Shown here: positions 1 to 27,345 of the stretch, in pieces
How the letters are laid out: every line of letters starts with the position of its first letter
Position numbering within the stretch: the stretch's first letter is position 1
Origin: a virus
Direction: 5' to 3' (one strand)
IMG/VR virus record: IMGVR_UViG_3300017706_000210
Span: 1-27,345 of that record
DNA: 27,345 nucleotides
Program-made: the position numbers and the translations under genes
The notes under the pieces: model-generated
The model's database searches: none
Told to the model about the DNA's origin: nothing
Seen by the model: the letters and a program-made list of their open reading frames with translations, nothing else

Positions 1-780
1 ATGGCTGTAATTTTACTTATCACAGCGGCTTTCTCAGAGATTTTTAGCGTCCAAAAAGGTTATTTAATCGATTTTTCATGGACTTTTGTATCACAGTTCA
101 TTGCAGGCTCTATTGCCTTCTATCTAAACTTTAGAAAACAGTTTAAATTACGTCAACAGATTAAAAAACAATTTGAACATTACTTAGATCCGAGACAAGT
201 CAAACAGCTCCAGGACAATCCAGATCTATTAAAACTCGGTGGCGAAAAAAAATACTGCACATTTTTATTTACTGATCTTCGTGGTTTTACATCTTTGAGT
301 GAAAAACTGCCACCAGAAGAAGTCACCGACATAATGAATAAAACTTTGACGGTCCAGGTAAACGCTGTGCAAAAATTAGGCGGTATGACAGATAAATTTA
401 TTGGGGACGCAGGCATGTTTATATTCGGAGCTCCTTTAGATCTTGAAGATCAAGAAACTAAAGCAGTCCAGGCTGCTATAGATATTCAAAAAGGTATAGC
501 CGAGCTCAATAAAACTTTATCTACACCAGTCCAGGTGGGCGTCGGAACCCAGTCTGGATTTGCAGTGATTGGAAATATGGGATCGGATACTCGGTTTGAT
601 TATTCGGCAATCGGTGATCCTGTAAATACAGCTGCAAGATTAGAGTCGGCAACCAAAGAAGTTGGTGTAGATATTTTAATTGGGCAAGAAACTGCAAAAA
701 ATTGCAAACTTGTGTTAAAGTCTCTAAAACCTATTAAAGTAAAAGGTAAAAAAGACGAACTTAAGATATGGACGGTATAA
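1..780 (+). CDS. Class III adenylate/guanylate cyclase, CHASE2-type sensor cyclase (5' end outside window)
   Basis: Makes a cyclic nucleotide (cAMP or cGMP) from the NTP, as a membrane-anchored homodimer. Only the C-terminal part is visible: hydrophobic segments at residues 1-17 and 25-44 look like the last membrane helices, a short linker (45-80) follows, then the catalytic domain (81-259). Metal-binding aspartates are D92 in FTDLRGFTS and D136 in DKFIGDA. K132 is in the purine-recognition position, and N209 and R213 (GDPVNTAARLE) match the transition-state residues. The second base-selecting position is S202, where class IIIb bacterial enzymes have Thr, so ATP is the likely but unproven substrate. 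The architecture matches the C-terminal half of CHASE2-cyclases, whose extracytoplasmic sensor would lie upstream. The first codon in the window is ATG, but I think the gene is cut, since a full sensor and more helices are expected. Its stop is immediately followed by the next gene's ATG, so it is cotranscribed with the lysis genes. Finding it in a phage is unusual. Confidence 0.88.
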   Translation: MAVILLITAAFSEIFSVQKGYLIDFSWTFVSQFIAGSIAFYLNFRKQFKLRQQIKKQFEHYLDPRQVKQLQDNPDLLKLGGEKKYCTFLFTDLRGFTSLSEKLPPEEVTDIMNKTLTVQVNAVQKLGGMTDKFIGDAGMFIFGAPLDLEDQETKAVQAAIDIQKGIAELNKTLSTPVQVGVGTQSGFAVIGNMGSDTRFDYSAIGDPVNTAARLESATKEVGVDILIGQETAKNCKLVLKSLKPIKVKGKKDELKIWTV

Positions 781-1176
781 ATGAGTAAAGTATTATTTGG
801 AGTAATAGGAGTTCTTATTTTGATTAGTGGTTTTCTCTACACGCAGAATAAAAATCTTGTAAGTATAAATCAAGCGTATGAATTACGAGACGTTGAACAA
901 AAACAAGCAATAGAATCTTTGCAAAACGATTTTGCATTACAAACACAGGGGTTAATAGATTTACAATCTAAAACTCAAGTAATTCAAAATGAAATGAATA
1001 GATATTTAGATATTTTCAAAAGACATAACCTTACAAAATTAGCTGCTGCAAAGCCAGGGTTAATAGAACCAAGAGTTAATAAAGCCACTAAGGAGGTATT
1101 TGATGGCATTGAACAAGACAGTCGCAGTATTGACAATCTTGATGATGGCTTGCAGTTGCAGTCTGATTCCAACTAA
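781..1176 (+). CDS. Inner-membrane spanin (i-spanin-like lysis protein)
   Basis: Likely the inner-membrane half of a two-component spanin, which bridges the inner and outer membranes and fuses them in the last step of lysis of a Gram-negative host. One N-terminal transmembrane helix (about residues 4-21) has a short cytoplasmic lead, followed by a periplasmic helical stretch rich in Q, E and L (about 30-85) that should form a coiled coil. The segment RYLDIFKRHNLTKLAAAKPG and the following VNKATKEVF resemble a family I associate with lysis genes of marine and T4-like phages. The start directly abuts the cyclase stop (TAA then ATG). The C-terminal 74 bases overlap the next gene in another frame, a hallmark of spanin pairs. 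The assignment rests on topology, overlap and neighbours rather than on a strong catalytic motif. Confidence 0.72.
   Translation: MSKVLFGVIGVLILISGFLYTQNKNLVSINQAYELRDVEQKQAIESLQNDFALQTQGLIDLQSKTQVIQNEMNRYLDIFKRHNLTKLAAAKPGLIEPRVNKATKEVFDGIEQDSRSIDNLDDGLQLQSDSN
1090..1096 (+). promoter_or_regulatory. Strong ribosome binding site for the overlapping outer spanin
   Basis: AAGGAGG lies inside the i-spanin coding region, 6 bases before the ATG at 1103. It decides the start of the overlapping lipoprotein gene. A TTG two codon positions earlier (1100) is in frame but too close to this site. Confidence 0.8.
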
Positions 1177-1471
1177 AAAGGTTGAAATAATATCAAAGCC
1201 TGTTGAACGTACAATCGTTCAACCAATACTACCAAGAGAAATAGATCTAAAAGAACCTTATTGGTATGTAGTATCTGCACAAAACTTAGATGAATTTTTG
1301 TTGCAAATAGAAAAAGACCAAGGCCAGGTTGTTTTTTTTGCAATGTCTGTGCCCGATTACGAACTTATGGCCTACAACATGCAAGAACTAAAAAGATACA
1401 TAAATGAACTAAAAGAAGTTGTCGTGTATTATAGAAAAGTAACAACAAAACAGGAAAAAGAAAATGAGTAA
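1103..1471 (+). CDS. Outer-membrane lipoprotein spanin (o-spanin-like)
   Basis: Probable partner of the upstream i-spanin. A lipoprotein-type signal is visible in the first 20 residues: K5, then a hydrophobic core, then MMACSCS, where a Cys following Ala or Ser could be lipidated and sent to the outer membrane. The mature part (122 aa in total) has a Pro/Val/Ile-rich stretch and then a region with KEPYWYVVSAQN and YELMAYNMQELKRYI that I recognise as a conserved small protein of marine phage lysis regions. The start at 1103 is fixed by AAGGAGG. It overlaps the i-spanin by 74 bases and ends in an ATGAGTAA overlap with the nuclease gene. At about 100 residues after the signal it is longer than a minimal o-spanin such as lambda Rz1, so an added function is possible. 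Confidence 0.65.
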   Translation: MALNKTVAVLTILMMACSCSLIPTKKVEIISKPVERTIVQPILPREIDLKEPYWYVVSAQNLDEFLLQIEKDQGQVVFFAMSVPDYELMAYNMQELKRYINELKEVVVYYRKVTTKQEKENE

Positions 1472-1844
1472 AGCACCAGATGCGTTTGTATATAATTGCC
1501 AACTAGACAGAGTGATCGACGGTGACACTTTTGACTGCATAATAGATCTTGGTTTTGATGTTAAACTGCACAAACAAAGAGTACGTTTAAGTGGTATAGA
1601 TACTCCAGAATCTAGGACTAGAGATTTAGCAGAAAAGAAACTAGGTCTTGCTGCCAAAGAAAGATTAAAAGAACTGTGCGTTGGAAAATTTAAAATAAAA
1701 TCACTTGGCAAAGGAAAGTACGGCAGAATATTAGGAATCCCTTATGATGAAAATGGTAAAGATATTTGTAAAATACTTATTGAAGAAGGCCATGCGGTCG
1801 AATATCACGGCGGAAAAAAAACTACAGTCTGGGGAGACTATTAA
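1464..1844 (+). CDS. Staphylococcal nuclease-like (SNase/TNase) endonuclease
   Basis: A calcium-dependent phosphodiesterase of the thermonuclease family that would cut DNA or RNA. The 126 residues are a bare SNase domain. VIDGDTF (17-23) gives the metal ligand D21, RLSGIDTPES (41-50) supplies R41, D46 and E49, and KYGRILG (85-91) supplies R88, so the three classic catalytic residues (Arg35, Glu43 and Arg87 in the staphylococcal enzyme) are all present. There is no signal peptide, so it should act in the cytoplasm, for example on host nucleic acid. The start overlaps the spanin stop by 8 bases, with AGGA 8 bases upstream. Phage SNase genes are known but not universal; a position between spanin and lysozyme genes suggests late expression. 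Confidence 0.9.
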   Translation: MSKAPDAFVYNCQLDRVIDGDTFDCIIDLGFDVKLHKQRVRLSGIDTPESRTRDLAEKKLGLAAKERLKELCVGKFKIKSLGKGKYGRILGIPYDENGKDICKILIEEGHAVEYHGGKKTTVWGDY

Positions 1845-1845
1845 T

Positions 1846-2289
1846 ATGAAAATATCAAAAGAAGGTTTATCGTTAATCAAAAAATTTGAAGGATGCGAAT
1901 TAAAAGCATATCACTGCGCTGCGGGCGTTCCTACAATCGGGTATGGATCTACTCATGGTGTATCTATGGATATGGAGATTACCCAAGAAGAAGCTGACGA
2001 ATTGTTAATGAAAGACGTGGCTAAGTTTGAAGAAGCTGTCACTAGAGCAGTAAAAGTTCCCTTAGAGCAAAATCAATATGATGCAATTGTCTCCTGGACT
2101 TTTAATTTAGGGCCATCAAATTTGAGTAGTTCAACCATGCTTCGTGTTTTAAACGAAGAAAAATATGACGAAGTTCCAGCACAAATTAAACGCTGGAATA
2201 AGGCTGGCGGGAAGACACTCCAGGGACTTATTAGAAGAAGGGATGCGGAAGCCTTACTATTTGAGGGTAAGGAATGGCACGAAGTATAG
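1846..2289 (+). CDS. Endolysin, GH24 lysozyme (T4/P22-type muramidase)
   Basis: Cleaves the glycan strand of peptidoglycan to release progeny. The 147-aa length fits a single-domain GH24 enzyme. Catalytic spacing is E15-8aa-C24-5aa-T30 (FEGCELKAYHC and GVPTIGYG), the E-8-(D/C)-5-T pattern, with Cys where T4 lysozyme has Asp20. The C-terminal half has the expected QYDAIVSWTFNLG and LQGLIRRRDAEALL segments. An in-frame ATG at 1744 would add 34 residues overlapping the nuclease gene; I chose 1846 because it follows the nuclease TAA by one base, has GGGGAG about 9 bases upstream, and begins the protein at MKISKEGL, as in other family members. There is no N-terminal signal-anchor, so a holin is needed; none is recognisable in this window. 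Confidence 0.95.
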   Translation: MKISKEGLSLIKKFEGCELKAYHCAAGVPTIGYGSTHGVSMDMEITQEEADELLMKDVAKFEEAVTRAVKVPLEQNQYDAIVSWTFNLGPSNLSSSTMLRVLNEEKYDEVPAQIKRWNKAGGKTLQGLIRRRDAEALLFEGKEWHEV

Positions 2290-2374
2290 CGATATGTAAT
2301 ACTACACCTAGGCGTAATACGCTTAGAGCTGAGTTGCATAAAATATCGTCGCTACCTTGTTTCTCAGCTCGTTT
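2290..2374 (+). other. Non-coding gap with interleaved inverted repeats, upstream of terminase
   Basis: This is 85 bases without a plausible gene. Three base-pairing possibilities are visible. A compact palindrome at 2308-2326 has arms CTAGGCGTA and TACGCTTAG (one G-T pair) around a single base. An outer pair CGATAT (2290-2295) with ATATCG (2343-2348) encloses it. GAGCTGAG (2326-2333) pairs with CTCAGCTC (2363-2370), just before the terminase ATG. AGTTGCA occurs at 2332-2338. There is no T-tract, so it is not a simple terminator. A packaging-recognition site, an mRNA structure controlling terminase translation, or an operator are possible. Confidence 0.5.
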
Positions 2375-3859
2375 ATGAGTGAAGTATCTTTTAAAGATTT
2401 TGATATTTTATCTGAGCAAGACAAGGCTGAGGCTGTTGCCTTGTTGCATAGATATGATCAATTAGAAAAACAAGATGGTTGTCAGCAAGACTTTATAACT
2501 TTTATAAAACACATGTGGCCCGACTTTATTGAAGGATCCCATCATAAAATTATTGCTGAAAAATTTAACAAAATTGCTGATAATAAACTTAAAAGATTAA
2601 TAGTTTGCTTACCGCCTAGACACTCAAAGTCTGAGTTTGCATCAACTTTTTTTCCTGCCTGGATGATGGGCAGACGTGGTAATTTAAAAATTATACAAAC
2701 AACTCATACAGCTGAACTAGCTGTAAGATTCGGCCGTAAAGTAAGAAACATAATAGACAGCGAAGATTATCAACATGTTTTTCCAGATCTCCAGCTACAA
2801 GCAGATAACAAATCAGCTGGCCGTTGGACAAGTAACCAAGAAGGTGAGTTCTTTGCAGCTGGTGTTGGTGGTGCTATTACAGGTCGTGGTGCGGATCTAT
2901 TGATTATTGATGATCCACATTCAGAACAAGATGCACTGTCACCCAAGGCATTAGAATCAGCTTACGAGTGGTACACATCTGGTCCACGACAGCGTCTGCA
3001 ACCTGGTGGAATTATAGTGATAGTAATGACCAGATGGAGCACAAAAGATCTGGTTGGTAAAGTTCTTAATAAACAAGGCGATGAAAACGCAGATCAGTGG
3101 GAAGTAGTAGAGTTTCCTGCTATTTTACCCGATTCAGAAAAACCTTTATGGCCAGAGTTTTGGAAAAAAGAAGAACTACTCGGTGTTAAAGCCTCATTAC
3201 CTATATCTAAATGGAATAGTCAGTGGATGCAAAATCCAACAGCTGAGGAAGGATCTATAGTTAAAAGAGAATGGTGGAATAGATGGGAAGATGTAGATGT
3301 GCCATCTTATTCTTATGTAATACAAAGTTATGACACAGCTTTTTCTAAAAAAGAAACAGCCGACTATTCAGCTATAACAACCTGGGCAATATTTAATAGA
3401 GGTGACGAACAAAACGATGAAATCATACTTTTAGATGCGAAAAGAGTACGTTTTGACTTTCCAGAGCTTAAAAAACTCGCTCTTGAAGAATACAGATACT
3501 GGGAACCAGATTGTGTTTTGATTGAAGCAAAAGCCTCTGGAACACCGCTTACTCACGAACTCAGACGTATGGGCATACCTGTTACTTCATACTCACCGAG
3601 CAGAGGACAGGACAAAGTAGCCAGGATGAATAGTGTTGCACCTATATTTGAGTCTGGAATGGTATGGGCACCAGAAGATGATTTTGCAGAAGAGGTTATT
3701 GAAGAAATGGCATCATTTCCATTCGGTGATTATGACGACTTTTGCGATAGTGCTACAATGGCTTTAATGCGTTTCCGTCAAGGTGGTTTTATATCATTAC
3801 AAGAAGACTACCAGGATGAAATTAAGTTACTAAAAAAGAACAGGACGGTTTATTATTAA
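2375..3859 (+). CDS. terL: Terminase large subunit (packaging ATPase and nuclease)
   Basis: The motor that cuts concatemeric DNA and pumps it into the prohead through the portal. The 494 residues carry both domains. In the ATPase, the deviant Walker A is LPPRHSKSE (79-87), Walker B is LLIIDD (175-180), and the coupling motif is MTRWS (218-222). In the RNase H-like nuclease, the candidate acidic metal ligands are D320 (SYDTAF), E384 (IEAKASG) and D458 (DDFCDS). I start at the ATG at 2375; an in-frame TTG at 2357 would add six residues with no better ribosome site and would fall within the upstream inverted repeat. No small terminase is recognisable in this window. The stop overlaps the candidate start of the next small gene. 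Confidence 0.95.
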   Translation: MSEVSFKDFDILSEQDKAEAVALLHRYDQLEKQDGCQQDFITFIKHMWPDFIEGSHHKIIAEKFNKIADNKLKRLIVCLPPRHSKSEFASTFFPAWMMGRRGNLKIIQTTHTAELAVRFGRKVRNIIDSEDYQHVFPDLQLQADNKSAGRWTSNQEGEFFAAGVGGAITGRGADLLIIDDPHSEQDALSPKALESAYEWYTSGPRQRLQPGGIIVIVMTRWSTKDLVGKVLNKQGDENADQWEVVEFPAILPDSEKPLWPEFWKKEELLGVKASLPISKWNSQWMQNPTAEEGSIVKREWWNRWEDVDVPSYSYVIQSYDTAFSKKETADYSAITTWAIFNRGDEQNDEIILLDAKRVRFDFPELKKLALEEYRYWEPDCVLIEAKASGTPLTHELRRMGIPVTSYSPSRGQDKVARMNSVAPIFESGMVWAPEDDFAEEVIEEMASFPFGDYDDFCDSATMALMRFRQGGFISLQEDYQDEIKLLKKNRTVYY

Positions 3860-4046
3860 GACATACGCAACAACTTTTGAGTGGGATGGTATTGAATATT
3901 CTGGACCACTAATACATGCAGAAGATTTTACACAAGCTAAAATCATAGCAGAATACCACGGCCTTTTGATTGATGGCGAATTAGAGGCTATTATAGGAAC
4001 AGAAGTGGAGCTGAAAGCAGATCCACGAAACAGGGTGTTACATTAA
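3855..4046 (+). CDS. Small conserved-looking phage protein with apparent ATT start
   Basis: Between terminase and portal an open frame of about 63 residues runs to TAA at 4044-4046 but has no ATG, GTG or TTG near its beginning. The encoded sequence looks like a genuine protein (TFEWDGIEYSGP, then AKIIAEYHGLLIDGELE), similar to a small protein I recall in the same place in related phages. Upstream the frame is open only back to 3834, and the best candidates for initiation are ATT at 3852 or 3855, overlapping the terminase stop. The only usual start inside is a TTG that would leave about 26 residues. Translation could be coupled to terminase termination. Function is unknown; position suggests packaging or head assembly. 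Confidence 0.6.
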   Translation: MKTYATTFEWDGIEYSGPLIHAEDFTQAKIIAEYHGLLIDGELEAIIGTEVELKADPRNRVLH

Positions 4047-4048
4047 TT

Positions 4049-6535
4049 ATGGCTATAGATAAATTAGGAACAAACGAAGATCCAGATATAAAAGTCCAGG
4101 GATCTTCTGTAGAAATCGTACCAGATACTACAAGAGACGAACAAATTGCAGCAGCAGCACAAATTTTGGTTGATGATGAAGAAATACTTTTAGATCAAGA
4201 AATACAACAAGAGTTAGCACCACAAATGAGTTTTGATGCTAATTTAGTAGACTTTATAGATGAAATCACACTTGATAAAATAGCAAGCGATTTACTTAGT
4301 TCAATTAGAGGCGATAAACAATCAAGATCTGAATGGGAAAAAACATACACAGATGGACTTAAATACTTAGGTATGAAGTTTGATGAAACCAGATCGCAAC
4401 CTTTTGAGGGATCCTCTGGTGTGGTGCACCCAATTTTGGCAGAAGCTGTAACTCAGTTCCAGGCCCAGGCCTACAAGGAAATGTTGCCAGCAAAAGGACC
4501 AGTAAAAACAGAAATCGTTGGTGCTCGTACTATTGAGACTGAAAACCAAGCTGAACGTGTCCAAGAGTTTATGAATTATTACATAATGAATAAAATGGAT
4601 GAATATGATCCAGAGCTTGATCAAATGCTTTTTTATTTACCGTTAGCTGGTTCTTGTTTTAAGAAAGTTTATTTTGATTTTGTTTTAAATAGAGCTGTAT
4701 CTAAATTTATAGCTCCAGAAGATCTTATTGTTCCTTATGAAGCAGCTGACATGAGTTCAGCTGAAAGAATTACACATTCTATAACTATGTCTGCGAATGA
4801 AATTAAAAAACAGCAAGTATCTGGGTTTTATGCAAATGTCGACATAGGATCTGGCGGCATATCAGAAGATATGAATGATATAGATGAAGCAATAGATGAA
4901 ATACAAGGCATATCACCCTCTTATAAAGAAAACAGAAACAGAACCGTTTATGAAGTACATACAGTATTAGATATAGAAGGTTTTGAAGACATTGACCAAG
5001 GTGGTGAACCAACTGGCCTTAAATTACCTTACATAGTAACTATTGAAGAAGACTCTGAACAAGTTTTATCTATAAGAAGAAATTATGTAGAAACAGATCC
5101 ATTCAAAAACAAAATTAATTATTTTGTGCAGTATAAATTTTTACCTGGACTTGGTTTTTATGGTTTAGGTTTATCACACATGATCGGCGGACTTTCAAAA
5201 GCATCAACATCTATATTAAGACAGCTTATTGATGCTGGTACTCTTGCTAATTTACCAGCTGGTTTTAAAGCAAGAGGCATGAGGATCCGAGACGAGGATG
5301 ATCCATTACAACCAGGTGAATTTAGGGATATAGACACTACGGGTGGATCTCTTAGAGAAAATTTAATACCGCTACCAATAAAAGAGCCAAGCAATGTTTT
5401 AATGCAATTACTCGGTATTTTAGTAGATTCTGGCAAGCGTTTTGCTGCTATAGCAGACATGAATGTCGGTGACATGAATCAAGCTATGCCAGTAGGTACA
5501 ACTGTCGCTTTACTTGAGCGTGGCACCAAAGTAATGAGTGCTATTCATAAAAGATTACATTACGCACAAAGAATAGAGTTTGGATTGCTTGCAAAAGTAT
5601 TTAGTGAGTATTTACCTCCTGTTTATACTTATCAAGTTGGTTCTGGACCAGGTGAAGTAAAACAACAAGACTTTGACGATAGAGTAGACATAATACCAAT
5701 TTCAGATCCTAATATTTTTTCACAAAGCCAAAGAGTGACCTTAGCTCAAGAACTTTTACAGATGGTTCAGTCAAATCCAGAAATACATGGTCCTTTAGGT
5801 ATATATGAGGCTTACAGAAGAATGTATGCAGCTCTTGGTGTAGATAATGTTGATGCTTTGTTACAACCACCGCCAGATAATACGCCGAAACCACAAGATG
5901 CAGGTTTAGAAAATGCTGGTTTATTAATGGGACAACCTGCCCAGGCTTTTCCAGAACAAAATCATCAAGCGCATTTAGATACGCACAAAAGTTTATTTTT
6001 GACTACTATTGTAAAAGAAAGTCCGCAGGTGCAAGCGCTTATAATTTCTCACTGTATGCAACATTTACAATTTATGGCCATGCAGCAAGCACAAGAACAA
6101 ATGCCTCCAGAAATACAACAACAAATACAACAAATTCAAGGACAAATGCAACAAGTTTCCCCAGAGGAAGCGCAACAAATTCAACAACAAATACAAATGA
6201 TTACAGAACAATTTAGTGCTCAGATTATGGCTCAATTAGCTAACGAGTTCTTGCAATCCATTGGTATGGGATCTGGTGAGGATCCGTTAGTGGATATAAG
6301 AAACCGTGAATTAGATCTTAAAGATAAAGAGCTTAATATGGAATCTGAGCAGTTTGTAGCCAAACAAGGTCAAAGACAACAAGAAAAAATGATGGACGGA
6401 CAATTGCAACAAGAAAGGATAAATGTGCAAAAAGAAATAGCAGATGATAAACTTGGAGTTGCTTTAGATAGACTTAAACAAAATGCTGATTTAAAGTTAT
6501 TTGAATTAGAAAATAAAATTCGGGGAATATTATGA
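4049..6535 (+). CDS. Portal protein, P22-like
   Basis: Forms the dodecameric ring at one capsid vertex through which DNA enters and leaves, and nucleates head assembly. At 828 residues it is in the size range of P22-type portals. Recognisable features are an acidic N-terminal region, the conserved block with GLKYLGM, FEGSSGVVHPILAEA and PAKGPVKTEI (about residues 105-155), the core ending near the LLERGTKVMSAIHKRL helix (about 485-510), and a long Gln-rich helical C-terminus (about 660-828) with runs of QQ and heptad-like spacing, which may form the barrel that extends into the head. It follows the small gene by two bases and ends in an ATGA overlap with the Lys-rich gene. Confidence 0.93.
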   Translation: MAIDKLGTNEDPDIKVQGSSVEIVPDTTRDEQIAAAAQILVDDEEILLDQEIQQELAPQMSFDANLVDFIDEITLDKIASDLLSSIRGDKQSRSEWEKTYTDGLKYLGMKFDETRSQPFEGSSGVVHPILAEAVTQFQAQAYKEMLPAKGPVKTEIVGARTIETENQAERVQEFMNYYIMNKMDEYDPELDQMLFYLPLAGSCFKKVYFDFVLNRAVSKFIAPEDLIVPYEAADMSSAERITHSITMSANEIKKQQVSGFYANVDIGSGGISEDMNDIDEAIDEIQGISPSYKENRNRTVYEVHTVLDIEGFEDIDQGGEPTGLKLPYIVTIEEDSEQVLSIRRNYVETDPFKNKINYFVQYKFLPGLGFYGLGLSHMIGGLSKASTSILRQLIDAGTLANLPAGFKARGMRIRDEDDPLQPGEFRDIDTTGGSLRENLIPLPIKEPSNVLMQLLGILVDSGKRFAAIADMNVGDMNQAMPVGTTVALLERGTKVMSAIHKRLHYAQRIEFGLLAKVFSEYLPPVYTYQVGSGPGEVKQQDFDDRVDIIPISDPNIFSQSQRVTLAQELLQMVQSNPEIHGPLGIYEAYRRMYAALGVDNVDALLQPPPDNTPKPQDAGLENAGLLMGQPAQAFPEQNHQAHLDTHKSLFLTTIVKESPQVQALIISHCMQHLQFMAMQQAQEQMPPEIQQQIQQIQGQMQQVSPEEAQQIQQQIQMITEQFSAQIMAQLANEFLQSIGMGSGEDPLVDIRNRELDLKDKELNMESEQFVAKQGQRQQEKMMDGQLQQERINVQKEIADDKLGVALDRLKQNADLKLFELENKIRGIL

Positions 6536-6822
6536 CAACATCTTACAAACTAGAAGCACAAAAAAAATTAAAAGCTGAAAAAAAACAATTGCGTGAGCAA
6601 GAAGCCATGGAATTAAAACAACAACAAGAGGCAGAAGATAAAGCACACCAAGAAAATATGGCTAGAATTAAAAAAAAGATAGCAATTATTAATGGTGAGG
6701 CACCTGTAGAAGAAAAAAAAGTTGTAAAAACAACAACAGCTGTAAAAAAAACAACAGTAAAAAAACCAGTTGCAAATAAAAAAACAACAACCAAAAAAGC
6801 AACAAAGAAAAAAACTAAATAG
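6532..6822 (+). CDS. Lys-rich protein with helical N-terminus and histone H1-like tail
   Basis: 96 residues in two parts: residues 1-52 are a charged K/E/Q-rich helix (probable coiled coil), and about 60-96 are a low-complexity tail of K, T, V and A (repeats such as KKTTVKKP and KKTTTKKATKKK) resembling bacterial histone H1-like or AlgP-type tails. Such tails bind nucleic acid non-specifically. The start overlaps the portal stop (ATGA), so translation is coupled. A role at the portal or in organising packaged DNA is an inference from composition and place; I do not recognise a named family. Confidence 0.75.
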   Translation: MTTSYKLEAQKKLKAEKKQLREQEAMELKQQQEAEDKAHQENMARIKKKIAIINGEAPVEEKKVVKTTTAVKKTTVKKPVANKKTTTKKATKKKTK

Positions 6823-6825
6823 ATT

Positions 6826-7008
6826 ATGGATGAAATAGCTGTTATAGACAGTATCAAAAAATCAATCTCCCAAAGAGAACAGCAGATACAAGAAACTTTA
6901 ATGTCTGGTGGACTAAAAGATATTGAACATTATAAATATTTGCAAGGAGAGCTCAGTGCTTTATACTATATTGCAAACGAAATAAGTGATATGGGAAAAA
7001 ATATATGA
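6826..7008 (+). CDS. Small helical protein of the portal-scaffold region, function unknown
   Basis: A 60-residue, mainly helical, charged protein (IDSIKKSISQREQQIQETLM, then GGLKDIEHYKYLQGEL). It resembles a small protein that I recall sitting between portal and capsid genes in many marine phages, with the pattern of two helices separated by a Gly-Gly turn. It starts 3 bases after the previous gene's stop and ends in an ATGA overlap with the alternative start of the co-chaperonin gene. Probably an assembly factor or minor virion component; no function is known to me. Confidence 0.7.
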   Translation: MDEIAVIDSIKKSISQREQQIQETLMSGGLKDIEHYKYLQGELSALYYIANEISDMGKNI

Positions 7009-7031
7009 CGAATATTAAGGAAAATAACGTA

Positions 7032-7445
7032 ATGGCTAAAAAGGTAGCAGAAGCATACGTTGAACCAGACTCGGTGGTTTTAGATCCAGAAAAATTAGAT
7101 CAATCAATTTTGGATCGTATGCCGCAACCAACTGGCTGGAGAATGTTGGTGCTACCATACGCAGGTAAAGCCAAAACAGAAGGCGGAATCATTCTTACAA
7201 AACAAACAACAGATCGTGAAGCCTTATCGACAGTTGTAGCTTATGTGGTTAAAAAAGGACCTTTAGCTTATAACAACAAAGAAAGATACGGAGATTCACC
7301 CTGGTGTGAAGAGAAGCAATGGGTTTTAATCGGACGCTACTCTGGTTCGAGATTTAAACTTGAGGACGGTGCAGAGGTTCGCATCATCAATGATGATGAA
7401 GTGATTGCCACCATACTTAATCCAGATGATATAGTGAGCTTATGA
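7032..7445 (+). CDS. GroES-like co-chaperonin (Cpn10 family)
   Basis: A phage co-chaperonin that would cap host GroEL and adapt it for folding phage proteins, typically the capsid protein (as T4 gp31 does). The Cpn10 features are visible: a conserved opening PTGWRMLVLP, the flexible mobile-loop region GKAKTEGGIILTKQT that contacts GroEL with its GGIIL core, a central VAYVVKKGPLAY strand, then WVLIGRYSGSRFKL and VRIINDDEVIATI at the end. There are two candidate starts: ATG 7005 (ATGA overlap with the upstream gene) and ATG 7032, preceded by AAGGA 10 bases upstream. I prefer 7032, giving 137 residues; 7005 adds nine. It lies directly before scaffold and capsid genes, the expected place for a capsid-folding helper, and overlaps the scaffold start. 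Confidence 0.88.
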   Translation: MAKKVAEAYVEPDSVVLDPEKLDQSILDRMPQPTGWRMLVLPYAGKAKTEGGIILTKQTTDREALSTVVAYVVKKGPLAYNNKERYGDSPWCEEKQWVLIGRYSGSRFKLEDGAEVRIINDDEVIATILNPDDIVSL

Positions 7446-8350
7446 CGATACAAGAACAAAATCAAATTCAACCAGAGGTTGAGGATATTGAGGTAGAAGT
7501 TACTGAATCACAAGAGGTTTCTAATGAGGCTTCAAGCGACGACGAACTAGAAAATTACACTAAAGGTGTATCAAAAAGAATAAACAAACTGAATGAGAGA
7601 AAAAGAGCTGCCGAAGAAAAAGCAGCTGCACTAGAGGCTGCTTTACAGCAAAGAGAACAAGAAGTGCATGCTTATTACAACCAAGCAGTTCAATCTCAAA
7701 ATAGTTTATTAGCAAAAGAAGAAGAAACCATTAATTTAAAAGAGCGTGAAGCTAATGAGTTGTATAAAAAAGCTCATGGTGCAGGCGATGCTGAACTTAT
7801 GTCAAAAGCTGACAGTTTAAAAAATGAAGTTTCTATTCAAAAAGAAAAAGTAAGAATTGCTAAACAGAGATCTGAACAGAGTTATGCTCAGTCACAGCAA
7901 AATTACTATCAACAACCTGCACAAGAACAACAAGTCCAGGTACAACCAACTCAAGAGGCTTTAGAGTGGAAGTCAAAAAATAATTGGTTTGGTGAAGAAC
8001 CAGAGGCTACACAATACGCTCAATATACCCATGTAAATTTGGTTAATGAGGGTTTTGAGCCAGATTCAAATGAATATTATAACGAGTTAAATAATAGAGT
8101 TTATAAAGTTTATCCAGATCTTAGATCTGATAATGCTGAACAAAGTGAGGGCAGGCCCGCTGTGCAAAGAGTCGCCTCCACTTCCCCAGGAAGTCGGCAA
8201 AAAACACAAGGCAAAAAGAACGGTGTGCAATTTTCAAAAAATGAAGTTGACAGACTCCGTGGACTAAAGCCACATGGCATGACAGAAGATGCCTGGCTAA
8301 AATCCGTTGCTAAAGAAAAACAACGCATTGCATCTAGGGAGGCAAAATGA
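7442..8350 (+). CDS. Capsid scaffolding protein
   Basis: Assembly chaperone that directs capsid protein into a prohead and then leaves. 302 residues: an acidic N-terminus rich in E and V (1-40), a long Lys/Glu/Ala/Gln-rich coiled-coil region (about 45-160), a Gln/Tyr/Pro linker (about 150-180), a region with WKSKNNWFGE and the conserved-looking NNRVYKVYPDLR (about 178-225), and a basic C-terminus with RLRGLKPHGMTEDAWLKSV (about 270-300), the usual coat-binding end. The assignment follows from composition and position between portal and major capsid genes. ATGA overlap with the co-chaperonin gene upstream and overlap with the next gene downstream. Confidence 0.82.
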   Translation: MTIQEQNQIQPEVEDIEVEVTESQEVSNEASSDDELENYTKGVSKRINKLNERKRAAEEKAAALEAALQQREQEVHAYYNQAVQSQNSLLAKEEETINLKEREANELYKKAHGAGDAELMSKADSLKNEVSIQKEKVRIAKQRSEQSYAQSQQNYYQQPAQEQQVQVQPTQEALEWKSKNNWFGEEPEATQYAQYTHVNLVNEGFEPDSNEYYNELNNRVYKVYPDLRSDNAEQSEGRPAVQRVASTSPGSRQKTQGKKNGVQFSKNEVDRLRGLKPHGMTEDAWLKSVAKEKQRIASREAK

Positions 8351-8823
8351 CAACTGAAAAAGAAATAACACAAACCAGAAATTCTCGTGAGTCCGAGCAG
8401 CACGCTAAAAATACTCGTAGACAACCATGGCGACCAGTAAGAAAACTAGAAACACCTCCACCACCAGAAGGATACGAATATCGTTGGATAAGAGAATCCA
8501 TGCTTGGTCAAGAGGATAAAGCTAACGTAAGTAGAAGAATTAGAGAAGGATGGGAACTCGTAAGAGGAACTGATCTCCCTAGTGAATTTTCTTACCCTAC
8601 AGCTGACGAAGGAAGACATGCTGGTCTTGTTTATAGTGAAGGCTTGCTATTAGCAAAAATACCTACCGAAACCAAAGAAGAACGTAATGCTTATTACGAA
8701 GATCAAACCCGCCTTAAAAAAGAGGCTTTAGACAATAATATGTTTACAGAATCTAGGAGAGACGGCAGGTACGTTAAGTATGATGCAGATAGAAAGTCTA
8801 ATGTTACTTTTGGAAAAAAGTAA
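8347..8823 (+). CDS. Conserved head-region phage protein, function unknown
   Basis: 158 residues, charged and Arg-rich. An N-terminal basic region (about 1-35) leads into PPPPEGYEYRWIRESML, then IREGWELVRGTDLPS, EGLLLAKIPTE and a Lys/Arg-rich C-terminus ending in VTFGKK. I recall this family in the same place, between scaffold and capsid, in many marine podoviruses and myoviruses. The start overlaps the scaffold stop by four bases (ATGA). It probably takes part in head assembly or is a minor head component. There is no enzymatic motif. Confidence 0.78.
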   Translation: MTTEKEITQTRNSRESEQHAKNTRRQPWRPVRKLETPPPPEGYEYRWIRESMLGQEDKANVSRRIREGWELVRGTDLPSEFSYPTADEGRHAGLVYSEGLLLAKIPTETKEERNAYYEDQTRLKKEALDNNMFTESRRDGRYVKYDADRKSNVTFGKK

Positions 8824-8844
8824 TTAAAATAGGAGAATATAAAA

Positions 8845-9432
8845 ATGGCTAATAAAGATAGCGCATTTGGATGTAAACCTGTTCGTATGATGAGCGGAGC
8901 ACCCTATTCTGGTGGACAATCCAGATATAGAATTGCTAGTGGAGCAACAACACCAATATTCCAAGGCGACTTGGTAACACAGCTAACTGGCGGTGTAATT
9001 GGTAGACATGCAGCTTCTGGTACTGTTCCAATTGTCGGAGTGTTTAACGGTGTTCAATACACTGATCCAACATCTGGCGAACAAGTGTTTAAAAACTATT
9101 ATCCTGGAAGCATCGCTGCTTCTGATATAATAGCAAGCGTCGTTGATGATCCCAACGTAGTTTTTGAAATTCAAGGAGACGCAGCAATGCCTGTGGCCGA
9201 CTTGTTTGGAAATTTCGAAATCGTTGATGGTTCACCAGTTGGCGATACCTCGTCTGGGATTTCTAACACTGAAATTGGTGTGAGCACTGGTAATACCACT
9301 GCTACATTGCCTTTAAAAGCGTTAGACATATCACAGGATCCAGAAAACGATGATGTTTCATCATCAAATACTAACGTACTTTGTGTCATACAGAATCATA
9401 TCTGTGGACAAAAAAGTGCTGGTTTAGCATAA
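8845..9432 (+). CDS. Capsid decoration-type structural protein
   Basis: 195 residues, predicted mostly beta strand and rich in G, S, T, V and I. It has the pattern of proteins encoded just before the capsid gene in marine phages: AFGCKPVRMMSG at the start, RIASGATTPIFQGDLV, then VGVFNGVQYTDP and GEQVFKNYYPG. Such proteins are usually annotated as head decoration or structural proteins that bind the mature shell. AGGAG at 8831-8835 lies 9 bases before the ATG. It is separated from the capsid gene by only 15 bases, and its TAA overlaps that gene's Shine-Dalgarno sequence. Confidence 0.75.
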   Translation: MANKDSAFGCKPVRMMSGAPYSGGQSRYRIASGATTPIFQGDLVTQLTGGVIGRHAASGTVPIVGVFNGVQYTDPTSGEQVFKNYYPGSIAASDIIASVVDDPNVVFEIQGDAAMPVADLFGNFEIVDGSPVGDTSSGISNTEIGVSTGNTTATLPLKALDISQDPENDDVSSSNTNVLCVIQNHICGQKSAGLA

Positions 9433-9447
9433 GGAGGCTAAAATAAA

Positions 9448-10365
9448 ATGGCAATTTCAAGAGCACAATTAGCGAAAGAGCTAGAGCCTGGTCTAAACGC
9501 ACTTTTTGGGATGTCCTATGATTCCTACGAGAGAGAATATGAAGATATTTTCGTTATCGAGGATTCAAATAGAGCATTTGAAGAAGAGGTTTTAGTAACT
9601 GGATTCGGTTCAGCACCACTTAAGTCTGAGGGACAAGGGGTTCAATTTGATAACGCGTCTGAAAGTTACAGCGCACGTTACACGCATGATACGATTGCGT
9701 TAGCGTTTGCTTTAACAGAAGAAGCAGTCGAAGACAACCTTTACGATTCTTTAGGTAAAAGATACGTTAAAGCATTAGCAAAATCTATGGCTAACACCAA
9801 AGAGGTTAAAGGCGCTGATGTTTTAAACAATGCTTTCTCATCTAGCTTCACAGGAGGCGATGGAGTATCACTTATTAACACTGCCCACACACTATCTGGT
9901 GGTGGAACAGCTGCGAACAGAGCTACTACTATGGCTGACTTAAATGAGGCTTCATTAGAAGACGCATTGATTGATATTTCAACTTTCACGGATGATAGAG
10001 GTTTAACTATTTCTGTCCAAGCTGACAAACTTGTGGTTCCACCACAGTTAGTGTTTGTAGCTGACAGAATCTTAAACTCTCAGCAAAGATCTGGTACAGC
10101 TGATAATGATCTAAACGCAATTAAAAACACTGGGGTTTTACCTGGTGGCTATAGCGTCAACCATTATCTTACTGATCCAGATGCTTTCTTCATCCTTACA
10201 TCTGTAAATAGTGCAGGCGAAGGTCTAAAAATGTTCCAAAGATCTCCAATGGAGACTTCAATGGAACCAGACTTTTCTACTGGCAATATCAGATATAAAG
10301 CGAGAGAGAGATATTCATTCGGTTTCTCTGATTGGAGAGGAATCTACGGATCTCAAGGTGCATAA
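9448..10365 (+). CDS. Major capsid protein (HK97 fold, gpT-like)
   Basis: Main shell protein. The 305 residues match the Mu gpT-like branch of HK97-fold capsid proteins: a helical N-terminal arm (1-40), YARYTHD-type E-loop region SESYSARYTHDTIALAFALT (about 68-90), the spine helix with YVKALAKSMANTKEVKGADVLN, and late strands with KLVVPPQLVFVADRIL, FFILT and the conserved C-terminus YSFGFSDWRGIYGS. There is no delta domain or protease nearby; the separate scaffold gene fills that role. AAGGAGG at 9431-9437, 10 bases upstream, is among the strongest ribosome sites here, as expected for an abundant product. A strong terminator follows. Confidence 0.92.
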   Translation: MAISRAQLAKELEPGLNALFGMSYDSYEREYEDIFVIEDSNRAFEEEVLVTGFGSAPLKSEGQGVQFDNASESYSARYTHDTIALAFALTEEAVEDNLYDSLGKRYVKALAKSMANTKEVKGADVLNNAFSSSFTGGDGVSLINTAHTLSGGGTAANRATTMADLNEASLEDALIDISTFTDDRGLTISVQADKLVVPPQLVFVADRILNSQQRSGTADNDLNAIKNTGVLPGGYSVNHYLTDPDAFFILTSVNSAGEGLKMFQRSPMETSMEPDFSTGNIRYKARERYSFGFSDWRGIYGSQGA

Positions 10366-10374
10366 TTTGAAGTC

Positions 10375-10401
10375 GTAATACACTTTATTACTCAGTATTA
10401 C
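10375..10401. other. Inverted repeat after capsid gene
   Basis: GTAATAC (10375-10381) and its reverse complement GTATTAC (10395-10401) are separated by 13 bases, just upstream of the terminator. GTAATAC also occurs twice in the gap upstream of terL (2296-2302 and 2314-2320). It may protect the 3' end of the capsid transcript or bind a regulator; there is no further support. Confidence 0.35.
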
Positions 10402-10406
10402 AATTT

Positions 10407-10433
10407 AAAGGGCCTTAACTGGCCCTTTTTTTT
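10407..10433 (+). terminator. Rho-independent terminator after major capsid gene
   Basis: Perfect 8-bp stem AAAGGGCC / GGCCCTTT (10407-10414 with 10421-10428), loop TTAACT, then an unbroken run of eight T (10426-10433) overlapping the stem base. It lies 41 bases after the capsid stop and is the clearest terminator in the window. Confidence 0.92.
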
Positions 10434-10465
10434 GCCTAAAATAAATCAATATATTATGTGTAAAT

Positions 10466-10503
10466 AGTTGCAATTAGTTGCATATTTTAGTATATTAGTT
10501 ATG
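10466..10503 (+). promoter_or_regulatory. Sigma70-like promoter of the accessory island
   Basis: The -35 box TTGCAA (10468-10473) and the -10 box TATATT (10491-10496) are separated by exactly 17 bases; transcription would start near 10503. AGTTGCA is repeated at 10466-10472 and 10476-10482, ten bases apart (about one helical turn), the first overlapping the -35. This arrangement suggests a regulator binding site. It follows the terminator by about 35 bases and precedes the zinc-ribbon gene. Confidence 0.65.
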
Positions 10504-10539
10504 TGGGAATTGAAATTAAAAACAAAAACGGAGGCAAGA

Positions 10540-10755
10540 ATGGCTAATTATGTAGTAAGTAGTAATGACATTATTGATGCAGCATGCACCAATGATGGCA
10601 AAGTATGTGAAAAATGTGGTGGTGACGCAGCTGGAGGTAACAACAAAATCCAGTTCTGTTACGACAAAGTTCTTTGCGAACCATGTGGTGAGATCTTCAT
10701 GGAAGAAAAGAAACAAGATCTTTTAAAAATGATAAAAGAAGGAGGGTTAGATTAA
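10540..10755 (+). CDS. Small Cys-rich zinc-ribbon-type protein
   Basis: 71 residues with CEKC at 23-26 and CEPC at 46-49, spaced like a treble-clef or zinc-ribbon knuckle pair, plus C16 and C40. The C-terminus is a charged helix (MEEKKQDLLKMIKEGG). The likely role is metal binding for structure, with DNA, RNA or protein contact; I do not recognise the exact family. The start at 10540 is set by GGAGG (10530-10534), 5 bases upstream. An in-frame ATG at 10501 sits at the predicted transcription start and so is unlikely to be used. First gene of the promoter-bounded island; its stop overlaps the next ATG (TAATG), so it is translated with the DUF2958 gene. Confidence 0.75.
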   Translation: MANYVVSSNDIIDAACTNDGKVCEKCGGDAAGGNNKIQFCYDKVLCEPCGEIFMEEKKQDLLKMIKEGGLD

Positions 10756-11090
10756 TGAAATTAATAACTAAAGAAATTATGAAGAAGCTCAAAAGATCTG
10801 GAGCAAGACCTGTGCCTGTTACTATGACAGGTAATGATATAAAACCAGTGTTGAAATTATTTAATCCAGTGGGAGCTCAGACTTGGTTGATAGCAGCGAT
10901 TGCAGAAGATGAAGACACTATGTATGGCCTTTGTGATCTTGGGTTTGGTTATCCAGAGCTGGGTTATGTAAGCCTAAGTGAAATAGAAAATCTTGATTTA
11001 CCTTTTGGTTTGAAGATTGAAAGAGATACTTGGTGGGAGCCAGAAAAGACTTTACAAGAATATTACAACGATGCAAAGGAGGCAGCATAA
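10755..11090 (+). CDS. DUF2958 family protein
   Basis: 111 residues with the full DUF2958 signature as I remember it: KLFNPVGAQTWLI (34-46), YGLCDLGFGYPELGYVSLSE (57-76) and PFGLKIERD (83-91). The biochemical role of this family is not established. Its members are best known from plasmids and integrative elements, often near antirestriction-type genes, so its presence in a phage structural region suggests transfer from mobile elements. A strong GAAGGAGGG site lies upstream. Both ends overlap neighbours by one base (TAATG), showing a tightly coupled three-gene unit. Confidence 0.85.
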   Translation: MKLITKEIMKKLKRSGARPVPVTMTGNDIKPVLKLFNPVGAQTWLIAAIAEDEDTMYGLCDLGFGYPELGYVSLSEIENLDLPFGLKIERDTWWEPEKTLQEYYNDAKEAA

Positions 11091-11395
11091 TGGAATATAA
11101 ATCAAGTGATGATGTGATAAAAGACTTAATGCCAAAGGTTATTAAGTTGGTAAGACAAACAGCATACGTTGATCCAAATGATCCAAGAGCTACTAACGCA
11201 GATGTTCTTGGAATAATTGTGGCCAAGTATTTAAAATGGGATGGTGCAGACATTATGGAAACAATGCAATCAGCTCTGGAAGATGCCAACTACCACACAC
11301 TAAACGAAAAATTGTTAGAAACATACAAGGATTGGGAGAACGAAGATCCTGGTGAACTTGACTGGAATAACACAGCCAGTCCTGCACATTATTAA
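11090..11395 (+). CDS. Acidic protein of unknown function in accessory island
   Basis: 101 residues, strongly acidic (about 20 D/E against about 10 K/R, hand count), predicted helical, with an acidic C-terminal stretch around KDWENEDPGELDW. I recognise no family. The start at 11090 is set by AAAGGAGG (11075-11082) and by the one-base overlap with the DUF2958 stop; an in-frame upstream start near 11030 would lie inside that gene. Small acidic proteins of phages are sometimes DNA mimics or anti-host factors, but nothing here proves that. Confidence 0.75.
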   Translation: MEYKSSDDVIKDLMPKVIKLVRQTAYVDPNDPRATNADVLGIIVAKYLKWDGADIMETMQSALEDANYHTLNEKLLETYKDWENEDPGELDWNNTASPAHY

Positions 11396-11409
11396 AGGAG
11401 TAATAAATA

Positions 11410-11892
11410 ATGATACCAATAAATAGAATATTTGTTGACATGGACGGAGTCTTAGCTGACTTCGTCCAGGGCGTTCAAGGGCCAAAGTATTTGAATGGCC
11501 CTTTGACTGACAACTTGTATGACGACAATAAAATTGCACTTAGTAATAAAGGCCTATTTAAAGATTTGCCGCCTATGACTGATATGCAAGATCTGATTGA
11601 CGGTATTAAAGATACTGGTATTTACTGGGAGATCCTAACTTGTACTGGTGAGCTGAACAGAAAAAAAGTAGCACAAGACAAAACCACATGGATCAGAGAA
11701 CATGTAGATCCAGGAGTAGTAATTACTTGTACTTTCAAAGGTGAGCAAAAAGCAGCCTATGCAAAACCTGGTTCTGTACTTATTGACGACAGGCCTAAAA
11801 ACATAAACGCCTGGATCGATGCAGGTGGTATAGGTATTCTCCACACCAATGCAGCTGACACTATTGCGCAGCTGCAAGATCTAATAAACTAG
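11410..11892 (+). CDS. HAD-superfamily phosphatase, 5'(3')-deoxyribonucleotidase-like
   Basis: Probably removes the phosphate from a (deoxy)nucleoside monophosphate or a related small phosphate. 160 residues carry the HAD motifs: motif I DMDGVLADF (10-18), with nucleophile D10 and acid/base D12; motif II in EILTCTG, with T77; a Lys candidate at K114 in GEQKAAYAKPG; and motif IV LIDDRPKN, with D126 and D127. The small cap between motifs I and II is typical of the 5'(3')-deoxyribonucleotidase group. AAAGGAG at 11394-11400 precedes the ATG by 9 bases. Last gene of the island. Nucleotide-pool control is the usual reading, but the precise substrate cannot be told. Confidence 0.88.
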   Translation: MIPINRIFVDMDGVLADFVQGVQGPKYLNGPLTDNLYDDNKIALSNKGLFKDLPPMTDMQDLIDGIKDTGIYWEILTCTGELNRKKVAQDKTTWIREHVDPGVVITCTFKGEQKAAYAKPGSVLIDDRPKNINAWIDAGGIGILHTNAADTIAQLQDLIN

Positions 11893-11902
11893 GTTCCTAG
11901 TT
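11887..11902. promoter_or_regulatory. Palindrome overlapping HAD stop codon and next -35 box
   Basis: Perfect 7-bp arms AACTAGG and CCTAGTT around TT. The left arm contains the TAG stop of the nucleotidase gene, and the right arm runs into the -35 box TTGCAC. It fits an operator for the following promoter; with no T-tract it is a poor terminator. Confidence 0.5.
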
Positions 11903-11936
11903 GCACAAATAACATCCAAAAGGTATTATCGATACT
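11899..11936 (+). promoter_or_regulatory. Sigma70-like promoter restarting the structural genes
   Basis: The -35 box TTGCAC (11901-11906), a 17-base spacer and the -10 box TATTAT (11924-11929), with transcription predicted near 11936. AGTTGCA at 11899-11905 lies exactly 25 bases before the -10, the same offset as in the island promoter at 10466. The two appear to be built alike and could answer to the same polymerase or regulator. Confidence 0.6.
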
Positions 11937-11942
11937 GTACTT

Positions 11943-11981
11943 ATGAATGTTGCGGACATGGTGTTCGCAATGGCTAATTAA
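11943..11981 (+). other. 5' leader with hairpin and 12-codon mini-ORF
   Basis: Between the promoter and the next gene, TTGCGGACA (11950-11958) pairs with TGTTCGCAA (11962-11970), giving a 9-bp stem with one G-U pair and a TGG loop. A mini-ORF, ATG at 11943 to TAA at 11981, spans the hairpin but has no clear ribosome site. The hairpin may stabilise or control the transcript of the following gene; this is weakly supported. Confidence 0.35.
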
Positions 11982-11994
11982 AAGGAGGCTGTTT

Positions 11995-12705
11995 ATGACT
12001 ACGCATTTTACCTCTGGCGTTACCAACGTCAGTTCAACTGGGTCCGAAGGACTCGTAAAGCAACCGAGCAAGCACAAGTATCACGATTACTTTAATGATT
12101 TTGATACATACCTAGCTTCGGATTGGACTATTACAACAACTGAGGATGGCACAGGATCCGCAACTGAGGCATTAGCTGACGGCGATGGTGGTTTACTATT
12201 AGTAACCAACGCAGCTGGAGACAATGACCATGACTTTTTCCAACTTGTAAAAGAAGGCTTTAAATATGAAGCTGGAAAACAACTCGGATTCTACTCCAGG
12301 TTTAAAACAAACGACGCTACTCAATCTGATATTGTTTGTGGTTTACAAATAACCGACACAACACCATTAGATGTTTCAGATGGTGTTTTCTTTATTAAAA
12401 GCGACGGATCTACAACTATTTCTTTTGTAGTAGAAAAAAATGGTACGCAATCTACTTTAGATCTACCAAATGCTGTTGCAGATGATACTTTTATGACTGT
12501 TGGTTATTTATATAATCCTAAAGATCAAAAGTTTCATGTTTATCAAAACAATGTATTAGCTGGCACGGTAGTCAACACTAATGCACCAGATGATGAAGAA
12601 TTAACAGTTAGCTTTGGTATTCAAAATGGAGCAGCAGCTGCAAAGACTATGACAATAGACTATGTACACGCTCTAAAAGAACGTACTAGCTCAACTGAAC
12701 TTTAA
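11995..12705 (+). CDS. Beta-rich virion structural protein (jelly-roll/lectin-like)
   Basis: 236 residues, low in Cys, rich in D, T, G and V, and predicted mostly beta. Alternating segments such as KQLGFYSRFK, IVCGLQITD, GVFFIKSDGSTTISFVVEKN and TVGYLYNP resemble concanavalin-like jelly-roll proteins that I recall as structural proteins of marine phages. It may be a head fibre or decoration protein. The start at 11995 is fixed by AAAGGAGG (11981-11988); in-frame sequence upstream (from a TTG at 11947) lies in the leader hairpin. It is the first gene after its own promoter, consistent with high late expression. Confidence 0.72.
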   Translation: MTTHFTSGVTNVSSTGSEGLVKQPSKHKYHDYFNDFDTYLASDWTITTTEDGTGSATEALADGDGGLLLVTNAAGDNDHDFFQLVKEGFKYEAGKQLGFYSRFKTNDATQSDIVCGLQITDTTPLDVSDGVFFIKSDGSTTISFVVEKNGTQSTLDLPNAVADDTFMTVGYLYNPKDQKFHVYQNNVLAGTVVNTNAPDDEELTVSFGIQNGAAAAKTMTIDYVHALKERTSSTEL

Positions 12706-12715
12706 GGAGTAAAAC

Positions 12716-13117
12716 ATGGCTGACGCAGTAACTTCACAAACCATTCAAGATGGTGAGAAAACCGCGATTTTAAAATTTACCAATGTGTCTGACGGCACTG
12801 GTGAGTCGGCTGTAAAAAAAGTAGATGTCTCTGCGCTTACTAAAAATAGCGCAGGGCAAACTTGTACTTCTGTATCGGTAGCAAGAATATATTGGGCAAC
12901 AGTTGGAATGAGCGTCAAATTAGAGTTTGATGCGTCTACCAATGTCCTGCTTCTTGGCTTGCCTGCTGATAGTACGGGTGATGAATATTATGATCTATTT
13001 TCTGGTATTCCTAATAACGCTGGATCTGGCGTTACTGGTGATATTGATTTTACAACGACCTCCCATTCAAGTGGCGATAGCTACTCGATCATATTGGTAC
13101 TTAATAAAAACTATTAA
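12716..13117 (+). CDS. Conserved beta-rich structural protein
   Basis: 133 residues with the recurring phage pattern MADAVTSQTIQDGEK, then ILKFTNVSDGTGES, KVDVSAL, ARIYWATVGMSVKLEF and a C-terminal SSGDSYSIILVLNK. I recall this family as a virion protein of many marine podoviruses and myoviruses, of unknown exact place in the particle. The all-beta pattern suggests a small decoration or head-tail component. AAGGAG precedes the ATG by a normal distance. Two bases separate it from the first of the basic-protein genes. Confidence 0.75.
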   Translation: MADAVTSQTIQDGEKTAILKFTNVSDGTGESAVKKVDVSALTKNSAGQTCTSVSVARIYWATVGMSVKLEFDASTNVLLLGLPADSTGDEYYDLFSGIPNNAGSGVTGDIDFTTTSHSSGDSYSIILVLNKNY

Positions 13118-13119
13118 GA

Positions 13120-13428
13120 ATGGCGGTAACAAAGCCTAAAAAAAAAGCTAAACCAATAGCTAAAACAGTAGGCAAAGGCGGTAATTACCGCTCTACCAAA
13201 AGTGGAGCGGGAATGACCAAAAAGGGTGTTGCTGCTTATCGTAAGAAGAATCCTGGATCTAAACTTAAAACAGCTGTAACAGGAAAAGTTAAAAAAGGAA
13301 GTAAGGCCGCAAAAAGACGTAAATCTTATTGTGCAAGATCCGCAGGACAATTAAAGAAGAGTTCAGCAAAAACCAGGAATGATCCTAATTCAAGAATACG
13401 TCAAGCAAGACGTAGATGGAAGTGTTAA
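13120..13428 (+). CDS. Very basic small protein 1 (phage DUF family)
   Basis: 102 residues, more than a quarter of them K or R. It carries GAGMTKKGVAAYRKKNPGSK (about residues 29-48) followed by LKTAVTGKVKKGSKAAKRR, KSYCARSAGQLKK and the end RRRWKC. This layout matches a small phage and giant-virus family that I recall, possibly catalogued as DUF6321 (unverified). The paired Cys near CARSAG and the terminal RRRWKC may bind metal. Such proteins are likely packed in virions and could bind DNA, but function is unproven. No good ribosome site is seen; translation probably re-initiates from the upstream stop two bases away. Confidence 0.78.
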   Translation: MAVTKPKKKAKPIAKTVGKGGNYRSTKSGAGMTKKGVAAYRKKNPGSKLKTAVTGKVKKGSKAAKRRKSYCARSAGQLKKSSAKTRNDPNSRIRQARRRWKC

Positions 13429-13794
13429 ATGGCAGATAAAAAATCTAAAACACCAAGCAATGTAACAAATCCTAGTTTGTACTCTAGGGTTAAGTCTGAG
13501 GCTAAACGTAAATTTGACGTGTATCCGAGTGCTTATGCAAATGCCTGGTTAGTAAAAACATATAAAAAACGCGGTGGTGGCTACAAAGGTGCCAAAAAAG
13601 CTGCAACAGGTGGAGAAATGAGTAAATTAAAACCAATACCAACAGATAACAAAGGACTTAAAAAGTTACCAAGTAAAGTAAGAAACAAAATGGGTTTCAT
13701 GCGTAACGGTGGTGAAGTAATGATGGTCCAGGGCAGAGGCTGTGGAGCTATGATGCAAAACAAGCGCAAGAAGACCAAAGTACCTAGAAGTTAA
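13429..13794 (+). CDS. Very basic small protein 2 (DUF5872-like)
   Basis: 121 residues in two parts. The N-terminal domain, with LYSRVKSEAKRKFDVYPSA and YANAWLVKTYKKRGGGYK (about 17-55), is a pattern that I recall as DUF5872, shared by phages and large DNA viruses. The C-terminal part has FMRNGGEVMMVQGRGCGAMM (about 89-108) and a basic end NKRKKTKVPRS, a tail found on several small phage proteins. Strongly basic, with no enzyme motif. It starts directly after the stop of basic protein 1, so the two are translationally linked. A virion or DNA-associated role is inferred from charge and place. Confidence 0.78.
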   Translation: MADKKSKTPSNVTNPSLYSRVKSEAKRKFDVYPSAYANAWLVKTYKKRGGGYKGAKKAATGGEMSKLKPIPTDNKGLKKLPSKVRNKMGFMRNGGEVMMVQGRGCGAMMQNKRKKTKVPRS

Positions 13795-13796
13795 TA

Positions 13797-14096
13797 ATGA
13801 GTCTGACCAAATGGTTTAAAGAAGATTGGGTTGATATTGGATCTCCTAAAAAAGGTGGGGGTTTTAATAAATGCGGTAGATCTAAACAAAAAAAAGACGC
13901 TAAAAGAAAATATCCAAAATGCGTACCAGCTGCTAAAGCTGCAAGCATGACCAAGTCAGAAAAGAAATCAGCAGTAAGTCGTAAACGAGCTAAAAAACAA
14001 GGCGTTGGTGGTAAGCCAACAAATGTAAAAACTTTTGCCGCAAAAGGTGGTAAGATAATAAAAAGTTCAAACATGGGATTGTTTGGAAGGAGTTAA
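13797..14096 (+). CDS. Very basic small protein 3
   Basis: 99 residues. The opening KWFKEDWVDIGSPKKGGGF is followed by CGRSKQKKDAKRKYPKCVPA, MTKSEKKSAVSRKRAKKQ and GGKPTNVKTFAAKGG. I recall this Cys-containing basic family in many phages, next to proteins like its two upstream neighbours. The CG-RSK to YPKC pair could coordinate metal. It starts two bases after the previous stop. Likely a DNA- or RNA-binding virion-associated protein, by composition only. Confidence 0.75.
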   Translation: MSLTKWFKEDWVDIGSPKKGGGFNKCGRSKQKKDAKRKYPKCVPAAKAASMTKSEKKSAVSRKRAKKQGVGGKPTNVKTFAAKGGKIIKSSNMGLFGRS

Positions 14097-14097
14097 A

Positions 14098-14325
14098 ATG
14101 AAAGGAACGAAATATATGGCTAATGGAGGCGGTATGAAAGGGACTAAATATAAGTCCATGGGTGGTGGTATGAAAAGCACCAAAGGTTTCTCCAAAGGCG
14201 GAGCTGCTTTGCAAAGCGAAATGAAAGCTAACCCTGGTATGGGCAACATGCCTAAATCAATAATGATGAAACTAGGTGGAGCTGTCAAAGGAACTAAATA
14301 CAAAGCCAAAGGCGGCAAAGTTTAG
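14098..14325 (+). CDS. Gly/Lys/Met repeat protein (basic small protein 4)
   Basis: 75 residues made largely of imperfect repeats MKGTKYxxxGGG: KGTKYMANGGG, MKGTKYKSMGGG, MKSTKGFSKGGA and near the end VKGTKYKAKGGK. The middle is QSEMKANPGMGNMPKSIMMK. Low complexity, basic and probably disordered. I chose ATG 14098, preceded by GGAAGGAG; a TTG at 14083 in the same frame is inside the previous gene. It ends the basic cassette. Its short repeats are of a type that can vary in copy number by slippage. Confidence 0.7.
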   Translation: MKGTKYMANGGGMKGTKYKSMGGGMKSTKGFSKGGAALQSEMKANPGMGNMPKSIMMKLGGAVKGTKYKAKGGKV

Positions 14326-14344
14326 ATTTTAAATATTAAATAAG

Positions 14345-15034
14345 GTGGCGTATTTAATATCAAATATCCCGCAGTTTAAATGCTGGGTACGAAAAGAATT
14401 TACAACCAACCATCAACATGGTCATGGTGAATATTTGCATGCTTTGGCATTTGCAGTTAATACAATCCCAGACAGATCTTTGTCCTTTCAAGTTGTTTTT
14501 ACTGGTTGTGAAACGGATTTTGAAGGTTATCCCGACGAAAACGTACACGGTGGAGCTATGTGGGCCAGGATGCCTATACAAGCTCTTGTTGGCGACATAC
14601 CTTTACCAGAGTGGCCAAAGCCAATGGAAGATCATTTAGCACAACCTTGGGATTGCTTAAGTCACGATCATAGCGTAGTCATACTTGACAGAGTAAGCTC
14701 AAGTCCTTGGTATTGTAAAATAGATGGCGATTTTTATATGGGTAAATATTTATTTACAGTCGATTATACCGATAATTCTATTGCAGATGATCCTGCTCAA
14801 CATAAACAGTCACATGTGTTATATTTGACGGATGCTGGTGAATATACTGGTAATTTTGTAGCTCTACCTAATAATAGAGTTAGAGCAACCAATCCAGCTT
14901 TATGGAGAACAGGTGAAGGCGCACCAGATTTTGCACCATCACAATGGATCCATTCTGCTGAGGCACACGAGAGTTATACAGATCCAGTCAAGACATTTGA
15001 CAATTTGTATGCCTCAGACGAAGATAGAGAGTAA
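14345..15034 (+). CDS. Conserved phage protein, function unknown (GTG start)
   Basis: 229 residues starting from GTG at 14345. It begins AYLISNIPQFKCWVRKEFTT and has a Trp/His/Pro-rich, mixed alpha/beta character: NHQHGHGEYLHALAFAV, GGAMWARMPIQALVG, QPWDCLSHDHSVVILDR and PWYCKIDGDFYMGKYLFTVDY. I recall this family as a conserved unknown in the structural region of marine phages. Several His and Cys could bind metal, but no known site is clear. No separate ribosome site is visible (AAGG overlaps the GTG), so expression may be modest. It leads the adaptor and tail block. Confidence 0.75.
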   Translation: MAYLISNIPQFKCWVRKEFTTNHQHGHGEYLHALAFAVNTIPDRSLSFQVVFTGCETDFEGYPDENVHGGAMWARMPIQALVGDIPLPEWPKPMEDHLAQPWDCLSHDHSVVILDRVSSSPWYCKIDGDFYMGKYLFTVDYTDNSIADDPAQHKQSHVLYLTDAGEYTGNFVALPNNRVRATNPALWRTGEGAPDFAPSQWIHSAEAHESYTDPVKTFDNLYASDEDRE

Positions 15035-15036
15035 TT

Positions 15037-15732
15037 ATGGCATTATCTGGAAGCAAAGACTTTGAATTAGATGTAGCGGATTACGTTGAAGAAGCGTTTG
15101 AGCGTTGTGGCCTTGAACTTCGTACTGGCTATGATCTTAAAAGCGCAAACAGAAGTCTGAACTTGATGCTTGCAGAGTGGGCCAACAGAGGCCTAAACCA
15201 ATGGACTGTTAAAGAAAAAACAGTTGCTATGGTTCAAGGAACTAGCACATATAATATAGACAGCACTAATGCTACAGCTCCGATCGATGTTTTAGATGTT
15301 TACATAAGAGAAACTCAAGGATCCGAAACAACAGATCTTCCCATGACCAGATTAAGTAGAGCTGAGTATTCGCACATAACAACAAAATCAAGCACAGGTA
15401 AGCCAAATCAATTTTTGATAGATAAGCAAACCACGCCAACATTAACAGTATGGCCCGTACCAGATAAAACTAGCACCTATACGGTTTACATGAATGTTCT
15501 TACAAGAATGGATGATGCCGACGCTGGTGCAAATACCATGGACATGCCATTTAGGTTTTATCCATGTTTAGCAGCTGGCCTAGCCTATTACATTTCATTG
15601 AAAAGAGCTCCAGATAGAACCAGCATGTTAAAAAGTTTATACGAAGAAGAGTTCCAAAGAGCTTTATCTACAGACGAAGACAGAGCATCATTTAGAGTAT
15701 CGCCTAGTCTGAGGAGTTATAACAACGCATAA
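15037..15732 (+). CDS. Head-tail adaptor protein (P22 gp4-like)
   Basis: 231 residues with the features of P22 gp4-type adaptors: DVADYVEEAFERCGLELRTG, SANRSLNLMLAEWANRGLNQ (about 40-60), a segment with YNIDSTNATAPIDVLDVYIR, and a late region FRFYPCLAAGLAYYISLKR before a charged helix. Gp4-like proteins bind below the portal and form the first ring of the connector in short-tailed phages. It follows the previous gene by two bases and overlaps the next by one (TAATG). No hydrolase active site of the kind reported in P22 gp4 is evident. Confidence 0.82.
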   Translation: MALSGSKDFELDVADYVEEAFERCGLELRTGYDLKSANRSLNLMLAEWANRGLNQWTVKEKTVAMVQGTSTYNIDSTNATAPIDVLDVYIRETQGSETTDLPMTRLSRAEYSHITTKSSTGKPNQFLIDKQTTPTLTVWPVPDKTSTYTVYMNVLTRMDDADAGANTMDMPFRFYPCLAAGLAYYISLKRAPDRTSMLKSLYEEEFQRALSTDEDRASFRVSPSLRSYNNA

Positions 15733-16043
15733 TGGCTTTTGCATCTGGTAAATTTTCTTATGGCATTTGTGATATATCTGGTTTCAGATATAAGCTCCAG
15801 GATATGCGTAAAACTTGGGATGGCTTATTAGTCGGCCCAGATCAGTGGGATCCTAAGCATCCACAGTTAGAACCAAAACCAGCTCCAGATGATCCACAAG
15901 CTGTAAAAAATGCTAGACCAGATAAAGCTGACGATAATTCAAAATTTTTAGTTTATACTAATGTTGGAGACGGTAAGCTGGGAACAGTTCTTACAACTTT
16001 TTCAGTTACAACAAACGTAGGCGAGGTAACGGTGACAACATGA
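15732..16043 (+). CDS. Small connector-region structural protein
   Basis: 103 residues. The N-terminal half, SYGICDISGFRYKLQDMRK and WDGLLVGPDQWDPKHPQLEP, is a pattern that I recall as a conserved small structural protein in many podoviruses and myoviruses. The C-terminal quarter is Thr/Val-rich beta (TVLTTFSVTTNVGEVTVTT). The position between two adaptor-type genes supports a connector or minor tail role. It overlaps neighbours at both ends (TAATG and an ATGA-type junction). Confidence 0.75.
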   Translation: MAFASGKFSYGICDISGFRYKLQDMRKTWDGLLVGPDQWDPKHPQLEPKPAPDDPQAVKNARPDKADDNSKFLVYTNVGDGKLGTVLTTFSVTTNVGEVTVTT

Positions 16044-16684
16044 GTTTTACATACAGCACACTAAAGACTGCAATACAAGATTATTTGGAAGTATCCGAAA
16101 CTACATTTACAAATGAATTACCAACTTTTATTCAAGAAGCTGAGGATCGTATATTTTCATTTGTTCAATTACCAGAACAAAGAAAAAACGTCCAGGGCAC
16201 AGTGACCACTGGCAACAGATTCCTGGCTACACCAACAGATTTCTACGCTCCTATGAGTTTGGCTGTAATAAGCTCAAGCACATACGATTACTTAGACTTT
16301 AAACATCCATCATTTATTAAAGAATATTCACCTGGCACTACAAGGGCCAAACCGAAATATTACTCATTATTTGACGATGCGGCATTTGAAGTTTCACCTA
16401 TACCCGATTCGGACTATACGATTGAACTTCATTATTTACATAAACCAGTCTCATTGACTGCTGGTAGCGACTCTGGCACGACATTCTTATCCACAGACTA
16501 TTCTGACGCTTTGTTGTATGGTTCTTTGGTTGAGGGTGCAATTTTTCTTAAAGAGCCATCTGACGTTATTATGCAGTTAGAGGGACGCTTTAAGGAGGCG
16601 GTGGCCAGAATGAAAAATACATCCGAAGGTCGTGGAACACGCGACGAATACAGATACGATTCAGTCCGCTCTAGCATAAGCTAA
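16040..16684 (+). CDS. Tail tubular A / adaptor-like protein
   Basis: 214 residues resembling the T7 gp11-type tubular protein that makes the ring below the portal. An N-terminal helical pair TLKTAIQDYLEVSETTFTNE and PTFIQEAEDRIF (about 7-40) is followed by a beta region with RFLATPTDFYAPMSLAVI and ELHYLHKPV, and a C-terminal helix with LLYGSLVEGAIFLKEPSDVI. These are typical of the family. Presence of this protein plus the gp4-like one means two connector rings or paralogous duties. Short overlaps on both sides. Confidence 0.82.
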   Translation: MSFTYSTLKTAIQDYLEVSETTFTNELPTFIQEAEDRIFSFVQLPEQRKNVQGTVTTGNRFLATPTDFYAPMSLAVISSSTYDYLDFKHPSFIKEYSPGTTRAKPKYYSLFDDAAFEVSPIPDSDYTIELHYLHKPVSLTAGSDSGTTFLSTDYSDALLYGSLVEGAIFLKEPSDVIMQLEGRFKEAVARMKNTSEGRGTRDEYRYDSVRSSIS

Positions 16685-17403
16685 TGAGCGTAATAGAAAA
16701 CTTAGAGGGCAAGAAAATTGCTCTAATAGGACTTGGCATATCACAAGTTGATTTTGCTATTGGTTTACAAAACGGCAGGAAGTGGGACGAGGTCTGGTGT
16801 ATTAACTCAGCTGCATCCACATATCCATGCGATAGAATATTTATGTTAGATCCTGCAAGTAGATTTTTTGATAGTAATGATGCTGGACATCAAACCTCTG
16901 TTATGTGTAGGGTTTTACAAGAAAATGACGCGCCTGTTTACACTTGCGAATTAGATACAAGAATAAAAAATCCAGTAATGTATCCGCTAGAAGATGTTTG
17001 CAACTCAACAAAGTGTGCATATCTAAACAATACAGTAGCTTATGCAATAGCTTTTGCTTTGCATAATAAAGTCAGACAGTTAGATTTATTTGGTATTGAT
17101 TTTTCTTACAAAGAAAACATGCACTTTGCAGAAGCTGGTAGAGCTTGTGTAGAGTTTTGGATTAGCAAGTGTATGGCAGCTGACATACTGATTGGTATTA
17201 GCGGCAGATCTACAGTATTAGATTCAAACGTGCCAGCAAATGAAAAGCTGTATGGTTTTCATAGACTAGATAAACCATTAGTTGCGATACCGCATGAAGG
17301 TAAATTTATTATTGGACCATACGATGAAATTAATGATCAACTGGAAGAACATGGTTTAAAAATAAATGAAGATGTTGCTCCACCAGAACCCTACAAAGGA
17401 TGA
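16684..17403 (+). CDS. Rossmann-like protein, DUF115/sialyltransferase-like fold
   Basis: 239 residues. A Gly-rich turn ALIGLGISQVDF (13-24) begins a Rossmann-type fold; EVWCINSAAS, DRIFMLDP, then AYLNNTVAYAIAFAL (112-125), LDLFGIDFSY (133-142) and AGRACVEFWI (151-160) follow. This order (a GxGxS turn, an N-containing strand, then NNT-A and FGIDF) resembles the DUF115/MAF group and the GT-42 sialyltransferase fold, which use nucleotide-activated sugars. I recall close phage homologues of unknown role. An enzyme inside a structural operon suggests modification of virion or host surface glycans, but the catalytic residues are not established. It overlaps neighbours by one and four bases. Confidence 0.7.
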   Translation: MSVIENLEGKKIALIGLGISQVDFAIGLQNGRKWDEVWCINSAASTYPCDRIFMLDPASRFFDSNDAGHQTSVMCRVLQENDAPVYTCELDTRIKNPVMYPLEDVCNSTKCAYLNNTVAYAIAFALHNKVRQLDLFGIDFSYKENMHFAEAGRACVEFWISKCMAADILIGISGRSTVLDSNVPANEKLYGFHRLDKPLVAIPHEGKFIIGPYDEINDQLEEHGLKINEDVAPPEPYKG

Positions 17404-17687
17404 GTGTAAAAAGCGATTTTGCGTTAGGTAGTGTAGGTATAACAACTACTGAAAACAAAGGGCATGATCCAGAATTTTGGGCCGCTCAGGCTACAAAGAA
17501 AATATGCGACTATTCTAAGTCTGCTCCAGAGCATATCAAACAGCAGGCTTTGGCTTTTCAAAATCAAGTTTATACTGTAATCTTACATAGTATGAAAAAT
17601 GCAATTAAGTCGCAAAATACGACTTATGCAAATTTATTAGAAAAACAAGGCCACAGCGACATGGCTAAAATATTAAAGGAGCTATAA
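17400..17687 (+). CDS. Small helical virion-region protein, widespread in phages
   Basis: 95 residues, helical. DPEFWAAQATKKICDYSKSA is followed by IKQQALAFQNQVYTVILHSM, KNAIKSQNTTYANLLEKQG and MAKILKEL. I recall homologues in tail or connector regions of many phages, always small and unassigned. The start ATGA overlaps the upstream stop, and its end overlaps the next gene by one base (TAATG). AAGGAG near its 3' end serves the next gene. Confidence 0.75.
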   Translation: MSVKSDFALGSVGITTTENKGHDPEFWAAQATKKICDYSKSAPEHIKQQALAFQNQVYTVILHSMKNAIKSQNTTYANLLEKQGHSDMAKILKEL

Positions 17688-18115
17688 TGGCAATAACATC
17701 GGCAATATGTACAAGTTTTAAACAAGAGCTTTTAGTGGGCACTCACAACTTTACAGCATCAAGTGGCAACTCTTTTAAGTTAGCTTTGTATACCAGCTCG
17801 GCTACACTAGGAGCTGGCACAACTGCATTTACAACAACTGGACAGGCTAGTGGTACTAACTATAGTTCTGGAGGATCAGCATTAACAAATGTAACACCAG
17901 TAACTTCTGGTACTACTGCTTTGTGTGATTTTGCAGATTTAACTTTTAGTAATGCAACCGTAACAGCAAGAGGATGTCTAATATATAACGACACAAATTC
18001 TGATAAAGCTGTTGCAGCTATAGATTTTGGCGGCGACAAAACATCTACAGCTGGAGATTTTACGATTGTTTTTCCAAGTGCTACAGCAACTGGTGCAATT
18101 ATAAGATTAGCTTAA
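17687..18115 (+). CDS. Small beta-sandwich structural protein
   Basis: 142 residues, Thr/Ser/Ala/Gly-rich and all-beta by pattern. SFKQELLVGTHNFTASSG, FKLALYTSSATLG, SGTNYSSGGSALTNVTPV, ARGCLIYNDT, AAIDFGGDKTST and GDFTIVFPSA form a well-known run of motifs in a widespread phage protein, usually called structural. Likely a decoration, collar or fibre-base component. A good ribosome site (AAAGGAG) lies about 5 bases before the ATG, within the previous gene. Confidence 0.78.
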   Translation: MAITSAICTSFKQELLVGTHNFTASSGNSFKLALYTSSATLGAGTTAFTTTGQASGTNYSSGGSALTNVTPVTSGTTALCDFADLTFSNATVTARGCLIYNDTNSDKAVAAIDFGGDKTSTAGDFTIVFPSATATGAIIRLA

Positions 18116-18139
18116 TAGTAGCAATGTTTACATTAAATT

Positions 18140-20038
18140 ATGCCGCTATCAAAACTAAATTTTAAGCCTGGGATCAATAAGGAAGAAACCGATTACGCAA
18201 ACGAAGGTGGTTGGGTTGACGGCGATAAAATTAGATTTAGAAAAGGCCGCGTAGAAAAAATAGGTGGCTGGGAAAAACTAACATCGGACACCATTATCGG
18301 ATCTGTAAGAGGATTACATTCCTGGATTTCTTTAGAAGGCAGCAGGTACTTAGGATTAGGCACTACAAATAAATATTATGTTGAAGAGGGTGACGCTTAT
18401 AATGATGTCACGCCTATAAGAAAAACAACTACAAATGCAGCTACCTTTGCAGCAACTAATGGATCTTCCACACTTACAGTTACAGATGCTGGCCATGGTG
18501 CTGTTAATGGTGATTTTGTAACTTTTTCAAGTGCTGTTAGTCTAGGTGGAAATGTTATAGCAGCAGCATTAAATCAAGAGTATCAAATTGATCTTGTAAC
18601 AGGCACTAATACATATCAAATAACTGCTAAGGATACTTCTGGTATAACAATAACTGCAAATGCAAGTGACTCTGGTAATGGCGGATCTTCAACAGATGCT
18701 GTTTATCAAGTTAATTCTGGTTTAAATTTTTATGTGCAATCAACTGGTTGGGGTGTAGGCACCTGGGGTGCTGGAGGCTGGGGATCCTCAACTGCAATTT
18801 CAGCTTCAAACCAATTGCGTTTATGGACACACGATAACTACGGAGAAGATTTAATTATTAATCCAAGAGGCGGTGGAATTTACAGGTGGGTTGAAAACGA
18901 CGGCCTTGGCACAAGAGCAGCAGAGTTATCTACTACAAGTGGTGCTAATTTAGTACCTACACTTGGGTTGCAAGTAATTACATCTGAAACCGACAGGCAT
19001 TTAATTGTGTTGGGAGCAGATCCTATTAATAATGCAGGAACAGCGAGGACGGGTGCAATAGATCCAATGTTAGTTGCTTTTAGTGATCAAGAAAATCCAT
19101 TAGAGTTTGAGCCACTAGCAACAAATACAGCTGGATCATTAAGATTATCTTCTGGTTCAGCTATTGTCGGTGGAGTAAAAGCTAGACAAGAAGTTTTAAT
19201 TTGGACTGATACGTCTTTGTATTCTATGAATTTTATCGGACCGCCTTTGACTTTTGCTGTAAATTTAATTAACGAGGGAGCTGGTCTTATTGGGCCAAAG
19301 GCTTTTAGTAATTCTCCAAAAGGCATATTCTACATGTCTAAAGCTGGATTTTATTTTTATAATGGATCTGTGCAAAAATTACCTTGCTCAGTACAAGATT
19401 ATGTATTTTCAGACATTGATGAAAGCCAGGCTTTTAAATGTTTTGCAGGATTAAACGAGGAGTTTTCTGAGATATGGTTTTTTTATCCTTCTATAGAAGA
19501 TGATACAAGAGAAATATCAAGATATGTTATTTTTAATTATGAAGAGAGCTCCTGGAGTATAGGATCTTTAAAAAGATATAGCTGGCTTGCAGCTGGTGTT
19601 TTAAACAAACCTTTAGCTGCTGGCGAATCAAGCTCAACACAATATATCTATGAACATGAAAAAGGATTTAATAATGATCAAAGCGCTATGGATGGTGTGT
19701 TTGTAGAATCTGCTGACATAGACATAGCAGATGGCGATAGATATGTTTTCTTAAAAAAGATTTTGCCAGATATTTTATTTGTAAATGAAACAGGAACAAA
19801 TCAAGATCCTGCTATTAATGTTGTGGTTAAGCGCAGAGACTTTAGTAATCAAACTTTATCTACAGATTCAACCACACAAATAACACCAAGCTCAACTTTT
19901 AGTTCGTTAAGATCCAGAGCTAGGCAAGTAGTGTTTAGGTTTGAGTCAGACGATGATAATACAGAAGATGATAAGAAAAATTACAAGTGGAGGCTTGGTA
20001 GCACAAGAGTAGAAATTCAACCATCTGGGCGTAGATAA
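18140..20038 (+). CDS. Tail nozzle/hub protein (P22 gp10-like)
   Basis: 632 residues. The start KLNFKPGINKEETDYANEG, with DKIRFRKGRVEKIGGW (about 29-44), is the signature of a large phage family placed at the tail tip, comparable to P22 gp10 or T7 gp12 nozzles. About residues 95-180 form an inserted beta domain rich in T, S, G and A (TFAATNGSSTLTVTDAGHG onward). Beta-propeller-like segments such as EVLIWTDTSLYSM, GIFYMSKAGFYFYNG and EIWFFYPS follow. Nozzle proteins close the tail after packaging. No clear ribosome site precedes ATG 18140, which lies 24 bases after the previous stop. It ends in a TAATG overlap. Confidence 0.8.
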   Translation: MPLSKLNFKPGINKEETDYANEGGWVDGDKIRFRKGRVEKIGGWEKLTSDTIIGSVRGLHSWISLEGSRYLGLGTTNKYYVEEGDAYNDVTPIRKTTTNAATFAATNGSSTLTVTDAGHGAVNGDFVTFSSAVSLGGNVIAAALNQEYQIDLVTGTNTYQITAKDTSGITITANASDSGNGGSSTDAVYQVNSGLNFYVQSTGWGVGTWGAGGWGSSTAISASNQLRLWTHDNYGEDLIINPRGGGIYRWVENDGLGTRAAELSTTSGANLVPTLGLQVITSETDRHLIVLGADPINNAGTARTGAIDPMLVAFSDQENPLEFEPLATNTAGSLRLSSGSAIVGGVKARQEVLIWTDTSLYSMNFIGPPLTFAVNLINEGAGLIGPKAFSNSPKGIFYMSKAGFYFYNGSVQKLPCSVQDYVFSDIDESQAFKCFAGLNEEFSEIWFFYPSIEDDTREISRYVIFNYEESSWSIGSLKRYSWLAAGVLNKPLAAGESSSTQYIYEHEKGFNNDQSAMDGVFVESADIDIADGDRYVFLKKILPDILFVNETGTNQDPAINVVVKRRDFSNQTLSTDSTTQITPSSTFSSLRSRARQVVFRFESDDDNTEDDKKNYKWRLGSTRVEIQPSGRR

Positions 20039-20349
20039 TGAGTAAATTATTGCCGACACAATTGCCTTTTGCTATTGGTGAGAATGTTTCAGCTGACACT
20101 TTTAACAGACTAGTCAGAATTTTAGAAATAAACTTAGGATCTGTAGATCCAAATGCTATAAAAACATTTAACTCCACAGACATTAGCGAATTGCAATTTG
20201 CTACAGGAGCCATTATATTTAACACAACGACAGAGGTTCACCAAGCCTTTGATGGTACAGAGTTTAGAAACCTGTATGAACATCAAACTTACTTGACTGG
20301 AATCTCTGCAACAATTAGTTTAGGAGCAGTAACTGTAAGTACACCATGA
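20038..20349 (+). CDS. Small fibre/needle-like protein
   Basis: 103 residues: a helical start PFAIGENVSADTFNRLVRI is followed by a beta end. GAIIFNTTTEVHQAFDGTEF (about 57-76) is of the kind seen at the ends of phage fibres, where an IIFNT-type strand precedes a domain presenting a G-x-W/F motif. It may be a tail-tip, needle or fibre-anchor component. TAATG and ATGA-type overlaps join it to the nozzle gene and the next large gene. Confidence 0.65.
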   Translation: MSKLLPTQLPFAIGENVSADTFNRLVRILEINLGSVDPNAIKTFNSTDISELQFATGAIIFNTTTEVHQAFDGTEFRNLYEHQTYLTGISATISLGAVTVSTP

Positions 20350-22499
20350 ATACATTAGATCAAAGTTTACAGAGAGTATATGGCTTGCAAGAGGGCGGTT
20401 CAGTTGTCCAGGACATGATGATGCGTCCAGGTGAGCAAATGCCACCACAAGACATGATGCAAAGAGGTCCTGTATCAGAACAAGAAATAGACATGATGGT
20501 CGATGATGTGTCTAAGGACATGAACGACGAAGAAAAACAAATACTTGAATCTATGCTTGAGCGCGGTCTTGCAATACAAGAATCACCACTTGCGGCTGAG
20601 GTTGCTCAATTAAAACAATACGGTGAAGGCGGCGATACAGAGTTAGCTCATTTAAGACCTGGCGAAATGGTTATACCACCAGAGTTTTTAGAAGATGCAC
20701 AGTTTGAATCAGCATTAGCTAAAAAGTTTGACGAATTTGATATAAACCCAGAACAAGCGATAGTAGGTTCGGGTATAGCAAGCCTTAACCCAGTGACTGG
20801 CTTAGAACAATTTTTCTTTAAGAAGATTGGTAAGGCCCTTAAAAAAGTAGTTAAGAAGATAGCACCTATAGCTGGACCATTAGCAAACTTTATTCCAGGA
20901 GTCGGACCAGTATTAGCTGGAGCAATCGGAGCTGGTGCCAATGTAGCAGCAGGTAAAGGACTCAAAGGCGCATTATCTGGAGCACTCGGCGGTTATGGTG
21001 CTGGTAAATTAATGGGCGGTATTGGAAGTCTGGGCAAAGTTGGCGGTAAACTTGTCGGTCAAGGTAATTTTAGTAGCCTTGGTGGACTAGATAAATTTAG
21101 AGCTTTAGGTAGTGGTTTAAAATCTGGCAACTTAGCAAGTACATTCTTTAATCCAGCTACTGGTGATAAAGGTATATTTGGCGGAAGCCTCGGTCCTTCA
21201 ATAAGAGGCGGTTTAGGTAGCTTAACAGGATTAGGTCAACCACAAACTTACGATACTGGTGATGTTATTGGTACTTTAGACGGTCGGCCAGTAACAAGAG
21301 CTGACTTAGCAAATATGACACCAGATCAAATAGGTGCAATGCAAATGACACAAGCTGCTGTCAACGATAAAACATTAATGCAAACATTAAGCGCAAAATT
21401 TTTACCGCAAGGCGTTGAAAACATGTTGGGCACAGGCCCACAAGGCGGTGGCATCTTTAGCGGAGGTCAAAACCAACAACAAAGTGGCGGTCTATTCGGC
21501 GGTGGTTTCGGTGACGCACTTAAGATGGGCGGCATAGGAGCTTTAGCTGCTGGTTTAGGTAAGCTGGCCTATGAAGATGCTAAAAAACAAACAGGCGTGC
21601 CTTTGACTCCACTTACTACTATGAGTCCTACAGGCAGATATAACATAGAAGCTGAAATATCCAGAAGAATGGGACAGCAAGCTCCGAATCCAGTTGAGTT
21701 TGGTTTATTACCAACAGGCACATTACCAGAGTTATCTGGTGGTAAGCCAGCAGGTATGCAAGAGGGTGGTGAAGTACAAAATAAAATGCGTGCTTTAGGT
21801 ATGAGAGCAGAACAAGCAAACAACATAATTAATGAATTAGAGAACACTTTTAATCCAAATAATATGAGAGATCTTGTGGCAAGTAATTTGCCTTTCGATC
21901 CTACTGCTATAGAAAATTTATTAAAATCGTCAGAAAAAAAACAATATGATCGTGCAAAATTAGATTTTTCAACAGCCATTTTGCGAAATGAAACTGGCGC
22001 AGTGATTCACGAAAGTGAGGTTGATTATATAGATCGTACGTTTTTTCCACAATTAGGCGATGATGAAGAAATAGTAATGCAAAAACGTCAAGCAAGACAA
22101 CAGGTAATTCAATCTTTAATTCCACAAGAAAAGCCAAAAAGTAAAGGCATTGGCTCTATGCCAATGATGATGTACGGCGGTCCTGTAATGGCTTATGCCG
22201 AAGGTGGAGCAGTACAAATGCAAGAAGGTGGTGAAATGGATCCGAGCATGTTTCCTAGAATGGACGGTGATATAAACGGTCCAGGCACAGAAACCAGTGA
22301 CGATATACCAGCTATGTTAAGCGATGGTGAATTTGTTATGACAGGACAAGCTGTAAGAGGCGCAGGAACTTATGAAATGAAGTCTGAGCCTGGTGGTATC
22401 ATAAGTCTGGTTCCGTCTTTAGAAGAGAACAGAGAGCGTGGTATGGATCTTATGTATCAAATGATGGATACTTTCGCCTCACAAGCTAAGGTTAATTAA
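20346..22499 (+). CDS. Mosaic internal-virion / ejection-type protein (717 aa)
   Basis: A composite of modules I know from several phage proteins. Residues about 85-175: GEGGDTELAHLRPGEMVIP to SLNPVTGLEQFFFKKIGK, a common phage module. About 175-260: a hydrophobic Gly/Ala region (PIAGPLANFIPGVGPVLAG) that could insert into membranes. About 270-470: Gly/Gln-rich, then EISRRMGQQAPNPVEFGLLP. Residues 481-590: a helical domain (DFSTAILRNETGAVIHESE, FFPQLGDDEE) that recurs in the gene at 26591. Residues 650-717: SDDIPAMLSDGEFVMTGQAV and RGMDLMYQMMD. MQEGGE occurs on both sides of the repeated domain (471-476, 625-630). The likely role is as an internal protein ejected with DNA to make a channel in the host envelope; this is inferred. 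Confidence 0.72.
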   Translation: MNTLDQSLQRVYGLQEGGSVVQDMMMRPGEQMPPQDMMQRGPVSEQEIDMMVDDVSKDMNDEEKQILESMLERGLAIQESPLAAEVAQLKQYGEGGDTELAHLRPGEMVIPPEFLEDAQFESALAKKFDEFDINPEQAIVGSGIASLNPVTGLEQFFFKKIGKALKKVVKKIAPIAGPLANFIPGVGPVLAGAIGAGANVAAGKGLKGALSGALGGYGAGKLMGGIGSLGKVGGKLVGQGNFSSLGGLDKFRALGSGLKSGNLASTFFNPATGDKGIFGGSLGPSIRGGLGSLTGLGQPQTYDTGDVIGTLDGRPVTRADLANMTPDQIGAMQMTQAAVNDKTLMQTLSAKFLPQGVENMLGTGPQGGGIFSGGQNQQQSGGLFGGGFGDALKMGGIGALAAGLGKLAYEDAKKQTGVPLTPLTTMSPTGRYNIEAEISRRMGQQAPNPVEFGLLPTGTLPELSGGKPAGMQEGGEVQNKMRALGMRAEQANNIINELENTFNPNNMRDLVASNLPFDPTAIENLLKSSEKKQYDRAKLDFSTAILRNETGAVIHESEVDYIDRTFFPQLGDDEEIVMQKRQARQQVIQSLIPQEKPKSKGIGSMPMMMYGGPVMAYAEGGAVQMQEGGEMDPSMFPRMDGDINGPGTETSDDIPAMLSDGEFVMTGQAVRGAGTYEMKSEPGGIISLVPSLEENRERGMDLMYQMMDTFASQAKVN
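21756..22235 (+). repeat. 18-bp direct repeats bracketing a duplicated domain
   Basis: ATGCAAGAGGGTGGTGAA (21756-21773) and ATGCAAGAAGGTGGTGAA (22218-22235) differ at one base of 18, are in the same frame (MQEGGE) and lie 462 bp apart. The DNA between them encodes the domain shared with the gene at 26591. They could mark an insertion by recombination, or be a conserved turn motif; the Gly-rich GGE motif also occurs elsewhere in the protein. Confidence 0.6.
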
Positions 22500-22500
22500 T

Positions 22501-25500
22501 ATGGGATTATTTTCTAACGTTTTAAAAAGAGTAAAAGAAGGCTTACCACAGGCGATTGAAAATAGACGTGGTCCAGGCTTTGGTATAGGATCTTTGACAA
22601 CAAGGCCAAATCTTGAGCCTAGAGGCGGCGGTTTTTTAAAAAGAGCAGCTCGTAATGTAAATCAACAATTAAGGAATGTTAATCAACAAGGAGGCACACA
22701 ATCGGGGACAATGCTTCCTGTAATGCCGCCATCAATACCTGGTTTAAATATCCCAGATTTAAGTGCGCTACAAAATATATCACCAGCAGTTCAAGATGCA
22801 GTGCAACAAAGTTTAGCTACAGGTGAACCACTTTTATCTCCAGAGCGAATACAAGAAATAATAGCACAAAATCCCGTGCTTCCTATTACACCGCCAACAT
22901 TATCTGAGTCTCTTCGTGCTATAACAAAAAGACCAGAAGAACAAATGTTTATTGAGCGTTTAGATAATGAGCCTCTTCGTGATCTTACTAATAACTTTGT
23001 GCCTCCAGCTTTAGGCAGAGCACCCGATCCTGTGCCTTTACCAATAGAAACATCACCAATAGCACCGCCACCTGTAGATCGTCCAATCTTACAAAGACCA
23101 ATAGAAGGCGGCCCAGCAGTAAGACCTGGTGAACCAATTAAAGCAATAAGGCAACAAGAACTATCACCTTTAGCACCGCCTCCTACAATGCAACAACCTA
23201 AACGTGGCGATTTCATGTCTATAGAAAGAATAGGAGACTTACCTCCTGGCTTAAGGATGAAAGAACAACCAGACAGTAATGATTCAGATAGATTTAGACG
23301 TATAGATGAACAAGCAATTAGAACAGACTTACTACCACCCAAGCGTATATCTGACGAAATTCGTATTGATGATAGACCAACTCCACGTCCATCAATCGGT
23401 GGCCCAGGTGGAGGTATAACTTCTATAGGGCAACCGCTCGATGGTAGTGATCCTGGTTTACCAAGACTTCCAGGTGGACCTAATCAACCTAAACCAGTAG
23501 AATTAAACGACTTTGGCTTTGGCCCAGGCATAAGACCGTCAGAGATTATTACTCCAGATGGACAATTTATTGGTTCGGGAAGTGTGACACCACCAGGAGC
23601 AAGACCTGGAGCTTTTGTGCCACCACAACAGCCTCCAAGAGTACCATTATCTGAAAGAGAAGATATTTATGGCGAAGGAAAAAGATATGATCCATCAAAA
23701 TTACCAGAAGGTTTTTCTTTTGATGCTCCAAGTGAGGGAATGTATAATATGGCTATGCCATCTATGGGTAATGTATATGCCTACGGTCCAGATGGTCAAA
23801 GAATAGAAGTTGCAAGTGGAATACAGAGTCCTGGATTCAATACTACAATACCTGGAGGCGGTACGTTAGGTGATTTACCTCCTGGATTCAATATGGATAG
23901 GCAACCAAGCGTAGGAGGCGGTGGCGATATAGGTAGGCCTCCAGTAGGTTTAGCACAGCCAGATCCAGTCACAGATCCAGTAGTAGAGCCGAGTCCTACA
24001 CAAACAACAACTGCACCACCGCAAGTTCCTGGAGGAACTCCGTACGCAGCGGGTGTAACTCAAATTCAGTCTGGTTTAGATCCATTAACCGAGCAATTAT
24101 TATTCGGTCTTGGTGGCCAGGGTGGATTTATACCTGGAGCCATGAGAGCCGCTGAGAAGGTTTTTTATGACGACCAGGGCCAACCAGTCGTGATAGATGA
24201 ACAAGTTGCAGGATTCAGTCCAGATCAACTTGCAGCTATGCAAATGCAAAGACAATCCATAGGTATGCAACAACCTTACCTAGATCAAGCAGCACAATCA
24301 TATTTTAGTGGTTTAGGCGCTTTACAAAGCGGTATTGGTGAATCACTTAATACAGCGGAACAAGGTGTAGAAGATATAGCAAGAGGAGTTGGAGAATCCA
24401 GAGCAATGCGAGAGGCTGGATTACGAGGCTTAGTCGGATCTTTGGATGAAGCTAGAGGCTTATCAAGAGGTGCCACTGATCAATTTGGTAGAAGAATATC
24501 TGGAGTAGAAGCAGGATCTCAAAGGGCCGCAGGTCAATTTGCTAGAGGTCTTGGTAAATCTCAGTTTGGTTTAGAACAGGGTGTTGACCAATTTGGCAAT
24601 AGATTAACAGGTGTTGAAGGCCTGCAAAGAGGAGCTACAGATCAATTTGGTAGAAGAACAGCTGGTATAGCTGGTAGAGGCATGTCGGATGTTGGTAGGT
24701 TTGAGCAAGGTTTAAGAGATCCAGAAAGTTTACTAAGAGGCACAGTGGGTGGATATGACCAAGGTATGACCGAACAATTCTATGATCCTTACGAGGATAG
24801 AGTAGTTCAACAAACCATAGAAGATATTATGGAACAAGGCGCTAAATCAGACATTGGTGCGCGAGCTGGGGACATAGCAAGAGGCGGTGAGTCAGCCTTT
24901 GGTTCAAGAGCTCGTTTAGGTGCTGGAGAACGAACAGAGGCTCTCGGTAGAGGCCTTGCAGAAGCTCTTGGTGGTATTAGGTCAAGTGGATTCCAAAGAG
25001 CACAGCAAGCAGGTATGAGCGAATTTGCAAGACAAAAACAAGCAGAACGAGCAGCTGCCTCTGGTTTATCAGATCTAGCAAGTCAAAGACTAGGAGCAGG
25101 TCAAAACCTATCTGGTATGCTTGCTAATTTATCTGGACAACAACTAGGAGCACAACAATCCTTAGCTAGTGGTTTAGGATCACTAGCAGGACAAAGATTA
25201 GGTGCTGGACAATCATTAGCTGAGTTCCAGAGAGGAACAGCAGGACAACAGTTGGCTTCACAACAAGCATTGCAAAACATGTTAAGAGGAACTTCTGCTG
25301 AAAGATTAGCAGCACAACAAAACCTAGGATCTACATTAGCTGGCCTGGGCACGACACAGCAACAAGCATTATCACAAGCAGGACAACAGGCATTAGCAGG
25401 ACAGCAAGTTCTTGGCGGTGCAAGAACTGGATTAGCTGGTATGCAAATGGGTGCTGGCCAGGCATTACAACAAGGTCAGTTTGGTTTAGGATCTAGCTTA

Positions 25501-25803
25501 CAAGGTTTAGGAGCTCAAGCAGCAGGAGCATCCGCTTCTGATATAGCTTCTTTATATGGCATGGGTTCACAACAACAAGGAATGACTCAAGCTATGTTAG
25601 ATGCACAACGTAGAAACATGCAACAAAGACAAATGACACCGTTGCTACAATATCAAGCTCTGGCACCATTTGTAGGCATGGCACCAGCAGGACAGTTCCA
25701 AACGACTACACAATTTGCACCTAGGCCTAGCGCTATGCAAACTGGAATTGGTACAGGCCTATCAGCTTTTGGAGCATTAGGTAATTTATACGGTAATAAA
25801 TAA
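22501..25803 (+). CDS. Large low-complexity internal-virion protein (1100 aa)
   Basis: About residues 1-510 are rich in P, G, R and I and likely disordered (for example PIETSPIAPPPVDRPI). About 520-600 contain LDPLTEQLLFGLGGQGGF and GFSPDQLAAMQMQRQS, a pattern I recall in phage proteins. About 600-770 hold degenerate repeats (GATDQFGRR twice, GVDQFGNR once). About 775-845 have DPYEDRVVQQTIEDIMEQG and GGESAFGSRARLGAGERT. Residues 859-948 are five tandem 18-residue Gln/Ala/Gly/Leu repeats. The C-terminus has MLDAQRRNMQQRQMTPLLQY and a small hydrophobic end. No enzyme motif is seen. It is the largest gene here, between two other presumed internal proteins, and probably forms part of an ejection complex or tail interior. 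It follows the previous stop by one base. Confidence 0.72.
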   Translation: MGLFSNVLKRVKEGLPQAIENRRGPGFGIGSLTTRPNLEPRGGGFLKRAARNVNQQLRNVNQQGGTQSGTMLPVMPPSIPGLNIPDLSALQNISPAVQDAVQQSLATGEPLLSPERIQEIIAQNPVLPITPPTLSESLRAITKRPEEQMFIERLDNEPLRDLTNNFVPPALGRAPDPVPLPIETSPIAPPPVDRPILQRPIEGGPAVRPGEPIKAIRQQELSPLAPPPTMQQPKRGDFMSIERIGDLPPGLRMKEQPDSNDSDRFRRIDEQAIRTDLLPPKRISDEIRIDDRPTPRPSIGGPGGGITSIGQPLDGSDPGLPRLPGGPNQPKPVELNDFGFGPGIRPSEIITPDGQFIGSGSVTPPGARPGAFVPPQQPPRVPLSEREDIYGEGKRYDPSKLPEGFSFDAPSEGMYNMAMPSMGNVYAYGPDGQRIEVASGIQSPGFNTTIPGGGTLGDLPPGFNMDRQPSVGGGGDIGRPPVGLAQPDPVTDPVVEPSPTQTTTAPPQVPGGTPYAAGVTQIQSGLDPLTEQLLFGLGGQGGFIPGAMRAAEKVFYDDQGQPVVIDEQVAGFSPDQLAAMQMQRQSIGMQQPYLDQAAQSYFSGLGALQSGIGESLNTAEQGVEDIARGVGESRAMREAGLRGLVGSLDEARGLSRGATDQFGRRISGVEAGSQRAAGQFARGLGKSQFGLEQGVDQFGNRLTGVEGLQRGATDQFGRRTAGIAGRGMSDVGRFEQGLRDPESLLRGTVGGYDQGMTEQFYDPYEDRVVQQTIEDIMEQGAKSDIGARAGDIARGGESAFGSRARLGAGERTEALGRGLAEALGGIRSSGFQRAQQAGMSEFARQKQAERAAASGLSDLASQRLGAGQNLSGMLANLSGQQLGAQQSLASGLGSLAGQRLGAGQSLAEFQRGTAGQQLASQQALQNMLRGTSAERLAAQQNLGSTLAGLGTTQQQALSQAGQQALAGQQVLGGARTGLAGMQMGAGQALQQGQFGLGSSLQGLGAQAAGASASDIASLYGMGSQQQGMTQAMLDAQRRNMQQRQMTPLLQYQALAPFVGMAPAGQFQTTTQFAPRPSAMQTGIGTGLSAFGALGNLYGNK
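25075..25344 (+). repeat. Five tandem 54-bp (18-residue) repeats
   Basis: Within the 1100-aa gene, units begin at 25075, 25129, 25183, 25237 and 25291. The protein units are LASQRLGAGQNLSGMLAN, LSGQQLGAQQSLASGLGS, LAGQRLGAGQSLAEFQRG, TAGQQLASQQALQNMLRG and TSAERLAAQQNLGSTLAG. Length is constant while the residues diverge, so selection keeps the period. Eighteen residues equal five turns of alpha helix. Confidence 0.8.
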
Positions 25804-26591
25804 TGGCGATAACACGAGCGCAAATACCAGAACAAATTGATGTTTTTAATGAAGGTGGTGATGTCACATCGTCACTAACTCCAGCAGATATTCTTGCTTT
25901 GTATGGAGCGCAACAGAGTGCGCCAACAACTGCTGAGGATATTACAGCACAAGCGGAACAAATGGCTGGTCTTTTTGCACAACCGAGAAAACAAAATATT
26001 TATGATTTAGCATCTGATATTGGCGCTGGCCTAGTTGCATCTGCGTCTGATCCTAGAGGATTTGGAGCAGGCCTTACTGCTGGTTTTCAATCATTTAATG
26101 AAAGAGCAAAAAAAATAAAATCAGAAAAAGATAAAATTAGACAAGAGCTTTCTTTATTGGCTTACAAACAAGTTGAAGCAAGGAGAGCAGAACAAGCAGA
26201 AACATCCAAAGAGATTTTGGAAATGCAATTTGAAGCTGCGTTGGAAGGCCAGGGTGGAATGTTTAAAGGCACTTCAACTGAATCAGCTGCTCTTAATTAT
26301 ATTTTAGCAGCCGAAGCAAACCCAAAATTAAAGGATACACCAGAATATAAAATTGCTATTGCTGTTGCAGGAAAAAGTAAAATGGTTCCAAGACAAACAG
26401 AAGAGGGAACAATAATGGTTGAGCAGCCTGGTATAGACATACCTAGTATTTTAGGGCCAAGATCTGTAGCTCCAGAAAGTCAAATACAAATAGGTAACAC
26501 TACTTGGACCTTTACTGGCAGAAGAGACGGTAATAATCAGCCGATTTACACAGACGGAACTAAAGAACAAGTTATTAAGGCAGGTCCATAA
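25803..26591 (+). CDS. Internal-virion-region protein with coiled-coil centre
   Basis: 262 residues. The N-terminus ITRAQIPEQIDVFNEGGDV is a familiar opening in marine phages. About 35-100 are mixed, with KQNIYDLASDIGAGLVASAS and GAGLTAGFQSFNERAKKIKS, leading to a K/E/Q-rich coiled coil (about 98-145). The C-terminal half is a mixed domain ending in IQIGNTTWTFTGRRDG and IYTDGTKEQVIKAG. Function is unknown; it probably partners the flanking large proteins. It overlaps neighbours by one base on both sides (TAATG). Confidence 0.7.
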   Translation: MAITRAQIPEQIDVFNEGGDVTSSLTPADILALYGAQQSAPTTAEDITAQAEQMAGLFAQPRKQNIYDLASDIGAGLVASASDPRGFGAGLTAGFQSFNERAKKIKSEKDKIRQELSLLAYKQVEARRAEQAETSKEILEMQFEAALEGQGGMFKGTSTESAALNYILAAEANPKLKDTPEYKIAIAVAGKSKMVPRQTEEGTIMVEQPGIDIPSILGPRSVAPESQIQIGNTTWTFTGRRDGNNQPIYTDGTKEQVIKAGP

Positions 26592-27199
26592 TGCAACAAA
26601 ATTATGTATTAAGCGATCCTGTTATAAAAGTTGAAGATAGGCCACAAGTAATTCCTGGAACAGAAGTATCAAAAGATCCTTTTACAGAAGGCGCAAAAAG
26701 ACAAGGTGGTTTTGCTGTGCGTATGGAAAGAGCGTTAGAAGAACTTGAAAGATTAGAAAATGCAGACTTTAACCCAGTAAATATAAAAGACACTTTGGTT
26801 AATAATCTTCCTTTTGTACCAAATGCAGTAGAAAACTATTTAAGCAGTCCAGAATACAAACAATATCAAAGGGCAAAGATTGATTTTTCAACAGCACAGT
26901 TAAGGCAAGAAACTGGTGCTGTTATTAATGAAAGTGAAATTGTTTGGATTGACAAAACCTATTTTCCACAGTTTGGTGATGATCAACAAACTCTTTTAAA
27001 CAAAAGAGAAGCGAGAAGGGCAGCTTTAGCAGCTATGATTGGACAGGCTGGTAAGGCCTACGACAGAACCAAGGCTGGATTAAAAGATAATGAATATGGT
27101 TTTGAGTCAGAACAGGCTATGGATGAATTAAAAAAAAGAGCACAAAGTAATCCAGCGTTAAAAGCAAAATTAATTGAAAAGGGTTTGATCAATGAGTGA
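26591..27199 (+). CDS. Internal-virion protein, stand-alone copy of the duplicated domain
   Basis: 202 residues. Residues 44-150 align with 481-590 of the 717-aa protein: FNPVNIKDTLVNNLPF against FNPNNMRDLVASNLPF, then YQRAKIDFSTAQLRQETGAV against YDRAKLDFSTAILRNETGAV, and FPQFGDD against FPQLGDD. The DFSTAQLRQETGA...FPQ-GD pattern also recalls a helical module (DFVNAVLRKESGAAI-type) found at the ends of many phage internal or ejection proteins. The rest is a linker and charged C-terminal helices. It overlaps the previous gene by one base and the next by 8. Confidence 0.75.
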   Translation: MQQNYVLSDPVIKVEDRPQVIPGTEVSKDPFTEGAKRQGGFAVRMERALEELERLENADFNPVNIKDTLVNNLPFVPNAVENYLSSPEYKQYQRAKIDFSTAQLRQETGAVINESEIVWIDKTYFPQFGDDQQTLLNKREARRAALAAMIGQAGKAYDRTKAGLKDNEYGFESEQAMDELKKRAQSNPALKAKLIEKGLINE

Positions 27200-27345
27200 T
27201 AGTAAAAACGGCTTACAAGATTTAGAAGATAGCGTTCTGTTAGAAATGGCAACAGCCTCAAGTGTTATAGGCAGTGAAGATTCTTATGAGGACATGTTAA
27301 TTGAAAAGATTGCTCAAGAAAGATTATTACAATCAATAGATAAAA
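27192..27345 (+). CDS. Start of a further gene, truncated by the window end
   Basis: An ATG at 27192, overlapping the previous stop by 8 bases (ATGAGTGA), opens a frame that stays open to the end of the window (51 codons). The visible N-terminus is acidic and helical: SDSKNGLQDLEDSVLLEMAT, then SVIGSEDSYEDMLIEKIAQE. No domain can be identified. By position it is likely another large internal-virion protein, for example one carrying a peptidoglycan-cleaving domain, but that is a guess. Confidence 0.65.
   Translation, partial: MSDSKNGLQDLEDSVLLEMATASSVIGSEDSYEDMLIEKIAQERLLQSIDK

Follow-up and report, generated by a model that had tools for sequence, protein, structure and literature searches.

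A CHASE2-type adenylate cyclase gene ends a phage-borne curli operon next to lysis genes

A cluster of curli, FecR and adenylate cyclase genes was described in 2022 in HTVC023P-type pelagiphages (PMC9599517), and the curli-FecR-cyclase module itself has therefore been known since then. In that paper, the first gene of the module was named a histidine kinase, FecR and the adenylate cyclase were said to be absent from bacterial type VIII secretion system (T8SS) operons, and the main text does not contain the words holin, spanin or lysozyme. The phages HTVC008M and Melnitz (PMC9004378) carry two holin-like genes, csgF, csgG, curlin repeats, fecR and a CHASE2 cyclase in that order. Their cyclases are 33% and 30% identical, respectively, to that of L010, a full-length relative of the gene analyzed here, and are followed by tail genes rather than lysis genes. 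The cellular BiofilmReg operon (PMC5192318), which encodes a secreted FecR-LysM protein beside a CHASE2 membrane sensor, resembles the FecR-CHASE2 pair of the phages but has a histidine kinase as output and contains no curli genes. Our literature searches found nothing on phage CHASE2. The phage cyclase shares its catalytic fold and residues with the class IIIb adenylyl cyclases CyaC (1wc0) and CyaB (3r5g), from which its full-length relatives are set apart by membrane helices and by a CHASE2 domain at the N-terminus.

Relatives of the locus examined here have the same gene set and order as the HTVC023P-type cluster, and phages of that type are among the nearest terminase large subunit (TerL) and capsid relatives of the window. 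Newly documented are the placement of the module at lysis genes, a bacterial operon that is its plausible parent, and the absence of any known receptor for cAMP in SAR11, to which the host probably belongs. We favor, at roughly 60%, a reading that puts the cyclase, as output gene, at the distal end of a curli module that came from an alphaproteobacterial operon and was set inside a lysis cassette. The lysis-cassette site, the putatively holin-like first gene, the parent operon and the scarcity of cAMP readers turn a vague "auxiliary gene" into a testable choice between fiber adhesion and timed release.

The window and its cyclase

The window is the whole 27,345-base linear virus record IMGVR_UViG_3300017706_000210, read here on the + strand; the phage genome is incomplete. 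Its GC content is 38.8%, compared with 35–37% in sampled stretches of HTVC023P, HTVC027P and 023Pt_psg01. The window contains no tRNA, which makes tRNA-based host assignment impossible. A separate gene at 14345–15034 matches phrog_3704 "ferredoxin" (auxiliary metabolic gene; E 3.4e-32) and no Pfam family. The features of positions 1–3859 are as follows.

1..780, +, last 259 codons of the gene for a class III (IIIb-like) adenylate cyclase of the CHASE2 type; 5' half beyond the contig end
1..240, +, final membrane helix or helices with the conserved linker (LRQQIKKQFEHYLDPRQVKQLQ), from the alignment and from helices in the AlphaFold2 model of relative L002
250..768, +, catalytic domain, Guanylate_cyc PF00211, residues 84–256, from Pfam, structure relatives and Foldseek
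274..276, +, Asp92, first metal ligand, conserved in 83/83
394..396, +, Lys132, substrate-specifying residue, 83/83
406..408, +, Asp136, second metal ligand, 83/83
604..606, +, Ser202, adenine-recognition position, class IIIb pattern, Ser/Thr in 82/83
625..639, +, Asn209 and Arg213, transition-state residues, 82/83 and 83/83
781..1176, +, Rz-like i-spanin directly after the cyclase stop, phrog_739, E 2.6e-10
1103..1471, +, Rz1-like o-spanin with lipobox MACSC, overlapping Rz in another frame, phrog_812, E 8.1e-13
1464..1844, +, staphylococcal-nuclease-like nuclease between spanins and endolysin, PF00565
1846..2289, +, phage lysozyme (endolysin), no obvious signal sequence, PF00959, E 1.5e-49
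2375..3859, +, terminase large subunit, the phage anchor, from profile and relatives; closest named records HTVC023P-type

The contig end cuts the cyclase gene, which places the CHASE2 domain outside the window. A second contig, L002, is 96.2% identical to window positions 1–2655 and extends further upstream. Base 1954 of L002 corresponds to base 1 of the window and to codon 324 of a 582-codon cyclase gene; the ATG at window position 1 was accordingly rejected as the true start. In L002, fecR (2–985) is followed directly by the cyclase (985–2733). The L010 cyclase, 72% identical to that of L002, contains a CHASE2 domain (PF05226, E 1.9e-21) N-terminal to the membrane helices. An earlier note, made from the window alone, had called the gene CHASE2-type; the full-length relative bears this out, while the window itself lacks the CHASE2 half. 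The note had also named host DNA joined by misassembly as an outcome that would overturn its view. Recovery of the N-terminal half and fecR from L002, together with homologues in hundreds of viral contigs, refutes misassembly. A chance passenger or relic from the host would be in line with the bacterial signaling role of class III cyclases, but the conserved gene order, purifying selection and at least 597 confirmed cyclase relatives in our viral-contig scan leave that explanation with next to no credibility.

The open reading frame at 1–780 (259 amino acids) matches PF00211 with E 2.8e-18 and 66.6 bits, against a Pfam cut-off of 21.9. In an alignment of 83 phage sequences, Asp92, Lys132, Asp136 and Arg213 are invariant; Asn209 is kept in 82, Melnitz being the sole exception, and 82 have Ser or Thr at position 202. 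We take Asp92, Lys132, Asp136, Asn209 and Arg213 to be the class III catalytic set. At the positions that specify the purine, class IIIb adenylyl cyclases have Lys together with Thr or Ser rather than Asp, and Lys132 with Ser/Thr202 thus conforms to the adenylyl pattern of that class. The nearest solved proteins by profile are CyaB (3r5g, E 1.8e-36), Cya2 (2w01) and CyaC (1wc0/1wc1). A Foldseek comparison of the AlphaFold2 model of the L002 relative likewise places the predicted catalytic fold with CyaC, Cya2 and CyaB, although the moderate confidence of this model (mean pLDDT 72.5) counts against our favored reading, as does the loss of the transition-state Asn in Melnitz. dN/dS between cyclase relatives is ~0.06–0.22, indicative of purifying selection. 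The intact, invariant active site, the matches to solved proteins and to the model, and the low dN/dS make it likely, as judged from sequence, that the cyclase is catalytically active and produces cAMP from ATP. The earlier note's description of an intact class III site at these residues, in an enzyme that is probably active rather than a relic, is upheld.

Catalytic domains appear to have been swapped between phages, the switch lying close to the conserved linker. Cyclases of L167 and L174 are 96% identical in CHASE2 and 66% in the catalytic domain, and those of L167 and L078 are 58% and 91% identical in the same two parts. In the Melnitz cyclase (L082, 6912–8963), Ser stands in place of the transition-state Asn and Asp in place of the usual Ser/Thr, and activity may differ. 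An in-frame stop, possibly a sequencing error, splits the cyclase frame of L022 (808–2547) near the N-terminus.

The curli module and related bacterial operons

The order holin-like gene(s)-csgF-csgG-curlin-fecR-(sometimes a second curlin)-cyclase was found in 80 viral loci and two isolated myophages. In better-covered relatives, Rz/Rz1 or a three-transmembrane (3TM) or GTA-type holin lies 3' of the cyclase and is followed by an endolysin. In these phages, the cyclase gene closes a curli (type VIII secretion) operon that includes fecR. The window's own csgF, csgG, curlin and fecR lie beyond the contig end; fecR is seen in the 96% relative L002, and the full set stands upstream of the cyclase in L010 and many other relatives. 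A second, CsgG-anchored sample contained fecR and cyclase in 48/48 phage loci and a holin-like gene upstream in 62/62. Loci were drawn from close-homologue searches and are biased and non-independent, with IMG/VR contigs that overlap in origin, which also weighs against our favored reading. The earlier note had described the cyclase as coupled to the lysis genes. The cyclase-spanin junction on which it relied recurs in many viral contigs, but the curli-fecR operon had escaped it, and since the cyclase ends that operon, the description captured only half of the gene's context.

Genes within the block are tightly spaced, with medians of -4 nt between fecR and cyclase, -8 nt between cyclase and Rz, and +8 nt between cyclase and the 3TM protein. 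The csgF-csgG-curlin set carries secretion signals recognized by eye, as does FecR (signal peptide). The FecR model weakly resembles the cell-surface-signaling domain of PupR (E 3.6e-3). In two loci, a gene that looks by eye like a DNA methyltransferase lies between fecR and the cyclase (L085, 1694–2857; L026, 889–1566).

A genome scan revealed csgF, csgG, curlin(s), fecR and a CHASE2 cyclase in the same order in three cellular contigs, one from Hyphomonas sp. TMED17 (L087, a 705-kb contig) and two from Caulobacteraceae metagenome-assembled genomes (MAGs; L086 and L090). These operons share the phage gene order, and their fecR and cyclase genes overlap; no holin-like or lysis genes were found in them. 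No fecR and cyclase were found nearby in the 25 other alphaproteobacterial csgF/csgG loci examined. The three operons qualify the published statement that FecR and the cyclase are absent from bacterial T8SS operons (PMC9599517). They make an alphaproteobacterial operon a plausible parent of the phage module. No curli, cyclase or lysis genes are annotated around TerL in isolated HTVC023P-type phages, and for this reason no empty site can be demonstrated.

The reading that we favor would operate as follows. The module is placed between small holin-like genes and the spanin and endolysin genes, and late in infection the block would be translated as overlapping genes. The curlin-repeat protein would pass the outer membrane through a pore built of CsgG and CsgF. 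Secretion or the state of the envelope may be sensed by the secreted FecR-domain protein together with the CHASE2 domain in the periplasm, and CHASE2 would then control how active the cytoplasmic class IIIb domain is in converting ATP to cAMP.

Host range and candidate cAMP readers

The TerL and capsid of the window phage have relatives ~58–64% identical in HTVC023P-type pelagiphages, roseophages and a phage of a gammaproteobacterium, and SAR11 is its likely host group. We sampled 147 SAR11-family genomes, taken from the family to which a Pelagibacter MAG belongs. Nine of these contain cNMP-binding domains, which by eye look FNR-like in at least two and lie in long proteins in most of the others, whereas the RecA control was recovered in 124/147. 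Class III cyclases occur in three of the 147; one belongs to the phage module and one is a weak match below cut-off. Among 15 phage records, most of them incomplete but including two complete genomes, no cNMP-binding domain was found. The cAMP output consequently lacks a known reader in the phages and has almost none in the SAR11 family, which argues against our favored reading and weakens the idea that the cyclase rewires host regulation by raising cAMP; the earlier note had suggested that it could change host cAMP. Should the phage infect SAR11, the customary route through CRP would be missing. The module occurs in hundreds of marine viral contigs as a surface and signaling system that is absent from the cells' own genomes.

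These data bear on an alternative in which curli fibers on infected cells cause aggregation, sibling capture or superinfection exclusion and the cyclase regulates them through cAMP, a mode of control suggested for curli in bacteria (PMC9599517). We regard this as a reasonable candidate that falls short of even odds. The csgF-csgG-curlin set is complete and bears secretion signals, curlin is conserved, and metatranscriptome evidence of expression has been published (PMC9599517). However, CRP-type regulation of curli cannot operate in the SAR11 family with almost no cNMP-binding proteins, and Melnitz gave no clumping (PMC9004378).

The earlier note had also raised signaling to defense systems that use cyclic nucleotides, which gained no direct support. 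The best match among defense models is PycC (E 3.7e-25), as expected if the cyclase were part of, or manipulated, a Pycsar-type system. This match is restricted to the shared catalytic fold, however; Lys132 and Ser202 fit an ATP-using class IIIb enzyme, and the phage cyclase has a CHASE2 membrane sensor half. No Pycsar effector (PycTM or PycTIR) was found among the profiled neighbors, all of which are curli, FecR or lysis genes (PADLOC was run on part of the window genes). We consider a role in such defense highly improbable.

One SAR11-family genome contains a CHASE2 cyclase (L099, 1495–3279) with no curli genes within the 3.5 kb examined; it may be phage or cellular. Two module-bearing phage contigs, L084 and L089, were binned in Pelagibacter and Flavobacteriaceae MAGs, and bin labels alone are accordingly not proof of host.

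Lysis genes and the holin-like gene

In the window, the TAA of the cyclase (778–780) abuts the ATG of Rz at 781, as the earlier note had observed, and the spanin pair and endolysin adjoin the cyclase at 781–2289 as a lysis cassette. Among 83 non-redundant phage loci in which 2.5 kb or more follows the cyclase, 72 have lysis genes just 3' of it: Rz and lysozyme in 27, a 3TM holin-like gene in 26 (19 with lysozyme), a GTA-type holin with an M15 endopeptidase in nine, and lysozyme alone in 10. Rz and the 3TM gene are mutually exclusive, never occurring together in a locus. The remaining 11 loci, among them HTVC008M, Melnitz and several contigs where a long gene runs in the opposite direction, have no lysis genes there, indicating that the link to lysis belongs to podovirus-type lineages and not to the module itself. 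The position of the module away from lysis genes in these myovirus-type phages counts against our favored reading. Terminators and promoters between the cyclase and Rz were no more numerous than in shuffled sequences and were uninformative.

The gene before csgF encodes 85–116 amino acids with one N-terminal hydrophobic helix. All 29 scanned members match phrog_18771; five match the holin family phrog_4898 (best E ~2e-5), and 10 are weakly YvrJ-like. No kinase domain was found in any of the 29 with Pfam or PHROGs. We rejected the histidine-kinase identity given in PMC9599517, which profiles did not reproduce, and tentatively call the gene holin-like, an assignment in which position counts as much as the profiles. 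By hydropathy only, nearly all small membrane proteins of a 46-kb relative of L010 lie within the region of the holin-like gene and module.

This arrangement raises the possibility of timed egress, with CsgG/CsgF as an outer-membrane pore, the single-TM protein as an inner-membrane holin, and FecR, CHASE2 and the cyclase reporting the state of the envelope to the lysis decision; curlin would be secondary. The flanking lysis genes are in keeping with this scheme, as is the holin-like gene, which precedes csgF in HTVC008M and Melnitz as well and was not found in the cellular operons. An endolysin without an obvious signal sequence would need a holin, and the Melnitz study, which saw no cell clumping, proposed CsgGF as a pinholin-like pore (PMC9004378). 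Yet curlin and fecR are under strong purifying selection, as expected if fibers are made; the myovirus modules lie far from endolysin genes; the holin matches are few and weak; and genes without functional coupling often share late-transcribed regions. We consider timed egress possible but rather unlikely. More speculative still, and in our view doubtful, is the notion that phages turned a bacterial curli operon into an egress device able to sense the envelope, by adding an inner-membrane holin-like protein, and that the cAMP made by their cyclase finds no classical receptor in the host, which would imply an undescribed reader or use of cAMP in SAR11-type infections. The nuclease gene that lies among the lysis genes of the window (1464–1844) is found upstream of the holin-like gene in three other loci (L070, L072 and L074).

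Follow-up and report, generated by a model that had tools for sequence, protein, structure and literature searches.

Gene and feature content of the capsid junction

We analysed a stretch of 27,345 bases, referred to as the window, which is a complete IMG/VR virus record. Its gene content is that of a tailed phage, with genes for an endolysin, a terminase (PHROG 38), a portal protein (PHROG 1216), GroES, a major capsid protein, a ferredoxin and virion proteins. The closest annotated capsid proteins are those of DSL-LC04 (64% identity) and 023Pt_psg01 (63%), and identity to the capsid proteins of the pelagiphages HTVC023P and HTVC027P and of Roseobacter phage CRP-902 is 61%, 59% and 57%, respectively; the source is an uncultivated marine phage related to HTVC023P-type pelagiphages. 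A DNA search of annotated phages returned a sole match (50 bp, 84%, Pseudomonas phage Lu11), and Rfam returned none anywhere in the 27,345 bases. The ferredoxin-type gene (PHROG 3704, 14345-15034) lies among virion genes and is kept in close relatives. The features from the capsid gene to the virion gene that follows it are:

9448-10365, + strand: major capsid protein gene (PHROG 371, E 1.6e-25); left anchor, part of the backbone outside the island; relatives at 88-100% were used for locating the site
10375-10401, + strand: hairpin GTAATAC-ACTTTATTACTCA-GTATTAC after the capsid stop codon; backbone, with compensatory stem changes in relatives
10407-10434, + strand: intrinsic terminator of the capsid unit (GGGCC stem and T run); backbone, left border of the island
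10463-10506, + strand: island promoter element (candidate), AATAGTTGCA...TATATTAGTTATGTGG, with TTGCAA at 10468-10473 and TATATT at 10491-10496; 42 bits
10540-10755, + strand: cassette 1, family C4, a 71-aa acidic protein with zinc-ribbon-like cysteines; 12/66 islands
10755-11090, + strand: cassette 2, family C5, a DUF2958 protein of 111 aa; Pfam E 3.9e-32; 11/66 islands
11090-11395, + strand: cassette 3, family C6, a 101-aa acidic, predicted helical protein; pI 4.4; 11/66 islands
11410-11892, + strand: nearly fixed last gene, a predicted HAD-type 5'(3')-deoxyribonucleotidase; Pfam NT5C 7.7e-10, PHROG 7.2e-35, motifs
11887-11902, no strand: palindrome AACTAGG-TT-CCTAGTT, sharing bases with the last gene's stop codon; nearest relatives only
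11901-11929, + strand: TTGCAC-N17-TATTAT, a promoter-like site belonging to the next virion gene; forms the island's right border and is part of the backbone
11950-11970, + strand: RNA hairpin in the next virion gene's leader, with an AUGGU loop; part of the backbone, covariation
11995-12705, + strand: next virion gene, right anchor of the site; relatives have their cement/decoration gene here

The original prediction had listed a terminator, a promoter-like site, four genes, strong ribosome sites and TAATG coupling at this place, and all of these are present, with TAATG overlaps at the first two joins of the island (10755 and 11090). Two of the borders it proposed stand, namely the terminator at 10407-10434 and the promoter-like site of the next gene. 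A terminator-like hairpin lies 3' of the capsid gene in the published relatives examined, also at empty sites, and the promoter-like site at 11901-11929 is kept at full sites and at empty sites of the same clade. The CTAGG palindrome, also proposed as a border, was rejected as such because it is present only in the nearest relatives. The terminator is upstream of the unit; downstream of the last island gene, no terminator was found. In relatives, the stem of the hairpin at 10375-10401 changes in a compensating manner (GTAACAC/GTGTTAC, GAAATAC/GTATTTC); this hairpin sits between the capsid stop codon and the terminator, and has the loop end TTACTCA.

On the right side, a strong ribosome-binding site makes 11995, and not 11947, the most likely start of the next virion gene. 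The gene has a weak SO2946-like match (E 0.00087, under the Pfam cut-off), and gene 12716-13117 matches gp55 of CRP-902, which comes after the cement-like gene of that phage. The AUGGU-loop hairpin occurs once in the window, ahead of gene 11995-12705. Its 8-bp stem was paired in 160 of 160 cells (20 distinct sequences), both sides changed in 8 of 8 pairs, and covariation was 0.953 compared to 0.295 when shuffled, in a set formed by the best-pairing stretch around the loop and only by sequences with 8 pairs, a choice that favours pairing; in shifted registers, pairing dropped to 23-49%. The hairpin was missing from a few intervals. Distant empty sites carry a similar loop on a different stem, so that it belongs to the backbone, possibly as a translational operator or a stability element.

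Taken alone, the TTGCAA-N17-TATATT pattern (10468-10496) is an average sigma-70 match, and a generic promoter scan of the region gave 17 sites where 15.6 were expected by chance; the promoter claim therefore rests on conservation. With a 44-bp profile built from 28 sequences, the window's own among them, the island element scored 42 bits and all other matches in the window fell below 0. The element is kept at most filled sites and missing from empty ones. These data support a conserved promoter-like site of the island's own, which is a candidate promoter.

The interval behind the capsid gene is hypervariable

Relatives were gathered from IMG/VR through searches with the capsid, with cassettes 1, 2 and 3 individually and with the left hairpin, and their contigs are metagenomic assemblies. 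Across a first set, the distance from the capsid gene to the next gene ran from 117 to 2558 bp, while portal-to-capsid junctions and the junction after the next gene had a 10th-90th percentile spread of about 55 bases or less; the junctions before and after 13429-14096 were likewise somewhat variable. Upstream of the ferredoxin gene, the junctions round two small genes (13429-14345) vary in relatives, by up to several hundred bases, and this may be a further small insertion site.

We recovered 90 distinct capsid-to-next-gene intervals, of which 14 were shorter than 200 bp, 10 measured 443-622 bp and 66 were at least 700 bp long, with empty intervals of 117-181 bp and a longest filled interval of 2895 bp. 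The 76 filled intervals contained 49 gene orders, built from about 60 families as delimited by a simple purpose-made ORF caller, for which some singleton families are doubtful. Even among 14 intervals with capsid proteins at least 99% identical, nine different gene sets were observed. One pair of contigs, L033 and L035, is full (1951 bp) and empty (174 bp), respectively, with 99.3% identity in capsid DNA and 95.9% in the DNA of the next gene; the empty member retains the terminator and the next promoter, and is without the island promoter, the cassettes and the deoxynucleotidase. Because such a pair exists, the island is dispensable in nature. The prediction of an accessory island inserted behind the capsid gene, ahead of the next virion gene, to be judged by its presence or absence in relatives, is thus borne out: 14 of 90 sites are empty, one of them in a pair with near-identical capsid DNA, and close relatives carry other sets or none, so that the four genes are clearly not a core shared by all of them.

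The island genes differed in how often and where they occurred. The zinc-ribbon-like gene came first in every one of its 12 islands, the DUF2958 gene kept varying partners across its 11, and the deoxynucleotidase was present in 58 of 66 islands, in last position in 57 of the 58. The zinc-ribbon-like, DUF2958 and acidic genes were each seen with other partners or apart from one another, and the three-gene unit at 10540-11395 is therefore one draw and no system; the suggestion that this unit, or the four genes, constitute an undescribed system did not survive the comparison. A fixed four-gene operon with one shared function is accordingly very improbable, given that these three genes occur independently and that nine sets stand behind near-identical capsids. 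Its tight packing and TAATG joins would suit an operon, as would four other contigs in which the same set recurs, with an extra gene of 52-53 aa between the acidic gene and the deoxynucleotidase that is absent from the window.

The near-constancy of the last gene raises another alternative, in which the interval is a nucleotide-metabolism module, the deoxynucleotidase being selected for dNMP breakdown or support of modified DNA and the small genes being accessory or neutral passengers. In its favour, the deoxynucleotidase is the only near-constant gene of the filled islands and has conserved HAD-type motifs, and a deoxynucleotidase and DNA-modification genes have been reported in HTVC023P-type phages (PMC9599517). 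We nonetheless regard this module as quite unlikely, as the deoxynucleotidase is gone along with the rest at the empty site, islands of about 450 bp hold one other gene and no deoxynucleotidase, and some arrays at the second site described below are without it.

The capsid site of a sister group (L152 and L235) holds a different, longer island of 2.6-2.9 kb, with no deoxynucleotidase and with a family of 242-326 aa, C19.

Breakpoints fall near gene starts and at a recurrent seam

DNA identity between the window and its relative L118 is 98% across the first gene and 97% beginning with the last gene; in between, it breaks off shortly past the second start codon and returns at the ATAATG of the deoxynucleotidase. 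Among 83 junction types, the median breakpoint lay at most 30 nt from a gene start in 75, compared to 14% for random positions in the same islands, which is a large effect, without an attached probability since breakpoint pairs share ancestry and are not independent. Many left breakpoints fall 9-16 nt ahead of the start codon, so that the shared stretch includes the ribosome site.

Unrelated neighbours are often joined by a recurrent seam, GGAGGTNGCGTAATG, with the form GGAGGTNGC(G/A)TA-ATG, which gives the next gene its ribosome site and start, while the previous protein ends in -EVA. In four long relatives, a slightly looser form of the seam occurred 9 times in 11.3 kb of cassette sites and 0 times in 343 kb elsewhere (both strands). 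The 17-mer AAGGAGGTGGCGTAATG gave at least 120 IMG/VR matches compared to 10 for a composition-matched control, and 71 of the 83 copies examined have an open frame on their upstream side and a gene on their downstream side. The AAGGAGGT within the seam is an ideal Shine-Dalgarno sequence, and some seam matches fall in unrelated phages; the seam signal is generic in part. The strict seam was not found in the window, whose joins are the variants AAGGAGGGTTAGATTAATG, AAGGAGGCAGCATAATG and AAGGAGTAATAAATAATG.

These properties must be weighed against an explanation by ordinary morons, whereby illegitimate recombination brings in genes singly where a gap behind a terminator tolerates them and no dedicated platform exists. 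The promoter would then be a conserved flank, the seams would be strong ribosome sites, and breakpoints at gene boundaries would follow from selection alone. Selection for working genes does predict such breakpoints, and the Shine-Dalgarno character of the seam, its occurrence in unrelated phages, the window's variant joins and the published relatives that fill the same gap with other genes, without the island promoter, are all as this explanation would have it. However, the seam is absent from 343 kb outside the cassette sites, the last gene is nearly constant, and the same 44-bp promoter element leads a second array of the same gene families, and we judge the moron explanation to be rather unlikely.

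A second site and shared cassettes in other phages

In four near-complete relatives (G001, G002, G004 and G005), the 44-bp promoter profile marks two sites each, 19-21 kb apart, the second being downstream of the capsid site, with scores of 23-53 bits; other matches in these genomes stay below about 5 bits, except for a further copy of 9.9 bits inside the G002 capsid island. The second site lies where the rightward block ends, after a 2OG-Fe(II) oxygenase-like gene (weak OGFOD2-like match), and in G001 and G004 it heads a further array of small genes with the same seam; arrays without the deoxynucleotidase occur here. Five families are common to both sites, with identities of 99% (C21), 79% (C44), 57% (C52), 46% (C12) and 35% (C51), and a relative of the window's acidic gene (40%) is found at the second site of G004. 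The capsid site has a hairpin, a terminator and the promoter, while no clear terminator was found before the promoter copy at the second site. The window ends short of the second-site location.

The capsid site is empty in G003, a member of a sister lineage, and a C14 homologue elsewhere in its genome is preceded by a related promoter. Three promoters with TTGCACAACGACACG were noted in this genome (L251-L253), one before the C14 homologue and another before an operon with a serine recombinase-like gene; the TTGCACAACGACACG promoters are predicted to be a related promoter class in a lineage with empty capsid sites.

The phage G011, whose terminase belongs to a different family (PHROG 2), carries the acidic gene (85%), a deoxynucleotidase (64%) and a C27-like protein together, with four seams, and the gene pool therefore crosses phage groups. 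This array (L270, about 9790-11700 of G011) faces away from the leftward late genes.

Predicted products of the cassettes

We next consider the gene products. The second island protein was named DUF2958 in the original prediction and matches that family (PF11171, 111.3 bits against a cut-off of 21, residues 3-110); the accompanying remark that DUF2958 is typical of plasmids agrees with 194 plasmid and 12 phage records. Its predicted fold, a moderate-confidence model (pLDDT 69, pTM 0.64), had no PDB match, and a bacterial genome scan with DUF2958 peptide patterns found no relative. On plasmids and in other phages, no gene was a constant neighbour of DUF2958, and its surroundings hence provide no functional clue. 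The identity proposed for the last gene, a HAD nucleotidase, is likewise upheld by profile, with NT5C at 39.4 bits against a cut-off of 24.8, and, of the HAD motif series DxDG, T/S, K and DD, the window carries FVDMDGVLADF, LTCTG and LIDDRPKN, which are conserved in relatives; by profile and HAD motifs, its product is a predicted 5'(3')-deoxyribonucleotidase. In contrast, the zinc-ribbon label given to the 71-aa protein comes from its cysteine pattern only and is supported by no profile. The first and third island proteins had no match in family libraries or annotated phages, and the model of the acidic 101-aa protein consists of three helices at low confidence (pTM 0.41).

Cassette products have a median length of 93 aa and a median pI of 4.9, compared to 6.3 for the other small proteins of these phages (p = 5e-4). 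A pool protein of about 200 aa, encoded at L246/L247 (G001 41103-41714) and in the L182 island, is weakly like the DNA polymerase beta clamp (E 0.0035), and could possibly be a short clamp mimic directed against host replication. Other cassettes of relatives are LPD29-like (2.2e-5) and Lar-like (E 0.008), both under Pfam cut-offs. A PADLOC search gave chance-level matches only, and family and defence libraries revealed no recognised counter-defence gene among the window's own island genes. That cassette products act against the host is a best guess from size, charge, turnover and a separate promoter, and we rate it as slightly less likely than not. The pelagiphage HTVC027P has no RNA polymerase gene, its early genes are all of unknown function, and the temporal classes form a mosaic over its genome (PMC12753301), a pattern compatible with the early timing that the island may have.

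A likely gene-cassette exchange site

The interval is quite likely a site of gene-cassette exchange that has a promoter element of its own. Comparison at the level of sequence shows a hypervariable junction, an empty/full pair, breakpoints at gene starts and a second site with the same element and shared families, and also that a phage whose terminase is of another family has the seam and some of the same cassettes. The island would be a separate unit between the capsid terminator and the next promoter, composed of a promoter element, one to six cassettes mostly joined by Shine-Dalgarno/TAATG seams, and the deoxynucleotidase in last position. A gene often carries its successor's ribosome site in its final bases, so that a cassette could be inserted without breaking translation, and exchange would proceed by recombination at the promoter, the seam and the fixed end. 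Host RNA polymerase would transcribe the island independently of the late genes, probably earlier, and the products would target the host or host defences, which would explain the fast turnover of the cassettes.

A more far-reaching interpretation, which we hold to be possible but doubtful, is that of a standardised portable platform with two sites per genome, defined by promoter, plug-compatible seam and fixed end, at which small anti-host genes would swap by short-homology recombination. On this interpretation, exchange would take place both within a genome and between unrelated phages, and the platform would be a counterpart of the integron array that needs no integrase.

Phage genomes contain very many small genes of unknown function, many of them probably host-directed, with few guides as to where to look. 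The promoter element, the seam and the nearly fixed last gene together offer a way of retrieving such genes from ocean viromes by sequence, with a yield here of about 60 families out of 90 intervals; if the cassettes are counter-defence genes, the site would be a ready-made place for finding more. As seam and breakpoint coincide here, the old idea that phages exchange genes at short conserved boundary sequences becomes directly testable. The entity is larger than four genes, being a cassette site, two per genome in relatives, with a conserved promoter element, a recurrent seam and a nearly fixed end. The open-licence papers searched contained no description of the cassette site, and as far as found, what is undescribed is this repeated, promoter-led, seam-joined cassette platform, not the four genes.

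Comparison with known systems

Morons are non-essential genes with their own promoter that lie behind a terminator, between late genes, and are variably present. The site shares with moron or accessory loci (PMC7067206) non-essential genes with their own promoter-like site after a terminator, and variable presence. It differs in that it is multi-gene, repeatedly refilled and present twice per genome, compared to a single insertion, and in that the phage here is not known to be temperate.

Integron arrays consist of an integrase gene plus attC-like sites between genes. The likeness to them lies in a single promoter that precedes a changing series of small, promoterless genes taken from a large pool (PMC8618304), whereas here there is apparently no integrase, there is no recombination-site structure between genes and the array ends in a nearly fixed gene. 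An integron-like mechanism was set aside, since the gene joins are 1-nt overlaps or short gaps and leave no room for attC.

HTVC023P-type pelagiphages have a similar order round the capsid gene, with GroES, three genes, capsid and terminator (PMC9599517, PMC12753301). Their capsid proteins are, however, 59-61% identical to that of the window, and the site is empty (154 bp) in HTVC023P and holds two other genes, gp60 and gp61, without the island promoter element, in HTVC027P.

At its seams, the site resembles the start-associated sequences (SAS) of cluster K mycobacteriophages without being a member of that class. SAS, too, are short and conserved, are not palindromes and lie at the ribosome sites of non-structural genes; they sometimes contain the upstream stop and have conserved bases unpaired with 16S rRNA (PMC3203893). 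The consensus before start codons is GGGATAGGAGCCC for SAS (PMC3203893) and thus different from the seam GGAGGTNGCGTAATG; SAS copies are scattered over the right half of the genome, with no exchange role shown (PMC3203893), whereas the seam is found at two cassette sites, at or near breakpoints.

Finally, promoter early stem-loop elements (PeSLs) of T4-type phages (Arbiol 2010, Comeau 2014), in the account given of them in PMC4503421, combine a stem-loop or terminator with a host-like promoter, are present in more than one copy per genome and flank exchangeable modules of small genes, a layout matched here at the capsid site, with the promoter element repeated at the second site, and they are thought to mediate module shuffling (PMC4503421). 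Relative to the PeSLs of that account, the present phages have two sites per genome instead of many, one behind the capsid gene and one where the rightward block ends. The second copy has no clear terminator ahead of it, the last gene is nearly fixed, and seams join single genes. By their capsid, portal and terminase families, the present phages form a different group, unrelated to T4-type phages. We interpret the site as one that would work like the PeSL shuffling elements but with a variant architecture, and not as a member of the PeSLs.
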